Source: Desulfosediminicola flagellatus (GTDB lineage: Bacteria > Desulfobacterota > Desulfobulbia > Desulfobulbales > Desulfocapsaceae). Taken from it: a stretch of 64,000 nt of DNA. A model generated the notes under the pieces. The model did not search any database. It worked only from the letters and a program-made list of their open reading frames with translations, and was not told where the DNA came from. The stretch's first letter is position 1, and every line of letters begins with the position of its first letter. This document shows, piece after piece, positions 1 through 64,000 of the stretch. The stretch spans positions 4,876,001 through 4,940,000 of the forward strand of contig NZ_CP050698.1 in assembly GCF_005116655.2 (NCBI RefSeq), written 5' to 3'. Both the position numbers and the translations under genes were made by a program.

Positions 1-308
1 ATGAGTCATGCCATTTTCTATTTTTTCATACACTTACCGGATAAACAATCTCAAAATTTCGATAGAACCCCATACTTTCACCGAATCTCCGGATGAGTGC
101 TCTAAAATGTTTACCAATACTGGTTGTCAGGCAACCTGAGCAAGGCCTACACACATGACAACTTCGTTGTCACTACAGAGGTTCAAAACTCGAGAACATG
201 TAAATTTTGTTTACATCACATTAAAGCTCAAACAATTGACATAATGAGAAATAGCAAATACATTACAACATCAAACAAACTGCATGTAAACTTACTTACC
301 AATAGAAT
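1..308. other. Intergenic region upstream of the GAF sigma-54 activator
   Basis: No convincing gene is visible. A short open frame from about 124 has no ribosome binding site and overlaps the start of the next gene, so it is rejected. A small hairpin GGTTG/CAACC lies near 123-136. The promoter of the following gene should lie here, but I cannot point to a clear -35/-10 or -24/-12 element. Confidence 0.5.
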
Positions 309-1853
309 ATGCCCGATACACACCTGACCTCACATAAAGATCTCACCCTGCTAAGACAGCGTCTTTCCCATGTAACCCGGTCCTGGGCTCTTGATGACTA
401 CAAAGCATTTGTCGTTTTCTACACGAGAATATTACCCAAATTGATGGGCGCTGAGCGGTGCACAATTTTCATAATGGATATTGGCAGTAATCAAATCTGC
501 TCAATGTTCGGAACCGGGTTGCAGGAAATTTCTATTGAACCTCCAATGGAGGGCAGCATTGCCGGCAAGGCAATTTCCACCGGCAACAGTGTTATCGATA
601 ACGACCTTACCAGCCATAGCGGCTTCCATGAAGATGTCGCTGAACAGACAGGTTTTGTCTGCCATAACATGCTCTGCTCTCCAATCAAAGGTGTCGACAG
701 TCACAACGTTTCAGGGGCTGTTCAATTACTCAACAAGAAGGATAACAAACCTTTCACAGTAGAAGACCAGCTCCTGCTTGAGGAGGCCGCGCACTTTCTT
801 TCTATCTCAATCGAGTCAATTGTTCTCAATCAGGAAATCATACGAATCGCAGGCTACCTGGAACAAGAGGTAGACAGGCTTGAACAGAATTCTGTACGTG
901 GCCAAATTTTCATCGCTGAAAGCCCAGCCATGCAGGAAGTACTTAATCTGGTAAACGTTGTCAGTAATACTCCGATCAATGTCATGCTGCTGGGAGAAAA
1001 CGGTACGGGTAAGGATGTCATCGCCAGAATGATTCATGAACGAGGCCAACGCAAAGATAAGTCATTCGTGCCGGTAAACTGCGCCTGCATCCCTGAAAGT
1101 CTCGTCGAAAGTGAATTTTTCGGCCACGAAAAGGGTGCATTTACTGGAGCTGACACAACACGAATAGGCAGGTTTGAAGAATCAGGTGGTGGTACATTAT
1201 TCCTGGATGAAGTTGCAGAAATGCCGATCACCGTTCAACCGAAATTCCTTCGCGCCCTAGAAGAGCAGGAAGGTAGCAGGCTTGGAAGTGGAAAAACTAT
1301 CTCGTATGATCTTCGGATTATATGTGCAACCAATAAGGACATTACTGAAGAGGTAAAAAACGGAACGTTCAGAGAAGATTTATATTTCCGGCTTTTTTCC
1401 GTAGAGATAGTGATCCCCCCTCTACGTGAGAGACCTGAGGATATCCTGCCTCTTTCCCTGCATTTTTTAGATCAAACCAACCATCGCTTTGGCAAACAGG
1501 TCGCAGGCTTCTCACCTGAACTTATGGATCTCTTTGAGGAGTATCCATGGCCCGGAAATGTTCGACAACTCCTGCGGGAGGTAGAACGACTGGTAGCTCT
1601 CACTCCAAATTATAACATAATACCAGTAACTAAATGCTCGCCAGGCCTGCAACAATATAAAAAAGAGATTCCAGAGAAAATATCTTCTAAAATGATGCTT
1701 TCCATCCCCGACCAGGTTCAAAAGCTTGAAAAAGAACTTATCAGAAAGGCACTGAAAAAAACTTCAGGCAACAAATCCCAGGCCGCCAAACTGCTTAAAC
1801 TGACACGCCAGGGACTAGCGCAAAAACTTAAACGCTACCAGATGAATATATAA
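309..1853 (+). CDS. GAF-domain sigma-54-dependent transcriptional activator (Fis-type HTH)
   Basis: An enhancer-binding protein that activates RNA polymerase holding sigma-54. The 514 residues divide into an N-terminal GAF-type sensor (about 20-175), a short linker helix, an AAA+ domain (about 195-430) and a C-terminal Fis-type helix-turn-helix. The AAA+ part shows Walker A GENGTGKD (229-236), the sigma-54 contact motif GAFTGA (276-281), a Walker B region LFLDEVAEM and the arginine-finger region FREDLYFRL. There is no receiver domain, so activity is probably set by a small molecule bound to the GAF domain, as in NorR or FhlA; the ligand cannot be read from sequence. The neighbouring gene is convergent, so its target or partner may lie outside the window to the left. 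Confidence 0.9.
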   Translation: MPDTHLTSHKDLTLLRQRLSHVTRSWALDDYKAFVVFYTRILPKLMGAERCTIFIMDIGSNQICSMFGTGLQEISIEPPMEGSIAGKAISTGNSVIDNDLTSHSGFHEDVAEQTGFVCHNMLCSPIKGVDSHNVSGAVQLLNKKDNKPFTVEDQLLLEEAAHFLSISIESIVLNQEIIRIAGYLEQEVDRLEQNSVRGQIFIAESPAMQEVLNLVNVVSNTPINVMLLGENGTGKDVIARMIHERGQRKDKSFVPVNCACIPESLVESEFFGHEKGAFTGADTTRIGRFEESGGGTLFLDEVAEMPITVQPKFLRALEEQEGSRLGSGKTISYDLRIICATNKDITEEVKNGTFREDLYFRLFSVEIVIPPLRERPEDILPLSLHFLDQTNHRFGKQVAGFSPELMDLFEEYPWPGNVRQLLREVERLVALTPNYNIIPVTKCSPGLQQYKKEIPEKISSKMMLSIPDQVQKLEKELIRKALKKTSGNKSQAAKLLKLTRQGLAQKLKRYQMNI

Positions 1854-1945
1854 CCTGATTTTCAAATGGCGCTCCCTTTCGAAAACTACCAATTGCCCGG
1901 TCAAGAACTACTTTGATGAGCGGATATCGTTAATCTACCAGTGCG

Positions 1946-3280
1946 TTACTTCGACTGGGACGCGCTACTAATACCAAATTTTTTCATTTTATAACGCAAT
2001 ACACGCTCACTGATCCCCAGAGAATCTGCCGCCCGAGTCTGCACCCAATCATACTGGTCCAGTGCTGAAAGCAGCATCTGTCGCTCTACCCTTGCAAGGC
2101 GGTCGCTGAGAATCCCTCCGCCTTCTGGTTGCTCACGCAGTTCAATCGGGAGATCGGTCAGGCGGATAACCTTACCCCGAACAAAAGTAACCAGGCGCTG
2201 AATTATATGCTCAAGCTCACGGACATTTCCTGGGAAATCATATTTAACAAAGACAGATTGTGCATCACTGTCAAATGATGTTGCAGCGCTATATTTTTGC
2301 AGAAAAAAATCTACCAGCTCAACGATATCTCCACGGCGTTCACGAAGCGGTGGTATAAAGAGTTCGAGTACGTTTAACCTAAAATACAAATCTTCACGAA
2401 AAGTACCATCTGCTACCATCTGCTTGAGATCTCTATTTGTAGCGGCAATAACCCGCACATCAACAAAAATCTGATTTTCGCTACCTACCCGGCTGATTGA
2501 TTTATCCTGCAGGGCACGCAGCAGCTTTGCCTGCAGTTGCAGCGGTAATTCACCAACCTCATCAAGAAACAGCGTACCTTTTTCCGCTAACTCAAATCTG
2601 CCTCGTCTCCGGGATGAGGCCCCGGTAAACGAACCTTTCTCATGCCCGAACAGTTCCGACTCAAAAAGCGATTCAGGCACAGCAGCACAGTTAACCTCAA
2701 CAAAAGGACCGTTCTTTCTCTCGCCAAGCAGATGTATGCATTTCGCAACCATCTCCTTACCGGTTCCGGTCTCGCCACGAATCAAAACAGGCCATTCGAC
2801 AGGAGCAGCACGATGGACGAGCGAAAGCAAATCCTGCATTTCCCTGCTGCTACCGATAATATTCATGGGCAATTTCTGGTTACTCAAAGCAGTGGTCACA
2901 TCCTCCGCCTCTTCGGAGGCAACCACATCCTGTTCTATTCTGCGAATTTTTTCGAGCAGCTCGAGTAAATCGACCGGTTTCTCGAGGAAATCATCTGCTC
3001 CAAGCTGCATGACCTTTACAGCAGTAGAAACACTGCCGTAAGCGGTTATCATGATTGCGCGAACAATGGGAGATTCCTGACGAATACGGGCCAGCACCTC
3101 ATCTCCATTCATATCCTCCATACGGTGATCAACAAGAACCAACTGCACAGGATTATTCCGAAAAAGATGTAAAGCTTCACTGCCACCTGATGCGCTCAAC
3201 ACATCATACCCCTGTTTTTCGAGAAATCCCTGCAACATATCACGTTGCATTTTCTCATCATCAACTATCAGGATTTGCAT
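1946..3280 (-). CDS. Sigma-54-dependent response regulator (NtrC family)
   Basis: The 444-residue DNA-binding regulator has a receiver domain (about 1-120) with acidic pair D7-D8 and phosphoacceptor D51 in LVLVDHRM. A central AAA+ domain follows, with Walker A RGETGTGKE and the sigma-54 contact loop in the GSFTGA variant. The C-terminal Fis-type helix-turn-helix ends near SLGISERVLRYKMKKF. It is the last gene of a minus-strand operon, 27 bases after the histidine kinase gene, which is its likely phosphodonor. The arrangement resembles ZraSR/HydGH-type systems. Since the activator is last in the operon behind two genes of envelope proteins, it may control this operon or a distant sigma-54 promoter; no -24/-12 element was found just upstream of the operon. 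Confidence 0.92.
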   Translation of the reverse strand: MQILIVDDEKMQRDMLQGFLEKQGYDVLSASGGSEALHLFRNNPVQLVLVDHRMEDMNGDEVLARIRQESPIVRAIMITAYGSVSTAVKVMQLGADDFLEKPVDLLELLEKIRRIEQDVVASEEAEDVTTALSNQKLPMNIIGSSREMQDLLSLVHRAAPVEWPVLIRGETGTGKEMVAKCIHLLGERKNGPFVEVNCAAVPESLFESELFGHEKGSFTGASSRRRGRFELAEKGTLFLDEVGELPLQLQAKLLRALQDKSISRVGSENQIFVDVRVIAATNRDLKQMVADGTFREDLYFRLNVLELFIPPLRERRGDIVELVDFFLQKYSAATSFDSDAQSVFVKYDFPGNVRELEHIIQRLVTFVRGKVIRLTDLPIELREQPEGGGILSDRLARVERQMLLSALDQYDWVQTRAADSLGISERVLRYKMKKFGISSASQSK

Positions 3281-3307
3281 GTATATTCGGTCCTTGAGGG
3301 ATATGTA

Positions 3308-4882
3308 TCAAACACTCTGTCGAGGAAGTTCGATGGTCATGGTAAGTTTCTGTTCGTTATCATCGCCAACGGCCGTAATTGTTCCGCCATGTGCTTCAAC
3401 GATCTTCCTGCTTATGGCAAGTCCCAGTCCTGTGCCTTGTGTTTTCGAAGTGAAGTACGGCTCAAAAATGGTATCAATCGCATTGCTCGATAGAGTATAA
3501 CCACCATTAATAATAGTTACTCTGCAATACTTGCCGACATTTTTAACAGCAACACGGCAGTAACCGCCATGCGGTTGGGCTTCTACCGCATTTTTAATCA
3601 CGTTTTCGAATAGCTGCCCGAGCAGGTGACCATCACCGGGTACAATATATCCATCTTCAGGAGACAGGACAATATCAATCCCCTGGTCCTCACAACCCGG
3701 CGAATACAAGGCAATTGTGTTTTTTAAGAGCGCGGTCAAATCGACGCTTTCAGTTCCGACTTCAAAATCCCGCACATACTGCTGCAGACTTGTGACAATG
3801 TTATTTGAGCGCCTGACCGCTTCACGCATGGATATGATCAAGCCACTATGATCTTCATCAAGCCCTTCGGCTTCGAGCTGTAATCGCTGCAACCCCATGC
3901 CAATAGCATTCAACGGATTACGAATCTCATGGGCAATTGTCGCAGCAGCACGCCCCAGGGCGGCTTCCTCATGCTGACGGGCCATTTCCTGTTCGTATTC
4001 ACGTGCCGCGTTTATTCGTAATTTTTCAGTATAAAAAAGCCACCAGCTCGAAACTGCACCCAAAACTATCAGGATACTAACAAAAACAGTAAACTCAAGA
4101 TACATCTGTCGCAGTCTCTTAGCGAAATGTGATGCCCGCTGCGTAACAATCAACACCTGGTCGTTCATGCGTAATCTGGTTTCGGTGAATCGCTCCCCAT
4201 CCCGTTCTACCAGTTTCGCAAGTTGCAGATCCGATTCAATGGCACCTTCATCTGCAGCTACCAGCTGAACCCCGGCAATACCGTGTAATTTACTCAAACT
4301 TGCAATCAGATGTTCTACCGACACATCCTTTTGAATAGCTTCAACATCTTTGGTCGAGAACCCGACTATTACGCAACCGCCATTCAGAGTCCCCTCTTCC
4401 ACCCCGTCTATGAGAGTATACAAATGTTCACTGCTGTGTATGTTCAGGCCGGGTAAATCTTTGCAGGTAATATCAGGCCCCCAGTTCACCGGCCCGTCTA
4501 CCCTGCCTGAATTCCCGGCTGGAATGATGGTCACTCCGGCAAGGCCTGTCTCTTTTGCAAAAGCTGTAAGTTCTGAAGAGCTGAATGATTCAATGATATT
4601 GAGATAGGCAATAAACCTGGCACTATTTTGAAGAAAGCTGGTAATAATCGCCTCAAAACCATCATTACTCAAAATGGCATTGCGAATATTTAATTCCACT
4701 GCTGCAGCGAGTACCTTGGAGTGCTCTCGCGAGTTCTTTCGAAACTGCTCCGAAGCCTTATGTACCTGATAAAAAAAATACCCGCCAACCAGTGCCACAA
4801 TGATGACACAGATTGCCAGGTTAGTTTTCCATATAGGGTTGTTTCGCATAATTCTAGATTTCTCCAATGCAACTGTACCCAT
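3308..4882 (-). CDS. Membrane sensor histidine kinase
   Basis: The 524-residue two-component kinase has a transmembrane helix at about 21-39, a periplasmic sensor region of roughly 220 residues, a second helix at about 264-284, a HisKA dimerisation domain with phospho-acceptor H318 in TIAHEIRNPLNAIG, and an ATP-binding domain with the G box GTGLGLAISRKIVEAHGG. No HAMP or PAS domain is obvious. The periplasmic part resembles no family I can name. The sensor is cotranscribed with a small periplasmic protein and a DUF4405 membrane protein, which may supply or modify its signal. The start is uncertain: an ATG at 4849 has a GGAGAA-type site about 10 bases upstream and may be the true start, 11 residues shorter at the N terminus. 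Confidence 0.88.
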   Translation of the reverse strand: MGTVALEKSRIMRNNPIWKTNLAICVIIVALVGGYFFYQVHKASEQFRKNSREHSKVLAAAVELNIRNAILSNDGFEAIITSFLQNSARFIAYLNIIESFSSSELTAFAKETGLAGVTIIPAGNSGRVDGPVNWGPDITCKDLPGLNIHSSEHLYTLIDGVEEGTLNGGCVIVGFSTKDVEAIQKDVSVEHLIASLSKLHGIAGVQLVAADEGAIESDLQLAKLVERDGERFTETRLRMNDQVLIVTQRASHFAKRLRQMYLEFTVFVSILIVLGAVSSWWLFYTEKLRINAAREYEQEMARQHEEAALGRAAATIAHEIRNPLNAIGMGLQRLQLEAEGLDEDHSGLIISMREAVRRSNNIVTSLQQYVRDFEVGTESVDLTALLKNTIALYSPGCEDQGIDIVLSPEDGYIVPGDGHLLGQLFENVIKNAVEAQPHGGYCRVAVKNVGKYCRVTIINGGYTLSSNAIDTIFEPYFTSKTQGTGLGLAISRKIVEAHGGTITAVGDDNEQKLTMTIELPRQSV

Positions 4883-4909
4883 TAGTTATGGCAATTATCA
4901 GCAATTTCG

Positions 4910-5311
4910 TTATTGACACTGTACCTCCTTTTTTGCTCCCTTTCGTTTACGGGATAACCGTGCACGGACCCCGGTTGGATCGTTACATGAAGCCATTCCA
5001 CAACCACGCACTTCAAAAGCCTGAAAAGTTGCCCTTCCGACATCAGCAACCTTTCCCCATACCCGTACATGATTTCCGGAAGTGATACACCCAGGAAGTC
5101 TCAATTCGCCGGAACCGGATTCAACCAACAGCGCAGATGAGAGCATTACCGTAACCATCTCGCCCGCATCCTGATCAGGTTGAACTATCATCACTAATCC
5201 ATCCGAATCAACCTCCAGGACTTTCCCATGAAGAAAGTCCTGGTCACTCGCAAAGCTCAGGCTGGCAAAAAGTACGACTACTGAAAATATGAGGAAAACG
5301 TTCTTCATCAT
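4910..5311 (-). CDS. Small exported protein of unknown function
   Basis: A 133-residue protein with a classical signal peptide (MMKNVFLIFSVVVLFASLSFA, likely cleaved after about residue 21). The mature part is rich in short beta-strand patterns (DFLHGKVLEVDSDGLVMIVQ, then HVRVWGKVADVG), as expected for a small OB-fold-like barrel. It contains a cysteine group (C74, then two close together in RGCGMASC) and a basic tail. It begins five bases after the DUF4405 gene and precedes the histidine kinase gene, so it is translated as part of the operon. A role as periplasmic signal or metal/heme-binding accessory is possible but not shown. I do not recognise a named family. Confidence 0.7.
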   Translation of the reverse strand: MMKNVFLIFSVVVLFASLSFASDQDFLHGKVLEVDSDGLVMIVQPDQDAGEMVTVMLSSALLVESGSGELRLPGCITSGNHVRVWGKVADVGRATFQAFEVRGCGMASCNDPTGVRARLSRKRKGAKKEVQCQ

Positions 5312-5316
5312 TGTCT

Positions 5317-6183
5317 TCAGTCTTTTACAACCAGTGAACGGATAGCTTCAAATATTTCCATAGGCTCCTGTCCATTCGCACTTCCTATCTCTTTTATGGC
5401 CATAGAGCTGTCGCAGGTAATCCCCATACCATTGAGGCCTGTAACTATCATTTGCTTATTCAGACCAAGCTCGGTGCATACCTCATCCAGACTTTTCTTA
5501 CCAAACCCAGGTCGAGGGTGATCAGGAAATGTAGAAGCCAGCGACTCTACCTTAGCAACAGTAGCTGCTGCAGGTGCCGATTCTTTTTTTGCGGGTTTAA
5601 TAATCTCATATACTTGCTGTGGGGTCAATTTGTTATTATTAGCAATTTTCTTAATTGTATCTTTATCACCTTCAACCTGCAGACCTGCCTCTTTCATGAG
5701 AGCAACCGCCTTTTCAGCATCAAGGCCTTCTTTTTTCGAAAACAGTTTTATCGAAGAAAGTTCAGCATGTCCGTATGGCGGCTCACCGTATTTTATTGAA
5801 CCTTTATGCTTAAACGTTTCGCCCAGCGTAAGGACAGTGCTCATTGGCGGAATCTGATAATAGGTTCCAACGGCAACAAGCACTGTTATCAGTACTGCTA
5901 CATTAAACGCACCCGTAAAGACCTTAATTTCGCGAGCCTTATTTTTCATATATGCGACAATTGGCGCCCAATTGAAATATATGTGCAGAACACTTGCCAC
6001 CAGAAACAGTACACCAATAGTTATATGCTGATCGCCCCACTCGGTTTTAGATAACCCAACTAAATGCCAGTCAGCCCAATAAGCAACCCGGCCTTCCGGT
6101 ACAATATAAAGTACTACAGAGTTGATGAGTAATAAAAGCAGAGACACCAGCATCGTCATTGATGTTATTTTTCGCATATTCAT
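5317..6183 (-). CDS. DUF4405-type membrane protein with C-terminal soluble domain
   Basis: The 288-residue protein has three predicted membrane helices (about 9-29, 52-73 and 88-108). They hold histidines in the pattern WHLVG, DQHITIGVLFLVASVLHIYF and suit a cytochrome-b-like heme-binding bundle, as proposed for DUF4405 proteins. After residue 115 comes a soluble region with two helical segments joined by an alanine/lysine-rich linker (KKESAPAAATVAK). The start ATG has a strong AAGGAG site seven bases upstream. It is the first gene of a four-gene operon with a small exported protein, a histidine kinase and a sigma-54 regulator, suggesting a redox or membrane-state input. The family assignment rests on motif pattern only. 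Confidence 0.75.
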   Translation of the reverse strand: MNMRKITSMTMLVSLLLLLINSVVLYIVPEGRVAYWADWHLVGLSKTEWGDQHITIGVLFLVASVLHIYFNWAPIVAYMKNKAREIKVFTGAFNVAVLITVLVAVGTYYQIPPMSTVLTLGETFKHKGSIKYGEPPYGHAELSSIKLFSKKEGLDAEKAVALMKEAGLQVEGDKDTIKKIANNNKLTPQQVYEIIKPAKKESAPAAATVAKVESLASTFPDHPRPGFGKKSLDEVCTELGLNKQMIVTGLNGMGITCDSSMAIKEIGSANGQEPMEIFEAIRSLVVKD

Positions 6184-6562
6184 TGTAATTCTCCTTGAGT
6201 GTGTTCAAGTTTGTAGGTACCACGTCCAATAGTGTTTGTTTTTATAGATCAATATTTATGCCATTCCACCCAAAATACATATCCTCCTGTAATAACATCA
6301 CATCTTACCATTCCGAACGTAAACACTCTCAAGAATTATGCGACAATACTTTACTTCCCTCGACAAATCTGTCGAACCGTTCACTGCTTTTTGCACTTCT
6401 GACAACGAGCGCTAAACAATCCCTATCATCTCCTGACATTGCTAAACCTCTCAAAAAATGGTACTTGGAAATCTCAGATAATTCCGTACATAACGATATA
6501 ATCACCTCAATGGGAAAACTGTTGTTTTTAGCGGAGCATTAACAGAACATCAGGAGGAATTT
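6184..6562. other. Divergent intergenic region between the DUF4405 operon and the acyl ligase
   Basis: 379 bases that must hold the promoters of both divergent transcription units. An open frame through 6195-6542 begins with TTG, lacks a ribosome site and has atypical composition, so it is not called a gene. I see no clean -24/-12 element and no confident -35/-10 pair. Confidence 0.5.
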
Positions 6563-8083
6563 GTGCTTTTACACCATAGGTTTATAGATACAGCGAAAGA
6601 ATTGGGCGACAAACTGGCGATTCATGATTTCACCACCAACAAAAAAGTCACCTACGACCGTGCACTGATAGCCTCACTCATTCTTTCCTCTATTTTTAGA
6701 AAATACGAGAAAGGCAATATAGGTCTGATGCTCCCGACTACGGCAGGCTGTATTCTCTCAAAAATTGCTATTCTGATGAGTGGTCGCACACCTGTGATGA
6801 TCAACTACTCCACCGGCGCAGAAAATAACGCCAGGTACGCTCAGAACAAATGTGATTTCAGAACTATAATCACCTCCAAAGCGCTGTTGGAAAAAATCGA
6901 GTGCCCATTCGTTGAAGGCATGATCTACATTGAAGACATCATGGATAAGATCACCGGCCTGCAAAAAGCTCGCGCCGCGCTGATTTCCAAATTGCCTGCA
7001 CCGGTAATTAAAAAGCTCGTCTTTTGCGGCAGTGAAGAGACCAACTGCGCAATTCTCTTTACCAGTGGCAGTGAAAAAGACCCGAAGGCTGTCCAACTTT
7101 CTCATAAAAATATCGGTTCAAATGTTGTCTCCTGTACTGATAGATTCAAATTCACCAGGGATGATGTATTCCTTTCTACGCTGCCGTACTTTCACGTATT
7201 CGGTCTCACCGTCAATATGTGGATTCCAATCCATCACGGCAATACCATCCTTACTTTTGCCAACCCGCTCGAGTATAGAAAAGTCTGCACCATCGCCCGG
7301 GATCACAAACCGTCACTCATGGTTGGCACACCGAGCTTTTTCTGGGGCTATTTACGAAAATCGGAAGCAGGTGACTTTGACTCACTGCGAGTTGCCCTCT
7401 GCGGCGCCGACAAATGTCCGGACTCTCTGCGTGACGCCTTTTTTGAAAAACATGAAAAGGTGCTCTATGAAGGATATGGCGCAACTGAGTGCTCCCCTGT
7501 TATTGCCGCGAACTGCCCGGAGGACAACCGCGCCGGCAGTGTAGGCAAGCCTGTATTAGGCGTTCAGGTACGTATTGAAAATTATGAGACAGGTGAAGAA
7601 TCAGGCCCGGGTGAGGATGGAAGAATTCTCATTAAAGGCGATAACGTCATGAAAGGCTATTTCAATGACTTCGAGCAGACATCTCTGCACATTCGCCGTG
7701 GCTGGTATGATACCGGAGATATGGGAAATATCGACGCAGACGGCTATCTCTGGCATGTTGGTCGCTTAAAGCGCTTTGTAAAAGTCGGTGGGGAGATGGT
7801 GTCACTGGTTAAAATAGAGGACATCCTTGAAAAACTTCTTCCCGAAGATGCGCATTGCTCTGTTGTCGAAATTCCCGATTCGATCAAAGGTGCCAGGATT
7901 GTTGCGGTAACGACCCACCCTGTAGATAAAAAATCTGTTATGAAAAAAATGGCTGAACATTTGCCCGCAATCGCAATCCCGAAAACCTTTCTCATCATGG
8001 AAAATCTACCCAAAATGGGAAGCGGCAAAATAGACTTTCGCGCGATTACCGAAATTGCCCGCCTTGAGTTGCTCCGCCAATAA
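6563..8083 (+). CDS. AMP-forming acyl-CoA/acyl-ACP synthetase (Aas-like ligase)
   Basis: An adenylate-forming enzyme (ANL superfamily, 506 residues) expected to activate a carboxylic acid, probably a fatty acid, with ATP. It shows the P-loop-like motif LFTSGSEKDPKAVQLSHKN (Lys supplied by DPKAVQ), the core YEGYGATECSPV, the hinge-region motif YDTGDMGNIDADGYLWHVGR and the catalytic lysine region MGSGKIDFRAI near the C terminus. The short domain arrangement resembles the C-terminal ligase half of the lysophospholipid acyltransferase/ligase Aas, but the acyltransferase half is absent. The start is GTG, chosen because AGGAGGAAT lies immediately upstream. The gene stands alone, facing away from the DUF4405 operon and towards nrfA. 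Acid specificity is not determinable here. Confidence 0.88.
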   Translation: MLLHHRFIDTAKELGDKLAIHDFTTNKKVTYDRALIASLILSSIFRKYEKGNIGLMLPTTAGCILSKIAILMSGRTPVMINYSTGAENNARYAQNKCDFRTIITSKALLEKIECPFVEGMIYIEDIMDKITGLQKARAALISKLPAPVIKKLVFCGSEETNCAILFTSGSEKDPKAVQLSHKNIGSNVVSCTDRFKFTRDDVFLSTLPYFHVFGLTVNMWIPIHHGNTILTFANPLEYRKVCTIARDHKPSLMVGTPSFFWGYLRKSEAGDFDSLRVALCGADKCPDSLRDAFFEKHEKVLYEGYGATECSPVIAANCPEDNRAGSVGKPVLGVQVRIENYETGEESGPGEDGRILIKGDNVMKGYFNDFEQTSLHIRRGWYDTGDMGNIDADGYLWHVGRLKRFVKVGGEMVSLVKIEDILEKLLPEDAHCSVVEIPDSIKGARIVAVTTHPVDKKSVMKKMAEHLPAIAIPKTFLIMENLPKMGSGKIDFRAITEIARLELLRQ

Positions 8084-8157
8084 AATACGAGCAATTTCCG
8101 GGGAAGCTGTCCGAGAATTCCTCTCTCGAAGCCTGCGCTTATCTCCCCAACATGTGA

Positions 8158-8200
8158 AGCCGCTGCGAATATTCTGTTTACGTTTTTTTTAGCAGCGGCT
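8158..8200 (+). terminator. Stem-loop after the acyl ligase gene
   Basis: Perfect 9-bp stem AGCCGCTGC/GCAGCGGCT with a loop of about 25 bases that includes a run of eight T. The tail is C/T-rich rather than a pure T run, so terminator function is plausible but not certain. From 8201 to the nrfA terminator no gene is supported; a 62-codon open frame at 8248-8436 has no ribosome site. Confidence 0.45.
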
Positions 8201-8480
8201 GACTCCTCCTTTTCACCGAATTACACTCTCCAAGCCTTCAGGCTACCTTGAGAATACCGCATATACAGTATCTGGAGAAACATGATGATGCAAAGCCCGG
8301 TTTGCTCTATAGGAACCTGTCGGATTATACCCCTATTCCCCATCTCGGCGTTATTTTCAAAAATTCAATGCTGCAGGTAAGCGAAGACTCCGATATCAAT
8401 TATATGGCTGTGCTTTATTTTTCGAAAATGCCTTGATCTGTGAAAAAAATGCCATAACCAGACAGACTCCTATAGCGCAA

Positions 8481-8515
8481 ACAAAAACACCCCGAACCGT
8501 TGCCGGTCCGGGGTG
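8481..8515 (-). terminator. Rho-independent terminator of nrfA
   Basis: Read on the minus strand, a GC-rich hairpin (CACCCCG/CGGGGTG plus an inner ACCG/CGGT, one mismatch, tetraloop) at 8488-8515 is followed by TTTTTGTTT. This is the expected form of an intrinsic terminator about 80 bases after the nrfA stop codon. Confidence 0.75.
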
Positions 8516-8535
8516 CCCAGAGGAGTAATCCGAAT

Positions 8536-8578
8536 CCCGATTTAATCACCAGTACTTCCAGAGGGAGATTAAATCGGG
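8536..8578 (-). repeat. Perfect 12-bp inverted repeat just after the nrfA stop codon
   Basis: CCCGATTTAATC at 8536-8547 is exactly complementary to GATTAAATCGGG at 8567-8578, with a 19-base loop. It lies between the nrfA stop and the terminator hairpin, so the nrfA transcript ends in two consecutive stem-loops. The T run follows the second stem, not this one, which suggests a role in mRNA stability rather than termination. Confidence 0.6.
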
Positions 8579-8594
8579 CAAGGAGTAGAATGGA

Positions 8595-10082
8595 TTACTT
8601 CATGTACGAGGTTTTGTCAGACATGCCCTTGCGGGTGGCCGGATCAAGAAGCCCCTTTGCAGTTGCCTGCTTTTCCCATTCTTTAAGTAAAGTTGCTCGA
8701 AAGTTCTCTTTTTCTTCTACCAGTTTTGCCAGAGGTACTTGTGCAAGCGCCTGAGCTTTGGTTTTGTCTGAGAAATCAGGTGCAATAAAATCTACGGCAC
8801 CATGCTTTGCAAGAACCTGAACAAGCTTTAAACGTGCAGTCTGAGCAGTCTCATTAGCAACAGCAAGGAGACGCAGCGTCTCTTCAGGAGCGTGGAAGAA
8901 TGACCCGTGACTTGCGATTGCATAATCCCATTTCCACTGAGCGTGACGAATATCAGTGAGGATCTCTTTCATCTCAGTTTCAGTGGCACCAATTTCCCAT
9001 GCTTTACCCGCTTCAAGATGCGCCTTGGCAATGCTGTCCATGGCGATTTCCATCAACTGCTCTTTACGCTCGAATTTGGTCTCAATAACAGCCTTAAGCT
9101 CTTCTGCTTCCTGATCATGACAACCGAGACAAACTGTTTCGATGTTCTCCATCGGGCTGGCAATATGATGATCAGAGAAGGTCTCATCTCCTTCTGTCGT
9201 GCTTGGCATATGACAGTCAGCACAGGAAACGCCGCTCTTAGCGTGAATACCGGTCGAAAAGATCTCATAACCCGGATGCTGAGCTTTCAGCATTGGAGCT
9301 TTACTGATCTTATGAGTCCAGTCTTTAAAACCGAGCTCGTCATAGTATTTTTCCATGTCTTCAGCGGTAAGGCCGTTATCCCATGGCAAGGTAACTACCT
9401 TGGCAACCTTTTTTTCGCCTTTTTTATCGGTCCATTCAGTTGCTTTGAAATAGTACTCTGAGTGACATTGAGCACAAGCAAGAGATCTCATTGATTCACT
9501 GTCGATATTCTTAGTATCAACACCGATTGCCTCAAGTCCGCGCTCAAGATATGGGCGTGAAATGGTCAACTCTGCAGTCTGACTGCTGTGACAATCTGCA
9601 CAGCCGATAGCGTTAGCCATCTCGTTGCCGTACTTTGCCCACTTACCTGTGAAGTACTCAAGCTCGCCCTGCTCTTCAATAAGGCGAGGTACGTCCGGAG
9701 ATTTACAGGTCCAGCATGCTGTAGGCATAGGGCCTGTTGCAGGTCCTACCGGTGCACCGGTACGCAGACTGTTGATATTTGACTGCACCGCATAGAAGTG
9801 ACCACGCGGTGCATTGTAGTCTTTTGCGAAACCGTATCCTGCCCAGAGAACTGCGAGCTGCGGCTTCTTCTCAAGCATATCGGTAATTGTGTCGTTCTCA
9901 GAAGTCTGCATCCAGGTTTTGAACTGATTAGGGAACTTTTCCGCCCACTTCTCATTTCTACTCTCTACCCCTTTCTCCGCTACACCAGCCTGTCCTGCAA
10001 TTACAGTTCCCGGAAGGCTACTGCCAACCATCACTCCAACTGTAATAAGGGACCCTGCAAGCAGCAAATGTGATCTCTTCAT
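8595..10082 (-). CDS. nrfA: Ammonia-forming cytochrome c nitrite reductase (pentaheme NrfA)
   Basis: The periplasmic enzyme reduces nitrite to ammonia with six electrons. The 495-residue protein has an N-terminal signal sequence (about 1-29) and five heme attachment sites: the active-site variant CWTCK (C123-K127), whose lysine is the proximal ligand of the catalytic heme, and four CxxCH motifs at about 161-165, 203-207, 287-291 and 318-322. This CX2CK plus four CX2CH pattern is diagnostic for NrfA. The start ATG has GGAG a few bases upstream. No gene for the quinol-oxidising partner NrfH, or for NrfBCD, is adjacent, so the electron donor must be encoded elsewhere. The long upstream region carries two identical-form palindromes likely to be regulatory. 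Confidence 0.97.
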   Translation of the reverse strand: MKRSHLLLAGSLITVGVMVGSSLPGTVIAGQAGVAEKGVESRNEKWAEKFPNQFKTWMQTSENDTITDMLEKKPQLAVLWAGYGFAKDYNAPRGHFYAVQSNINSLRTGAPVGPATGPMPTACWTCKSPDVPRLIEEQGELEYFTGKWAKYGNEMANAIGCADCHSSQTAELTISRPYLERGLEAIGVDTKNIDSESMRSLACAQCHSEYYFKATEWTDKKGEKKVAKVVTLPWDNGLTAEDMEKYYDELGFKDWTHKISKAPMLKAQHPGYEIFSTGIHAKSGVSCADCHMPSTTEGDETFSDHHIASPMENIETVCLGCHDQEAEELKAVIETKFERKEQLMEIAMDSIAKAHLEAGKAWEIGATETEMKEILTDIRHAQWKWDYAIASHGSFFHAPEETLRLLAVANETAQTARLKLVQVLAKHGAVDFIAPDFSDKTKAQALAQVPLAKLVEEKENFRATLLKEWEKQATAKGLLDPATRKGMSDKTSYMK

Positions 10083-10300
10083 AACATCTCCTTAAATGAA
10101 TATTTTGTGTGATAAAGACACTCTTTATCCGACTGACCCTCCCGCCAAAGAACATCAGCCATCATCGCCTTTCGAGCCGATTTTACAGCCCAATCATTTC
10201 ATCGCGCGTTGTATTACAATGTCGCAATACAATATGCAAGCGCCATACCTGTTTATTTACTCAACGATTTCAGATAAATACGAACACGCTAACCTTTGGC

Positions 10301-10316
10301 GTTACCATTAGGTAAC
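10301..10316. promoter_or_regulatory. Candidate operator 1 upstream of nrfA
   Basis: The 16-base palindrome GTTACCATTAGGTAAC has perfect 6-bp arms and a 4-base centre. The geometry is that of CRP/FNR-family sites, the family that includes HcpR-type nitrosative-stress regulators. It lies about 220 bases upstream of the nrfA start. The regulator itself is not encoded in the window. Confidence 0.6.
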
Positions 10317-10334
10317 AACTCAATGCAAACGCGC

Positions 10335-10350
10335 GTTACCTTACGGTAAC
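10335..10350. promoter_or_regulatory. Candidate operator 2 upstream of nrfA
   Basis: A second palindrome, GTTACCTTACGGTAAC, has the same perfect arms as operator 1. Its start is 34 bases from that of operator 1, roughly three helical turns. The repetition of identical arms with different centres argues for a protein binding pair rather than chance. Confidence 0.6.
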
Positions 10351-10407
10351 AGTATCGACATGCATACTGATGTATGATTGAAGAGGTGGATGAGAGGGTT
10401 AAAAGGT

Positions 10408-10448
10408 TGAAAGAATACGGAGTTTCACCAATTCTCCGCATTCTTTCA
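10408..10448. repeat. Long hairpin in the nrfA-alcohol dehydrogenase spacer
   Basis: A 15-bp stem, TGAAAGAATACGGAG pairing with CTCCGCATTCTTTCA (one G-T pair), encloses an 11-base loop. No T run follows on either strand, so it is not a standard terminator. The rest of 10351-10700 holds no supported gene; opposing open frames of 64-87 codons there lack ribosome sites. Confidence 0.5.
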
Positions 10449-10704
10449 GGAGACAACAGAGGAGATGAAGAAAGTCTTCATTGGGCAGTCGTGTTTCATG
10501 TTTTTCACATCTGTCCTAACGCTTTGCAGCCAGACGCACATGAAACACAGGTGGGCAAGGTGAATTTTAAAGCATGGTACATCTGTACAAACGAGAAGGG
10601 ACGAGGCAGAGTGGCGGGTACTACATGCCGGGTATAGCAACTAATCACACCAATTGATTATGAGTTTATTTCACTCTCCCCATCCGCATCCCATTTCGTA
10701 TTGC

Positions 10705-10734
10705 AGCGGATCAGACCTTCCCGGTCGATCCGCT
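10705..10734 (-). terminator. Stem-loop after the first Fe-alcohol dehydrogenase gene
   Basis: Stem AGCGGATC/GATCCGCT continues, after one bulged base, as GACC/GGTC around a 5-base loop. It begins 11 bases after the stop codon on the minus strand. The following sequence is only weakly T-rich, so it is a probable but not typical terminator. Confidence 0.5.
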
Positions 10735-10745
10735 ACATTGCCTGA

Positions 10746-11927
10746 TTACAGAGCTGCAGTATAGATTGCAACTACGTCTTCGTCTTTCGGCAAACGTGGA
10801 TTTGTTAATCCACAAGCATCTTTCTGAGCATTACCGGTCATGGTAGCAATATCTTCAGCCCGTACTTCTTTACCGTAACGCTTACCAAGCTCTACCAGAC
10901 CAGCAGGAATACCGATATCTGTTGAAAGCTTTTGAATTGCAGTTAATGCCAATTCTGCTGCTTCCCGCTTGGAAAGGCCTTCTGTGTTTTCTCCCATCAG
11001 TTCCGCAATTTTGACAAACCTGTCCATCTTGGCGATGAGGTTAAATCTGCTGACATGTGGAAGAAGGATAGCATTACACTCACCATGTGGCAGGTCATAA
11101 AAACCACCAAGCTGATGGGCCATCGCATGTACATGACCAAGACTGGCATTGTTAAACGCCATACCGGCAAGATACTGTGCAAAACACATACCTTCACGTG
11201 CTACGATATCCGTTCCATTTGCAACTGCTGGGCGCAGATGAGTAGCAATCAGTTCAATCGCTTTTTCAGCTGCAGAGTCTGTCATTGGGTTAGCGATAGT
11301 AGAAACATATGCCTCAACCGCATGAGTCAGAGCATCCATGCCTGTTGCTGCGGTAAGTGCAGGTGGCATTCCAACCATCAACATTGGATCATCAATAGCA
11401 ATGCCTGGAGTTACACGCCAGTCAACGATGGCCATTTTCACTTTGCGGCTGGTGTCTGTAATAATACAGAAACGGGTCATTTCAGATGCGGTTCCAGCTG
11501 TTGTGTTTACAGCAACATATGGAGGCATTGGATTTTTAGACTGATCCACACCCTCATAATCATGAATTGTTCCGCCATTAGCAACTACAAGGCCAATTCC
11601 CTTACCACAATCATGCGCGCTACCGCCGCCGAGGGTAATGATACTATCACAACGATTGGTCTTATAACTCTCAACACCCTCATGAACATTCTTATCAGTA
11701 GGGTTAGGAATAGTCTCATCATAAACAACATAGCCCATGCCCGCTGCATCCAGCATGTCGCTAACCTGCTTGGTAATTCCCGCTGCAGTAATACCTTTAT
11801 CTGCAACGATCAATGGTTTCTCACCACCAAGTGCCTTGATTTTAGCTGGTATCTCTTTGCTTGCACCAATACCGATGAGGGTAACACTTGGAATGAAATA
11901 TCCGTAAACCTGCTCGACTGTAGCCAT
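10746..11927 (-). CDS. Iron-containing alcohol dehydrogenase (sigma-54 controlled)
   Basis: An NAD(P)-dependent, iron-activated alcohol dehydrogenase of the FucO/AdhB type, 393 residues. The nucleotide-binding motif GGGSAHDCGKGIG is present. The metal ligands of the family are recognisable as GMDALTHAVEAY (Asp, His), AMAHQLGG (His) and DLPHGE (His). The frame is open back to 12059, but I place the start at the ATG at 11927 (MATVEQVYGYF). That is where family homology begins and a ribosome site (AAAGGA/GGTGAA) precedes it. A near-perfect sigma-54 promoter also lies at 12016-12031, inside the longer frame. Substrate is unknown. The adjacent operon with a second Fe-dehydrogenase, a kinase and a sigma-54 response regulator is the obvious candidate controller. 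Confidence 0.93.
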   Translation of the reverse strand: MATVEQVYGYFIPSVTLIGIGASKEIPAKIKALGGEKPLIVADKGITAAGITKQVSDMLDAAGMGYVVYDETIPNPTDKNVHEGVESYKTNRCDSIITLGGGSAHDCGKGIGLVVANGGTIHDYEGVDQSKNPMPPYVAVNTTAGTASEMTRFCIITDTSRKVKMAIVDWRVTPGIAIDDPMLMVGMPPALTAATGMDALTHAVEAYVSTIANPMTDSAAEKAIELIATHLRPAVANGTDIVAREGMCFAQYLAGMAFNNASLGHVHAMAHQLGGFYDLPHGECNAILLPHVSRFNLIAKMDRFVKIAELMGENTEGLSKREAAELALTAIQKLSTDIGIPAGLVELGKRYGKEVRAEDIATMTGNAQKDACGLTNPRLPKDEDVVAIYTAAL

Positions 11928-12015
11928 AACTTCACCGTCCTTTGTTAGATTTGATCGTTTGTTATGTCCCAACCTACTAATACTCGTTGTATATTCTTTA
12001 TACAGGTTCTTATAT

Positions 12016-12031
12016 AGCAAGCAGCGTGCCA
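12016..12031 (-). promoter_or_regulatory. Sigma-54 (-24/-12) promoter of the Fe-alcohol dehydrogenase
   Basis: On the minus strand the sequence is TGGCACGCTGCTTGCT, which matches the sigma-54 consensus TGGCAC-N5-TTGCW exactly. The expected transcription start near 12004 gives a leader of about 75 bases before the ATG at 11927. Transcription will need an enhancer-binding activator; the response regulator gene ends about 260 bases upstream. Confidence 0.85.
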
Positions 12032-12205
12032 CAAATACAATCACAACATTATCAATCACTTATAGACATTCAATAAAGTTAAAAAGTGCTATAATGCCCC
12101 TTCACTCTATCTCAATATCAATTTGACTGATTACAACCAGCAATAAGATATCTATAACATACTGAATACAAAGGACTAATCTGAGAGAAGCGCGCGGAAG
12201 GGACA

Positions 12206-12240
12206 AAATGACCCGAACATTTTCCATTCGGGTCACTTTG
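12206..12240 (-). terminator. Terminator-like hairpin after the response regulator operon
   Basis: A perfect 9-bp stem TGACCCGAA/TTCGGGTCA with a 9-base loop lies about 55 bases beyond the stop codon of the minus-strand regulator gene and is followed there by TTTTGTCCC. It separates that operon from the sigma-54 promoter of the alcohol dehydrogenase. Confidence 0.6.
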
Positions 12241-12292
12241 ATACACACAGAGTTATAGGGAGTTACGATGATTTACTTCAGGTGGGTAAAAT

Positions 12293-13627
12293 TCAAATGA
12301 CGGAGAATTGTGAGAGCTTTCTATATAATGTCTTTCTACTTATTCCGAGAGTATCTGCAGTTTTTTGTCTGTTCCCTGCACAATACTCGAGCATTTTCAT
12401 AATGTGCTGCCGCTCTACAGACTCGAGACTCAGTGGGGCAAGTTGCTCTTCAGCCTGAACAACCAGATCGGCAGGCAGGCATCGCTCTGTAATCAAACCA
12501 TTTTCTGCCAGAATAATAGATCGCTCAATAACGTTTCGCAATTCCCTGACATTTCCAGGCCAGTCGTAACGCAATATACAATCCATAGCATCATCAACCA
12601 TCTGGAAGAGTGTATTATCAGGGCTAAGCGTAGCCAGAAAATAATTCACCAGTAAAGGTAGATCCTCCTTTCGCTCTCGAAGAGGAGGTATCTCAATAGT
12701 AAAAGCATTAATCCGGTGAAAGAATGCTTCATTGAACTGTCCCAGCTCTACCTCTTCAGCCAATTTTCGATTGGTCGCAAAGAGGAACCGGACATTAACC
12801 GAACGTTCTTCTTTCTCCCCGATCCGCCTGTAGGTTTTAGATTCCAGCGCCCGTAGAAGCGACGCCTGCACTTCAAGCGGCAATTCTCCTATTTCATCAA
12901 GAAACAGGGTTGAATCATTTGCGTACGCGAGCAGTCCCTCACGTGATTCCGTTGCACCCGTAAAAGCACCTTTGATATGACCAAACAGCTCACTGCGAGC
13001 CAGTTCTTTTTGCAGAGATGCACAGTTCTTGGCAATCATCGGATTTCCGGCACTGGCTGAACGCTGATGGATTAATCGCGCCACAACATCTTTACCAACA
13101 CCTGATTCTCCGGTAATGAGCACTGGGATCCGCGCTGGTCCAACCTTATTAACTAAAAACTGGATATCCTCGATAACTTTGGCATTACCAATAAACTGAA
13201 TTGTCGCTTTCGAGCTGTCCGCTGTATGCCTGAGCATAGCATTTTCACGGGCAAGCAGAACCCGCTGGTGTGCTTTTTCAACGATCATATCCAGCCTGTC
13301 GAGATTAAATGGCTTTCGGATAAAATCATATGCACCCAGCTTCATCGCTTCCACCGCAATATCAATATCACCATGCCCCGTAATCATGATCACTTCACAA
13401 TCGGGTACAGATTCGCGGATAGCAATAAGCAACTCAAGCCCCTCTACATCAGGCAGACGAAGGTCAAGCAAAACGACATCAAACCAAAAATCGCGCACCA
13501 TCCTGATACCGGTTGCACCATCTTCAGCCACATGAATTTCACGTGATGATGTTGCCAATTCATTTTGTAGAAGCCTGCGTATCGGCTCCTCATCATCAAT
13601 AACCAGAATATTGTATTTCTTTCTCAT
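12293..13627 (-). CDS. Sigma-54-dependent response regulator
   Basis: The 444-residue NtrC-family activator has an N-terminal receiver domain with D11-D12 and phosphoacceptor D55 in VVLLDLRLP. Its AAA+ domain carries Walker A TGESGVGKD and an intact GAFTGA loop, and a C-terminal Fis-type helix-turn-helix (QKTADTLGISRKTLYRKL) completes it. The start overlaps the stop of the upstream kinase gene in an ATGA junction, so the two are translationally coupled and almost certainly cognate. It is the third gene of an operon that begins with an Fe-alcohol dehydrogenase. The next gene downstream is a second Fe-alcohol dehydrogenase with a sigma-54 promoter, making that promoter a likely target (inference). 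Confidence 0.93.
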   Translation of the reverse strand: MRKKYNILVIDDEEPIRRLLQNELATSSREIHVAEDGATGIRMVRDFWFDVVLLDLRLPDVEGLELLIAIRESVPDCEVIMITGHGDIDIAVEAMKLGAYDFIRKPFNLDRLDMIVEKAHQRVLLARENAMLRHTADSSKATIQFIGNAKVIEDIQFLVNKVGPARIPVLITGESGVGKDVVARLIHQRSASAGNPMIAKNCASLQKELARSELFGHIKGAFTGATESREGLLAYANDSTLFLDEIGELPLEVQASLLRALESKTYRRIGEKEERSVNVRFLFATNRKLAEEVELGQFNEAFFHRINAFTIEIPPLRERKEDLPLLVNYFLATLSPDNTLFQMVDDAMDCILRYDWPGNVRELRNVIERSIILAENGLITERCLPADLVVQAEEQLAPLSLESVERQHIMKMLEYCAGNRQKTADTLGISRKTLYRKLSQFSVI

Positions 13628-14817
13628 GCTTCTATACCCGGTAATGAAACAGTAAACGTTGACCCTTTGCCGGGCGCACTCTCAACAGTAATCTCTCCGT
13701 TGTGGTTCTTGACAATAGAATAGCAGGTGGAAAGCCCGATCCCTACTCCTTTGCCAACCGGCTTTGTGGTGAAGAACGGTTCAAACAGTTTGTCCTGCTC
13801 TTCAAGCGGGATACCACAACCGCTGTCTTTAATTAACAAATCGACTCCATTACTCTCATTGGCAAAGGTGGAAACCCGTATCACTCCTCCATCCTTAGTG
13901 GCATCAAATGCATTAGTTAACAAATTAATTATTACCTGTTTAAGCTGTGATTCATCTCCGCGAATCAGAGGTAAACCTGCAATAAGACCAGTTTGAACAG
14001 ATATGGATTGCTGCCGTTTGAAATGGTGTTTCAATATAAAAAGTGTGTCATTAACACACGCGTTAATATTAACCGGCCCCATGCTGCCGCCAATCGGACG
14101 GCTAAACGTGAGCAATGTCTGGACAATATCCCTACAGCGGAGACATTCATTAACTATGGTATCGGTATACTCCTTAAACTCTCCCAGAAGGTCTGGAGCA
14201 ATCTTACCATCAAGTTTTTTTACTCGTCTCTGCAGCCCTTCGGCAAAACCATTTATCGCTGTAAGCGGGTTGTTAATTTCATGGGCAACGCCTGCTGCCA
14301 AGGTGCCCACAGTAGCCATTTTTTCCGCCTGATAAAATTGTGCCTGATATTCTTTTTCTAAAGAAACATCACGTTTAAAAACCAGAACCTGCCGAACTGA
14401 GCCCTGCTTTGTATCGAGCGGAGAGGCAATAATTTCATACTGCCTGTATTTACCGTTCACCTTATAAATACAGAGATCTTTAACGACCTCATCTCTATCA
14501 AGCGCCTTGCGGGCAGGACAAACATCACACGGTGTATCACAATTGCGCAAAACCTGATGACAAACCTTGCCCACAGGATCAATACCTGGATACCATTCAA
14601 AAAAAACATGGTTGACCCGCTGCACAATAAGATCTTCTGAAAGCACAACCATCATGTCGGTAATACCGTCAAGTAACGCCTGGTTTTCTTTGCGTTTTTC
14701 TTCAAGCTTGATGTTTGAGTTCTTTAACAGTTCAACTTTTTGCTGCAGCTCCTGATAAAATCCGAGTTTTGTATGCTCTATCCCTATCAGGTCGTGGAGC
14801 GTAGTTTTTCCTGCCAT
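13624..14817 (-). CDS. Soluble PAS histidine kinase with a cysteine cluster
   Basis: A cytoplasmic sensor kinase of 397 residues with no membrane helix. A coiled coil (about 20-48) leads into a PAS domain (about 45-155) that contains four close cysteines (about 86, 93, 97, 100; pattern C-x6-C-x3-C-x2-CP), which may bind a metal or sense redox state. HisKA follows, with phospho-acceptor H179 in AAGVAHEINNPLTAI, and then the ATP-binding domain with KGVGIGLSTCYSIVKNH. Two ATG codons are possible. I prefer the one at 14817, which shares a base with the stop codon of the dehydrogenase (TGATG) and has AGAGG at the right distance; the other at 14823 is too close to it. The sensed signal may be tied to the cotranscribed alcohol dehydrogenase. 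Confidence 0.9.
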   Translation of the reverse strand: MAGKTTLHDLIGIEHTKLGFYQELQQKVELLKNSNIKLEEKRKENQALLDGITDMMVVLSEDLIVQRVNHVFFEWYPGIDPVGKVCHQVLRNCDTPCDVCPARKALDRDEVVKDLCIYKVNGKYRQYEIIASPLDTKQGSVRQVLVFKRDVSLEKEYQAQFYQAEKMATVGTLAAGVAHEINNPLTAINGFAEGLQRRVKKLDGKIAPDLLGEFKEYTDTIVNECLRCRDIVQTLLTFSRPIGGSMGPVNINACVNDTLFILKHHFKRQQSISVQTGLIAGLPLIRGDESQLKQVIINLLTNAFDATKDGGVIRVSTFANESNGVDLLIKDSGCGIPLEEQDKLFEPFFTTKPVGKGVGIGLSTCYSIVKNHNGEITVESAPGKGSTFTVSLPGIEA

Positions 14818-15974
14818 CACCATACCTCTTTACAGATCTGCAATAACTGCTCACTGGTTGCAGCCCGCGGATTTGTCAGGTTACATGCATCGTTTATGGC
14901 CATCTTGGCAATGGGCTCAAGGAATTTGTACCCTTCTTCACCTACCTCATCACGCAACTGCGTCGACACATCAAATATTGAGAAAAACTCAACAAGCTTA
15001 TCAATTCCCTCAAGGGCCGTTCTATGATCAGAGCCTTTTTGCCCACCCAATATGATTCTGCCTATATCAGCCATTTTATCAACACAACTGTCGAGGTTAA
15101 AACGCATCACTGAAGCAAGCAATATTGGATGAATGACACCATGAGGAATATCAAATTGTCCACCTAATGAATGAGCCAGTGCATGCTCGGCACCAAGCCC
15201 GGCGTTACTAAAAGCGATTGAAGCTGAGACGGAAGCAATAGATAACTGCTCAAGAGCATCAAGTGATCTGGTTTCAACAGCAATCGGCAGATGCTTATGA
15301 ATCAGTTCAATGGCTTTGAGTGAATGCATCTGGGTAAATGGTGAAGCAATTATAGAAAGATAGGCTTCAATGGCATGCGCCAGCGCATCTATTGCACTTT
15401 GAATAATTAAGGTTTCGCTTTTGGTACGAAGGATGAGCGGGTCAACAATAGAAATATTCGGGACAAGAGTCCGGGTAATAATGGACATCTTCACCGATCG
15501 TTCCATATCAGTAATAATTGCAAACTGGGAAATATCCGATCCGCTACCTGCTGTTGTGGTAATCAGCACCATTGGAGGCAAGGGTCGTTCAACCTTGTTG
15601 GCACCTTCATAATCCCGAATCCTGCCACCGTTATTAGCGAGAATAGCTATGCCCTTGGCTGTGTCCATAGGGCTGCCGCCACCGATGGCGATGATCACAT
15701 CAGCACCGTTTTTCATATAAAGCTCAGCACCCTGTTCAATCTCAAAGTCTCTGGGGTTTGAGGTGACACCGGGGTAATAGACCCATTCGATCCCTTCTTT
15801 TTTCAAGATGTCCATTAACCGTTGAAGCCAGCCAGCCTCTTCGATTCCTGAATCACTCACGAGAAAAACTTTTTTGCCACCGAGCCTTAAAGCGCATTGC
15901 CCTGCGTATTGTAAACTTCCTCTGCCAAAAATAATTTCTGGTATTGCAAACTTAACGGTGTCCATCGGCGTCAT
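14817..15974 (-). CDS. Iron-containing alcohol dehydrogenase, cotranscribed with a two-component system
   Basis: The 385-residue Fe-dependent dehydrogenase is a divergent paralogue of the product encoded at 10746-11927. It keeps the nucleotide-binding motif IGGGSPMDTAKGIAIL and the metal ligands in SAIDALAHAIEAYLS (Asp, His), HALAHSLGG (His) and DIPHGV (His), so it is probably catalytically intact. It is the first gene of an operon in which the PAS kinase begins within its stop codon. This unusual order, enzyme then kinase then activator, suggests that the enzyme's substrate or product is linked to the sensed signal. A second ATG at 15965 is possible; the first has AAGG just upstream. No sigma-54 element was seen upstream. 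Confidence 0.92.
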   Translation of the reverse strand: MTPMDTVKFAIPEIIFGRGSLQYAGQCALRLGGKKVFLVSDSGIEEAGWLQRLMDILKKEGIEWVYYPGVTSNPRDFEIEQGAELYMKNGADVIIAIGGGSPMDTAKGIAILANNGGRIRDYEGANKVERPLPPMVLITTTAGSGSDISQFAIITDMERSVKMSIITRTLVPNISIVDPLILRTKSETLIIQSAIDALAHAIEAYLSIIASPFTQMHSLKAIELIHKHLPIAVETRSLDALEQLSIASVSASIAFSNAGLGAEHALAHSLGGQFDIPHGVIHPILLASVMRFNLDSCVDKMADIGRIILGGQKGSDHRTALEGIDKLVEFFSIFDVSTQLRDEVGEEGYKFLEPIAKMAINDACNLTNPRAATSEQLLQICKEVW

Positions 15975-16295
15975 TAACCTTCGAGTTAACAGTTTTTAAT
16001 AATCTGCAATCGATTAATTGATACTAAAATGCTACGACCTTCAAATGCCCATTTCACATTGACCAGCCATTTAACCTAGCGTATTTATACCGTTCAAACA
16101 AATATTATTACACTAGAAGTCCCGTCTGCCATAGACCTCTAACCAAAAATCCGGGCTGGAGGATTTCAACAATACGAATTTGAGCTTTGCCCCCCTCAAA
16201 GAAAAGGGGTATATACAATAACCTGTTGAAGGGACGTATAATCCAGCATTATCATGTTTTTTTTGCTGTTAATATAAAAACTTCCGGTCACGAGA
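15975..16295. other. Divergent intergenic region
   Basis: 321 bases between the dehydrogenase operon and the methyltransferase gene. It should carry both promoters. The only structure noted is a short AAATCC/GGATTT inverted repeat near 16148-16167; no gene is supported. Confidence 0.45.
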
Positions 16296-17126
16296 ATGCA
16301 GACAAACACATTACACCCCGAATCGACCCTGCATATTTATTATCTAGAAGGAACAATCCCGAAATCCCATTCATTCAGCCACCACAGTTTTGTCGGCAAC
16401 TGGGAGGAAGACGGTTTCTCATTTCTCTTTTATCTTGAGCCGGTAATAGATGAAGTGGAATTGATACAGCACAAATATACTCACCTGCAATTGCTCGACA
16501 GCTATGAAATGACCTATGCAGAATGGCAGGGTGGTTCTATTGAGCCGGTAACTATAGGCAGGTTTGTCCTTCAACCACCATGGGAGGATAATCCGGTCGA
16601 AGAGGGATACATTCCGCTCATACTCAATTCTGGAGTAGTGTTCGGCAACGGTACCCATCCGACTACTCGTGATTGCCTCGAAGCCATTGAAATAGCCATG
16701 CACGGTAATATGGTGCAGTCGATGATCGATCTAGGCACCGGTACAGGGGTACTTGCACTTGCGGCTGCGAAACTTGGCTGTCCCAAATGCCTGGCCATCG
16801 ACTTCAACCATCTTGCAGCCCAGACCACCCATGCCAATGTTGTCATTAACGGTCTTGAGAAAAACATTCTTACTGTCAGCGGTAAAGCAGAAGAGTTGCT
16901 TGCGCAGCCCAGCGATCTGCTTGTTGCCAATATTCATTATGCCGTGATGAAAGATATTGTCCGAACTGAGGGTTTTCTTAAACAGAAATGGTTCATACTG
17001 TCAGGATTGTTAAACAGTGAAGCTGAGATGATTGCTGAGCACCTTGAAACACTGCCTGTGGTCATCATTAAGCGCTGGCACCAGAACGGCGTTTGGAATA
17101 CGTTTTTGGGAATAACTGAAGAGTAA
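16296..17126 (+). CDS. prmA: PrmA-like protein methyltransferase
   Basis: An S-adenosylmethionine-dependent methyltransferase of the PrmA (ribosomal protein L11) family, 276 residues. The N-terminal half is divergent. The C-terminal Rossmann domain shows VFGNGTHPTTRDCLEAIE, the signature of the family (usually FGTGTHPTT), then the SAM motif IDLGTGTGVLALAAAKLG at about 147-164, an acidic strand end AIDFN, and the catalytic-loop region LLVANIHYAVM. The changes GNG for GTG and NIHY for the more usual NILA suggest a substrate other than, or in addition to, L11. Its stop is only 14 bases from that of the convergent kinase-like gene. Confidence 0.8.
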   Translation: MQTNTLHPESTLHIYYLEGTIPKSHSFSHHSFVGNWEEDGFSFLFYLEPVIDEVELIQHKYTHLQLLDSYEMTYAEWQGGSIEPVTIGRFVLQPPWEDNPVEEGYIPLILNSGVVFGNGTHPTTRDCLEAIEIAMHGNMVQSMIDLGTGTGVLALAAAKLGCPKCLAIDFNHLAAQTTHANVVINGLEKNILTVSGKAEELLAQPSDLLVANIHYAVMKDIVRTEGFLKQKWFILSGLLNSEAEMIAEHLETLPVVIIKRWHQNGVWNTFLGITEE

Positions 17127-17140
17127 TAGATTAAAAAAAA

Positions 17141-18124
17141 TCACCAAATCTTGGCTACAGCCCTATGCAGATCTTCGCAAAATTCATCAACCGTGTCATA
17201 CATGACATCGGTGCCCGTCGAAAAATAGAGCAGAATATCGTTTAGCGGTTCCGGAATATAAGGGTATATCTTTTTCAGATTAAATACCCTATCCTGAGCA
17301 ACCAACGCCAAGTCACCTGTATCCAGAGAATTAAACACCTTCCTTCCAAAAAGAGGATTTTCAAGGAGCGCAGTCGGGCGAAATGTATTCTGACCAAGAA
17401 GAAAAAGCAGCACATTGCCAAGCCCAAACAAATCCATGGCATACGGGCGTTCCGGCAGGTAGAAATCATAATCAAAATCTATCCAGCAGAAATGCCCATC
17501 ACTGCGATCCACAAAAATATGGTCGCGACGAATATCACCATGCTTTAATCCATGACTGTGTAACATCACAATAGATTCAACAGATACCAGAAAACGGCGA
17601 AGCACATCCGGAAGATGATTTTCAAAGTAATCAAGATGACTCTCCCCCATACTGTACACGGCCTTATCTAATCGTCTGCCATTAACTATATCAAGAATCC
17701 GCACCAGGTTACCGACCGCATCAAGCGCCGCATATCCCTGCATAAAGGAAGGATTTCCCCTTGTCAGCTCTATCACCTGAGCTTCTTTTTCAGGGCTTCT
17801 GTAGCAGGTCACCTCAAGATCGCCAAGCCGGATCATGTACCTCTCATGAAATACCAGTTTTACAATATTTCTTTCCCCGCTCACCAGATCATAGACTTTG
17901 GGAACCCATTGTTTGGGTTGCTCGTCGACGCCGAATCGCCCTTCTCTGGTATAACCAACCACCAGCAGATAGCGATTATCCACATGGATAATATCGCCGT
18001 AGTCAATGTTGACAAAATCGCTTGTGTCAGCACAAAGGCGCGGCTGCCGGCGCTGTGAGCGCATAGCAGGATGCTTTTTCAAACGAGGCAGAATATGTTC
18101 GGGAAAACGGCTCCAGTCAACCAT
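17141..18124 (-). CDS. Kinase-fold protein (atypical Ser/Thr or small-molecule kinase)
   Basis: A 327-residue cytoplasmic protein whose centre carries a protein-kinase-like catalytic core. LKHGDIRRDHIFV (about 193-205) replaces the HRDxxxxN loop, with a histidine where the Mg-binding asparagine normally sits. CWIDFDYDF (about 213-221) replaces the DFG segment. An upstream lysine in NIVKLVF could be the ATP-contact residue. The pattern is closest to APH/InaA/Kdo-kinase-like families. Its ATG follows the universal stress protein gene by three bases, and a PanE-like gene precedes both, so all three form one transcription unit. Whether it phosphorylates protein or a small molecule is unknown. Confidence 0.7.
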   Translation of the reverse strand: MVDWSRFPEHILPRLKKHPAMRSQRRQPRLCADTSDFVNIDYGDIIHVDNRYLLVVGYTREGRFGVDEQPKQWVPKVYDLVSGERNIVKLVFHERYMIRLGDLEVTCYRSPEKEAQVIELTRGNPSFMQGYAALDAVGNLVRILDIVNGRRLDKAVYSMGESHLDYFENHLPDVLRRFLVSVESIVMLHSHGLKHGDIRRDHIFVDRSDGHFCWIDFDYDFYLPERPYAMDLFGLGNVLLFLLGQNTFRPTALLENPLFGRKVFNSLDTGDLALVAQDRVFNLKKIYPYIPEPLNDILLYFSTGTDVMYDTVDEFCEDLHRAVAKIW

Positions 18125-18127
18125 GGC

Positions 18128-18583
18128 TTAACCGACTATCCAGGAAGTGAAGTTTTTGCTGTGACGAGCCAATGCATTCGATATAGAGCCGAATAAAAAC
18201 TCTTCCGCCTTCGACACTCCACGCTTACCTGCCACAACTGTGCCATAATCTCCTTCAGACTGCATATCGAGAACCACTTCACTTATTGTCCTGCCCTCAG
18301 CCATTATGGCCTTTTGACTGAGACGATCCTTTAACACCCCTGCCTGAACAAGAATTTGTGTCGCTTCGTTGAACATTTCCGTCGCACGCGACTCACGCAT
18401 TGCTATATATTTATTAAGCCTGCCCCCCTGCGTGTAATAATCGGGAGGGGGCTGGGGATAAACATTTATGATACAAATTTCCACATTCTCAATCAGGGGC
18501 GCAATTTTGCTCACATAAAGCACAGCACGTGCCGATGTCTCGCTGCCATCAACCGCTAGCAAAATTTTTTCCCAGTTGCTCAT
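18128..18583 (-). CDS. Universal stress protein (UspA family)
   Basis: A single-domain Usp protein of 151 residues with the N-terminal strand KILLAVDGSETSARAV and the ATP-binding signature G-x2-G-x9-GS (GKRGVSKAEEFLFGS), so it is predicted to bind ATP. A GTG at 18589 would add two residues, but I choose the ATG at 18583, which sits six bases after GAGGG. It lies between a PanE-like reductase gene (62 bases upstream) and a kinase-fold gene (three bases downstream). The close linkage of an ATP-binding stress protein to a kinase-like protein is suggestive of a regulatory pair. Confidence 0.9.
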   Translation of the reverse strand: MSNWEKILLAVDGSETSARAVLYVSKIAPLIENVEICIINVYPQPPPDYYTQGGRLNKYIAMRESRATEMFNEATQILVQAGVLKDRLSQKAIMAEGRTISEVVLDMQSEGDYGTVVAGKRGVSKAEEFLFGSISNALARHSKNFTSWIVG

Positions 18584-18650
18584 TGTCACCCTCTTTCAGC
18601 AAAATCTTAGGTTTTCATATAGTGATCCGATAGTGGTTCCCTGAGTGAAA

Positions 18651-19598
18651 TCAAAACTGCTCCATACCCGGTCTCCACTTTTCCAGAAGTTTTATCAGCT
18701 CTACCATTGTCTGATGTGTCGGGACCGGCACTCCGGATAAAGCAGCAAACCTGCATATCGCACCATTCTGGGCATCAATCTCGGTAAGCCTGTCATTTAA
18801 GATATCCTGAAGCATTGAAGAGAGGTTATTCGAACTCCTCTGACAGGCATCAAAAAGCAATTCATACAGGTCGCCATAAACAAGATCGATGCCGTTGGCA
18901 TCCGCCACCGCCTTCCCCTCATCCAGTAAGCGTTTCATAAGGGTAATAGATTCCATCTTACCGGTCAGACATCCATTAGGAACTTTCAGCAGAGAAGAGA
19001 GCGGATTAATTGCGGAAAACACAATAACTTTGCACCAGAGACGTCCGATAATTCTACTTACTACCTGAGTTGTTATGCCACTGGCCTCAAAGACGTTGGC
19101 GATTTTTTGGACCCGATCCGTTATATCACCGTTCAGTTCGCCAATATATGTTTTGCCCTCACGGCCATATCGGACTTTTGCCCCGCCAAGCGCAGTCCCT
19201 GACATAAAGGTAAAACCGGCAAGGATATGATCCCGCGGCACAACCTGCTCCATGACTTCAATATTACCGAGCCCAGTTTGGACACAAAGAAGCGGACAAT
19301 TCGGACCTATAAGATGTGCGACAGACTCTGTAGCCTTTCTGGTAGAAAACGATTTAACCATCAATAACACAAGATCACTTTCTGAAATCAACTTCCCATC
19401 AGTTATGGCTGTCACCGCGACCTGCGTTACCATATCCGGATCATCCATGTCATTGACCAGCACACCAATACCATCATCCTGCATGGCCCCGACGACATCA
19501 TTGTCAATATCAAGAAGGGTTACCTCGTTCTTGCTTTTTGCCAGATATGATCCAAAAAGCCTGCCAATTGCTCCGCCACCAACAATAACAATTTTCAT
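18651..19598 (-). CDS. 2-Dehydropantoate 2-reductase family protein
   Basis: A 315-residue NADPH-dependent ketopantoate reductase-type enzyme (ApbA/PanE family), normally the step from 2-dehydropantoate to pantoate in pantothenate and CoA synthesis. The N terminus has the Rossmann motif IVGGGAIGRLFGSYL. The central region has the family pattern LLMVKSF...VQTGLGNIEVM and the conserved lysine region LWCKVIVFSAINPLSSLL. The start ATG has AAGGAG upstream. Many paralogues in this family act on other 2-oxo acids, so a biosynthetic role is likely but not proven. It heads an operon with a stress protein and a kinase-like protein. Confidence 0.85.
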   Translation of the reverse strand: MKIVIVGGGAIGRLFGSYLAKSKNEVTLLDIDNDVVGAMQDDGIGVLVNDMDDPDMVTQVAVTAITDGKLISESDLVLLMVKSFSTRKATESVAHLIGPNCPLLCVQTGLGNIEVMEQVVPRDHILAGFTFMSGTALGGAKVRYGREGKTYIGELNGDITDRVQKIANVFEASGITTQVVSRIIGRLWCKVIVFSAINPLSSLLKVPNGCLTGKMESITLMKRLLDEGKAVADANGIDLVYGDLYELLFDACQRSSNNLSSMLQDILNDRLTEIDAQNGAICRFAALSGVPVPTHQTMVELIKLLEKWRPGMEQF

Positions 19599-19891
19599 GT
19601 GTGCTCCTTATTGATGTTGAACAACCGTTTTCGAAAAATTCTTCTTTTATTTGAGTACCCGGAACCGTGTTCCCCGATGCCAGTAGCCGCCTCTCTTTCT
19701 ATTTTATAGTTTGGCTAACGTGAAATCAAATACAAGAACCACTTTAGCACCATTCTTCCTCTCACTTTGGGTGTCAGCATTCTTCGAAAAGAAAAGATAA
19801 ATTGCGCATAGCAATTTCATTAATATTCAGGTACGCTCAAGGGGATATTGAGAAAAACTTCTATTCTTATTGAGATCTTAATTTAACTCAG

Positions 19892-20716
19892 ATGACACCC
19901 TCACCAGCATACTCTGCACCGGAAAAAAGTCGAATCCGGGCTATCTTGCGCTCGCCATTTATTGATGTACTCCAGTTCCTTTTACTTGTCTGGGGACTGT
20001 ACTGGCTGGCAACTATCAGCATAGACAATATTGGTTACAACTGGCAGTGGTATCAAATCCCTCGATATATTTATACTTTCGATGAAAGTGGATTCACTGC
20101 CGGGCCGCTGCTACAGGGACTTTGGATCACTCTGCAAATTTCCGCAATAAGTCTCATTTTTTCACTCATTATCGGTCTAGTGACCGCAATTTTCCGTCTT
20201 TCTTCATCGCCGGTTGCCAGCACACTTGCGCGTATGTACCTTGAGATCAGCAGGAACACTCCTCTGCTAATCCAGATTTTTTTCATCTACTTTGTGCTCG
20301 GACCGGTACTTGGATTAGAACGACTGCCTTCAGCAATCCTTGCACTCAGCCTCTTTGAAGGTGCCTATGCATCAGAGATTTTCCGCTCCGGTATTCTCTC
20401 TGTACCCAAAGGACAATACGAAGCGGCATACAGCATGGGCCACAGCAGTTTTCACACCTATCGCTATATCATTATGCCACAGGCCGTGCGCACAATGCTG
20501 CCGCCACTAACCAGTCAGACAATATCACTCGTTAAAGACTCTGCGCTGGTCAGCACTATCGCCATATATGATCTAACCATGCAGGCTCAGGCACTCATCG
20601 CCGAAACATATCTTACCTTCGAGATCTGGTTTACAGTTGCGGCAATGTACCTTGTTGTCACCATTTTTCTATCAGCACTTGTGAGTGTGATGGAGCGACG
20701 CATGAAGCTCCCATGA
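19892..20716 (+). CDS. Polar amino-acid ABC transporter permease
   Basis: The 274-residue inner-membrane permease belongs to the HisM/GlnP family, with the EAA loop recognisable in EAAYSMGHSSFHTYRYIIMPQAVR, the contact site for the ABC ATPase. About five or six membrane helices are visible, and the sequence FTAGPLLQGLWITLQIS opens the conserved domain. A solute-binding protein gene follows 63 bases downstream and a second permease gene after that, so the importer probably uses a heterodimer. No ATPase gene lies nearby. Confidence 0.9.
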   Translation: MTPSPAYSAPEKSRIRAILRSPFIDVLQFLLLVWGLYWLATISIDNIGYNWQWYQIPRYIYTFDESGFTAGPLLQGLWITLQISAISLIFSLIIGLVTAIFRLSSSPVASTLARMYLEISRNTPLLIQIFFIYFVLGPVLGLERLPSAILALSLFEGAYASEIFRSGILSVPKGQYEAAYSMGHSSFHTYRYIIMPQAVRTMLPPLTSQTISLVKDSALVSTIAIYDLTMQAQALIAETYLTFEIWFTVAAMYLVVTIFLSALVSVMERRMKLP

Positions 20717-20779
20717 CCTAACATGTACTTTTTGTATTTGATAAGCAATACACCTAAATTCAACATTGGAGGAAATCCC

Positions 20780-21613
20780 ATGAAGAAGACTGTAGTATCA
20801 ACACTGCTATTCGCTCTGGCCTTTCTGTTTTGTATACATGGCACTGCATTCTCTGCAACTACCACTCAGCAAAAACTCGTTCAGGAAAGCACCATTGAGC
20901 AGGTAATGAAGCGTGGAGTTCTCAGGGTAGGCATGGATATTTTTCAACCGTGGGCCATGAAAGACAAAAATGGCAAGCTGATCGGTTTTGAGATTGATGT
21001 CGCAACCCGCCTTGCAGAAGACATGGGCGTAAAAGTGGAATTTGTCCCTACTGCATGGTCCGGAATTATTCCTGCTCTTTTGACAGGTAAATTCGATGTA
21101 ATTATTGGCGGAATGGGCATCACCCCGAAACGTGCACTCAAGGTAAATTTCTCTCAGCCATATGAATTTTCAGGCATGTCAATCGTTGCCCACAAAGAAC
21201 TTGCCGCAGGTTTTAACACGCTCGAGAGCTTTAACAACAAAGATGTCCAGATTGCTGTTAAACTTGGCACCACGGCTGCTGCGGCTGCAAAAAAATATAT
21301 GCCGAATGCACAGCTACGTATGTTTGATAATGAGACCCAGGCGTATCAGGAACTGCGTAACGGCAAGGTCCATGCGGTAGTTGGTTCTGCACCACGCCCT
21401 GCCTATGAGGCTGTAGATTATGCCGACAGCCTCTTCCTACCGATGCAAGAGACCTTTACCAAAGAGCCTATTGGTTTTGCCCTGCGCAAAGGTGATTCTG
21501 ACACACTGGCCTACTTCAACAGCTGGATCACTGTTGTTTCCCTTGAAGGTTGGCTGCAGGAACGACACAGCTACTGGTTCGGCACAAAAAACTGGATCGA
21601 TCAAGTGGAATAA
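20780..21613 (+). CDS. Amino-acid ABC transporter substrate-binding protein (family 3)
   Basis: The 277-residue periplasmic ligand-binding protein has a signal peptide (MKKTVVSTLLFALAFLF..., cleavage near residue 25, TAFSA). The SBP_bac_3 fold is marked by RVGMDIFQPWAMKDKNGKLIG, FEIDVATRLAEDMGVKVEFV and IIGGMGITPKRALKVNFSQPY. This pattern is typical of polar or acidic amino-acid receptors, but the ligand is not determinable. The start at 20780 is set by the signal peptide and by GGAGG eight bases before it; the frame is open further upstream to 20723. It lies between the two permease genes of the same transporter. Confidence 0.93.
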   Translation: MKKTVVSTLLFALAFLFCIHGTAFSATTTQQKLVQESTIEQVMKRGVLRVGMDIFQPWAMKDKNGKLIGFEIDVATRLAEDMGVKVEFVPTAWSGIIPALLTGKFDVIIGGMGITPKRALKVNFSQPYEFSGMSIVAHKELAAGFNTLESFNNKDVQIAVKLGTTAAAAAKKYMPNAQLRMFDNETQAYQELRNGKVHAVVGSAPRPAYEAVDYADSLFLPMQETFTKEPIGFALRKGDSDTLAYFNSWITVVSLEGWLQERHSYWFGTKNWIDQVE

Positions 21614-21649
21614 TTTTACGCTTTCATTGTAATACGTTTCTATACCCTG

Positions 21650-21687
21650 GCGGGCACGACGTTACTTTTTGGTTACATCGTGCCCGC
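21650..21687 (+). terminator. Stable intergenic hairpin between binding-protein and second permease genes
   Basis: A perfect 10-bp stem GCGGGCACGA/TCGTGCCCGC encloses an 18-base loop and is not followed by a T run. In transporter operons such a hairpin after the binding-protein gene often protects the upstream mRNA or partly attenuates downstream expression, giving more binding protein than permease. Confidence 0.5.
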
Positions 21688-21742
21688 TACTCTTACCAGC
21701 ATTGAAATCCGAACATAACGCAGCCACCTATCCAATATCATT

Positions 21743-22627
21743 ATGTATCACCAGAAAAAACGTCTGACTCTTCTTGACTGGCTTGCTATTGCATCGGTTA
21801 TCGCCATTATTGGATTTATCGCTTTCCGTCTATTCTATTCCCTGAACTACAAATGGAACTGGGGAATTATCCCTACCTATATGTTCCGCTATAATGAAGA
21901 GACGGGCAGCTGGTCTGCCAACATCCTGCTGGAAGGATTCTTCACCACTCTCAGATTGAGCGTCTGGGGAATGATACTGGCAGTAATTGCCGGTGTAGTT
22001 ATGGGTATCATGCGGATCACAAAACGTCTTGTGTTCAAGATGATCGCAATCAGTTATGTAGAACTGATTCGCAATACCCCACCACTTGTGCTGGTCTTTA
22101 TATTTTACTATTTTGTCAGCGATCAGATTTTGCCCCTACTTGGGATCGAAGAATTCTACCGCGCTGCTGGCCCTGCTCTGCAGAATAAGCTCGCCTTTTT
22201 TACCGCCCGTCCTGAGTTAATATCACCTTTTCTTTCAGGTGTGCTGACTATTGGCCTTTTTCAGGGTGCCTATATAACTGAAATTGTGCGCGCAGGTATC
22301 CAGTCAATCGATATCGGGCAATGGGAGGCGTCAAGCGCTCAGGGGTTCTCTAAATTTCAACAGATGCGTCATATCATTATGCCCCAGGCAACCCGGATAA
22401 TGCTTCCTCCTCTGGCTAATGAATTTATCAACACCATTAAATATTCTTCGATTGTCTCAATTATATCCATTCAGGAACTTACTTTTCAGGGAATGCAGGT
22501 AATGGCATCCACCCAGGCCACAATCGAAATCTGGATAACCATTACTGTTATGTATCTCGCAGTCTGTCTCTGCCTCTCACTGCTTGTATCGAAGCTGGAA
22601 AACCGGCTGGCTATCACTGAACAATAA
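21743..22627 (+). CDS. Polar amino-acid ABC transporter permease
   Basis: The 294-residue membrane protein is the second permease of the importer. It has the family pattern LRLSVWGMILAVIAGVVMGI, the EAA loop in EASSAQGFSKFQQMRHIIMPQATR, and an insert of roughly 30 residues after the fourth helix compared with the first permease. The N terminus is cytoplasmic and hydrophilic before the first helix. It ends the transporter gene set; the following gene is an MFS protein behind a 265-base gap. The missing ATPase may be shared from another locus. Confidence 0.9.
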   Translation: MYHQKKRLTLLDWLAIASVIAIIGFIAFRLFYSLNYKWNWGIIPTYMFRYNEETGSWSANILLEGFFTTLRLSVWGMILAVIAGVVMGIMRITKRLVFKMIAISYVELIRNTPPLVLVFIFYYFVSDQILPLLGIEEFYRAAGPALQNKLAFFTARPELISPFLSGVLTIGLFQGAYITEIVRAGIQSIDIGQWEASSAQGFSKFQQMRHIIMPQATRIMLPPLANEFINTIKYSSIVSIISIQELTFQGMQVMASTQATIEIWITITVMYLAVCLCLSLLVSKLENRLAITEQ

Positions 22628-22892
22628 CATCGTTCTACGTTGCACCACCTGCCTGAAGCCTCCCTTTACATCAGTTTTTCACACCTCAATGAAATTTTAA
22701 TTCTTTTGCCATGCTCTCTGGTGTACTTATGGTTATTGAAGTTCAGGTACCGTAAATCTCGTTTTATTCAATATAAAGGTATCTTGGGTAATCTGTAATT
22801 TCGTCCAGGCAAAACGCTGGAAACCGGCCGATAGTATTCACGCGTATACACTTCGAAATTGCAATTATTCCGGGTGACCATAAGGGGCACAG

Positions 22893-24266
22893 ATGTCGCC
22901 TGTACCATCACCATTTTCAATCCGGAATATCAAACTGTTCATTGCCTTTCGGATTTTCTTTAATGCCAGGTTCTACTACCCTGTTTTCACCATCCTCTTT
23001 CTCGATTATGGTCTTACTATTGAGCAATTCGCTCTTTTAAATACCGTCTGGGCCATCACCATCGTCTGCGCAGAGGTTCCCTCAGGGGCGCTTGCAGATA
23101 TCATTGGCAGAAAACAGCTTATTGTTGCGACATCACTACTGATGGTGGTCGAAATGGGCATCATCGCCTTCATACCACTTGACAATATCAGCCTCGTTTT
23201 CTGGGCTTTTCTGATCAACCGAGTTTTAAGTGGATTGGCTGAGGCAATGGCAAGTGGAGCCGATGAAGCCATCGCCTACGATTCCCTTGCCGATCTGGGA
23301 TTAAAAGATCAGTGGCCCAAGGTTCTCAGTCTCCAGATGCGGTTAAAGTCAATAGCCGGGATAATCACAGCATCCACTGGTGCACTGATCTACGATCCAG
23401 ATATGATCAACAGATTCATGCACTGGTTGAATCTGGAGACAACAGTAAACCAGCAGCAGAGTATGCGGTTCCCAATCTACCTTACGCTTATTCTGGCATT
23501 TTTCTCTACAGCCACATCACTGATGTTTGTTGAAAGCGGCAATAATAGTCGCCCCGCAGATAATGGCAGAGGATTGTATATTAACATGGTTACCGCAATG
23601 AAAATGACCATGAAGGCGGGAAGATGGATACTGCAAACACCTTTTGCCCTGGCCATAATTGTTTGCGGAATGTTTTATGACCATATTCTTCGGATGCTGA
23701 TCACCATGACCAGTCAGTACTTTAGGCTTATACAGTTACCTGAAGCAAGTTTTGGTGTTATCAGCGCTGCGCTATCACTTCTCGGCCTTATAATCCCGAA
23801 AATCTGCGAGAACATGGTGGAAAAGAACAGTCCACAAAAAAATATGCTGATTCTTTTTGCCATCACCGTGACCGGACTGTTTCTGTTATCCGGTTTTTAT
23901 CCGTATATAGGGCTTGTACCTGTGGGTACAGTGTATATAGGCATCATGATGGTCAGCTTCTTTACAAGTCATTACCTCAACCGTATCACCAGTTCTGATC
24001 AACGTGCAACGGTACTCAGTTTTAAAGGGCTGGTCTTTAATCTTGGATATGGTCTGATAGGTGTATTCTTTGCAGTCCTTATGCAGCAGATGCGTGTCCA
24101 TCAGGGGAAAATCAACCCGCAGTGGAACGCGGAACTCATCGAACAACAGAGTTTTATAGCATCTGTAGGGTGGTTTCCCTGGTATACATTGCTTATGTTT
24201 TGCCTGCTCCTACTCTTTTTCCGAAGATTGCTCTGCAAGGTTTCAGATCATAAAGTGAGAGGATAA
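22893..24266 (+). CDS. Major facilitator superfamily transporter
   Basis: A 457-residue membrane protein with about 12 hydrophobic helices. The loop between helices 2 and 3 carries a degenerate MFS motif A (GALADIIGRKQLI). The N-terminal half has an acidic pair in the third to fourth helix region (SGADEAIAYDSLADLG), as seen in drug or metabolite exporters of the family. Substrate is unknown. It stands alone, with no promoter element I can define in the 265 bases upstream, and is followed by a MITE-like repeat. Confidence 0.88.
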   Translation: MSPVPSPFSIRNIKLFIAFRIFFNARFYYPVFTILFLDYGLTIEQFALLNTVWAITIVCAEVPSGALADIIGRKQLIVATSLLMVVEMGIIAFIPLDNISLVFWAFLINRVLSGLAEAMASGADEAIAYDSLADLGLKDQWPKVLSLQMRLKSIAGIITASTGALIYDPDMINRFMHWLNLETTVNQQQSMRFPIYLTLILAFFSTATSLMFVESGNNSRPADNGRGLYINMVTAMKMTMKAGRWILQTPFALAIIVCGMFYDHILRMLITMTSQYFRLIQLPEASFGVISAALSLLGLIIPKICENMVEKNSPQKNMLILFAITVTGLFLLSGFYPYIGLVPVGTVYIGIMMVSFFTSHYLNRITSSDQRATVLSFKGLVFNLGYGLIGVFFAVLMQQMRVHQGKINPQWNAELIEQQSFIASVGWFPWYTLLMFCLLLLFFRRLLCKVSDHKVRG

Positions 24267-24275
24267 AGCCACAAG

Positions 24276-24443
24276 CTAGTGCTCTGTAAATCTTTAAATG
24301 TCGCAAAGATTGTTCCGCAATTTTAGTGAACTGCGAGGCACGAATGAAGGAGCATAGCAGCGATATGTGACTGAGTGAGAAACGAAGTCAGTGTGCTAAA
24401 AGGGCGAACAAGATCCGACAGGTAAAGGTTTACAGAGCACTAG
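24276..24443. mobile_element. MITE-like inverted-repeat element
   Basis: A 168-base unit is bounded by 25-base terminal inverted repeats with three mismatches. The left end begins CTAGTGCTCTGTAAA and the right end finishes TTTACAGAGCACTAG. There is no coding capacity inside. Size and structure fit a non-autonomous miniature transposable element; no clear target-site duplication is seen. It sits between an MFS gene and nikR. Confidence 0.6.
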
Positions 24444-24599
24444 TACTGAGGTTTAATAAAAGGATGAAATGCCAATTGAAACTCATTAGTAAGCAATTGT
24501 TTCTTGTGCTATAGTGCGTCTTAACGATTACAGTGTTTTTATATGAAGAGTGTTCGTTTTTTCTACGTAATCGACATTATCAGAGGAGAATAGAATCCC

Positions 24600-25010
24600 A
24601 TGCTGAAAAGGTTTTCCATATCACTTGAAGAAAACTTACTTGAGATCTTTGATAAGCATATCAAGGCGCGAAGTTACAACAATCGTTCCGAGGCTATCAG
24701 GGACCTTATTCGTAAAGCATTTGTGAAAACAGAATGGGAAGCGGACAAGAAGGTTATGGGGGTAATCAGCCTGGTGTATGACCATCATCAACACAAACTC
24801 CAGGAAAAGGTGACAGAAGTCCAGCACGATTACCACCATCACATCGTCTCGACCACCCATGTCCATATGGATCATGATAATTGTCTGGAGGTAATCATCG
24901 TCAAAGGAAAAGCCAAAGAAGTCCAGGATCTGGCTGACAGACTAATCGCCCTGCGGGGAATTCGGGACGGTAACCTGGCTATGAGCAGTACCGGAAAAAA
25001 ACTTCATTAG
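24600..25010 (+). CDS. nikR: Nickel-responsive repressor NikR
   Basis: A 136-residue ribbon-helix-helix regulator with a C-terminal ACT-like nickel-binding domain. The DNA-binding part (1-45) reads MLKRFSISLEENLLEIFDKH and continues with the helix RSEAIRDLIRKAF. The four high-affinity nickel ligands of Escherichia coli NikR are conserved at identical numbering: H76, H87, H89 and C95 (HVHMDHDNC). The ATG is preceded by GAGGAGAAT. NikR represses nickel uptake; no nickel transporter or nickel enzyme gene is adjacent, so its targets are elsewhere (for example hydrogenases, inferred). Confidence 0.96.
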   Translation: MLKRFSISLEENLLEIFDKHIKARSYNNRSEAIRDLIRKAFVKTEWEADKKVMGVISLVYDHHQHKLQEKVTEVQHDYHHHIVSTTHVHMDHDNCLEVIIVKGKAKEVQDLADRLIALRGIRDGNLAMSSTGKKLH

Positions 25011-25120
25011 CTGGAATTTCCAATAAGTACAATCTCAGAAAAACGGTATGCGGGTATCAGAAAGTGATACGTGCGTCTCCGAAGAGACTAGAGGGGGGGA
25101 TATTCAGAAACTGCTACCCA

Positions 25121-25627
25121 TTATAATCCGGTACGCAGATAGAAACCAAGATTTTTATCATACGCTCTATCCTGGATGAAACTGCATCCTATATTGTTCC
25201 CGGTAACAGCCTTAACTGAAAAGTTTTTTCTGACACGAGTGCTGTTCTTATCATCCAGCTCAAAATCAATACTTCCTTTCTGGCCTTCCCTAATAGTGTG
25301 GTTGGTTGCAACCTCAAAGCAAATTCCACCAAATGAGATATTTTTAACCTTTGCCTGGCCTCTGTTTCTAAGCTCAACTTCAATCGAGTATCGGCCTATG
25401 AGGTCAGTTGATTTCCGATACGACTGTCTATAATCCAGATACGTCTTAAAAATCGTTGAACATGAACATCGTACATTGACGACCGACTTTCGTTTCGCCA
25501 TTGAGAGCACGGAAATCTCTTTTGCTTTTCCGCAATGGGGACAAACGATAATAGCTCTCCCGTCTTCCCTCACAAAAGCCTTTTTCAATGGCATTCCATC
25601 AAAGGACAGACTCACTTTTTCGCCCAT
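25121..25627 (-). CDS. PilZ-domain protein with N-terminal zinc-ribbon-like motif
   Basis: A 168-residue protein in two parts. The N-terminal third contains CPHCG followed about 20 residues later by CSC, a possible zinc ribbon. The C-terminal part is PilZ-like, with SYRKSTDLIGRYS where the RxxxR c-di-GMP motif would be and NISFGGICFEV matching the D/NxSxxG motif. Nucleotide binding is therefore possible but the arginine motif is degenerate. I place the start at ATG 25627, six bases after AGGTG; a GTG at 25636 would add three residues. The gene is monocistronic. Confidence 0.78.
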   Translation of the reverse strand: MGEKVSLSFDGMPLKKAFVREDGRAIIVCPHCGKAKEISVLSMAKRKSVVNVRCSCSTIFKTYLDYRQSYRKSTDLIGRYSIEVELRNRGQAKVKNISFGGICFEVATNHTIREGQKGSIDFELDDKNSTRVRKNFSVKAVTGNNIGCSFIQDRAYDKNLGFYLRTGL

Positions 25628-25636
25628 AAATTGCAC

Positions 25637-25937
25637 CTGATTTATTACTTAACGTATACCAATTTCTCTTCTCACTAACCAATTTCCCTAACGACAGATT
25701 CATAAAATTAACATAAGCATCATACAAAATAGTGACAAAAAAAACAGAAGAAATTAAATACTTAAAAAACTTGCACAGAGGAGTAACAATTACAACACAA
25801 AACGTTAATTCAGATAGATAAAGCTGTTCTCTCACAGATTCATAACTGAAATTTCTGATCTATCTCCTGGATGGGATTTTCAACGAAAGCCCCATCCCTC
25901 AACACATCCAATTATCAGTCATGCTCTATCTCTTAAC
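25637..25937. other. AT-rich intergenic region upstream of the PilZ gene
   Basis: About 300 AT-rich bases, presumably including the PilZ gene promoter. A short inverted repeat GGATGGG/CCCATCC lies near 25869-25897. No gene is supported. Confidence 0.4.
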
Positions 25938-26126
25938 TCAACGAATCAGTATGGTTATGCCGTACATATCCAGCTGAAGGACCATAAGGATAAAGATGAA
26001 ATTCGTAAATCGCTCAAGGAACTGCATCGCCCGCATCTCAAAAGTGTCGGCACTAGATTAGATGATAAAGGCAAATTAATAGTGGCCGGGTATTTTATTC
26101 TGGATAGAGAAAACAACCATGAATAA
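25938..26126 (+). pseudogene. Remnant of a YciI-like protein gene
   Basis: An open frame without a usable start codon encodes about 60 residues ending at TAA 26124-26126. It contains ELHRPHLKSVG and DDKGKLIVAGYF, which resemble the conserved HLxxL...G.LVLAGP pattern of YciI-like proteins. The same frame stays open for another 41 codons after the stop. The missing N terminus and absence of a ribosome site suggest a decayed gene. From 26250 to 26455 nothing further is seen. Confidence 0.4.
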
Positions 26127-26455
26127 GAAAAGTTGCCTCTTCAACCCGCTGCAGAAGTACAAGTATCTGAAAAGAGATGCTTATACTCAAATGGAGAAAC
26201 CATCAATAGAATGGAAAATTTCTGCGAAACGTATAAGACAATGACTGATTAGCAATCAGGCCATGCACAACGACTAAGCTATAAACGCAATTAATTATAA
26301 GAAAATACTTAATCTCAAAAAGCAGCATGCCTAAGTCAGCTGGAGGTCGATCAATAAGGATTTCTCGCCTACTCCCTTGCTGTAAGCATGTAAACTGAAC
26401 TACAGCTAGCAGGGATAACTGACTCTTCATATTATCTTATCAACAGCAATCGATA

Positions 26456-27004
26456 TCAGGCACCCTCTTTCAAATTCTCGACATTTTTGCCAAAAGGTTC
26501 AGAGCTAAGGGTTTTCTGGTCACCTGTAATGAGTTCTGCAGCATACCGAGCCATATCGGTGATAATTTCACGACAGTATAGTGCATGTTCCCTGCAAAGC
26601 CAGTCATCACGCCATTCTGCTGCTATTTCCCTGCAAAGCGTGTGGCCATATTTTTCTTCCGCCATATTGGGAATCTTATTAAACAGTCTGTAAAGACCAG
26701 GTTTGCCATAAAGCGCCTCTTTGGCTATAGCCATCTTATTCTCCCCTTCCGGGAGTGTGCTACGACCATGAACAGCGCTCACAGATATAATTGCACCGGT
26801 TATTGCGCCACAGGTATCTCCAAACAAACCGATCCCACCACCAAATCCAGTTGCGATTTTCAATGTTTCTTTCGGTAATCCCACATCAATTTGCCCCAAA
26901 ACAGCTTCAACGACACATTCGGCACAGTTAAATCCTTTGGAAAAATTTTTCCTGGCCCTTTGACTTACTTCGGCTGCAACATCACGTTTTTCCGGAGCTT
27001 CCAT
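26456..27004 (-). CDS. C-GCAxxG-C-C family putative redox protein
   Basis: A 182-residue protein with the conserved cysteine pattern of the C_GCAxxG_C_C family: NCAECVVEAVLGQ early, then GDTCGAITGAIISVS (the CGAxxG core), and C-terminal cysteines in HTLCREIAAEWRDDWLCREHALYCREII. The family is common in anaerobes and is thought to be membrane-associated or redox-active; its function is not established. I start it at the ATG at 27004, which follows GGGAGG by seven bases, rather than at an upstream TTG. It stands alone between a decayed region and the hybrid kinase operon. Confidence 0.85.
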   Translation of the reverse strand: MEAPEKRDVAAEVSQRARKNFSKGFNCAECVVEAVLGQIDVGLPKETLKIATGFGGGIGLFGDTCGAITGAIISVSAVHGRSTLPEGENKMAIAKEALYGKPGLYRLFNKIPNMAEEKYGHTLCREIAAEWRDDWLCREHALYCREIITDMARYAAELITGDQKTLSSEPFGKNVENLKEGA

Positions 27005-27155
27005 AATACCTCCCAAAGCTGATAAATGAGTAGTTGGAATCTGTAAGGGATATGAAAATTAAGCGTCATGGCATTCTAAAACAATCTAACTCCAACACGT
27101 TACCTGATCCAACTAAAGTCGTCAACAGAGTCAGTACGCGCCAACGTCCTGAAAA

Positions 27156-29894
27156 TCACTCTACTCCTATTTTTTGATGGAGAATGTTTGCAATACCCTT
27201 CATGGTGAGCGGCTTTAGGGCAAACGCCTGTATTCCCATCTTGTGCGCAGACTCTTTGTTTACGAGGCTGCTATAACCGGTACAAAGAACTATCGGAAGT
27301 TCAGGTCGTATCTTCAAAATTTGACGTGCCAACTCGGTACCTGTCATTTCGGGCATCGTCTGATCCGTCACAATCACATCAAACTTTTCAGGATACTTTT
27401 TAAAGGTCTGAAGAGCATCCTCCGCCCTATACTCGACAGTGACATTATACCCCAACCGCTCCAGCATTTCCTTGCCCATATCAGCAAGCATCTTTTCATC
27501 ATCAACAAACAATACCTCTCCATGGCCCCGGGGAATTTCTTCTCGAATGTCTTCAACATGAAACTTTTCATCACCTAAATCTGGAAGATAGATATGGAAT
27601 TCCGTCCCTTCTCCTACTACACTTCTCACATTGATCATACCGCCAGACTCTGCGACAATACCATGGATAATAGAGAGCCCCATTCCTGTCCCTTTCCCAT
27701 GTTCCTTTGTGGTAAAAAACGGATCAAATATTCTTTCAAGTACCTCCGGCTCAATACCTGCACCTGTATCTGAAACGACGACTTCAACATATTTACCAGC
27801 AATCCCTTTAGGCTGCAGCCGACTATCCCCCTCTTTAATAAATGTGGATCGCAGGTCTATCCGCAAAATGCCACCAGTCTGCTCCATAGCGTGATTGGCA
27901 TTTGTACACAGATTCATCAATATCTGGTGGATATGTGTAGTATCGGCCAGTACTAAACCACATTTCGGGCTAAGTTCTGATTCTATACTGATTGTGGTGG
28001 GAATAGATGACCGAAGCATAGTGAGTACTTCCTCGATAATCGGCTGCAATTTTCGGGGAATGCATTCTATTTTAGAGTTTCTGCTAAAGGACAAAATCTG
28101 ATAGACAAGAGATTTTGCACGGTAGCTTGCTGACTGAATTTTTTCCAGATTGTTCATCAGAGGCGAATCTTTAGCAGATGTCGCTATTGCAAGTTCGGTA
28201 TACCCTATAATCACAGCGAGTATATTATTAAAATCATGAGCAATGCCTCCTGCAAGTATGCCTATGGCCTCCATTTTTTGAGCTTGCCGGAGTTGCATTT
28301 CCATTGCTGCTTTTTCTTCTTCAGCCTTTCTCCTTGGTCGGATATCCCGCATCATTGTTCGACCCGAAACAACAACGCCATTTTCAAAATGCGGGGTGGA
28401 ATTCAGTTCCACATCAATTTTTTCTCCATGCCTACTTATTAATGCAGTCTCGAACAGATATACAGGCTTACCTCTAAAAATCTGCTGCAAATTCTTTTCT
28501 GCGACGTCCATACTATCCGGGTGAATAATATCCCGCAGTTTTTTGCCTACAAATTCTTCCCTGGCATATCCCATGACCTCGAGTTCTTTAGGATTTGCAT
28601 CAATTATCACACCGTCTTTATCTATGATATGGATCATATCCAAAGCACCATCGAATAAACCACGGTACTTTTCTTCGCTTTTTTTGAGCAGGTCTACGGA
28701 CTCCTTTCGTTTTTCGAGCATGGAGTTGAACACTGAAGCGACTTCCCCAAATTCGTCATTGTTCTCCACCTCGACCTTATGATCGAGATCACCCTGACTC
28801 AATCGAGATATCCCCTCGCTCAAACTGTTCAGCGGTACTCTCACCATTTGATCTAGTTTGTATATAAGAAAGACACAGGCAAGAGTAAGAATGACAAACA
28901 CAGTGATCACCTGTGATTGAAGACGTGAGTAGGGTTTTAAAGCTTCACTCAATTGATGAGAAATAATAATTATCCAGTCAAAGCCCTTGAAAAAACCAAC
29001 TCCTGCAGCTGTGGATGATGAGTAAATCCTCTTCTGATTGCCTTCTCCGACAATAAACGATCCTGTATTTTTTTTGACCTGCTGAAAGTAATATTCGGTG
29101 TTGATATCATCAAGAAAACGATGTGGCCGGGTAGAATAGATGAGCTTTCCCGGGCTGGTTGATATCTGGATCTGGGTAGTATCAAATTTTCTAAAATTGA
29201 CCTCCGCAGATCTAATAATATCTTTCACATCAAGGCCAGCAAGAAGAACTCCGGCGAATTTCCCGTAGCTATCATCAATCCTGACAGCGAGGTCGACTTC
29301 ATAGTTCAACGCGCTCTGATCGTAACTCATTTGTCCGAGATAAATGCCATCGTCCCGAGCACGTTGCCACCATTCTTCATCGCTCTGATCATAATCAGCA
29401 CTTTTAGAGGTGATAGCGACAACCCCACCAAAACGATTAGTTACTATGATTCCATTGATCAACGTATACCCGTAATACTTACCGGGACTGGAAATGAAAA
29501 GCTCACGAAGCTGTTGTGAGAGTTCACTTGAGAGAAGTCTCTGCATAGCGGGTGTTACAATATTTCTATCAACAGATCGCCACTCTAGGTCTTTCTCCTC
29601 AAGATGCCGTTTGACATTTTGAACCTGATAATATCTGATATTAGAGACTGACAAGACCTCTTGAAAGATAGAGCTGTCTGTATAGATCTGCAGCTGAGTC
29701 GAAAGATCAAAAATCCGGTGATCCATGCGCTTAATCAACTCTTCAGCAAGAAGAACCGAACTTTTACCTATTTCATCAACATACACCCTCTTTTGCACCT
29801 GGAGCGCGTAATATGACATCAAAACAAGAAGCAGCATGAGCACCAGATAGGCACTCGCTAGTTTAAACCTGATAGGTAATTTTATTTTATTCAT
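27156..29894 (-). CDS. Hybrid sensor histidine kinase with Cache, HAMP, PAS and receiver domains
   Basis: A 912-residue membrane kinase. After a helix near residues 10-30 comes a periplasmic Cache-type sensor of about 290 residues, a second helix near 325-345, a HAMP segment (VPLNSLSEGISRLSQGDLDHKVEV), and a PAS domain (YRGLFDGALDMIHIIDKDGVI). HisKA follows with the phospho-acceptor in GGIAHDFNNILAVIIGY, then an ATP-binding domain with GKGTGMGLSIIHGIVAESGG, and finally a receiver domain with acceptor Asp in FDVIVTDQTMPEM. Such kinases pass phosphate to an Hpt protein or regulate through the receiver. The gene follows a periplasmic-binding lipoprotein gene by 47 bases, suggesting that the lipoprotein presents ligand to the Cache region. 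Confidence 0.92.
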   Translation of the reverse strand: MNKIKLPIRFKLASAYLVLMLLLVLMSYYALQVQKRVYVDEIGKSSVLLAEELIKRMDHRIFDLSTQLQIYTDSSIFQEVLSVSNIRYYQVQNVKRHLEEKDLEWRSVDRNIVTPAMQRLLSSELSQQLRELFISSPGKYYGYTLINGIIVTNRFGGVVAITSKSADYDQSDEEWWQRARDDGIYLGQMSYDQSALNYEVDLAVRIDDSYGKFAGVLLAGLDVKDIIRSAEVNFRKFDTTQIQISTSPGKLIYSTRPHRFLDDINTEYYFQQVKKNTGSFIVGEGNQKRIYSSSTAAGVGFFKGFDWIIIISHQLSEALKPYSRLQSQVITVFVILTLACVFLIYKLDQMVRVPLNSLSEGISRLSQGDLDHKVEVENNDEFGEVASVFNSMLEKRKESVDLLKKSEEKYRGLFDGALDMIHIIDKDGVIIDANPKELEVMGYAREEFVGKKLRDIIHPDSMDVAEKNLQQIFRGKPVYLFETALISRHGEKIDVELNSTPHFENGVVVSGRTMMRDIRPRRKAEEEKAAMEMQLRQAQKMEAIGILAGGIAHDFNNILAVIIGYTELAIATSAKDSPLMNNLEKIQSASYRAKSLVYQILSFSRNSKIECIPRKLQPIIEEVLTMLRSSIPTTISIESELSPKCGLVLADTTHIHQILMNLCTNANHAMEQTGGILRIDLRSTFIKEGDSRLQPKGIAGKYVEVVVSDTGAGIEPEVLERIFDPFFTTKEHGKGTGMGLSIIHGIVAESGGMINVRSVVGEGTEFHIYLPDLGDEKFHVEDIREEIPRGHGEVLFVDDEKMLADMGKEMLERLGYNVTVEYRAEDALQTFKKYPEKFDVIVTDQTMPEMTGTELARQILKIRPELPIVLCTGYSSLVNKESAHKMGIQAFALKPLTMKGIANILHQKIGVE

Positions 29895-29941
29895 TACATT
29901 GGTTTACAGCTGGGAAATACATTTGTGTTGTATATGCATAA

Positions 29942-31030
29942 CTACTCAAGATAATGAATTTTACCGCCTACAACTCTTGCAGGGTAAAGAGAAAAATTCA
30001 AATAATGTTCCCCTTCCTGCTTTTCTATATAACCAAACACACCGGGATAACTAAACTGGCTCAGCAATCTGCTCCGGACAGTATCTCTGCTCAGGTGTTT
30101 ATTTTCGAGTAAACCTGCAACAATGTGAATAAAGTCATATCCATTTGCAGCGAAATGTGTGAATTTTTTCAGGTATCGCTCCTCATAGCGCTTCTTCGTG
30201 GAGTTAGCATAAGCGTTGTTGAAATTGTATAATACCGGTGCAGGAAGGTAGATGTCGTTGTATTTGGTCGATAAAAGATTAAGACTTGCCAAACCTGAAT
30301 CAGCTAAAATGATACCGGAATAGTGCCTCGCCCGAAGCTCTCTCAAAATCTCTGCCAAATTATCTGTAAACCCAGTTACATATATTGCATCGCACAGGTC
30401 AGTCAAAGTGGAATATTTGACACTTCCCGGGCTACTGTATTCAAATGACTCTGAAAGAATCTTTCGTTCCGGCCCGGTGAAGGACGTTCGTAATTTTTTT
30501 TCGTATAGCCTGCCCAGCTGGTCATTCTGATAAATAATTCCTAGTTTCTTCACGTTCAATTGCTCAAGTATCTGGTGTATAGGCAACACCTCCTGCTCTA
30601 CAGTGGAAAAATAGCTAAACGTCCAGTTTTGCCTGTGTACTTCCTGCTGAATGGATGACGCCAGACCACCTATAACCACAGAATATTTCTCAGCAACAGA
30701 ACCAAGTTCCAGCGAAATGATGTCAGTGACGCTTATGTAAAATAATGGCTCAGCATTCCTTTCCAACTCGACAAATGCCCGCCTGATCGATGCTGCATCA
30801 AGGTAAGACTCTGAGACGATAAGATCTATGTGTTTTCCATTAACTCCACCATTCTCATTTATTTCATGTGATGCCAACTCCAACCCTTCAATAACATATC
30901 GAGTTTCAGTAACAGGTCCATTCATAGGCAATACAACAGCTACAATAATTTTCTCATTATTGGGCGAACATGATGCCAGAACGATCAAAATCATGATCAT
31001 AAATATTCTATTAGGTGAAAAATATTGCAT
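29942..31030 (-). CDS. Periplasmic binding lipoprotein (type 1 fold), sensor accessory
   Basis: The 362-residue lipoprotein has lipobox LASC (Cys at about residue 21), so it is anchored to a membrane. The remainder has the branched-chain amino-acid/ANF receptor pattern: VAVVLPMNGPVTETRY, GLELASHEINENGGVNGKHIDL, and LGIIYQNDQLGRLYEKKL. No transporter permease or ATPase is nearby; instead a Cache hybrid kinase follows directly. It therefore probably works as a ligand-sensing subunit for that kinase, similar in principle to LuxP-LuxQ or to other binding-protein/kinase pairs. The ligand is unknown. Confidence 0.85.
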   Translation of the reverse strand: MQYFSPNRIFMIMILIVLASCSPNNEKIIVAVVLPMNGPVTETRYVIEGLELASHEINENGGVNGKHIDLIVSESYLDAASIRRAFVELERNAEPLFYISVTDIISLELGSVAEKYSVVIGGLASSIQQEVHRQNWTFSYFSTVEQEVLPIHQILEQLNVKKLGIIYQNDQLGRLYEKKLRTSFTGPERKILSESFEYSSPGSVKYSTLTDLCDAIYVTGFTDNLAEILRELRARHYSGIILADSGLASLNLLSTKYNDIYLPAPVLYNFNNAYANSTKKRYEERYLKKFTHFAANGYDFIHIVAGLLENKHLSRDTVRSRLLSQFSYPGVFGYIEKQEGEHYLNFSLYPARVVGGKIHYLE

Positions 31031-31296
31031 ATATTAAAGCTGGTTAAGTTGTGTAAAGCATCATGCAACTCATGTCAGGCAAGATCAAACCATATCGGAA
31101 GGAATCCTCAACAACCACATACTAAGATGATGGATTGGAATAAGCGAAATTGCAAGGTATTGCATGTGTAAAACCATAAATCTCAGCCCATGGATCTCCT
31201 TGACCTTTTACTACGTAAAGCTAATAGTTGTTGTATAGCAAAGAGATTTCTGTACCCTCGTAAGAAGTCCCCCCTGAATAGCGGACGACCTAATAG

Positions 31297-32583
31297 ATGC
31301 CAGACAGCGAAGATCTTCTATCATTACAAAAAGAAATAGACGGGCTGCGGGAAACCCTGAAGCAGGTCGGATACCAGAACCAGATGATGCTTAACTGGGT
31401 TAATGGCGCTGTTGTAACCGTCGACAGAGAAGGACTGGTTAATTCTGCCAATGAAGCGGCATTGCGTGCTCTTGGCTGGGATTTGGAGGAATTTATAGGG
31501 TTACATATGCACGATAAAATTCACCATAGCCAGGATAACGGCAGTGAATATCCATGGGAATTTTGTCCGATCTTTGCTGCAATTGAAGACGGCTCTTCAC
31601 ATCATGTTGATGGTGATGTTTTCTGGAATAAAAAGGGTACAAGCTTCTCGGCAGATTACATTGTATGTCCTACCCGCAATGAAAATAATGAAATCACCGG
31701 AGCAGTCCTCACTTTTCGCAATCTTACAGATGTGCGCATAGAAGAAGCAAAGCGTATCCACTCAATGAAACTGGAATCTATCGGTGAACTTTCGGCCGGA
31801 ATTGCTCACGAGATTAACACACCAATTCAGTTTATCGGCAACAATATTTCATTCTTACAAGATTGCTTCGATGACCTGCTCACATTATTGCAGGCGTATG
31901 AAAAGCTCAAAAAAACGGTTGAGACAAATGCTGATTTACACGATATTATTAAGGAGATTGACGAGGCTGCAGATGAAGCAGACATTGAATACCTGAAAGA
32001 AGAAGGGCCGCGTGCATTCGAACAGACTCGGCATGGTGTCGACAGAGTTACCAAACTAGTCCTTGGACTCAAAGGGTTTGCACGCTCAGGCGAAGGTGAT
32101 GCTAAATGCTCGGCAGACGTAAATACAATTATTAGGAACACTCTCACTGTCTGTAAAAATGCCTATAAGTTTGTTGCAGAGTTGGAAACAGATCTTGGTG
32201 AGTTACCCAGCGTTTCGCTATATGCCGGCGACATCGGCCAGGTGCTGGTTAACCTCGTGGTCAATGCAGCCCATGCCATTGAAGGTCATCGTGAGCCCAA
32301 TGGGCCACTGGGTAAAATATACATCCGAAGCTATCATCAGGGTGACTCTGTCTATATTAGTGTAAAGGATACTGGCGGCGGTATTCCGGAAAATCTCAAA
32401 GAACGAATCTTCGACCCGTTTTTCACAACCAAGGAGGTTGGCAAGGGCTCTGGCCAGGGTTTAGCCATTTCACGGACAATAATCCATGAACGCCATAATG
32501 GTGAATTAAGCTTAAAATCAGTTATAGGAGAGGGGACAACATTTACTATCCGCCTTCACTGCTCTGCCAACTCCAGCACCTAA
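31297..32583 (+). CDS. Cytoplasmic PAS sensor histidine kinase
   Basis: A 428-residue soluble kinase. A short coiled coil (1-25) precedes a PAS domain (about 25-140; GAVVTVDREGLVNSANEAALRALG) with the acidic/His-containing loop HDKIHHSQDNG. HisKA follows with phospho-acceptor in AGIAHEINTPIQFIGNN, a long dimerisation helix insert rich in Glu/Asp, and the ATP-binding domain (DTGGGIPENLKERIFDPFFTTKE, GSGQGLAISRTII). No cognate response regulator is adjacent, so it is an orphan kinase. Nothing in the sequence identifies the signal. Confidence 0.9.
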   Translation: MPDSEDLLSLQKEIDGLRETLKQVGYQNQMMLNWVNGAVVTVDREGLVNSANEAALRALGWDLEEFIGLHMHDKIHHSQDNGSEYPWEFCPIFAAIEDGSSHHVDGDVFWNKKGTSFSADYIVCPTRNENNEITGAVLTFRNLTDVRIEEAKRIHSMKLESIGELSAGIAHEINTPIQFIGNNISFLQDCFDDLLTLLQAYEKLKKTVETNADLHDIIKEIDEAADEADIEYLKEEGPRAFEQTRHGVDRVTKLVLGLKGFARSGEGDAKCSADVNTIIRNTLTVCKNAYKFVAELETDLGELPSVSLYAGDIGQVLVNLVVNAAHAIEGHREPNGPLGKIYIRSYHQGDSVYISVKDTGGGIPENLKERIFDPFFTTKEVGKGSGQGLAISRTIIHERHNGELSLKSVIGEGTTFTIRLHCSANSST

Positions 32584-32658
32584 CGCAGATTTCGGCATTA
32601 TAAACCTTGAACCGCAACAGAGCTGAAAGGTTACAGTTATCCGGATTAGCTTTTCTTA

Positions 32659-32997
32659 CTACTTATCGCCGAGAAATTCCTGTGCCGCCTGTGTGCTCAC
32701 ATTTGCCTGGGCAGATACCGCAGTCCTGCTATCAGCGAGAATAGCCTTCATAGTCTCCGGCAGTATTTTTTCAGCTGCTATTGTATCAATCGTTTGAGAG
32801 AGATCTGCAGTCTTTTCTGAGGTTGCTACTTCAGCCACCGGGCTCAGAGTTACAGTATCATCAAATGATTTTTCAGCATTGTTTTTGCCAGAAGAAAGGC
32901 CGGACCCGTTGTTTGATTGTTCGGCGGCAGTCTCAGATTTCTGCTGACTTACAGGATTTTTTGTGAAAGGGACATTTGAGATTGCTGATAGTGCCAT
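32659..32997 (-). CDS. Small hypothetical protein
   Basis: A 112-residue hydrophilic protein rich in Ser, Thr, Ala and Gln. The first half is low-complexity (SQQKSETAAEQSNNGSGLSS); the C-terminal half is an amphipathic helix, ending AVSAQANVSTQAAQEFLGDK. The DTVTLSP segment and the helical tail recall small flagellum- or motility-related proteins, but the resemblance is weak. Its ATG has GGAG eight bases upstream, supporting a real gene. No signal peptide or membrane segment. No neighbour gives a functional hint. Confidence 0.6.
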   Translation of the reverse strand: MALSAISNVPFTKNPVSQQKSETAAEQSNNGSGLSSGKNNAEKSFDDTVTLSPVAEVATSEKTADLSQTIDTIAAEKILPETMKAILADSRTAVSAQANVSTQAAQEFLGDK

Positions 32998-33295
32998 GAT
33001 AAACTCCGGGTAGTGTTGAAAAGCGTTCTTTAAGCTACAATAATCAATTTTAGGGCTGTAAATCCTTTATCGACAGGAAGCACAGAAAATTTAATGATTC
33101 ATTCTATTCGCATTAACCATATCGCTCAATCGCTATGAAACAATTTCAATAATCGATTCATATCTACCTTATTTCACTTTATGTACATTGAGAGATTTTG
33201 TATACAGCGAGGCTTGATTTTTTTTCATTCCACTTGTCAGAAAGCTTTGTTAGAAATCACGGCCCGTTCATTCAAATCACCTGCAAAGGACCAAT

Positions 33296-34666
33296 ATGGA
33301 GACACGGATTTGCGGTAAAACAGTGGCAGAATTGATTAAAAGACAACCGGTTCTCGCGGATGTACTAAACAAAAAGCCGACATTATGGCTAAACCCTAAC
33401 AGTATTCCATTCCAAAAAGTTGAATCGACACTCGAGTTCACCAGAGAACATGTCGAAGATGCCGCCAGGCGACTCGAACGTTTTCGTCCGTATATTGCTC
33501 TAGCTTTTCCAGAAACTACTCAAACGCAAGGCATTATCGAATCGCCTCTGCAAAGAATCCCGGCAATGCACCAGAGTTTGAACACCTACTACAACACGAT
33601 TATCACCGGAAACCTCTATGTAAAACTTGATAGTCATTTACCGATATCAGGCTCAATCAAGGCAAGAGGTGGAATCTATGAAATTCTTAAGTTTGCCGAA
33701 ACAACAGCGATTGAAAACGGCCTGCTCAAGCTTACCGATAATTATGTAAGTATTGCCACTGCGCCTTTTTATCAATTATTCAGCAAGTACTCTATTGTTG
33801 TAGGTTCAACGGGAAATCTCGGACTTTCAATTGGAATTATAAGTGCGAAACTCGGATTCGGCGTCACCGTACACATGTCCTCAGATGCCAAACAGTGGAA
33901 AAAAGATATGCTCCGTGACAAAGGAGTTCGCGTAGTTGAACATGATGCAGACTATAGCGTAGCTGTTGCAGAGGGTCGGGAGCAGGCAAAGCAGAATCCT
34001 CATTGTCATTTTGTTGATGATGAGGATTCACAGGATCTATTTTTAGGGTATGCCGTTGCTGCTCAGAGGCTAAAGGTTCAATTACAGGAACAATCTATTC
34101 CAGTCGATAAGAATCATCCTTTATACGTCTATCTGCCCTGCGGTGTAGGTGGAGGACCTGGAGGTATAACCCTTGGCCTTAAATTTGTTTTTGGTGATAA
34201 TGTTCACTGCTTTTTCGCTGAACCCACACAATCGCCAGCGATGCTGGTCGGTCTCTCTACAGACTTACATGATTCAATATCAGCCAAACAATTAGGAATA
34301 GAGAACACAACCATTGCCGACGGCCTCGCTGTAAGTCGTCCTTCCGGACGTGTATGCAGAGCAATGAAACATCTGCTCTCTGGAATTTTCACTGTAAATG
34401 ACGAGGAAATGTCTGCACTGCTGGCTATCCTTGCACAGAGTGAGAATATTCATCTTGAACCGTCAGCAGTTATAGGTTTCTCTGGCTGTGCGAGAATTTT
34501 TGACAACAGTGAATACACTGGAATCAGTAATACAGCGAATCAGCACACTACCCATGTGGTCTGGGCAACAGGTGGTAGCATGGTACCTGAATCTGTCTGG
34601 CTCGAATATTTACACGAGGGAAAAAGGCAACTTCAGAACAGAAAAACAATTGGGTTCAATTATTAG
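33296..34666 (+). CDS. dsdA: D-serine ammonia-lyase
   Basis: The PLP enzyme degrades D-serine to pyruvate and ammonia, 456 residues, close to the usual length. The cofactor lysine is K122 in SGSIKARGGIYEIL. The PLP phosphate loops GSTGNLGLS and PCGVGGGPGG are both present, and the C-terminal ATGGSMVP motif matches the family. It is transcribed alone; there is no adjacent DsdX transporter or DsdC regulator. The role is likely detoxification or use of D-serine as carbon and nitrogen source. Confidence 0.94.
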   Translation: METRICGKTVAELIKRQPVLADVLNKKPTLWLNPNSIPFQKVESTLEFTREHVEDAARRLERFRPYIALAFPETTQTQGIIESPLQRIPAMHQSLNTYYNTIITGNLYVKLDSHLPISGSIKARGGIYEILKFAETTAIENGLLKLTDNYVSIATAPFYQLFSKYSIVVGSTGNLGLSIGIISAKLGFGVTVHMSSDAKQWKKDMLRDKGVRVVEHDADYSVAVAEGREQAKQNPHCHFVDDEDSQDLFLGYAVAAQRLKVQLQEQSIPVDKNHPLYVYLPCGVGGGPGGITLGLKFVFGDNVHCFFAEPTQSPAMLVGLSTDLHDSISAKQLGIENTTIADGLAVSRPSGRVCRAMKHLLSGIFTVNDEEMSALLAILAQSENIHLEPSAVIGFSGCARIFDNSEYTGISNTANQHTTHVVWATGGSMVPESVWLEYLHEGKRQLQNRKTIGFNY

Positions 34667-34707
34667 ACAACGATTTCAATCGGCGCACGACAGTTCTTTA
34701 CCTGATT

Positions 34708-34740
34708 TTAAGGCACCGCCTATAACCAGCGGTGCCTTAA
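34708..34740 (-). terminator. Terminator between dsdA and the ferredoxin gene
   Basis: Perfect 12-bp stem TTAAGGCACCGC/GCGGTGCCTTAA with a 9-base loop, flanked by a short T run on the minus strand (TTAAAATC). It lies about 20 bases after the stop of the minus-strand ferredoxin gene and 40 bases after dsdA, so it may serve both convergent units. Confidence 0.7.
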
Positions 34741-34761
34741 AGATACTGTACTCATAATGGA

Positions 34762-34956
34762 TTACTCTTCTTTTTCGATGCACTCCGCAGGACACGAAGC
34801 AATTGCCTCATCTACACAATCCTCATCCCCATTTGCACCTTCTACCACATATGCTTTTCCCTCATCATCATCGAAATTAAAAACCGAAGGGCAGATCTCA
34901 ACACACGCTTCGCAACCAATACACTCGTCCTGGTGGATCACTACTTTCTTAGCCAT
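34762..34956 (-). CDS. Ferredoxin with one [4Fe-4S] cluster
   Basis: A 64-residue ferredoxin of the monocluster type known in sulfate reducers. Cluster ligands are C12, C15, C18 (CIGCEACVEIC) and, from the C-terminal half, C55 followed by Pro. C22 and C47 could form a disulfide, as in Desulfovibrio ferredoxin I type proteins. It is strongly acidic. It lies 80 bases downstream of a cupin gene on the same strand and appears to share the sigma-54 promoter at 35471-35486, so its expression is probably induced under a specific signal rather than constitutive. Confidence 0.92.
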   Translation of the reverse strand: MAKKVVIHQDECIGCEACVEICPSVFNFDDDEGKAYVVEGANGDEDCVDEAIASCPAECIEKEE

Positions 34957-35036
34957 AATATTCTCCTGTTTTGCCTTGTCTGTCAGGCGGTCACTTCCAT
35001 ATGATACGCACTTTAATTTAACCTGCTGATAGAGAG

Positions 35037-35357
35037 TTAAATTGGAGGTGCAATGGTAACCAGAATTCTCATTCTGGTACTGGCACGCACGCCGTGTGGT
35101 TCTCGAATTTGAGAAATGAGTATATCACCTTGAGTTGCAGGTATCTCAGCACCAGCATCTCCAAGAAAATAGCCTTCTCCCTCTATAACCTGAATAGAGA
35201 GCTCACCATCCAGATCATGGGAATGGACTGGGAAAGTGACATCTTTATCGAGGTTAAAATTAACAATCTTGAAATTTGGTGAATTTTCCACAAGGAAAAA
35301 TCGTTTCATCGCCTCAGGGGTGAATTCATTTGTTTCAGTGAGCTTTATGACTTTCAT
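35037..35357 (-). CDS. Small cupin-domain protein
   Basis: A 106-residue single-domain cupin. The conserved metal-site region reads FPVHSHDLDGELSIQVIEG, giving the first cupin motif (HxH with downstream Glu), and the second motif is represented by REPHGVRA. One metal, probably Fe, Mn or Ni, can therefore be bound. The domain is too small and general to assign a reaction; it may be a sensor, isomerase or dioxygenase-type enzyme. It is first of a two-gene unit with a ferredoxin, behind a near-perfect sigma-54 promoter. Confidence 0.82.
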   Translation of the reverse strand: MKVIKLTETNEFTPEAMKRFFLVENSPNFKIVNFNLDKDVTFPVHSHDLDGELSIQVIEGEGYFLGDAGAEIPATQGDILISQIREPHGVRASTRMRILVTIAPPI

Positions 35358-35470
35358 ACGATTCTCCGTTCAGTTTGATATTACGGGTCTGCAAAATGGA
35401 ATGTGACTCATTAACGCTTTCAATAATAATTGGCCTGTCACCATCGCTCTCCGTCATGTACCTTATACAT

Positions 35471-35486
35471 AGCAAACAACGTGCCA
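35471..35486 (-). promoter_or_regulatory. Sigma-54 promoter of the cupin-ferredoxin unit
   Basis: On the minus strand TGGCACGTTGTTTGCT matches TGGCAC-N5-TTGCW exactly. Predicted start near 35459 leaves a leader of about 100 bases before the cupin ATG. The element closely resembles the one before the Fe-alcohol dehydrogenase (TGGCACGCTGCTTGCT), with 14 of 16 positions the same. Confidence 0.85.
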
Positions 35487-35555
35487 ATATTTTAACATGC
35501 TTTTTCAGTATGATAGCTACATCGTTATCCATACCATAACATGGAAGATGCTGTA

Positions 35556-35639
35556 CTTTTCACAACTATGTTGTTCTTTTCACATCGCTGAGGAACACAA
35601 AAACATGACCGAAACAGCAGTTCTTCCTCGTGTGAAAAG
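35556..35639 (-). promoter_or_regulatory. Candidate activator binding sites (three CTTTTCACA copies)
   Basis: CTTTTCACA occurs at 35556-35564 and again at 35576-35584, exactly 20 bases apart, and in inverted form TGTGAAAAG at 35631-35639. They lie about 70-155 bases upstream of the -24 element, the usual position for sites of a sigma-54 activator. The number and spacing suggest a real upstream activating sequence. Confidence 0.5.
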
Positions 35640-35747
35640 ATCTATCCACAATGTGCTTTTGTTTTAGACAATTACCTGCGACGCGAGATTAAACACAGTC
35701 CAACTCCCTTATACAGATCCTCAGCCATAAAAATAAAGCCTCCCCAA

Positions 35748-36210
35748 ATGTGTAAAACACTGACGTATCGTTATATAGAAATTAAAAACGTCTACACTTC
35801 CAAAAGAGATGCATTGAGAAATAGCGTATCGATTAAAGCTGATAGCAATGCAACTATCCGTGTAAAGAACCATGCAGGTGACGAAATATTAGCCGTGGTA
35901 CCATAATACAGCCCCCAGAAACTCGTCTTACAAACGAAAATGCTGAAGCTGCATAGGTTTATCTTGCGTCCTCTCATCCAATGAGTGTTCCGGCTTTTAC
36001 GGAAGTGGTGAACATCAGGAAGAATCCGCCAAAATGCTTCCGGCAGAAATGAGAAAACCACTCACCGAAGCACCTTGTGAAATTGCTTATGGAATATATG
36101 ATAATGAATGGTTTGCCGAAGAAGCAAAATCCCTCCTGCTCTCTTCACCGGATGCACCGTTGTTTACCAACCTGCTAACACAACAATACTATCTGCTCTG
36201 GCAATTGTAG
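35748..36210 (+). pseudogene. Decayed coding region
   Basis: Two short plus-strand open frames with protein-like composition: one of 52 codons at 35748-35906 (ending VKNHAGDEILAVVP) and one of 58 codons at 36034-36210 (MLPAEMRKPLTEAPCEIAYG), open upstream to about 35947 without a start. Neither has a ribosome site. They look like fragments of broken genes. A further coding-like scrap lies near 36270-36340. From 36350 to 36790 I see nothing. No family is recognised. Confidence 0.35.
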
Positions 36211-36794
36211 AACGAGTGTCAACCTGCCCCAAATTATTAAAAAAAACGTATGTTAAATAATTAGATTATGCCAAATCCATTGTTTTTGCCGATACCGATC
36301 TCAATGCTACCCGTGCAGGGCCAAATGGTTTCAAAATGTAGGAATCTCCATATGCAACGACACCGAATAGGGGCTTGTTGACTATTTCATACACGCGACA
36401 TTGGACGCCCCTAATGTATCGGTTAAGCACTGGAGTTCGGCATTATTGGTATAAATGTAGGAATTATATCAAACGAGGTGGCAGCGTGTTGCAGGCTCAA
36501 AGAATCCGGCAATGATCGACAAGAATCCCAAATACGCAAAGGACAATTATCTCGAAATTAGATATCTCTGCCTAGGAGGTTCTCCGAGAATAGGAATTTG
36601 GGTCAAAGTCGAGGCGTTCTCAAAAAACGAGCACAGCCATATATATGATATTCAATGTATTGTTTTTTGATAATAACGAAGAGTTTGGAACCAAGGCCAT
36701 TGTCGGACAGCCTCTTAAGAGAAGGCTAATAGATAATCGACATATACAAGTAGATATTTGATGATTGAGTCTTTCCCAGGATAAAAAACAAAAA

Positions 36795-36822
36795 GGGCTG
36801 CAAGTAATAATACTTGCAGCCC
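36795..36822 (-). terminator. Terminator of the first tRNA-Leu
   Basis: A perfect 12-bp stem GGGCTGCAAGTA/TACTTGCAGCCC with a 4-base loop, followed by a T run on the minus strand (CCCTTTTTG). It is a strong intrinsic terminator 15 bases after the tRNA. Confidence 0.85.
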
Positions 36823-36836
36823 TTTTCTCGTATCAA

Positions 36837-36922
36837 TGGTGCCGAAGACGAGAGTCGAACTCGTACAGGCTCAGCCTACTGCGCCCTCAACACAGCGTGT
36901 CTACCAATTCCACCACTTCGGC
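36837..36922 (-). tRNA. tRNA-Leu (anticodon GAG), copy 1
   Basis: An 86-base leucine tRNA with encoded CCA. The acceptor stem GCCGAAG/CTTCGGC is perfect. The anticodon stem-loop is CTGTG-TTGAGGG-CGCAG, giving anticodon GAG. A long variable arm is present, as required for leucine tRNAs. It is identical to the second copy 242 bases away. Confidence 0.95.
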
Positions 36923-37039
36923 ACTATAGATAACGTTTTTTTACTACAATCCTACTCTCCATTCAGCACGTTTTTCCCTCACCACGTATTTCTACACTGT
37001 AAGATGATTGCATCACGGAGTTTGAGGTTAAAACAAAAA

Positions 37040-37066
37040 GGCTGCAAGCAAACTCTACTTGTAGCC
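37040..37066 (-). terminator. Terminator of the second tRNA-Leu
   Basis: Stem GGCTGCAAG/CTTGTAGCC (one G-T pair) with a 9-base loop, then a T run on the minus strand. It is a diverged copy of the terminator after the first tRNA-Leu. Confidence 0.75.
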
Positions 37067-37078
37067 TTTTACAATTCA

Positions 37079-37164
37079 TGGTGCCGAAGACGAGAGTCGA
37101 ACTCGTACAGGCTCAGCCTACTGCGCCCTCAACACAGCGTGTCTACCAATTCCACCACTTCGGC
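37079..37164 (-). tRNA. tRNA-Leu (anticodon GAG), copy 2
   Basis: Same 86-base leucine tRNA as at 36837-36922, identical across the whole tRNA including CCA and anticodon GAG. It precedes copy 1 in the direction of transcription and follows secG by about 20 bases. It could be transcribed with secG or from its own promoter. Confidence 0.95.
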
Positions 37165-37185
37165 ACTATGAAAAAATACTACTTA

Positions 37186-37569
37186 CTACTTATTTTCTTC
37201 CTCAGTAACAACTTCCTCTGCAACAGCTTCCTGCGCGGCTTGAGTAGCCTGTAACGCTGTTTCTTCAAGAGGTTGAGGCTTTAATTCTTCAACTACTGCG
37301 GCTTGCTCTTTTACCACACTTTTCATTACTGAGCTAGAACTTTTTTGCGTTGAGAGAAACGCAAGTGTTACTGATGTCAGCATGAAAATGATAGCAGCCG
37401 CGGTTGTAATCTTATTGAGCAAAGGCAGCGGTCCTTCGGTGCCGAAAAGTGACTGACTAGACCCACCGAAGGTCGCACCGATGTCTGCTCCCTTGCCATG
37501 CTGAAGCAGGACAATACCTACTAGAAAGAGGCAAACGATAACGTGCGCTATTGTGAGTAATGTATCCAT
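37186..37569 (-). CDS. secG: Preprotein translocase subunit SecG
   Basis: A 127-residue membrane protein of the SecYEG export channel. Two hydrophobic helices (about 3-23 and 52-75) flank the conserved loop GIVLLQHGKGADIGATFGGSSQSLFG. The C-terminal third is Glu/Ala-rich and hydrophilic, longer than in Escherichia coli SecG. It lies just after the truncated tpiA, in the usual tpiA-secG gene order, and just before a tRNA-Leu. Confidence 0.95.
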   Translation of the reverse strand: MDTLLTIAHVIVCLFLVGIVLLQHGKGADIGATFGGSSQSLFGTEGPLPLLNKITTAAAIIFMLTSVTLAFLSTQKSSSSVMKSVVKEQAAVVEELKPQPLEETALQATQAAQEAVAEEVVTEEENK

Positions 37570-37581
37570 TCAGTCCTTCTT

Positions 37582-37791
37582 TTAAATCTTATCAAAATTA
37601 ATATTTCGGCCAAAAAACTCTGAGCTTAACACTGCTCCACCAACCAAGGTACCATCAGCATCTACTTGAACGACAAGTTCATCAACGTTGGTTGGTTTGA
37701 CCGAGCCACCATACAATATTCTAATTTTGTCGGCAATGTTTTTTTCATATATGAAAGCAATAATTCCTCGAATAAACGCATCAGCATTCAT
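37582..37791 (-). pseudogene. tpiA: C-terminal fragment of triosephosphate isomerase
   Basis: The frame encodes 69 residues matching only the last third of TpiA: DAFIRGIIAFIYEKNIADKIRILYGGSVKPTN (phosphate-binding loop region) and GTLVGGAVLSSEFFGRNINF. A full TpiA has about 250 residues. The catalytic Lys, His and Glu of loops 1, 4 and 6 are missing. A stop (TGA) precedes the apparent ATG directly in the same frame, and the upstream 313 bases hold no remaining coding sequence. This is a deletion relic. The usual gap-pgk-tpiA-secG order is broken here. An intact copy of tpiA must exist elsewhere for glycolysis (inference). Confidence 0.8.
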
Positions 37792-38104
37792 TCATGTGCA
37801 TGTAACCCAAACTAGTTCAAACTTTATAATCATTTTTTTCAACTGAGCAACCTCAACATTTGGTCCCTATTCTAATCTACTATTCAAAGACTAAAACCGA
37901 ACATCTCACCCCAAGCACTTTTGCGCCCAAAGTTCATTGGGGTCACACCAGACCAGGATACAGGCTGAACTCAACTACATACTAATCAGCCCATTCAAAA
38001 TCATTACTTGCGATAACCTGCTTCTTTTATAACCAAATGCAAGAAAATCATTCCAGGTGATACCTGCTCTACTCTTTGAATTAAAAAATTAGTAACCACT
38101 TAGA
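37792..38104. other. Spacer replacing the N-terminal part of tpiA
   Basis: AT-rich sequence with no open frame of note on either strand and no visible repeat or insertion sequence end. It occupies the place where the first two thirds of tpiA would be expected. Confidence 0.4.
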
Positions 38105-38554
38105 TTACCTATCAGCAATTAGTAATTCCTTGCTAAAGATCAAGGCATTATCTTTTGGGTCAGCATAATATCCCGGCCGTTCCCCTACCTGAATAAATCC
38201 GTGATTTCTATAGAATCGTAATGCGGACCTGTTTTGGGAACGAACTTCTAGAAAAAGGGTCTCAACATTCTTATGAGACAAAGCATCTAACAAATGACCA
38301 AGGAGCAGCCCGGCTATCCCTTCGCCCCTGCGATCATGGTGAACTGCAATTTTAAGAAGCTCTGCTTCAGGGGCAGCAAAGCGGGCTGAACACCATCCAA
38401 TGATTATTCCACTTTCATCTTCTGCAACGAGTGATATGCCATCGGCGTAGGTAAGCTCCGATGACAATTGAGCTAGAGCCCAGGGAGAAGGATAATCCTG
38501 CTCAATTTGTGAAATATGGGGCAGGTCTCCCAGCCCCATCTCACGAATTATCAC
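38105..38554 (-). CDS. rimI: Ribosomal protein alanine N-acetyltransferase RimI-like
   Basis: A GNAT-family acetyltransferase of 149 residues. The acetyl-CoA loop is present as HHDRRGEGIAGLLLGHLLD (R/QxxGxG/A form), and the family C-terminal pattern EVRSQNRSALRFYRNHGFIQVGERPGYY is typical of RimI, which modifies the N terminus of ribosomal protein S18 or similar targets. The start is GTG, whose first base is the last base of the gap stop codon (TAG-TG), so it is translated by coupling to gap. Some RimI-like paralogues have other substrates. Confidence 0.85.
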   Translation of the reverse strand: MIIREMGLGDLPHISQIEQDYPSPWALAQLSSELTYADGISLVAEDESGIIIGWCSARFAAPEAELLKIAVHHDRRGEGIAGLLLGHLLDALSHKNVETLFLEVRSQNRSALRFYRNHGFIQVGERPGYYADPKDNALIFSKELLIADR

Positions 38555-39771
38555 TAGAGCATTTTTTCAGCGACCTGAACTGTCAGGTCCCCGAGCATAT
38601 TGGTATAGCTTCCTAATTCATTATCATACCAACCATAGACAACGGCCTGAGTTACCGGCACATTCAAAATAGGATCTGAGCCTGGTGTAATATTCGCCGC
38701 CTTCACCTTCTCTAGATTAACAGGAATTGAGGCGGTGCGGGTATGCGTTTCAGAGGCCTCAATAACTGTCGCTGCTGCTGGATTCCCAAGAATATCTGAG
38801 GAGACATTCTGCTTTTCAGTGTATTGCAGATACGTATTGATCTCACCAAACTCTTTATAGATCGTATTTATTTCGGCTCGTTTGGTCGGCGAGTCCATAT
38901 CATCCTGAAGATTAAGAACCAGAATAATAAGTGAACCACTTGAAGTTGGAATACGTACAGACTCAGCCATGAATCCGATTGATTCCATTTCAGGAATAAC
39001 CAGTGCAAGAGCCTTTGCAGCTCCAGTTGTGGTCAGGATAATATTATTTAGAATGGACCTGTTCTTTCTCAAATCTGAAGCGCCTGCCCCTGGAAGCCTG
39101 TCTAGGACCTCCTGACTGCCTGTGGCTGCATGAACAGTAACCATTGAAGCACTTAGTATACGATCGGCCCCCAGTCTTTCCATGAGCGGTTTGATCATGT
39201 AAGAGAGGCAGGTAGTCGTACATGAAGCCGCCGAGATGAGAGAATGTTTTTCAGAATCATACATCTCATCATTGATGCCCATTACAGTTGTAATTGCATC
39301 TTCGGGCATATCAAGCCCTTTAGATGTAATTTTAAACGGGGCGGAAAGCAGCACTTTTTCGGCGCCTGCCTGAAGGTGACCGCGCATTGCTCCGCGCCCA
39401 TCATTTACGTCAGCAGTAGGGTCTTTGAAGACTCCTGTGGTATCTACAACAAGCTTCACTCCGTTATCGCGCCAGGCAATGTCTTTTGGATTTCTAGCTT
39501 CTCGCAGGATCTTAACCGGCACACCATTAATCAACATGGTACCGGCGGCCTCATTGAGTTCCTGAATCATGCGGCCGGCTTTATGGCCATGCAGGTATGT
39601 TCCCAAACGACCATAGGTTGAATCGCGTTCGATCGAGGCTGCAAGATCTTCAAGCCCGCCACCGACATTTCTACCGGTATTAATTACAAGCTCGGAAAAA
39701 TGTTTACGCGACACATGATGCCACAGGGATAATTTTCCGATTCGTCCAAGACCGTTTATGCCTAAAATCAT
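38554..39771 (-). CDS. gap: Glyceraldehyde-3-phosphate dehydrogenase, divergent type
   Basis: A 405-residue NAD(P)-binding dehydrogenase of glycolysis or gluconeogenesis, about 65 residues longer than typical GapA. The N-terminal motif INGLGRIGKLSLW and catalytic C184 in SAASCTTTCLSYMIK identify the family, although the usual SNASCTTNCLAP motif is changed (Ser-Ala and Thr for Asn after the Cys). The C-terminal pattern YGWYDNELGSYTNMLGDL is conserved. The extra length lies mainly in the first 130 residues. The ATG is preceded by AGGAGAG. Its neighbours, rimI and the relic tpiA, suggest a rearranged glycolytic cluster. It may use NADP or a related substrate. Confidence 0.88.
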   Translation of the reverse strand: MILGINGLGRIGKLSLWHHVSRKHFSELVINTGRNVGGGLEDLAASIERDSTYGRLGTYLHGHKAGRMIQELNEAAGTMLINGVPVKILREARNPKDIAWRDNGVKLVVDTTGVFKDPTADVNDGRGAMRGHLQAGAEKVLLSAPFKITSKGLDMPEDAITTVMGINDEMYDSEKHSLISAASCTTTCLSYMIKPLMERLGADRILSASMVTVHAATGSQEVLDRLPGAGASDLRKNRSILNNIILTTTGAAKALALVIPEMESIGFMAESVRIPTSSGSLIILVLNLQDDMDSPTKRAEINTIYKEFGEINTYLQYTEKQNVSSDILGNPAAATVIEASETHTRTASIPVNLEKVKAANITPGSDPILNVPVTQAVVYGWYDNELGSYTNMLGDLTVQVAEKML

Positions 39772-40275
39772 GGCAGTATCTCTCCTTTTAGATTAGAGTA
39801 GATTTTTGAATTTGATCCGCCCACCTTCCTACCATACAAATCTCATGGGCAGGAATTAACGTCTTTCCATGACGATCCATATATCATATTTATATTATAT
39901 ATCAATTATTTTTAACTATATTCTATCTATTTCCATTCGTGCCACATCTCACGAGCCTGTATATTTACTCGTGCCCGACTCACGTCAGGCATCCTGCACG
40001 AACCTAAAAAAAACTGCTACAGGAAGCTTCTTAATGGAAAAATCGTCATTGTGTCTCCATTGATAGCATCATATTATCATGAAAATTTCAAACCTGTAAC
40101 TATCGACATCCCTCAGAAAATCTCAGTGGTATTTTTGAACAGCAGCTCTGCGGGGTTATGATTGTTTGCCTTTTCCTCAAGAGCGGTTATCGTCGTATGC
40201 AATACAAATTCATTAATAATGCCTACTTACTTGCAAGATAACCTTGTATAACTACCAAATACAGAAAGAAATATC
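39772..40275. other. Divergent intergenic region between gap and sfsA
   Basis: 504 AT-rich bases that must hold the promoters for both genes. I see no confident promoter element, hairpin or repeat and no supported gene. Confidence 0.4.
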
Positions 40276-40974
40276 ATGATATTTACTCCTGACCTTACAA
40301 CAGCTACACTCATAAAGCGGTATAAACGATTTCTGGTTGATGTAAAATTATTTGATAACACCACTCTCACAGTCCATTGCCCTAATACCGGATCTATGCG
40401 CTCATGTTCTACCCCAGGTAGCCTTGTAGCCATCTCAGAATCAGACAACCCAAAACGAAAATATCCACACACCCTTGAGATGGTGCAGGATAACTCGACC
40501 TGGGTTGGTGTTAATACCTCACGCACGAATGGTCTTGTGGCAGAGGCTATTGAACAGGGACGTATCGCTGAGTTTCAACAGGTTGAGTCAATCAAACGGG
40601 AAGTAACAGTTTCGAAAGGCAGCAGGCTTGATCTTGCAGTAACCCATGAAAATAGCCTGACATACGTAGAAATCAAAAACTGTTCTCTTGTAGAGGAAAA
40701 CTGCGCCATGTTTCCTGATGCGGTCACCGCACGAGGAACAAAACACCTGCAGGAACTTATGAAACTGGTAGACAAAGGCCACAAAGCCTGCATCTTCTTT
40801 TTAGTTCAAAGAATGGATGCTGATCACTTCAAACCAGCTGAGCAGATTGACCCTATATATGCAAACAGCCTGCGTGAAGCGGAAGCAAAAGGCGTCATGC
40901 TGCTCGCTTACCAGGCTGAAGTATCACCGGAAAAAATCGAAGTTGTGAGAAAACTACCTATTAATGTTGGATAA
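40276..40974 (+). CDS. sfsA: Sugar fermentation stimulation protein SfsA
   Basis: A 232-residue protein of the SfsA family (now viewed as a nuclease-fold DNA-binding protein). Conserved segments are KRYKRFLVDVKLF, VHCPNTGSMRSCSTPG, YVEIKNCSLVEENCAMFPDAVTARGTKHL, and FFLVQRMDADHFKPAEQIDP. The PD-(D/E)xK-like motif lies in the YVEIKN segment. Its precise role is unresolved in any organism. It is a single-gene unit convergent with pyrC. Confidence 0.92.
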   Translation: MIFTPDLTTATLIKRYKRFLVDVKLFDNTTLTVHCPNTGSMRSCSTPGSLVAISESDNPKRKYPHTLEMVQDNSTWVGVNTSRTNGLVAEAIEQGRIAEFQQVESIKREVTVSKGSRLDLAVTHENSLTYVEIKNCSLVEENCAMFPDAVTARGTKHLQELMKLVDKGHKACIFFLVQRMDADHFKPAEQIDPIYANSLREAEAKGVMLLAYQAEVSPEKIEVVRKLPINVG

Positions 40975-40989
40975 ATCTATGCAGAGAGA

Positions 40990-41020
40990 GAAAGTGACCC
41001 GGAAAACCCGGATCACTTTC
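40990..41020. terminator. Hairpin between sfsA and pyrC
   Basis: Stem GAAAGTGA/TCACTTTC and inner CCGG/CCGG with one mismatch, around a 5-base loop. It sits between the convergent stops of sfsA and pyrC. Flanks are not T-rich, so it is a likely but atypical bidirectional terminator. Confidence 0.45.
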
Positions 41021-41043
41021 CCGAATCACTGGAGGAAAAACTG

Positions 41044-42318
41044 CTACAGTTTGTTATGCTGAATTTCTCCAGCAACAAGCGTCATAACCGATTTACCTTG
41101 CAACTCCCAACCATCGAATGGTGAGTTTTTACCTTTTGAAAGACTCTCTTCAGCTGAAAAAACAAAATGCTCGTCAGGATCAATGACTGTGATATCAGCA
41201 ACATCACCAACACCAAGTGAACCGCCTTCAACACTAAGAATTCTGGCAGGACCAACACTCATCAACTCAACCATACGTTTTACACTGATAACACCCTCAC
41301 GAACGAGCGCCAGGCTTAATGGCAAGGCGGTCTCAAGACCGGTTATCCCGTTAGCAGCCTCATTGAATTCGACATCCTTTTCAAGAACCGAGTGGGGCGC
41401 ATGATCAGTGGCAATAGCATCAAGAGTGCCATCTTCCAATGCAGCACGAATAGCATCACGATCTTTAGCACCTCGTAGTGGCGGACTCATTTTTGCGTGT
41501 GTGTCGTATCCAAATACAGCCTCCTCTGTAAGTGTAAAGTAATGCGGGGCTGTTTCTGCGGTCACTCTCACTCCGCGTGACTTTGCAAGCCTGATAACAG
41601 ATAGAGATTCTTCTGTGCTTACATGTGATATATGCACATGTGCCCCGGTCAGTTCAGCAATCGCCACATCTCTGTAAACCATTACTGATTCAGCCGCTGC
41701 GGGAATACCGCGTAACCCGAGCCGGGTAGCAGTAATTCCTTCATTCATGCATCCATTTCGGCTTAACGATGTTTCTTCTGAATGGGACATTACCACAAGC
41801 CCATGACTGGAAGCGTACTCCATTGATCGGCGCATAAGCTGACTGTCAGAAACAGGTAGTCCATCATCAGTGACAGCAACAATACCAGCCTCCTTCATCT
41901 CACCATATTCAGCTAGGCTCTCCCCTTTACTTCCTCTACTCGCAGCCCCAACCGGATACACACGCGCTGCACATCCGCGTGCTCGTTCAACGATGAATTG
42001 TGTGACAGAAGCACAATCATTCACAGGGGATGTATTCGGCATACAGGCTACAGCAGTAAATCCTCCAGCAGCAGCAGCCCTGGTTCCGGATTCAATATTT
42101 TCTTTGTACTCATGCCCAGGTTCACGAAGATGCACGTGGACATCAATAAGTCCAGGTACAACCCATTTACCAGCAAGGTCTATAAACGTACTTCCTTCAG
42201 GAATCGCATTTAACGGTTTTATGATTCTTCCGTCCTGGACCCAGATATCACCGATATCGTCACGCCCGTTAACAGGATCGATAACCCGACCATTGTGTAA
42301 AATGATTATAGTGCTCAC
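41044..42318 (-). CDS. pyrC: Dihydroorotase
   Basis: Third enzyme of pyrimidine synthesis, cyclising carbamoyl-aspartate to dihydroorotate, 424 residues of the type I/II amidohydrolase class. The N-terminal metal motif [15 protein letters not shown] is intact; [18 protein letters not shown] and ATDHAPH carry the further histidine and aspartate ligands. It overlaps pyrB by four bases, so the two are translationally coupled. It ends the lepB-pyrB-pyrC unit. Confidence 0.95.
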
Positions 42319-43277
42319 CCCTTACCTCCCTGTTCTTCGTCCGCCTTATCCCCGCCATTAACGAGATAAAGTAGCGCCATGCGGACTGCAACACCATTTG
42401 TTACCTGATCAAGGATGACTGACCGACTACCATCAGCCACATCTGGATTCATTTCTACGCCTCTGTTTATCGGCCCTGGATGCATCACAATCACATCGTC
42501 TTTTGCCAGAGCAAGACGTGAATTATTGATACCGTAGAATCGTGCATATTCCCGAAGACTCGGAATCAGCGGATCATTTTGCCTTTCTTTTTGAATTCTG
42601 AGTGCCATGACCACATCAGCATCCTCAACTGCATCCCGCACATCCCTGCAAACCGTAACACCAAGCTGCTCTACTCCGGAAGGCATAAACGTTGCGGGTC
42701 CGCTTAAAAACACACGAGCCCCGAGTTTATTGAAACCTATAATATCCGACCCGGCAACACGGCTATGAGCGATATCACCGACGATAGCAATTTTCAATCC
42801 TTCAAGACTTCCCTTCTTCTCAAGAATAGTCATGATATCTAACAAACCTTGACTGGGATGCTCGTTCGTACCATCACCGGCATTGATAATCGACGCTTCG
42901 ACATTCTTGGTAAGCAAAAGTGGTGCGCCAGAACTCGAGTGCCGCAAAATAATAATATCAGGGTGCATAGCCTGCAGATTTCGGGCTGTATCGATGAGTG
43001 TTTCGCCCTTGGTTGCAGAACTCGTAGAGGCTGAAATATTGAATGTATCAGCACTCATTCTTTTGGCTGCAATTTCAAAAGAAAGCCGTGTTCGGGTTGA
43101 AGGTTCAAAGAAAAAATTCACTATGGTCTTGCCACGAAGCGTTGGTACCTTCTTGATTGGCCGCGTGGATATTTCTTTAAACGATCGGGCTGTGTTGATG
43201 ACATGAAGAATATCATCCGCCGACATCTGCTCAAGACCAAGAATATGTTTGTGCCTGAAAGTGTAATCTACCTGCAA
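42315..43277 (-). CDS. pyrB: Aspartate carbamoyltransferase catalytic subunit
   Basis: Condenses aspartate and carbamoyl phosphate in pyrimidine synthesis. The 320-residue chain has the carbamoyl-phosphate motif [13 protein letters not shown], the lysine of the second site in [11 protein letters not shown], and HPSQGLLD. No pyrI regulatory-subunit gene is adjacent, and pyrB overlaps pyrC, an arrangement seen where the two enzymes form a complex. It begins 30 bases after lepB and probably shares its promoter. Confidence 0.96.
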
Positions 43278-43307
43278 TGGAATCCCTCGTTAGCCTGATA
43301 AAATATT

Positions 43308-43952
43308 TCAGTGAATAATGTCACCGATTCGGCTCCATCTTACAGAAGTAAACCTGGCAACAGAGAACAAAGGTTTTTCAAGGTCCCAAGACCAGTAAAG
43401 AATAAATGCCTTACCAAGGATATCCTCCTGCTTCACGAATCCCCAGAATCGTCCATCAGAACTGTTATCCCTATTATCTCCCATAGCGAAGATTGAATCG
43501 TTAGGAACCATTACGGGACCAAAGTTATCCCGGACACTAGCATTTCTACTTAATATCACATCGGAAGCAAAATGTGCATGAGGATCATCAACCTTTTGCC
43601 CATTAATAAAAAGTACTTTATTTTTTATCTCAACATTATCGCCTGGTAAACCGATAACGCGTTTAATATAATCTACTTTTCTATCTTTTGGATAACGAAA
43701 GACAACAACATCACCGCGAGATGGAGCCTTCCAGGGGATCAACGTTGTCCCGGTGAAAGGCATTTTAAGACCGTAAATGAATTTATTTACCAGTAAATGA
43801 TCTCCAATTTTTAATGTGGGTATCATTGAACCTGAAGGAATCTTAAATGCCTGCACAACAAATGTACGAATAAACAATGCAAGTAGCACTGCAATAATAA
43901 ATGCCTCAGCATATTCCCTGAGAACAGATTTTTTCTGTTTATTTGTATTCAA
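43308..43952 (-). CDS. lepB: Signal peptidase I
   Basis: A 214-residue inner-membrane serine protease that removes signal peptides from exported proteins. One N-terminal helix (about 12-32) precedes box B, KIPSGSMIPTLKIGDHLLVNK, containing the catalytic Ser, and the catalytic Lys lies in YPKDRKVDYIKRVIGLPGD. Later boxes ENKV-like and MGDNRDNSSDGRFWGFV are present. It is the first gene of the minus-strand unit and faces the pilus operon. Confidence 0.95.
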   Translation of the reverse strand: MNTNKQKKSVLREYAEAFIIAVLLALFIRTFVVQAFKIPSGSMIPTLKIGDHLLVNKFIYGLKMPFTGTTLIPWKAPSRGDVVVFRYPKDRKVDYIKRVIGLPGDNVEIKNKVLFINGQKVDDPHAHFASDVILSRNASVRDNFGPVMVPNDSIFAMGDNRDNSSDGRFWGFVKQEDILGKAFILYWSWDLEKPLFSVARFTSVRWSRIGDIIH

Positions 43953-44234
43953 TTCAGAACCTCTTACGAGTTATAAATTTGGTTTTATGCGAGAAATTAA
44001 ACACAGCAAAGCTACATTATCTTGTATCTAATTACAAGCCACATTGAATCGTATTGAAGAAATCGCCATGCACCGCATTATTGCAAGGAAAACAGGAAGC
44101 AACATACTATATAAAGAGTAATCAAAGAATTGCGTGACAATATATTGTAGACAACTGATCAACAACACGTCAAGACAGCTATTAACTTCCTGTTAAAAAA
44201 AGAAAAGAATTAAGATTCCATTCATCCCTTTCCC

Positions 44235-44265
44235 TTGACAATTTGATTTAATTGTGTCCTAAATA
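44235..44265 (+). promoter_or_regulatory. Candidate sigma-70 promoter of the pilus operon
   Basis: A perfect -35 TTGACA at 44235-44240 is followed, after an 18-19 base spacer, by CTAAAT/TAAATA, a weak -10. It lies about 90 bases upstream of the pilM ATG in an otherwise gene-free 400-base divergent region (43953-44352). Confidence 0.4.
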
Positions 44266-44352
44266 ATGTTTAAGTATGAAAAATCTGAGGCTTAGCTTTA
44301 TATCGTTTATTTCAACCAAATCGTTTTTTAAAATTTTGTCATCATAGCCACT

Positions 44353-45411
44353 ATGAACTTGCCGTTTCTGTCAAAGAATAATCTCGTTGTGGGTGTCGAT
44401 ATCGGCTCCCATGCAGTAAAAGTGTGCCAGCTCAAGCGAACTGACAAGGGTTATGCTGTTTTGTCACTCGGCAGCGTAGTTTTACCCGAAGGAGCAGTTG
44501 ATGACGGCACGCTGGTAGAGCCGGAAATAGTGGCAAAAGCCATATCTGATTTATTCGGCAATCTTAAAATAAAAAACAAAAAAGTTGGCATTTCAATCTC
44601 AGGATACTCTGTCATCGTAAAAAAAGTTAACCTCACCGTGATGGACGACGATCAATTAGAAGAACACATCATGACCGAGGCTGAACAATACATCCCTTTC
44701 GACATTGAAGATGTCTATCTTGATTTCCAGAATTTAAAAACCAACACAGATACTTCTGATCGAACAGACGTTATGCTTGTTGCCGCCAAGAAAGAGGTGG
44801 TTGATGATTACCTTGAGATGCTTGAAAGCATCGGTTTACAGCCAGTTCTCGTCGACGTCGACGGCTTTGCTCTTGAAAATACGTATGAATACAGTGGAGC
44901 CAAAAGCGTAAATGTCGCACTTGTCGATATTGGTGCCTCAAAAATGAATATAAACATTCTGTCAAACGGAATGTCGGTTGTGGCAAGAGACATTGTTGTT
45001 GGAAGCAGACAACTCACTGAGCAGATTCAGGCTACTCTCGATATCGAATTCGAAGAAGCCGAAGCAATCAAACTCGGGCAGGTACCTGCGAAAGAACACC
45101 AACAGGAAATTGAAGAAATTTTTTCATCAACCTGCACCCAATGGGTTCTTGAAATCAAAAAAGCTATTGACCTGTATCACGCCAACAACCCGGAAGCACC
45201 ATTGCAAAGTCTGGTTTTAAGCGGGGGCGGCTCAAAAGTTCTCGGATTACGTGAGTTCCTGGAACAAGAAACACAATTGGAAGTAGAACTATTTAATCCT
45301 TTTGAACAAATGAGTTCCAATGCTAAAAAGATCGATGTCGAGTATCTAGCCAGCATTGGACCTGAAATGGCAATAGCTACGGGTATCGCTATCAGGCCAT
45401 CTGTTATTTAA
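44353..45411 (+). CDS. pilM: Type IV pilus assembly protein PilM
   Basis: A 352-residue actin-like ATPase forming the cytoplasmic ring of the pilus alignment complex. The N-terminal nucleotide motif is VVGVDIGSHAVKVCQL (about 11-26); a second phosphate motif VALVDIGASKMNINIL is at about 190-205; and LVLSGGGSKVLGLREFL is the adenosine motif. PilM binds the N-terminal tail of PilN. First gene of a plus-strand operon pilM-pilN-pilO-pilP and two further outer-membrane-related genes. Confidence 0.95.
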   Translation: MNLPFLSKNNLVVGVDIGSHAVKVCQLKRTDKGYAVLSLGSVVLPEGAVDDGTLVEPEIVAKAISDLFGNLKIKNKKVGISISGYSVIVKKVNLTVMDDDQLEEHIMTEAEQYIPFDIEDVYLDFQNLKTNTDTSDRTDVMLVAAKKEVVDDYLEMLESIGLQPVLVDVDGFALENTYEYSGAKSVNVALVDIGASKMNINILSNGMSVVARDIVVGSRQLTEQIQATLDIEFEEAEAIKLGQVPAKEHQQEIEEIFSSTCTQWVLEIKKAIDLYHANNPEAPLQSLVLSGGGSKVLGLREFLEQETQLEVELFNPFEQMSSNAKKIDVEYLASIGPEMAIATGIAIRPSVI

Positions 45412-45440
45412 GAGCCTGAAAGCCAGATAATGGAAGAGTT

Positions 45441-46013
45441 ATGATCAAAATCAACCTGCTCCCTGTTCGGCAGCTAAAAAAACGGGCTAAGGCCCGGAAC
45501 CAGCTCATCGGTCTCTTTGTTGGCCTTTTGTGTCTGTTTTCTGTTGCTGGCTTGGTAACCTATTACCAGCTCGGTAAAGTCACCGTTCTGGAAAATCAAA
45601 TTTCAGCGCTAAATAAAGAAAAGCAGCGTTATGCTCCAATTATTGCTCAGATCAAAAAAATGGAGCAGCAGAAAAAAGAACTTGAGCGAAGAATAGATGT
45701 CATTAAAAAGCTCAAAACCGATTCATCTTTAACTGTCAGAGTTATGGATGAAGTAGCCAACATTATAGATACGGACCGGATGTGGTTGCTCTCTCTCAAT
45801 CAGCAGGGCGGTTCTTTACAGTTGAGTGGTATAGCACTTGATAACCAGACTGTAGCCCAATTCATGGACAACCTGAAGGTTTCGCCAATAGTTAGGGACG
45901 TTGACCTCACGGATTCATCACTTAAGAATATTGCCGGAAGAGACTTAAAGAGTTTTTCCATGACCGTTTCTGTTGCACAACCAGAACCAAAACAAGTCGC
46001 GACAGCAAAATAG
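45441..46013 (+). CDS. pilN: Type IV pilus assembly protein PilN
   Basis: A 190-residue inner-membrane protein of the alignment complex. It starts MIKINLLPVRQLKK, the conserved PilM-binding motif (INLLP), then one transmembrane helix (about 23-45), a periplasmic coiled coil (about 45-95) and a ferredoxin-like fold. It lies 29 bases after pilM and 40 before pilO. Confidence 0.94.
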   Translation: MIKINLLPVRQLKKRAKARNQLIGLFVGLLCLFSVAGLVTYYQLGKVTVLENQISALNKEKQRYAPIIAQIKKMEQQKKELERRIDVIKKLKTDSSLTVRVMDEVANIIDTDRMWLLSLNQQGGSLQLSGIALDNQTVAQFMDNLKVSPIVRDVDLTDSSLKNIAGRDLKSFSMTVSVAQPEPKQVATAK

Positions 46014-46052
46014 TTTAATAATTTCATAGGACAACCCGGAAGACCTGACAGC

Positions 46053-46664
46053 ATGAAAAAGAACGAGGCATTCACAAATTTTCTGGATACGAAGTATATC
46101 CCAATGGAGCTGAAGGTAAAGCTTCTTCTGGTCATCCTGATCTTCGCCCTGCCAGTGGGTGCCTACTACTTCTTTTTCCTGAAGCCCAACCTGGAAACTC
46201 TTGACGGTTTAACATCAACGAAAACACAAATTGAGAAAGAGCTTCAAAAAGTAAAAAAACGGGCCGCAGACAAACCACGACTTGAGGCTGAACTTGCTCA
46301 AACACAGGCCGAATTTGACGAGAAAGCAATGCTGCTCCCCAAAGAAAAAGAAATTCCACAGTTATTGCGTGACATATCATCTCTGGGCAGAAATGCCGGC
46401 CTTGATTTTCTTAAATTCAAACCGCTGCCTAGTGTGCCAAGAGATTTTTATGATGAAATCCCCGTGACAATAAATGTGCGTGGACCGTACCATAATGTCG
46501 GATTCTTTTTTGACAGGGTAAGCAAACTGGAAAGGATTGTTTCTGTCTCTAATGTAAAAATGAGTTCTCCGAAATTTGAAGGTGGCGAAATGCTGCTTAA
46601 ATCGGATTGCCGACTGGTAACCTATAAGTTTACCAATAAAGAACTTCCGAAACAGAAAAAATGA
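46053..46664 (+). CDS. pilO: Type IV pilus assembly protein PilO
   Basis: A 203-residue inner-membrane partner of PilN. A single helix (about 24-46, VKLLLVILIFALPVGAYYF) is followed by a periplasmic coiled coil (about 50-95) and a C-terminal fold containing IPVTINVRGPYHNVGFFFDRVSKL, characteristic of PilO. Its stop overlaps the pilP start by four bases. Confidence 0.94.
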   Translation: MKKNEAFTNFLDTKYIPMELKVKLLLVILIFALPVGAYYFFFLKPNLETLDGLTSTKTQIEKELQKVKKRAADKPRLEAELAQTQAEFDEKAMLLPKEKEIPQLLRDISSLGRNAGLDFLKFKPLPSVPRDFYDEIPVTINVRGPYHNVGFFFDRVSKLERIVSVSNVKMSSPKFEGGEMLLKSDCRLVTYKFTNKELPKQKK

Positions 46665-47221
46665 TTAACCGGAAGATATATTTTATGAAACATTCAGCTG
46701 ACAATATCAATTGGCGACCCAGTTGCACCCGTTACAAATGTGTATTGTGTACGATCGCTTCACTGATGTTCGTGTTCCCAGTTCACAGCATTAATGCCGA
46801 GGAAACTACGGCGAACAGTGATACACTTGCTACTATAGAAGAACAGGTACCATACGAATACGTCATTGAAGACAGGAAAGATCCTTTTGTCCCTTTTATT
46901 ACCGAAAAAGCAACTACAAGCGAAGTCAACATGGATGAAATTGTTGACTCGCAAGCTGAGTTGACTGGTATGCAGATATTTGAACCAGGGCAGCTAAAAC
47001 TTGTTGCACTGATGAAAAAAGAGGGAAAGGACTTTGCCATGGTTGAAGACTTTACCGGCAAAGGCTACATCATCACCATCGGAACCAAGATCGGTAAGCG
47101 AGGCTTAGTAAAAAACATTGTTCCAAATCAGGTTATTATTGAAGAAACCGCACAAACGCGAGCCGGAAAGAAGATAGTATCCAAAACAGTGATGGTTCTT
47201 AAGAAAGAGGGAGAAGAGTAA
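46661..47221 (+). CDS. pilP: Type IV pilus assembly protein PilP
   Basis: The 186-residue protein bridges the PilN/PilO pair to the outer-membrane secretin. After an N-terminal hydrophobic segment (about 25-45, ending SINAEE), the conserved segment YVIEDRKDPFVPFI introduces the secretin-contact domain, and FEPGQLKLVALMKKEGKDFAMVED is typical of PilP. The hydrophobic segment carries no lipobox Cys at a standard position, so the lipoprotein anchor common in PilP is not apparent. It overlaps pilO and is followed after three bases by the AMIN/TPR gene. Confidence 0.88.
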   Translation: MINRKIYFMKHSADNINWRPSCTRYKCVLCTIASLMFVFPVHSINAEETTANSDTLATIEEQVPYEYVIEDRKDPFVPFITEKATTSEVNMDEIVDSQAELTGMQIFEPGQLKLVALMKKEGKDFAMVEDFTGKGYIITIGTKIGKRGLVKNIVPNQVIIEETAQTRAGKKIVSKTVMVLKKEGEE

Positions 47222-47224
47222 AAA

Positions 47225-49138
47225 ATGTACGCGAGGTCTACAATTTCCCAACTGGCTATTCTTACAGTGCTGTCAATTCTAGTTGCGTTTAGTCACTCAA
47301 CTGTTTTGGCACAGCAAACAGCAAAGAAAGTCAACGGTCCTGTCTATCACATCTCGGCACTGAAGTCCGATTTTGAGAAGGATACTCTCTCAATTGATAT
47401 ACTCGGTAATTCGGTGCCTGCATATACTGTTTCCGAAAGGTTTGCTCCATTCAGGGTGATCCTGGATATTGCCGGAGTTGTTTTTGACGACACAGGAAAG
47501 AGCAGTGAACAGCTGATCCCTGCAAATCCGGTTGGAAAATTAGCAATTTCTAAATTGGATGCGCAACAACCTGAAATAACACGTTTTGAAATAGAAATTG
47601 CTGACACGCATGACTACAAAGTCAATAAAAACGGTAATAATATCGGCATAGTTATAGCACCTGTCAATGCAAGTGCCAGTCTTAGCAAACCTATGACCGG
47701 CACTACCTCTATTACAGATTTAGATATCACCACAAAATCAGGAACAACCAGTATCCTGCTAGCATCCACAGCCGCAATCAGTGATTATGAAGTGAACACA
47801 CTTGACGGATCCGGCGAAAAACCTGCAAGAATCTATATAGATATACCGGATGTTTCTATTAGTGAGCTGATTAGAGAAAAACAGATAGGTACATCAATAG
47901 ATAAAATTCGTGTAGCACCACGAGGCAGCGGCGCTCGGTTTGTTTTTGACTCTGCATCATCCGAATTATTTAGTTATGATATACGCAGTACTCAAAGAGG
48001 GCTCGAAGTAATAGTTAAAGAAAGCAATAGTCCCTTCTCTGCTGCTAAACTTCGCCCGGTTGCAAATAAAAACACGAACGGTGTATCAGACAGCACATTA
48101 GATGAGTTGATCGAATCCTCAACTTCACTACTATCCAAAAGCCAACCAGCAGCTACAGGGGATGTCGTACCAAGCGATAACGTAAGCTCTCTTCAAGACA
48201 GCTTTGCTTTTTCCGGTTACAACAAAAAAAGAATCAGCGTTGATTTTTACAAAATTGACATCCACAATGTCTTCCGACTCTTCCGTCAAATTACTGATTT
48301 AAATATTATTGTAGATGAAGGTGTTCAGGGAACGCTCACCCTCGCTCTCAGTGATGTACCTTGGGATTTTGCTCTTGATATTATCCTGAACCTACAGGAT
48401 CTTGAGAAGGAAGAACGCTATAACACTATTGTCATATATCCAAAGAAAAAAGCTTTTGCATGGCCAGAACGAGCAGAAGACAATCTCTCTTTTGAAGCAG
48501 ACATTGAAGTTGTTGAGCAAGAGGCTCTTATCATTCAGCAATCTGCAAATCAACCTGAAGAAGTCATGCAGGCTAAAGAGTTACTTCGGATGGCACGAGT
48601 TGCTGACAAAGATGAAAACTTCGAAGTAGCTGCTGGATTATACGAAAATGCTGCACAGCTTTGGCCCACAAATGTAAACATCTACAACAGACTTTCGACC
48701 ATATACCTTGTTCATCTGGGTTTAAATGCCAAAGCGATTTTCAATGCAAAAAAGAGTTTGAAAATTGATCCAGCCAATGACAAAGCTGCACTCTATGCTG
48801 CTATCGCTTCTGCTAATATGCAGCGCATTGAGGATGCCTCTGAATTCTTCACCCAGGCTATCAGCGGTGAACCTCCAATGAAAGAGGCACTGTTTAGTTT
48901 TGCCACATTTAACGAAACAAATAATCAGCATCTTGCAGCCATTAAGCTTATTGATAAATATCATCAGTATTATGGTGAAACCGTCGATACAATGTTAGCG
49001 CAAGCACGAATTTTTGACAAAATGGGCCAACCTGAAAAAGCGACTTCGCAGTATCAGGCAATAATGGCATCTGGTTTTCAGCTACGTCCTGATTTGAAGA
49101 AGTATATACTGGGACGTATAGCCGCTGGTTCAAACTGA
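47225..49138 (+). CDS. AMIN-STN-TPR protein, pilus secretin partner
   Basis: A 637-residue exported protein with an N-terminal signal (STISQLAILTVLSILVAFSHS). Two AMIN-like beta domains (about 40-300) are followed by an STN/secretin N0 domain (VFRLFRQITDLNIIVDEGVQG) and then TPR-type helical repeats (about 445-620). AMIN and N0 domains normally form the first part of PilQ, but here they sit in a separate protein without the pore domain, with TPRs in its place. It likely binds peptidoglycan and helps assemble or stabilise the secretin encoded next. It lies between pilP and the secretin gene. Confidence 0.82.
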   Translation: MYARSTISQLAILTVLSILVAFSHSTVLAQQTAKKVNGPVYHISALKSDFEKDTLSIDILGNSVPAYTVSERFAPFRVILDIAGVVFDDTGKSSEQLIPANPVGKLAISKLDAQQPEITRFEIEIADTHDYKVNKNGNNIGIVIAPVNASASLSKPMTGTTSITDLDITTKSGTTSILLASTAAISDYEVNTLDGSGEKPARIYIDIPDVSISELIREKQIGTSIDKIRVAPRGSGARFVFDSASSELFSYDIRSTQRGLEVIVKESNSPFSAAKLRPVANKNTNGVSDSTLDELIESSTSLLSKSQPAATGDVVPSDNVSSLQDSFAFSGYNKKRISVDFYKIDIHNVFRLFRQITDLNIIVDEGVQGTLTLALSDVPWDFALDIILNLQDLEKEERYNTIVIYPKKKAFAWPERAEDNLSFEADIEVVEQEALIIQQSANQPEEVMQAKELLRMARVADKDENFEVAAGLYENAAQLWPTNVNIYNRLSTIYLVHLGLNAKAIFNAKKSLKIDPANDKAALYAAIASANMQRIEDASEFFTQAISGEPPMKEALFSFATFNETNNQHLAAIKLIDKYHQYYGETVDTMLAQARIFDKMGQPEKATSQYQAIMASGFQLRPDLKKYILGRIAAGSN

Positions 49139-49209
49139 TAGAGTTACAGGTTCAGCAATTTTACAGTCCATCTCCATCAAGGTTGATTGACAGCTCCAAG
49201 AGGTTTTTT

Positions 49210-50964
49210 ATGATGTCCATTAAAAACATATTTATCTCCAGTAGCCTCGTGCTTTTTCTGGCTAGTTTCTCTGCATGTAAGCACACGCCTACAGACACAG
49301 AAACAGCAGCTCCTGCTACTGAGCCTCAAAAAGCTCAGGAAATGGTGGCACAAGAGGCTATCCAACAAGTTCCGTCATCCCCTGCTACATTGCCGGTCCG
49401 TTATCAGACCCCATCGTATATGGTAGACATGAACAGTAGGGATGATTTTGTTGAAGAAGAGAGCTCTACTCTCAAAGTTGGTGCTTCCATTCGTTCAACC
49501 CGTGGCCCTCAGCCACTTTGGGACATTCTTAAGCGCTTGGCGGCACTGAAAAAAATGAATGTCTCATGGGCAAGTGATGTTGACCAGAATGTGCTCGTCG
49601 ATGTTGATATTAATGCTAATGATGATTTCTATGGATCAATAGACAACCTGCTTCGTCAGGTTGATTTTTTCCACGAGATGCAGGGCAACACCATTGTTGT
49701 AAAATACAAAGAAACCAAAAGATTTCATGTTGCAATGCCCTTCACTAAACAGAATTATTCCACTGGCACAGGTGGTAACCTTCTAGGCAGTGATGAGACC
49801 TCGAATAATATTGACGGTACTATAGAGATTAAAAGTGCTAACAACGAATTCGACATCTGGAAAAACGTCCAGGACAATATGGACGCAATCATAAACACTT
49901 GGAACACTACTGCCACAACTACACCTCCTGTGCAAGAACCTGAAGGGGATGAGGCTGGCGCTGCAGCGGATACAGGTGAGACATCAATAGCTACCCGGCA
50001 AGTTTCTGCTGGCGGGTCGATGTATATTATTGATAAGCCTATTGGCATGATTACTGTCACAGCGCCTCGTCCACTTTTGAGTCGCCTTGATACATACTTC
50101 AAGACGCTCAAGGAAGAACTCTATAAGCAGATCACCATTGAGGCGAAAATCATTGAAGTTCAACTCAACGATACTTCAACAGTTGGAATTAATTGGAGTA
50201 GCGTCCTAAAGAACTTCAACGTCAGCGGTACCGTGGCTTTCGGATATAATGGACAGGTCTATCCATTTATTTCTGCAAACGAGAACGACAATGGAAATGG
50301 ATATGCTTTCAATGACACCGGGTCAGACTATGACACATATTCTGACATAGGCGCTCATACTTCTCTCAGTGACCCGGGTAGATTCATCTCTAAAGTCACT
50401 CTTGGTTCCAAAAACTTTGACGTATTCCTGAATGCTTTAAAAGAACAAGGCGACACAAAGATTCTCTCGAATCCTAAGCTTAGTGTAATGAATGGCCAAC
50501 CAGCAATGATCACGGTCGGTCGAAATGTAACGTATGTAGACTCAATTGAATCAGATCTGGATTCGGAAACCGGCATAATTTCCTACTCTGTTGAAACTGA
50601 AAGAATTCTTTCAGGTATAGGAATGGCCTTAACTGCGACTGTTCTTGATAATAAGCAAATTATCATGAATCTTGTTCCTGTAACTTCTGAACTCGTTGAG
50701 CCAATTGAATACCTCGCTGTTGGTAATCTCGGAGCTCAGGTCGGTCTTCCAATTGTAAATGTTAGAGAACTGAGTACGACCGTAAAGGTTAATGACGGTG
50801 AGATGCTCGTTATTGGTGGTCTTATTAGTAACGTGGATGAATCAAATGGAGAATTTGCACCAGTACTTGGAGATATACCGTTACTTCGCTACCTCTTTGG
50901 TTATGAGGAGAAAGTAGCGCAAAAACGTGAGCTTATAATCCTTCTCAAACCGCGTATAATTTAA
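49210..50964 (+). CDS. pilQ: Outer-membrane secretin (PilQ/MshL type)
   Basis: A 584-residue lipoprotein secretin that forms the outer-membrane pore for the pilus. The lipobox FSAC gives a lipid anchor at about residue 23. A secretin N1-like domain (about 70-150) precedes the core: TIEAKIIEVQLNDTSTVGINWSSVL and the terminal signature VIGGLISN...PVLGDIPLLRYLFGYEEK...ELIILLKPRII. The arrangement resembles MshL of MSHA pili more than canonical PilQ. I choose the ATG at 49210, seven bases after AAGAGG; a TTG at 49183 would also be in frame. A Thr/Pro/Glu/Ala-rich insert lies near 235-265. Confidence 0.88.
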   Translation: MMSIKNIFISSSLVLFLASFSACKHTPTDTETAAPATEPQKAQEMVAQEAIQQVPSSPATLPVRYQTPSYMVDMNSRDDFVEEESSTLKVGASIRSTRGPQPLWDILKRLAALKKMNVSWASDVDQNVLVDVDINANDDFYGSIDNLLRQVDFFHEMQGNTIVVKYKETKRFHVAMPFTKQNYSTGTGGNLLGSDETSNNIDGTIEIKSANNEFDIWKNVQDNMDAIINTWNTTATTTPPVQEPEGDEAGAAADTGETSIATRQVSAGGSMYIIDKPIGMITVTAPRPLLSRLDTYFKTLKEELYKQITIEAKIIEVQLNDTSTVGINWSSVLKNFNVSGTVAFGYNGQVYPFISANENDNGNGYAFNDTGSDYDTYSDIGAHTSLSDPGRFISKVTLGSKNFDVFLNALKEQGDTKILSNPKLSVMNGQPAMITVGRNVTYVDSIESDLDSETGIISYSVETERILSGIGMALTATVLDNKQIIMNLVPVTSELVEPIEYLAVGNLGAQVGLPIVNVRELSTTVKVNDGEMLVIGGLISNVDESNGEFAPVLGDIPLLRYLFGYEEKVAQKRELIILLKPRII

Positions 50965-51014
50965 TTTATTTTTTTAGTAACGTTTAACCCACATCACTTA
51001 GGCAGGAGATGATC

Positions 51015-52037
51015 ATGGAGAGGCTGAAATACTTACTCTTAGGAGTTCTGGCACTGACCTTAACAGGTTGCGGGCAGGCTGTCATAGAGACCCTGAACGT
51101 ACCTGAAACCCCGGGTTACAATGCTCCTGGAACCGGTAAGACAGCGGTTATATTACCATTCGCCGACTATTCCAACGGTGACAATATCGCCTCCGCACAC
51201 CGGCGAAATATGCTTGTAACAGAAACGCTCACAGACCGCTTAGTTGCTAATGGTTTCGGCCTTCCTGTACAAGAAGATGTCTTCCAGTACCTTGTAGCCG
51301 AAAATGTCATTGGTCTCATGCCTTATGAAAATTCGAAATCATCGTCTCTTCAGCATGAACTATCCGGGGACTGGTCTGATACAATGAAGTCCGAAATACA
51401 GCGATATATCGGTATGCAAAAGGCTGAACTCGCTAATGGCGCAACCGGTAACCCAGGGACGCACGGTCTGACCAAAACAACAATTGCTAAAATCGGCCGT
51501 TACTTCGACGCCGACTATGTGGTTCGAGGTCGTATTCTTGAATACAAAACCCGTCAGGACACTGCATGGGTTCCTTGGAAAAAGGGTATTTTACCTTTTA
51601 TTAACAACGGTACAAACAGGATTCTTTTTGGTTTTGCTGATTCGGATTACTACGACGAATGGAACAACCAGATTACCGGCGGTATCCTTGGTGCTCGGAT
51701 TGGCTACGAAAGCGCTCACTACCCATGGGGTGATGGCGATGAAATTCTCGGCATCAGTGGCGGAGATAGCGCCAACGCTATTCTCTGGGGTGGTGTTGGC
51801 TATGCAGCCGGTAAAAACCTGCATCGAAGCGGAAGAGTTGATCAGGCTGCAGTCCAGTTGAGAATCTGGATTCAGGAAGCGTCAACTGGTAACGTAGTAT
51901 ATACAAATAGAATCAGCGTGAAAGTTTCTCCCGAATCCTTCCTGGCTGACAACCAATATGACCTGCTGTTTTCAAAAGCAATTGAAAAAGGTGTGACCAC
52001 TCTGGTTGATAACTTCGTAATCTACACACTCATGTAG
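51015..52037 (+). CDS. Pilus-cluster lipoprotein of unknown function
   Basis: A 340-residue lipoprotein: signal YLLLGVLALTLTGCG with lipobox LTGC. The mature part begins with TAVILPFADYSNGDNIA, a pattern like that of CsgG/LpoB-type or YajG-like outer-membrane lipoproteins, and has a glycine-rich C-terminal half (GGILGARIGYES, ILWGGVGYAAGKNL). It lies 50 bases after the secretin gene, so it probably belongs to the pilus operon and may act in secretin assembly. The ATG at 51015 is preferred because the GCAGGAG site is seven bases away; an ATG at 51009 is too close. Confidence 0.75.
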   Translation: MERLKYLLLGVLALTLTGCGQAVIETLNVPETPGYNAPGTGKTAVILPFADYSNGDNIASAHRRNMLVTETLTDRLVANGFGLPVQEDVFQYLVAENVIGLMPYENSKSSSLQHELSGDWSDTMKSEIQRYIGMQKAELANGATGNPGTHGLTKTTIAKIGRYFDADYVVRGRILEYKTRQDTAWVPWKKGILPFINNGTNRILFGFADSDYYDEWNNQITGGILGARIGYESAHYPWGDGDEILGISGGDSANAILWGGVGYAAGKNLHRSGRVDQAAVQLRIWIQEASTGNVVYTNRISVKVSPESFLADNQYDLLFSKAIEKGVTTLVDNFVIYTLM

Positions 52038-52071
52038 AAAAGCTGTCAACGATACCCTCTCCAATTTATGC

Positions 52072-52110
52072 AAAAAGGGGGCTGGCTCAAAATGAGCCAG
52101 CCCCCTTTTT
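52072..52110. terminator. Bidirectional terminator between the pilus operon and secB
   Basis: A perfect stem AAAAAGGGGGCTGGCTCA with TGAGCCAGCCCCCTTTTT around a 3-base loop, with A and T runs on the two sides. It terminates both the plus-strand pilus operon and the minus-strand secB gene. Confidence 0.93.
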
Positions 52111-52143
52111 TGTATTTTTACTATCAAACGAATCCGTGCAGTA

Positions 52144-52617
52144 TCAGTTACCTGCTTCTTTCTTCGCTTTAGCATTCTGGAAAAGTGCCATGAAGTTTAC
52201 TGGTTCCATAAGGAATGGGGAGAAACCACCATCAACGGTAACCTGGCTAACAATCTGACGGGTGAATGGAAAAAGAAGTGTCGGACAATCAACACCAAGA
52301 ACCATTTCTAAATGCTCTTCTGGAATATTTTTTACAAGAAAAATGCCGGAATGCTCAATCTCAAGAATGAACAATGCTTTGTCATCATCTTTTGTAGAAA
52401 CCTTTGCATACACCTGCAGGGTAACTTCATAATGATCGCCATCTACCGACTTGTGATTCAGATTGAGGTTCAGTTCTACCTTTGGCTCTGATTTCGCCGG
52501 AGTAATATATACTTCAGGAGCATTCGGATTCTCAAAGGAGAGATCTTTGATAAACATCTTCTGCATACGAAACTCCGGACGCGGAGCGGATTCCTGATTT
52601 TCTGTGTTCTCTGCCAT
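52144..52617 (-). CDS. secB: Protein-export chaperone SecB
   Basis: A 157-residue tetrameric cytoplasmic chaperone that delivers unfolded preproteins to SecA. Conserved segments are QKMFIKDLSFENPNAPEVY, VTLQVYAKVSTKDD, FLVKNIPEEHLEMVLGVDCPTLLFPFTR and GGFSPFLMEPVNFMALF. The charged C terminus is short. The gene is monocistronic, with secG on the same strand 15 kb away. Confidence 0.95.
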   Translation of the reverse strand: MAENTENQESAPRPEFRMQKMFIKDLSFENPNAPEVYITPAKSEPKVELNLNLNHKSVDGDHYEVTLQVYAKVSTKDDDKALFILEIEHSGIFLVKNIPEEHLEMVLGVDCPTLLFPFTRQIVSQVTVDGGFSPFLMEPVNFMALFQNAKAKKEAGN

Positions 52618-52712
52618 TATTTTCCTCGTTGAAATGAGTTATCAATTACGATGCTAACAGCATCATAAAGAGAATAAAAAGTATCGGTGGCATTTAACCG
52701 TACTTGGTCTTA

Positions 52713-55583
52713 TCAAGCAAGCTTTTCGGCGGTTTTTCCTTTAATCTGCTCTGTCAGTACAGGTTTCAAGAAAGTCCCGGTGTATGAAGTAGTTTCTTCT
52801 GCAACATCTTCAGGCGTACCACACACAACAATCTGCCCACCACCATCACCGCCCTCAGGCCCGACGTCAATAATCCAATCTGCAGTTTTTACAACATCAA
52901 GGTTATGCTCGATAACTACTACCGTGTTACCATGATCAACCAACCTTCTTAAAACATTAAGCAGATGCTGGATATCAGCTGGGTGTAGACCGGTTGTCGG
53001 TTCATCAAGGATATACAGTGTCTTTCCACTGGGTCTACCGGAAAGCTCTCTGGCAAGTTTAACTCGCTGAGCCTCACCGCCTGAAAGAGTAACCGAAGAC
53101 TGACCAAGTTTAATGTAAGAAAGACCTACATCTGTAAGAGTTTGCAGTCTATTTTTAATTGGTGGAATATTCTGAAAAAACTCCAGTCCTTCCTCAACCG
53201 TCATATTAAGCACATCATGGATGTTTTTATCACGGTAAAGAATATCAAGCGTCTCCATGTTGTACCGCTTGCCGTTGCAGGATTCACAGACAACATAAAT
53301 ATCGGGTAGAAAATGCATGGCAATCTTGATTACACCTTCGCCATCACACGCCTCACATCTACCACCTTTAATATTAAAACTAAACCGACCAGGTTTATAC
53401 CCTCGCGCGCGTGACTCAGGAAGACGCGAGAAAAGATCTCTGATCGGTGTAAACACGCCGGTATATGTTGCTGGATTTGACCGGGGAGTTCTACCAATAG
53501 GGCTCTGATCAATATCGACGATTTTATCAATGTGTTCTAGACCGGAAAGGGTTCCGGCCGGACTTTCATAGCTGCTCTTTTTAAGCGATAAACCTTTCTT
53601 TGCAAGGCGATAGAGAGTCTCGATAACTAATGAGCTTTTACCAGAACCGGAAACACCGGTCACACAGGTCATAACACTCAGAGGAAAGGAAGCAGAAACG
53701 TTTTTCAGATTATTGGTAATTGCCTTTTTTATCTGCAACTTTTTTGAAGTTGATTTGGCAACGCGCTTTCTCTTGTCTGGTATTTCTATCCTCTTCCTGT
53801 TTGACAGATACGCACCGGTTATTGACTCATCACTTTCAAGTAACCCCTGAACGTTGCCGGTGTAAACAACAGTGCCTCCATGCACCCCGGCACCAATTCC
53901 CATATCAAGTACATGATCAGCAGCAAGGATTGTGTCGGTATCATGCTCAACAACAATCACACTATTACCTAAATCTCTTAACTCAATCAGTGTATTTATA
54001 AGTTTCTGATTGTCTCTCTGGTGCAAACCGATACTTGGTTCATCCAAAATATAGAGAACTCCCGCAAGCCTTGAACCAATCTGGGACGCAAGCCTGATAC
54101 GTTGGGCTTCTCCACCCGACAGAGTTCCTGCCCTTCTATCAAGCGAAAGATACCCCAAGCCAACGTCTTCGAGAAAAGACAACCTGTCAACTATCTCTTT
54201 TAAGATCGGCTCACCTATGGCCCTCTCACGAGTTGTGAAAGGCAATATCGGTAATGCCGCCAAGAGTTTTTCAATTGAGAAACACGTTAATTGATAAATT
54301 GACCACTCGCCGACCTTTACGGATAGCGCTTCTGGTTTTAATCGCGCACCGCCACACTTCGAACAGGTCTGCTCGTTCATAAACTTTCCGAGTTCATCAC
54401 GAATCATCGGAGACTGTGTTTCATGAAACCGCCTGTCAAGTTGAGGAATAACACCTTCAAATGTTTTCTCAGATGTCATTACCCTCCGGCCTTTCTGATA
54501 ATAAAAGTGGATTTCCTCAGAACCTGAACCATACAGAATGACATCCTGATGTTTTTTGGAAAGGTCGCCAAATGGGGTATCAAGTGTAAAGCCGTAATGT
54601 TTGCCTACTGCAGAAAGCATCTGCCCGGTATACGTCGATTCTGATCGCCACCCCCACGGTGCAATAGCTCCCCCAATAATAGATTTACTGTGATCAGGAA
54701 CCACAAGACCGTCGTCAAAAAACTGATTTACTCCCAGCCCACCACACTCAACACATGCCCCTTGTGGGTTGTTAAAAGAAAAAAGTTGGGTCGAAGTCTG
54801 CGGCATCGATATGCCGCAATCGTGACATGCTGCATGCTCACTATATAATCGTTCAATATTATCATCTGGGAAATTGACTAGCAGAAACCCCTCTGTAAGC
54901 TTTACGGCCGTGCTCACAGAATCAGACATTCGTCTGCGTATAGAAGGTTTAATAACCAGACGGTCTATAACCACCTCAATAGTGTGACGTTTATTTTTCT
55001 CAAGTGAAACAACTTCGTCTGCATGGAAAACTTCACCATTGACACGGACCCGCACAAATCCCTCTTTGCGGATTCGAGCAAGAATTTGTTCATGCCTACC
55101 TTTGCGTGCTGTTACTACAGGTGCCAGAAGAATGACCTTCTTACCTTCTGGTTCACACATTAGAGCATTCACCATATCCTCAATGGACTGTGCCTGTATC
55201 TCACTGCCGCATTCCGGGCAATGCGGTCGCCCGCAACGTGCAAAAAGCAAACGTAGATGATCATATATTTCTGTTACGGTACCTACAGTTGAGCGTGGAT
55301 TTTTTGAGGTGGTTTTCTGCTCTATCGACACTGCAGGGGAAAGCCCCTCAAGAGAATCCACATCAGGCTTATCCATCTGACCAAGGAATTGCCTGGCATA
55401 TGTTGAAAGGGATTCTACATATCGCCGTTGCCCTTCAGCATACAATGTATCAAAAGCGAGCGTGGATTTTCCAGAACCAGACAATCCGGTAAACACGACC
55501 AGCTGATTTCGCGGAAGATCTACATTGATATTTTTCAGGTTGTGCATACGCGCACCACGTATGCTCAGTTTTTTAGGTTCCAT
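52713..55583 (-). CDS. uvrA: Excinuclease ABC subunit A
   Basis: A 956-residue nucleotide-excision-repair ATPase that finds bulky DNA damage with UvrB. Two ABC modules are visible: Walker A GLSGSGKSTLAFDTL near the N terminus and GVSGSGKSSLVIETL in the second half, each with an LSGGEAQR signature and ILDEP Walker B. Zinc modules are CPECG, CHDCG...CVECGG and, in the second half, CEACDGEG...CESCNGKR. Full length. It follows a CoA-binding protein gene by 40 bases and may share a transcript. Confidence 0.97.
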   Translation of the reverse strand: MEPKKLSIRGARMHNLKNINVDLPRNQLVVFTGLSGSGKSTLAFDTLYAEGQRRYVESLSTYARQFLGQMDKPDVDSLEGLSPAVSIEQKTTSKNPRSTVGTVTEIYDHLRLLFARCGRPHCPECGSEIQAQSIEDMVNALMCEPEGKKVILLAPVVTARKGRHEQILARIRKEGFVRVRVNGEVFHADEVVSLEKNKRHTIEVVIDRLVIKPSIRRRMSDSVSTAVKLTEGFLLVNFPDDNIERLYSEHAACHDCGISMPQTSTQLFSFNNPQGACVECGGLGVNQFFDDGLVVPDHSKSIIGGAIAPWGWRSESTYTGQMLSAVGKHYGFTLDTPFGDLSKKHQDVILYGSGSEEIHFYYQKGRRVMTSEKTFEGVIPQLDRRFHETQSPMIRDELGKFMNEQTCSKCGGARLKPEALSVKVGEWSIYQLTCFSIEKLLAALPILPFTTRERAIGEPILKEIVDRLSFLEDVGLGYLSLDRRAGTLSGGEAQRIRLASQIGSRLAGVLYILDEPSIGLHQRDNQKLINTLIELRDLGNSVIVVEHDTDTILAADHVLDMGIGAGVHGGTVVYTGNVQGLLESDESITGAYLSNRKRIEIPDKRKRVAKSTSKKLQIKKAITNNLKNVSASFPLSVMTCVTGVSGSGKSSLVIETLYRLAKKGLSLKKSSYESPAGTLSGLEHIDKIVDIDQSPIGRTPRSNPATYTGVFTPIRDLFSRLPESRARGYKPGRFSFNIKGGRCEACDGEGVIKIAMHFLPDIYVVCESCNGKRYNMETLDILYRDKNIHDVLNMTVEEGLEFFQNIPPIKNRLQTLTDVGLSYIKLGQSSVTLSGGEAQRVKLARELSGRPSGKTLYILDEPTTGLHPADIQHLLNVLRRLVDHGNTVVVIEHNLDVVKTADWIIDVGPEGGDGGGQIVVCGTPEDVAEETTSYTGTFLKPVLTEQIKGKTAEKLA

Positions 55584-55623
55584 GAATTGTAGTGATAAGA
55601 GTTAATTATAATTCTATAGAGAA

Positions 55624-56046
55624 TCAGGAAACGGCAGGAAACACGTTCATATGGTCAATCTTGATGCAGCGATCCATTACAACAGTGATCCCATTCGCCT
55701 CTGCCAACTGCGCTGCCTCAATATTACGAATACCCTGCTGCATCCAGACGAATTTGGCGCCAATTGCAACAGCATCCTCCACTACGGGGTAGACGTCTTC
55801 TGACTTGCGAAAGATGTTTACCATATCGATTTTACGATCAATGTCCAGCAGTGTACTATAACATGGAAGGCCCAATATCGAAGTCTGACCGGGATTTACC
55901 GGGATCACCGTGTAACCAGCTGCTATGAGATATCTTGCTACCTGATTACTTGGCCTGCTCTCCTTGGGTGACAATCCAACAACAGCAATTATTTTGGTTT
56001 CGCTGAGAAGCGGTTTATAATCAGAGAGTCGTTCTATGGTCAGCAT
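55624..56046 (-). CDS. CoA-binding domain protein (YccU-like)
   Basis: A 140-residue Rossmann-fold protein of the CoA-binding family. The N-terminal nucleotide loop is IIAVVGLSPKESRPSNQVARYL, followed by GYTVIPVNPGQTSILG and the C-terminal VWMQQGIRNIEAAQLAEANGITVVMDRCIK. The family binds CoA as a cofactor or regulator; its role is undefined. It precedes uvrA on the same strand with a 40-base gap. Confidence 0.88.
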   Translation of the reverse strand: MLTIERLSDYKPLLSETKIIAVVGLSPKESRPSNQVARYLIAAGYTVIPVNPGQTSILGLPCYSTLLDIDRKIDMVNIFRKSEDVYPVVEDAVAIGAKFVWMQQGIRNIEAAQLAEANGITVVMDRCIKIDHMNVFPAVS

Positions 56047-56289
56047 TTATTACCCGTCTGGAGAGTTGAGATGATAAGAAGTGAAGGATTTTCTATGGGA
56101 GAAAAAACATTTACCACTGTGAAATGCTATGGTAGCTTAAGCAGATAAAATTATGACCGCATAGACAAAAGTCAAGAGAACAATTATACTTGTGCGGTGA
56201 TTACACTCCGATGGTCTGATTATCAGCCATAAACTGTATATCCACACTTTAACTATCCAACTATCCAGTTAAAATAACGAGGACATTCC

Positions 56290-57156
56290 ATGAACTTTCA
56301 GGATATCATCTTCGAGCTTGATACCTATTGGTCAGGCCAGGGTTGTGTCATTCAGCAACCATACGATATGGAAGTCGGCGCCGGCACCTTCCACCCTGCC
56401 ACCCTCTTACGGGCACTTGGCCCAGAGCCGTGGAAAGCTGCATACCCACAACCTTCACGACGCCCTACAGACGGTCGTTATGGAGACAACCCAAACAGAC
56501 TTCAGCACTATTATCAGTATCAGGTCGTACTTAAACCATCCCCGCTGAATGTTCAGGAGCTTTATCTTGAGAGCCTTAAGCGATTCGGTCTTGATCTGCT
56601 TGAGCACGACATTCGTTTTGTAGAGGATGATTGGGAATCTCCTACACTCGGAGCTTCCGGTCTCGGCTGGGAAGTCTGGCTTGATGGTATGGAAATTACC
56701 CAGTTTACCTATTTTCAGCATGCTGGTTCAATTGAGCTTCATCCGACCACCGTTGAGATCACCTATGGTCTGGAGCGAATCGCCATGTACCTCCAGGGGG
56801 TTGAAAGTGTTTACGACATTGCCTGGAATGACAATGTGACCTACGGTGAAATCTTTCATCAGGCAGAAGTAGAATTTTCAACTTTCAATTTTGAAGAAGC
56901 AAATGTTGAAAAGCTTGTCGAATTTTTTAACACCTATGAGGAAGAAGCACATAAGCTTATCGAAAAGAATCTCATACTCCCAACCTATGACTATTGCCTG
57001 AAATGCTCCCATACTTTCAACCTGTTAGATGCACGAAAAGCTATCAGCGTGTCGGAAAGAACCAGATATATTGGACGCATTCGAAATATCGCCAGAAAAG
57101 TCGCTGAAAAATATGTTGCTCAGCGCGAAGAAATGGGACATCCATTAATCAAGTAA
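56290..57156 (+). CDS. glyQ: Glycyl-tRNA synthetase alpha subunit
   Basis: Catalytic alpha subunit of the bacterial tetrameric glycyl-tRNA synthetase, 288 residues. Segments [51 protein letters not shown], and [16 protein letters not shown] are characteristic. The C-terminal [30 protein letters not shown] is conserved. The beta subunit gene glyS, normally next, does not follow: the next 500 bases hold no gene and then a PilZ gene starts. The beta subunit must therefore be encoded elsewhere. Confidence 0.97.
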
Positions 57157-57170
57157 TAGACAAAATACGG

Positions 57171-57208
57171 AAGCACAGGAAGGCCAAATGAACCTCTATC
57201 CTGTGCTT
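57171..57208 (+). terminator. Hairpin after glyQ
   Basis: Perfect 10-bp stem AAGCACAGGA/TCCTGTGCTT with an 18-base loop, 15 bases after the stop. The T content downstream is modest. From 57209 to 57682 there is no gene or further structure I can support. Confidence 0.5.
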
Positions 57209-57682
57209 TCGTGCTCGTTTGTTAACTCTTCCATTACATTCTCACCTTAGTAGTCAATCTGACTGATGGCTTTTTATTACCCAACTATAAACTGACAAGC
57301 AACGACGTAGTTGTTCAGTAATTTTATCTGATAAAATTGAATTTCTTACCTCAGCACAATGTCTCTTCACTGACGTGTTAAGCTTCAACCAACTCATTAG
57401 GCAGAAATTCAAACTCACTCATTCAGCATCTCGGCAGTCTTCTTTTTCCTGAAATTCTTTTAGATATTTTTTTTCCCTGGTGGGAACTACAGAACTCTCA
57501 CATACAAAATTCATGTATCCACCTAATATCAATACTCTTTATATCTATATATTTTTGGTCATCAACGTGCATCCTCCCCCATGCTTCACAACACTCTCAC
57601 ACATGGATGCATAGATTTTCCCGTCGTGGTAAATTAACCAGCAATACCAGACATACGTGCTACGAAACATAACGAGGATAGG

Positions 57683-58165
57683 ATGATGGAAAACAACGGG
57701 TTTACTACCTACATTTTGCTCATACCCATAATGGCACTCGTAGGGATACCACTCATAGCATTGATAGTAATATCCATCGCACGAATATTACAAAGAATCT
57801 ATAGCATGATTAATACCGTTCAAGAGCATACTGAAGAAACTGAGGCTGAATCGGAGCAAAGAAGAGATAAACGAATTGACACCGACATGCTTCTGGTCAG
57901 CATAGTTGGTGACGGAGGGAAAATTACTGGAACAACATGTAATATCTCTAATTCCGGTATATGTATAAAAGACCTGCCAACAGAAAAACTGTTCAACTCA
58001 GATCAATTTACCGCAACGGTCAATACCGGTTATCAAACGTTCACTATTGACCTGGTCCGGAAATGGGACCAAATTCACGACAATGCCAAAACGATGGGTG
58101 CCGCAATTACAAATGCTCCCGATAACTGGATTGCATTTGTTGCAACAGAACGACAGTTTTCCTGA
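57683..58165 (+). CDS. Membrane-anchored PilZ-domain protein
   Basis: A 160-residue protein with one N-terminal hydrophobic helix (about 9-33), a short charged helical linker, and a PilZ domain beginning with RRDKR (RxxxR c-di-GMP motif, about 60-64) and continuing to NISNSGICI (D/NxSxxG motif, about 90-98). Both core motifs are intact, so c-di-GMP binding is likely. The start ATG follows GAGGATAGG. It stands alone and its output partner is unknown; type IV pilus control is a reasonable guess given the organism's pilus genes. Confidence 0.85.
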   Translation: MMENNGFTTYILLIPIMALVGIPLIALIVISIARILQRIYSMINTVQEHTEETEAESEQRRDKRIDTDMLLVSIVGDGGKITGTTCNISNSGICIKDLPTEKLFNSDQFTATVNTGYQTFTIDLVRKWDQIHDNAKTMGAAITNAPDNWIAFVATERQFS

Positions 58166-58293
58166 ATAATACATCCAAAAATATCTTAAGTTACCTGCCC
58201 TGCTGGCTTTTATTTCTAAAGCCATGTAGTCTTAATTACGAAACAGTTTTTAGACAGCCTTGATTCAGGACGAAAATAGAGGCAAAAAAAAAG

Positions 58294-58316
58294 GCCCTAT
58301 GTTATATACATAGGGC
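58294..58316 (-). terminator. Terminator of selC
   Basis: A perfect 9-bp stem GCCCTATGT/ACATAGGGC with a 5-base loop, followed on the minus strand by a run of T (CCTTTTTTTTTGCC). It lies 16 bases after the selenocysteine tRNA. Confidence 0.85.
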
Positions 58317-58331
58317 GCTTAATATATCGAC

Positions 58332-58429
58332 TGGCGGAAGTGCATGGGAATCGAACCCACCTAGCGAGCTATTAACCCGCTACACCGGATTTGAAGTCCG
58401 GGAGGGCCACCAGTGCCCTGTCCACTTCC
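58332..58429 (-). tRNA. selC: Selenocysteine tRNA (anticodon TCA)
   Basis: A 98-base tRNA with CCA encoded. It begins GGAAGTGG and ends GCACTTCCGCCA. The anticodon loop, CTTCAAA within GGACTTCAAATCC, reads UGA, and there is an extra-long variable arm. Length, extended acceptor stem and anticodon match bacterial selC. The organism therefore decodes UGA as selenocysteine. No selenoprotein with an in-frame UGA was recognised in the window, and selA, selB and selD are not present here. Confidence 0.95.
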
Positions 58430-58601
58430 GCATAGTGCTTTAACGGAAAGCCAGCATACTAATAATTATTGACCTTGAAAACAAGTTTTTATTATAATAC
58501 TTTCTTCAATTCAATTTTAACGAAAAGAACTGCCATATGTGGGCTATTGCCTCTCAAATGAACAGTTTCCATATCCATTCCACATATTCAATTACAATAA
58601 C

Positions 58602-58955
58602 ATGCAGTGTGAACGACTCATAAAACTTGCCAAGACCTGGTTTGTAAGCGTCAGAGAAGAAACAATGGCTCCTGCCAGAATGATTTCTTTTATGGAACAA
58701 CATGTCGATGAATGTCCTGTCTGCCAGGATGATCCTGACATCAAGGATGAGATTGCCAAAATCACGGAACTCATTCTTCCCGAATCGAAAATCCCTAAAG
58801 CAGTGCGAATGCAGAATGAAGCTGCAGAACGTGAAGCTGAAGAGGACGACGAAGAGGAAGAGGAAAAGGACAGCGATACTGATACCGACGATGAAGAAGA
58901 CGTTTATGATGATGATGACGATGATTTTGAAGCAGAACCTGATCTCGACAAATAA
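58602..58955 (+). CDS. Small protein with CxxC motif and highly acidic tail
   Basis: A 117-residue protein in two parts. The first 60 residues are predicted globular with His-Val-Asp-Glu-Cys-Pro-Val-Cys (HVDECPVC), a possible zinc-binding site like those of anti-sigma-like zinc-finger proteins. The rest is an Asp/Glu-rich stretch of about 40 residues. The frame is open upstream to a GTG at 58539, but homology-like composition begins at the ATG at 58602; neither has a strong ribosome site. A typical terminator follows. Function unknown. Confidence 0.65.
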   Translation: MQCERLIKLAKTWFVSVREETMAPARMISFMEQHVDECPVCQDDPDIKDEIAKITELILPESKIPKAVRMQNEAAEREAEEDDEEEEEKDSDTDTDDEEDVYDDDDDDFEAEPDLDK

Positions 58956-58973
58956 TACATGACATTTTCAACT

Positions 58974-59008
58974 AAAAAAAAGCGGGGATATACCCCCGCT
59001 TTTTTTTA
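58974..59008. terminator. Terminator after the acidic-tail protein gene
   Basis: GC-rich hairpin AGCGGGG/CCCCGCT with a short AT-rich loop, flanked by a run of A before and T after, so it can serve both strands (the plus-strand gene and the convergent acyltransferase gene). Confidence 0.9.
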
Positions 59009-59038
59009 GCTCTGCCTTTCCAATTACACTCTATTCAT

Positions 59039-59905
59039 TCACCAGGGAACTGTTTCTGTCTCCCACTCCTGTAGCTTTCGTTCAATAAAACTGTTTATCA
59101 ACTGCACCTCTTCGTTCCCACGGCCCTCTACCTCGGCCGGAGTGTCAAAGGCCAAACGAATAGGGCGATTGCAGTCAATTCTACCGAAATCTTTTATTAA
59201 TGGGCCATTTTTCAAAGTATCTGTCCGCAATGCAAGTGGTACTAACGGAACCCCTGCCCTCTTGGCCAGCTTTACTCCTATTGAGCTCATTTTACTCGCG
59301 TCAAACACATGAGATCGTGTGGACTGTGGAAAAACAACCACAGACATCCCGTCTTCAAGTCGCTTGACTCCTTCTTCAAGTACAACCTTGAGATCCTGCC
59401 GTGGGTTCGTCCGGCTTACTGCAATTGGATTACGGGACAGCATTATATGTTTGAAAACAGGATATTCAACCAGACTTTGCTTCACAACAAAGGTCACCCG
59501 ACGAGGCAAAATAATCGCAGGCAAAATGAGTGTTTCAATAAAACTCATATGATTTCCGATTATCACGCAAGGCCCTGTTGTTTTTTCCAGATGCTCAAGC
59601 CCGGATATACGAATATGAACACCTATATCCTCAAGGTAGTGGAGCACGGCCTGACTGCTATCCCCCCACTGTTTATCACCATACTCTCCACGTCTTGCCT
59701 TCATGGAACTGCGCAGAATAATTGTAACAAAACGTGTGTAGAAGTGCAGTGAAGGAAACAGTTTTGCGATAAGAGAACGTTCGTGTTTTTTGGTAGTATA
59801 CGTAAAATTTTCCAGCGGGAGATTTGTCATAGTATATATAATTTTTTTACTATTCGTTATATTGTGATTAAAACTTCTCGAAAAAAATAAAACTAGCATG
59901 AACAA
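59039..59905 (-). CDS. PlsC-like lysophospholipid acyltransferase
   Basis: A 288-residue acyltransferase of the 1-acylglycerol-3-phosphate family, expected to transfer an acyl chain in membrane-lipid synthesis. The catalytic motif is NHMSFIETL (H-x4-E where H-x4-D is usual), and the substrate motif is VVFPQSTRSHVF instead of FPEGTRS. These changes occur in some PlsC-like groups. The start is unclear: TTG 59905, ATG 59899 and ATG 59830 are all in frame and none has a clear ribosome site; homology favours 59830. Confidence 0.8.
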   Translation of the reverse strand: MFMLVLFFSRSFNHNITNSKKIIYTMTNLPLENFTYTTKKHERSLIAKLFPSLHFYTRFVTIILRSSMKARRGEYGDKQWGDSSQAVLHYLEDIGVHIRISGLEHLEKTTGPCVIIGNHMSFIETLILPAIILPRRVTFVVKQSLVEYPVFKHIMLSRNPIAVSRTNPRQDLKVVLEEGVKRLEDGMSVVVFPQSTRSHVFDASKMSSIGVKLAKRAGVPLVPLALRTDTLKNGPLIKDFGRIDCNRPIRLAFDTPAEVEGRGNEEVQLINSFIERKLQEWETETVPW

Positions 59906-60281
59906 AAGAGATGCTGCAAGAATAATCGCTCACATCAATTATCTATCAAGTCCTTTTCATCTTTGATCATTTCTCCGCTGGCCAACATGTAGTATTTAGT
60001 ATTTCCTTCTACACAACAAGAGCTTAGCACAATCACACCTTCCTGTGCTCGCAGGGTCGTTTATTTTTCACAAGAATTATCCATCCCCCCTAATATGTGA
60101 AACTGACCAATAGGGGCTATACTCATTGCAGTAATTTGTTTTTGCGTCACCGTGAACTACCTTGAAGTGAATATCGGGCCCATTATCACAAGATTGAAAG
60201 GCTCATACAGTAAAGAAAATGACATAACTGAAAGCACAAGGAATCGGCAAGGTAGTAGACCAATTATCCTGTTTGAAGTCC
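59906..60281. other. Intergenic region between the acyltransferase and galT
   Basis: 376 bases with no supported gene, repeat or structured element. It includes the region upstream of the acyltransferase and downstream of galT. Confidence 0.45.
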
Positions 60282-61352
60282 CTAATCTGCTTCTCGCAAC
60301 CGACGTACAGCCTCTTCCGGGCTGAGCGTGTTTATAGCCAGACCTGAACCGAGTTCAAAACCATTTGGAATAGTTGTTCGCGGGCAGATCTCAAGGTGCC
60401 AATGGAAGCATGCTTGATGATCAGCTTCTGTCATTTTCGCAGGAGCAGAATGTAGGAAAAAGTTATACTGCACCACTCCGAGTAAGACCTGCAAACGTGC
60501 CATCACCCTTTGTAAAAGAATTGCAAAATCCATACATTCAGCATCAGTAACTTTTCTAAAATCATGACTATGTATACGTGGCAGGATATGAATTTCCCAG
60601 GGGAATCTACTTGCAAACGGTTTGATAGCAACAAAACTTTCATTCTTATCAACGATGTACCTGCCAACTTCAATACTGCGATGTACAGGCCCGTCCGTGG
60701 GGTCGTATACTGTAGTTTCATATGATAGATTCTCGTCTATCAACATACAGAAGATACATCTTTCATATTGGCTGTACAGCTTACGGCTGCTACTGATCTC
60801 AATCTCGACATTGGCAGGTATTATCGGCATGGCAATTATCTGGCTGTGTGTATGGGCAATGCTGCCGCCTGATGCCGGACCATAATTTTTAAAGATCAAT
60901 ACATAGCTATGACCGGCAGCTGATTGATAGAGCTTTTTCATTCGCTCTCGATAAACGACAAGAATGGCCCCTATATGTGCAGCATCCATCTGATAGATTT
61001 GGATACCGTGATTGCGGTGATCTATCACCACTTCATGCCGACCATACCCTTCAATGACCCGATGCATGCCCAACTCGTAACCCGGCAGATTGTGATCATC
61101 ATCTAATACAGGATACAGGTTTCGTACGACCCGAATCTGCCACTCTTTTGAGTCAGGTTCCCTTAAGGACTCCTCAGGAGTTTGATCTTCATTACCAGAA
61201 CAAAAAGGACAGCCATCCACTCGTGTGCGTCTATCAGGTTCAAAGGATTCGTGCTTGGTAACAGGTCGTGCCCCCCTTGCTGAGGCTATCAAAACTGATT
61301 CAATGGGGATAATTGGATTGAGGCGAATCTCTCTTACTCTTTCTTCAACCAT
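60282..61352 (-). CDS. galT: Galactose-1-phosphate uridylyltransferase family protein
   Basis: A 356-residue histidine-triad superfamily enzyme transferring UMP (or a related nucleotide) between hexose-1-phosphates. It has the zinc motif CPFCSG near residue 48, a second CxxC in ERCIFCMLI, the active-site HTHSQIIAMP (nucleophile His in HxHxQ), and the C-terminal HWHLEICPR. It is of the short bacterial-archaeal class. No galK, galE or galM is adjacent; the neighbouring genes belong to galactonate use. Substrate could be a nucleotide-sugar other than galactose. Confidence 0.85.
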   Translation of the reverse strand: MVEERVREIRLNPIIPIESVLIASARGARPVTKHESFEPDRRTRVDGCPFCSGNEDQTPEESLREPDSKEWQIRVVRNLYPVLDDDHNLPGYELGMHRVIEGYGRHEVVIDHRNHGIQIYQMDAAHIGAILVVYRERMKKLYQSAAGHSYVLIFKNYGPASGGSIAHTHSQIIAMPIIPANVEIEISSSRKLYSQYERCIFCMLIDENLSYETTVYDPTDGPVHRSIEVGRYIVDKNESFVAIKPFASRFPWEIHILPRIHSHDFRKVTDAECMDFAILLQRVMARLQVLLGVVQYNFFLHSAPAKMTEADHQACFHWHLEICPRTTIPNGFELGSGLAINTLSPEEAVRRLREAD

Positions 61353-61692
61353 ACTGATCCCTGTTTGTGACTGTTGATACCTATGAGATAGGTGTTTCCG
61401 GGAGATTATTTTATACAGCAGTTATTGTTGTCATTGTATCACCCTGTAAAAAATTAGGCTAACCAGCATTTCTCACCGCCCTTTCGACTACAACCACAAT
61501 CACAATCAATTGATTTAATGAACAAATAAAAGACCTCAAAGAAGAAAAACACCTCCACAGCATATTTGCCCTTTGCGATATAGTAGATCTTGTAGCAGAT
61601 CACAATTAACGCTACTTACCAGACAGGCACTATCACTAGAATTGATTACAAAAATCTCAGACTGTTTGATTGACCGTTATCTGCATATAACT
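61353..61692. other. Intergenic region between galT and dgoA
   Basis: 340 bases on the minus-strand side of both genes; presumably contains the galT promoter. I see no gene, hairpin or clear repeat. Confidence 0.45.
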
Positions 61693-62325
61693 TCAAAACG
61701 AGTTGTTTTTTTCAGCAAATGACTTTCGAAACTTTCTGGCATTTATAACCAGTTGTTCCGAAGACATGCCCTTTTTATAGAGTGATGATCCTAGCCCGAA
61801 ACCTTGCGCACCAGCCTGCACGTAAGCTTGCCAGTTAGCACTGTCTATTCCACCAACAGGGATGAGAAGTATATTCTTAGGCAAAATGGCCTTTATCGCT
61901 TTAACAACAGCAGGCGTAACAAGCTCTGCAGGAAAGAGCTTAAGGGCATCGGCTCCGGCATGGATGGCAGCCATCGCCTCGGTAGGTGTGGCAACTCCTG
62001 GAATGGAGATAAGCCCGCATTCTTTTGTTGATTTAATCACTTCGATATCGCAATGTGGAGAAATTATGAGTTTTCCCCCAGCATCCCTGACCTGCATGAC
62101 CTGGTCAGGCCTGGTTACAGTTCCCGCGCCGATTATAGCTGACTCACCAAAGTGAGTTGCCATCCGACGAATTGTTTCATATGGCTCTGGAGAGTTTAAT
62201 GGGTTCTCAATGACTTGAAAGCCCTCACCAATGAGCAAACCAGCATATTCTACAGCTTCATCCGGTTCGATGCCACGGGTGATAGCGATAAAGGGAAATG
62301 ATTGGAGTGATGTTTTAAAGTTCAT
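61693..62325 (-). CDS. dgoA: 2-Dehydro-3-deoxy-6-phosphogalactonate aldolase
   Basis: The class I aldolase cleaves 2-dehydro-3-deoxy-6-phosphogalactonate to pyruvate and glyceraldehyde 3-phosphate. The 210 residues show the KDPG/KDPGal family pattern: AITRGIEPDEAVEYAGLLI, IGAGTVTRPDQV, the Schiff-base lysine region ALKLFPAELVTPAVVKAIKAILP, and PVGGIDSANWQAY. Start ATG is six bases after dgoK, on the same strand; the two form an operon opposite dgoD. Confidence 0.93.
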   Translation of the reverse strand: MNFKTSLQSFPFIAITRGIEPDEAVEYAGLLIGEGFQVIENPLNSPEPYETIRRMATHFGESAIIGAGTVTRPDQVMQVRDAGGKLIISPHCDIEVIKSTKECGLISIPGVATPTEAMAAIHAGADALKLFPAELVTPAVVKAIKAILPKNILLIPVGGIDSANWQAYVQAGAQGFGLGSSLYKKGMSSEQLVINARKFRKSFAEKNNSF

Positions 62326-62331
62326 AATATC

Positions 62332-63234
62332 TCAGATGAGTTGTTTAAGGCGCGCAATTCGGAAAAGACCATATGCTGAGACATCAGCTGGTGCAGATTG
62401 CGCTGTAATTCCAAACTGTTCCAATGCGGACAGATACAGCTCTGTCAGGTGTGGTTCAGCCAGTACACATACCGTCCCTGTTGGAGTATAGCCAGCCTTT
62501 AGAGCTTCACCAATTTCTGTGCCGATAAGAATGCCGGAAAGATAGCTCTCGGTACCAGCATCTTCCGATAATCCAAGTATATCCTTTACGCGTGTTTGAA
62601 AGAGACTGGAAAGTAATCCTTTACCCTTTCCAATGCTATTGTAGCCCTCATCAACACCTTTCCTGAAACTAACAGGAGACCAGCTCGCTGTTGTAATGGC
62701 TCGTAGTATCGTATGGTTTCGAACGGCATTAAAAAGATCGCCTGTCATGAAGGTTGAAAAACTTGTAAGTATCCCGTCATGAAGGTTGACCCACTTGGAG
62801 TGAGTTCCCGGTAGTATGACTACCTGATCTCCTGATTGCGTAATACCTGCTAACTGGGTCTCCTCCCCCCGCATTATATCAGGGTGTGGTGTGAGCTGTT
62901 TTACACCGGGTACAAACCATATCCTGCCCAATGGTTCTGTATCAAGATGCGACAAATTCAATGCGAGATCCTCTGGAGAGGCAGGACACTCCACGTAGTC
63001 TGTCTCAACCCAACCCTGCCTGCTGGTAATCATTCCTGCAGCAACGATCGGCGTTCCCGGAGATATCGTACCTAGCTGTTTGAGTTGCTGACAGAGAGTT
63101 TGTAAGAATTTTCCGTTTTCAATACAGAGTATCCCAGCTTCGCTGTTCACCTTACAGAGGATGTTGCCATGTTCATTTAAAAAGTAGGCCCGGAAGGAGG
63201 TTGTACCCCAGTCAAGAGCGATCAGGTTAGCCAC
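62332..63234 (-). CDS. dgoK: 2-Dehydro-3-deoxygalactonokinase
   Basis: A 300-residue kinase of the sugar acid kinase family, phosphorylating 2-dehydro-3-deoxygalactonate with ATP. The N-terminal nucleotide motif IALDWGTTSFRAYFL and the pattern GTHSKWVNLHDGIL are typical of DgoK. The start is GTG, supported by GAGGTG about five bases upstream. It is the first gene of the dgoK-dgoA operon and lies back to back with dgoD. Confidence 0.94.
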   Translation of the reverse strand: MANLIALDWGTTSFRAYFLNEHGNILCKVNSEAGILCIENGKFLQTLCQQLKQLGTISPGTPIVAAGMITSRQGWVETDYVECPASPEDLALNLSHLDTEPLGRIWFVPGVKQLTPHPDIMRGEETQLAGITQSGDQVVILPGTHSKWVNLHDGILTSFSTFMTGDLFNAVRNHTILRAITTASWSPVSFRKGVDEGYNSIGKGKGLLSSLFQTRVKDILGLSEDAGTESYLSGILIGTEIGEALKAGYTPTGTVCVLAEPHLTELYLSALEQFGITAQSAPADVSAYGLFRIARLKQLI

Positions 63235-63369
63235 AATTCACCTCATAATTAATATTGACGTCAACAATCAAACCAGTGTACACATATTTTATACAACTTA
63301 AAAATAGTATTTTCTCACCATAGATAAAATACACAACTGATAACGAAGAGTACTTTGTAGAGATAACCT
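63235..63369. promoter_or_regulatory. Divergent control region of the dgo genes
   Basis: A 135-base spacer between dgoK and dgoD. It contains the perfect palindrome TTGACGTCAA (63255-63264) and GTGTACAC shortly after. These are the only candidate operators for a GntR-type regulator, such as DgoR of other bacteria; the regulator gene is not in the window. Confidence 0.35.
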
Positions 63370-64000
63370 ATGAAAATACACTCATATTCAACCTGGATCG
63401 TCCCTCCTCGTTGGCTCTTTTTAAAGATAGAGACCAATACAGGTATTGTCGGCTGGGGAGAACCTGTCATTGAAGGTAAGGCCCATACGGTTGAAACGGC
63501 TGTCCACGAAATGATGGATTATCTCATAGGTAAAGACCCTGCCCGGATTGAGGATATTTGGCAGGAACTCTACCGGGGCGCATTTTATCGGGGTGGCCCT
63601 ATCCTGATGAGTGCACTTGCAGGCATCGACCAGGCTCTTTGGGATATAAAAGGCAAACATTTCAACACACCAGTTTACGACCTGCTGGGGGGCCGTTGTC
63701 GCGATAAAATACGAGTTTATCAATGGATTGGAGGCGACAGGCCATCTGATGTCGGCAAAGCTGCAAAAGAAGCTATGGACAGTGGTGCTACAGCGGTGAA
63801 GATGAATGGCACAGAGGAAATGCAGATCGTCGACAGCCATAAGAAAATCGATGAACTCGTCGAGCGGGTAGCTGCTATTCGTCAATCCTGCGGGCCGTAT
63901 TTTGATATCGGAGTAGATTTTCACGGCCGGGTCCATAAGCCCATGGCCAGAATTATAGCAAAAGAGCTTGAGCAGTTTAAGCTGATGTTTATAGAGGAGC
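63370..64000 (+). CDS. dgoD: Galactonate dehydratase, truncated by window end
   Basis: Dehydrates D-galactonate to 2-dehydro-3-deoxygalactonate; mandelate racemase/enolase superfamily. The first 210 residues are present out of about 380. Visible are [34 protein letters not shown], the lysine-containing strand TAVKMNG and [11 protein letters not shown] with the first metal-binding Asp. The ATG at 63370 has no gene between it and dgoK. Reading runs off the end without a stop codon, so the C-terminal domain is not seen. Confidence 0.9.

Follow-up and report, generated by a model that had tools for sequence, protein, structure and literature searches.

The window, a stretch of 64,000 nucleotides from a 6.75-Mb genome closely related to Desulfopila, contains a two-gene unit on the minus strand that encodes a single-domain RmlC-type cupin and, after an intergenic gap of 80 bp, a ferredoxin with a single [4Fe-4S] cluster (Table 1). 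The gene calls and an exact match to the -24/-12 (sigma-54) element, TGGCACGTTGTTTGCT, bear out the preliminary description of a cupin-ferredoxin pair behind such a promoter. The ferredoxin gene converges with a D-serine ammonia-lyase gene, and between the two an inverted repeat, TTAAGGCACCGC-N9-GCGGTGCCTTAA, was read from the sequence; it is a possible shared terminator of both genes with the T run missing, and it was not among the output of a terminator scan with a loop limit of 8. Upstream of the cupin promoter, about 1 kb (35650-36750) contains short ORFs only and no clear gene, followed by tandem tRNA-Leu(gag) genes at 36837-36922 and 37079-37164 (minus strand); the ORFs listed opposite both tRNA genes, which encode one and the same repeated peptide, are unlikely to be genes. 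A selenocysteine tRNA gene is present at 58332-58429 (minus strand), so the organism probably makes selenoproteins.

Table 1. Positions of the features at the cupin-ferredoxin locus within the window; offsets were counted from the first base of the -24 element
Feature	Position	Strand	Size or match	Remarks
Inverted repeat TTAAGGCACCGC-N9-GCGGTGCCTTAA	34708-34740			between convergent genes
Ferredoxin gene	34762-34956	-	64 aa	Desulfovibrio Fd I/II type
Cupin gene	35037-35357	-	106 aa	single-domain RmlC type
-24/-12 element TGGCACGTTGTTTGCT	35471-35486	-	exact match
NorR-type site 3 GTTATGGTATGGATAAC	35524-35540	-	8/10	offset -54; core GT/AC replaced by AT/AT
NorR-type site 2 GTTGTGAAAAGTACAGC	35550-35566	-	9/10	offset -80; includes CTTTTCACA copy 35556-35564
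CTTTTCACA, direct copy	35556-35564	+		within site 2
NorR-type site 1 GATGTGAAAAGAACAAC	35570-35586	-	9/10	offset -100; includes CTTTTCACA copy 35576-35584
CTTTTCACA, direct copy	35576-35584	+		within site 1
CTTTTCACA, third copy	35631-35639	-		inverted; outside the NorR array

The AlphaFold2 model of the cupin (pLDDT 93.5) confirmed a double-stranded beta-helix fold. The closest solved structure was PDB 2q30 (Dde_2303; E 4e-27 with the window cupin, TM-score 0.92 and 50% identity to the model), an RmlC-like Desulfovibrio cupin with no function assigned, and a literature search found no paper naming Dde_2303. Against Pfam Cupin_2 the window cupin scored 23.8 bits, under the cut-off of 27.2. Metal ligands were assessed by the presence of His, His, Glu and His in cupin motifs 1 and 2: H45 and H88 were found in 141/141 relatives and H47 in 140/141, and position 52 was occupied by E in 80, Q in 48 and D in 12 of the 141. 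The ferredoxin matched Fer4_13 with 59.8 bits (curated cut-off 24.5), and its nearest structures were D. gigas Fd II and D. africanus Fd I. Knowledge of the two families leads one to expect a metal site in the cupin and a role as electron donor for the ferredoxin.

Three copies of CTTTTCACA had been reported at the promoter in the preliminary description, and all three were found; they are the only copies in the window. Against an expected number of 0.94, three copies were attained in 3/100 shuffles, a 9-mer count that by itself is no more than slightly out of the ordinary; throughout the 6.75-Mb genome the direct pair is found a single time. When the coding strand is read, the direct copies form the middle of the 17-bp inverted repeats GATGTGAAAAGAACAAC and GTTGTGAAAAGTACAGC, which are a stronger signal than the 9-mer counts. 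Predicted activator sites do lie upstream of the promoter, as had been proposed for CTTTTCACA, but their motif is GTTGT-N7-ACAAC, with two copies sharing the core TGTGAAAAG. CTTTTCACA was absent upstream of the cupin in every relative examined and was ruled out as a regulatory unit, being missing in relatives and accounted for by the 17-bp sites. Loss of the motif in relatives had been named beforehand as grounds for giving up the proposal; this applies to the 9-mer, and the 17-mer is conserved. The inverted third copy, initially counted as part of the activator site, is kept in 0/10 relatives and was for this reason rejected as a regulator site; it is probably there by chance.

The NorR consensus is GT-N7-AC (PMC1274295), and GTTGT-N7-ACAAC, the motif common to the cupin regulatory regions of the relatives, is by its sequence a form of it. 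Sites 1 and 2 stand in tandem with the strict core intact. Site 3, which had been overlooked, agrees with the wider consensus at 8/10 and lies at a conserved place, and its occupation is less certain because the GT and the AC of the core both read AT (AT-N7-AT). Three sites at approximately -100, -80 and -55 were found in 10/10 relatives whose cupin is preceded by a sigma-54 element, with shifts of 1-2 bases in individual relatives and a weak match at some single sites. The triplet of the window scored 26/30, a value reached by 0/20,000 shuffles, which averaged 12.4 and did not exceed 21. Ahead of the cupin, the sigma-54 element was also kept in 13 further distinct loci, all of which likewise have the NorR-type triplet. 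Exact copies of TGGCAC-N5-TTGC are not in themselves uncommon, the genome having 26 compared with 11 for the reversed control pattern, and upstream of the other 25 elements the triplet score was at most 16. A loose NorR half-pattern was uninformative across the whole genome (157 matches versus 140 in the control).

One clear NorR orthologue is encoded in the host genome (69% identity; 42% for the next enhancer-binding protein), 1.2 Mb from the pair (G000:C1:6098980-6100527; 6.099 Mb). It reached 670.2 bits with the NCBIfam NorR model NF003451 (cut-off 476), and the protein of a relative 686.7 bits. The host protein retains the residues equivalent to E. coli D96, D99, H111, C113 and D131, which we take to be the iron ligands of the GAF domain. 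The iron centre of E. coli NorR is disrupted when C113, H111 or D99 is changed (PMC2941729). Most relatives that possess the triplet have norR next to the cupin in divergent orientation. Beside the host norR, NorR-type sites are also present between norR and a lut-type operon (L101:8744-8968), where no recognisable sigma-54 element accompanies them upstream of the operon; these sites are perhaps a remnant of an older norR-cupin arrangement.

A different sigma-54 activator might bind the CTTTTCACA-type sites and answer to another signal, for example that of the dehydrogenase 23 kb away, and both the number of enhancer-binding proteins in the genome (41 matches at E below 1e-60) and the distance of norR from the pair would fit this. 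The dehydrogenase promoter (12031-12016) had been described as almost the same as the cupin promoter, but the sigma-54 core is all that the two have in common: the region upstream of the former has a triplet score of 11/30 and no NorR-type sites, and on this ground it was ruled out that the dehydrogenase at 12 kb is controlled jointly. Moreover, the 17-bp sites are conserved in the relatives, whereas CTTTTCACA is not, and norR itself stands divergently next to the cupin in most of the relatives that have these sites. Control by another activator is thus considered very unlikely.

Further targets of NorR were searched for with a composite pattern consisting of two NorR sites and a sigma-54 element at the right distance. 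In the host genome the cupin promoter matched with 0 mismatches, the promoter of a flavodiiron NO reductase gene with 1 mismatch (approximately 0.3 kb before the gene) and a third place with 2 mismatches. The flavodiiron protein passes model PRK11921, and its promoter is the sole other convincing candidate for a NorR/sigma-54 promoter in this genome. When 93 genomes of the family were searched and 1 mismatch at most was allowed, the pattern matched at 7 places, comprising 5 cupin and 2 flavodiiron promoters. The reversed pattern gave 3 matches in the same genomes, so false hits occur and the match count in itself carries little weight; the striking point is that every one of the 7 lies at an NO-linked gene. 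The norR, cupin, ferredoxin and flavodiiron genes are all neighbours in Desulfopila sp. IMCC35008; in the host genome norR, the flavodiiron gene and the cupin-ferredoxin pair are found in three separate places.

From three conserved NorR-type sites, a divergent norR in relatives and the flavodiiron gene as the other predicted target, we infer that the cupin-ferredoxin unit is very probably an NO-inducible operon of the NorR regulon, a grading that concerns its regulation and leaves the chemistry of the cupin aside. The promoter architecture, the gene associations and the presence of a NorR orthologue with the iron-ligand positions are supported by the sequence comparisons. In the proposed mechanism, NorR encoded 1.2 Mb away would bind three tandem GTTGT-N7-ACAAC-like sites approximately 100, 80 and 55 bp upstream of the -24/-12 element; NO bound to the iron of the GAF domain would cause NorR to activate sigma-54 RNA polymerase, so that cupin and ferredoxin are made, and the flavodiiron NO reductase gene, with the same kind of promoter elsewhere on the chromosome, would be co-induced. 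The ferredoxin would most likely donate electrons to NO-removing enzymes (the flavodiiron protein and possibly Hcp), and the cupin, whose predicted metal site is rich in His, would most likely use that metal to act on NO or an NO product, or to buffer it.

Relatives of the cupin were found in 76/93 genomes of the family and in 80 of the 296 genomes sampled across the phylum, where some matches were weak. A ferredoxin gene is the same-strand downstream neighbour within 350 bp in 37/141 distinct cupin loci, and hcp, flavodiiron, qNOR or norR genes occur in the flanks examined in 41/141; the chance neighbour rate of approximately 1% is an estimate from gene counts in the host genome alone, and the 141 loci are mutually related. 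Hcp in L127 and a NorB-type qNOR in L111 were confirmed by protein models. The cupin from Desulfovibrio sp. MES5 (L119:6001-6318) is 74% identical to the window cupin and was possibly gained by transfer.

Of the 85 cupin copies without the triplet, 23 have TTGAC-N4-GTCAA at 9/10 or better upstream (0.4 in shuffles). This is the HcpR motif of delta-proteobacteria other than Desulfovibrio (PMC1274295), and an FNR-type regulator could take the place of HcpR at these sites. The host itself has a second cupin (L032:7123-7440; G000:C1:6163122), 83% identical and without a ferredoxin, with a perfect TTGAC-N4-GTCAA (10/10) at -109, where HcpR-type and FNR-type sites are indistinguishable. Two unrelated types of regulator appear to control the cupin family; the cupin tree, with 106 columns, is too short to resolve how often the regulator changed. 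These observations bear on the idea that the TGTGA parts at the window promoter are half-sites of a CRP/FNR-family regulator (such as HcpR or Rex) and that the sigma-54 element is coincidental. The Desulfovibrio HcpR site is indeed wTGTGAnnnnnnTCACAw (PMC1274295), and the frequent TTGAC-N4-GTCAA upstream of copies without sigma-54 sites would agree with such control. At the window promoter, however, the best match to TTGAC-N4-GTCAA was only 6/10, which does not place it in the HcpR regulon, 0 of 13 triplet-bearing promoters had a match of 9/10 or better, and the spacing between the sigma-54 element and the sites is near-fixed across relatives. A CRP/FNR-type regulator at this promoter is accordingly regarded as highly improbable, and control by NorR is preferred.

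The part played by the cupin was considered separately. It may be a housekeeping or stand-in protein with an indirect link to NO, for example one replacing a metal-damaged enzyme; such a role is a matter of function and could go together with control by NorR. Some cupin copies adjoin unrelated genes such as leuA/ilv or murC, and in 68/141 loci the tests applied revealed no nearby NO gene and neither of the regulator motifs, as would be expected of such a protein; its repeated association with hcp, flavodiiron, qNOR and norR and the two kinds of NO-linked regulator sites argue in the other direction. On balance an indirect role is rather unlikely, though it deserves consideration. A bolder and still less likely suggestion would make the cupin an NO-processing protein of a new kind: supplied by the ferredoxin, this mononuclear non-haem metal enzyme would reduce or otherwise transform NO or an NO-sulfide product in sulfate-reducing bacteria.

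The preliminary description had not recognised the pair as a described system, and no such description was found in the literature search, nor was any paper linking a cupin to NorR in this group; the text of the D. vulgaris sigma-54 regulome paper contained neither 'cupin' nor 'nitric'. What would be new is a target and partner pair within a known regulatory system, together with a putative link of this cupin family to NO defence. A widespread uncharacterised family would thereby gain a testable physiological setting in nitric oxide defence, and the NorR regulon of sulfate-reducing bacteria would be extended past the known NO reductases. Since sulfate reducers are naturally inhibited by nitrite and NO, the way in which these organisms cope with them is relevant to sediments and to souring control.

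Among known systems, Ferredoxin I/II of D. africanus and D. gigas resemble the ferredoxin described here in size and [4Fe-4S] type; here the gene lies in a cupin operon under predicted NorR-type control. In Desulfovibrio desulfuricans, the cupin gene and hcp of the Ddes_1828-hcp operon were both NO-induced in RNA-seq, the cupin gene beside hcp with a log2FC of 4.4 (PMC5701242); a cupin gene adjoining an NO-defence gene is the common feature, the two cupins being set side by side by description only, and that operon differs in being controlled by HcpR, not by NorR/sigma-54. NorR-like regulators are reported to control roo in Desulfovibrio gigas (PMC4287179), another sulfate reducer that combines NorR with a flavodiiron NO reductase; the passages on this control name no cupin-ferredoxin target. 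A further counterpart is E. coli NorR-norVW, in which three enhancer sites are essential (PMC2941729): shared with it are a sigma-54 promoter, three tandem GT-N7-AC-type sites over 45 bp (spacings of 21 and 24 at norV, 20 and 25 in the cupin relatives; in the window the core of site 3 is altered), a flavodiiron target, a divergent norR (in most relatives) and the GAF iron-ligand positions. Unlike norVW, the predicted targets here include a cupin and a separate ferredoxin, the consensus is GTTGT-N7-ACAAC, the flavodiiron protein is without a rubredoxin domain, norR, flavodiiron gene and pair are dispersed, and the array lies approximately 14 bp closer to the -24 element.
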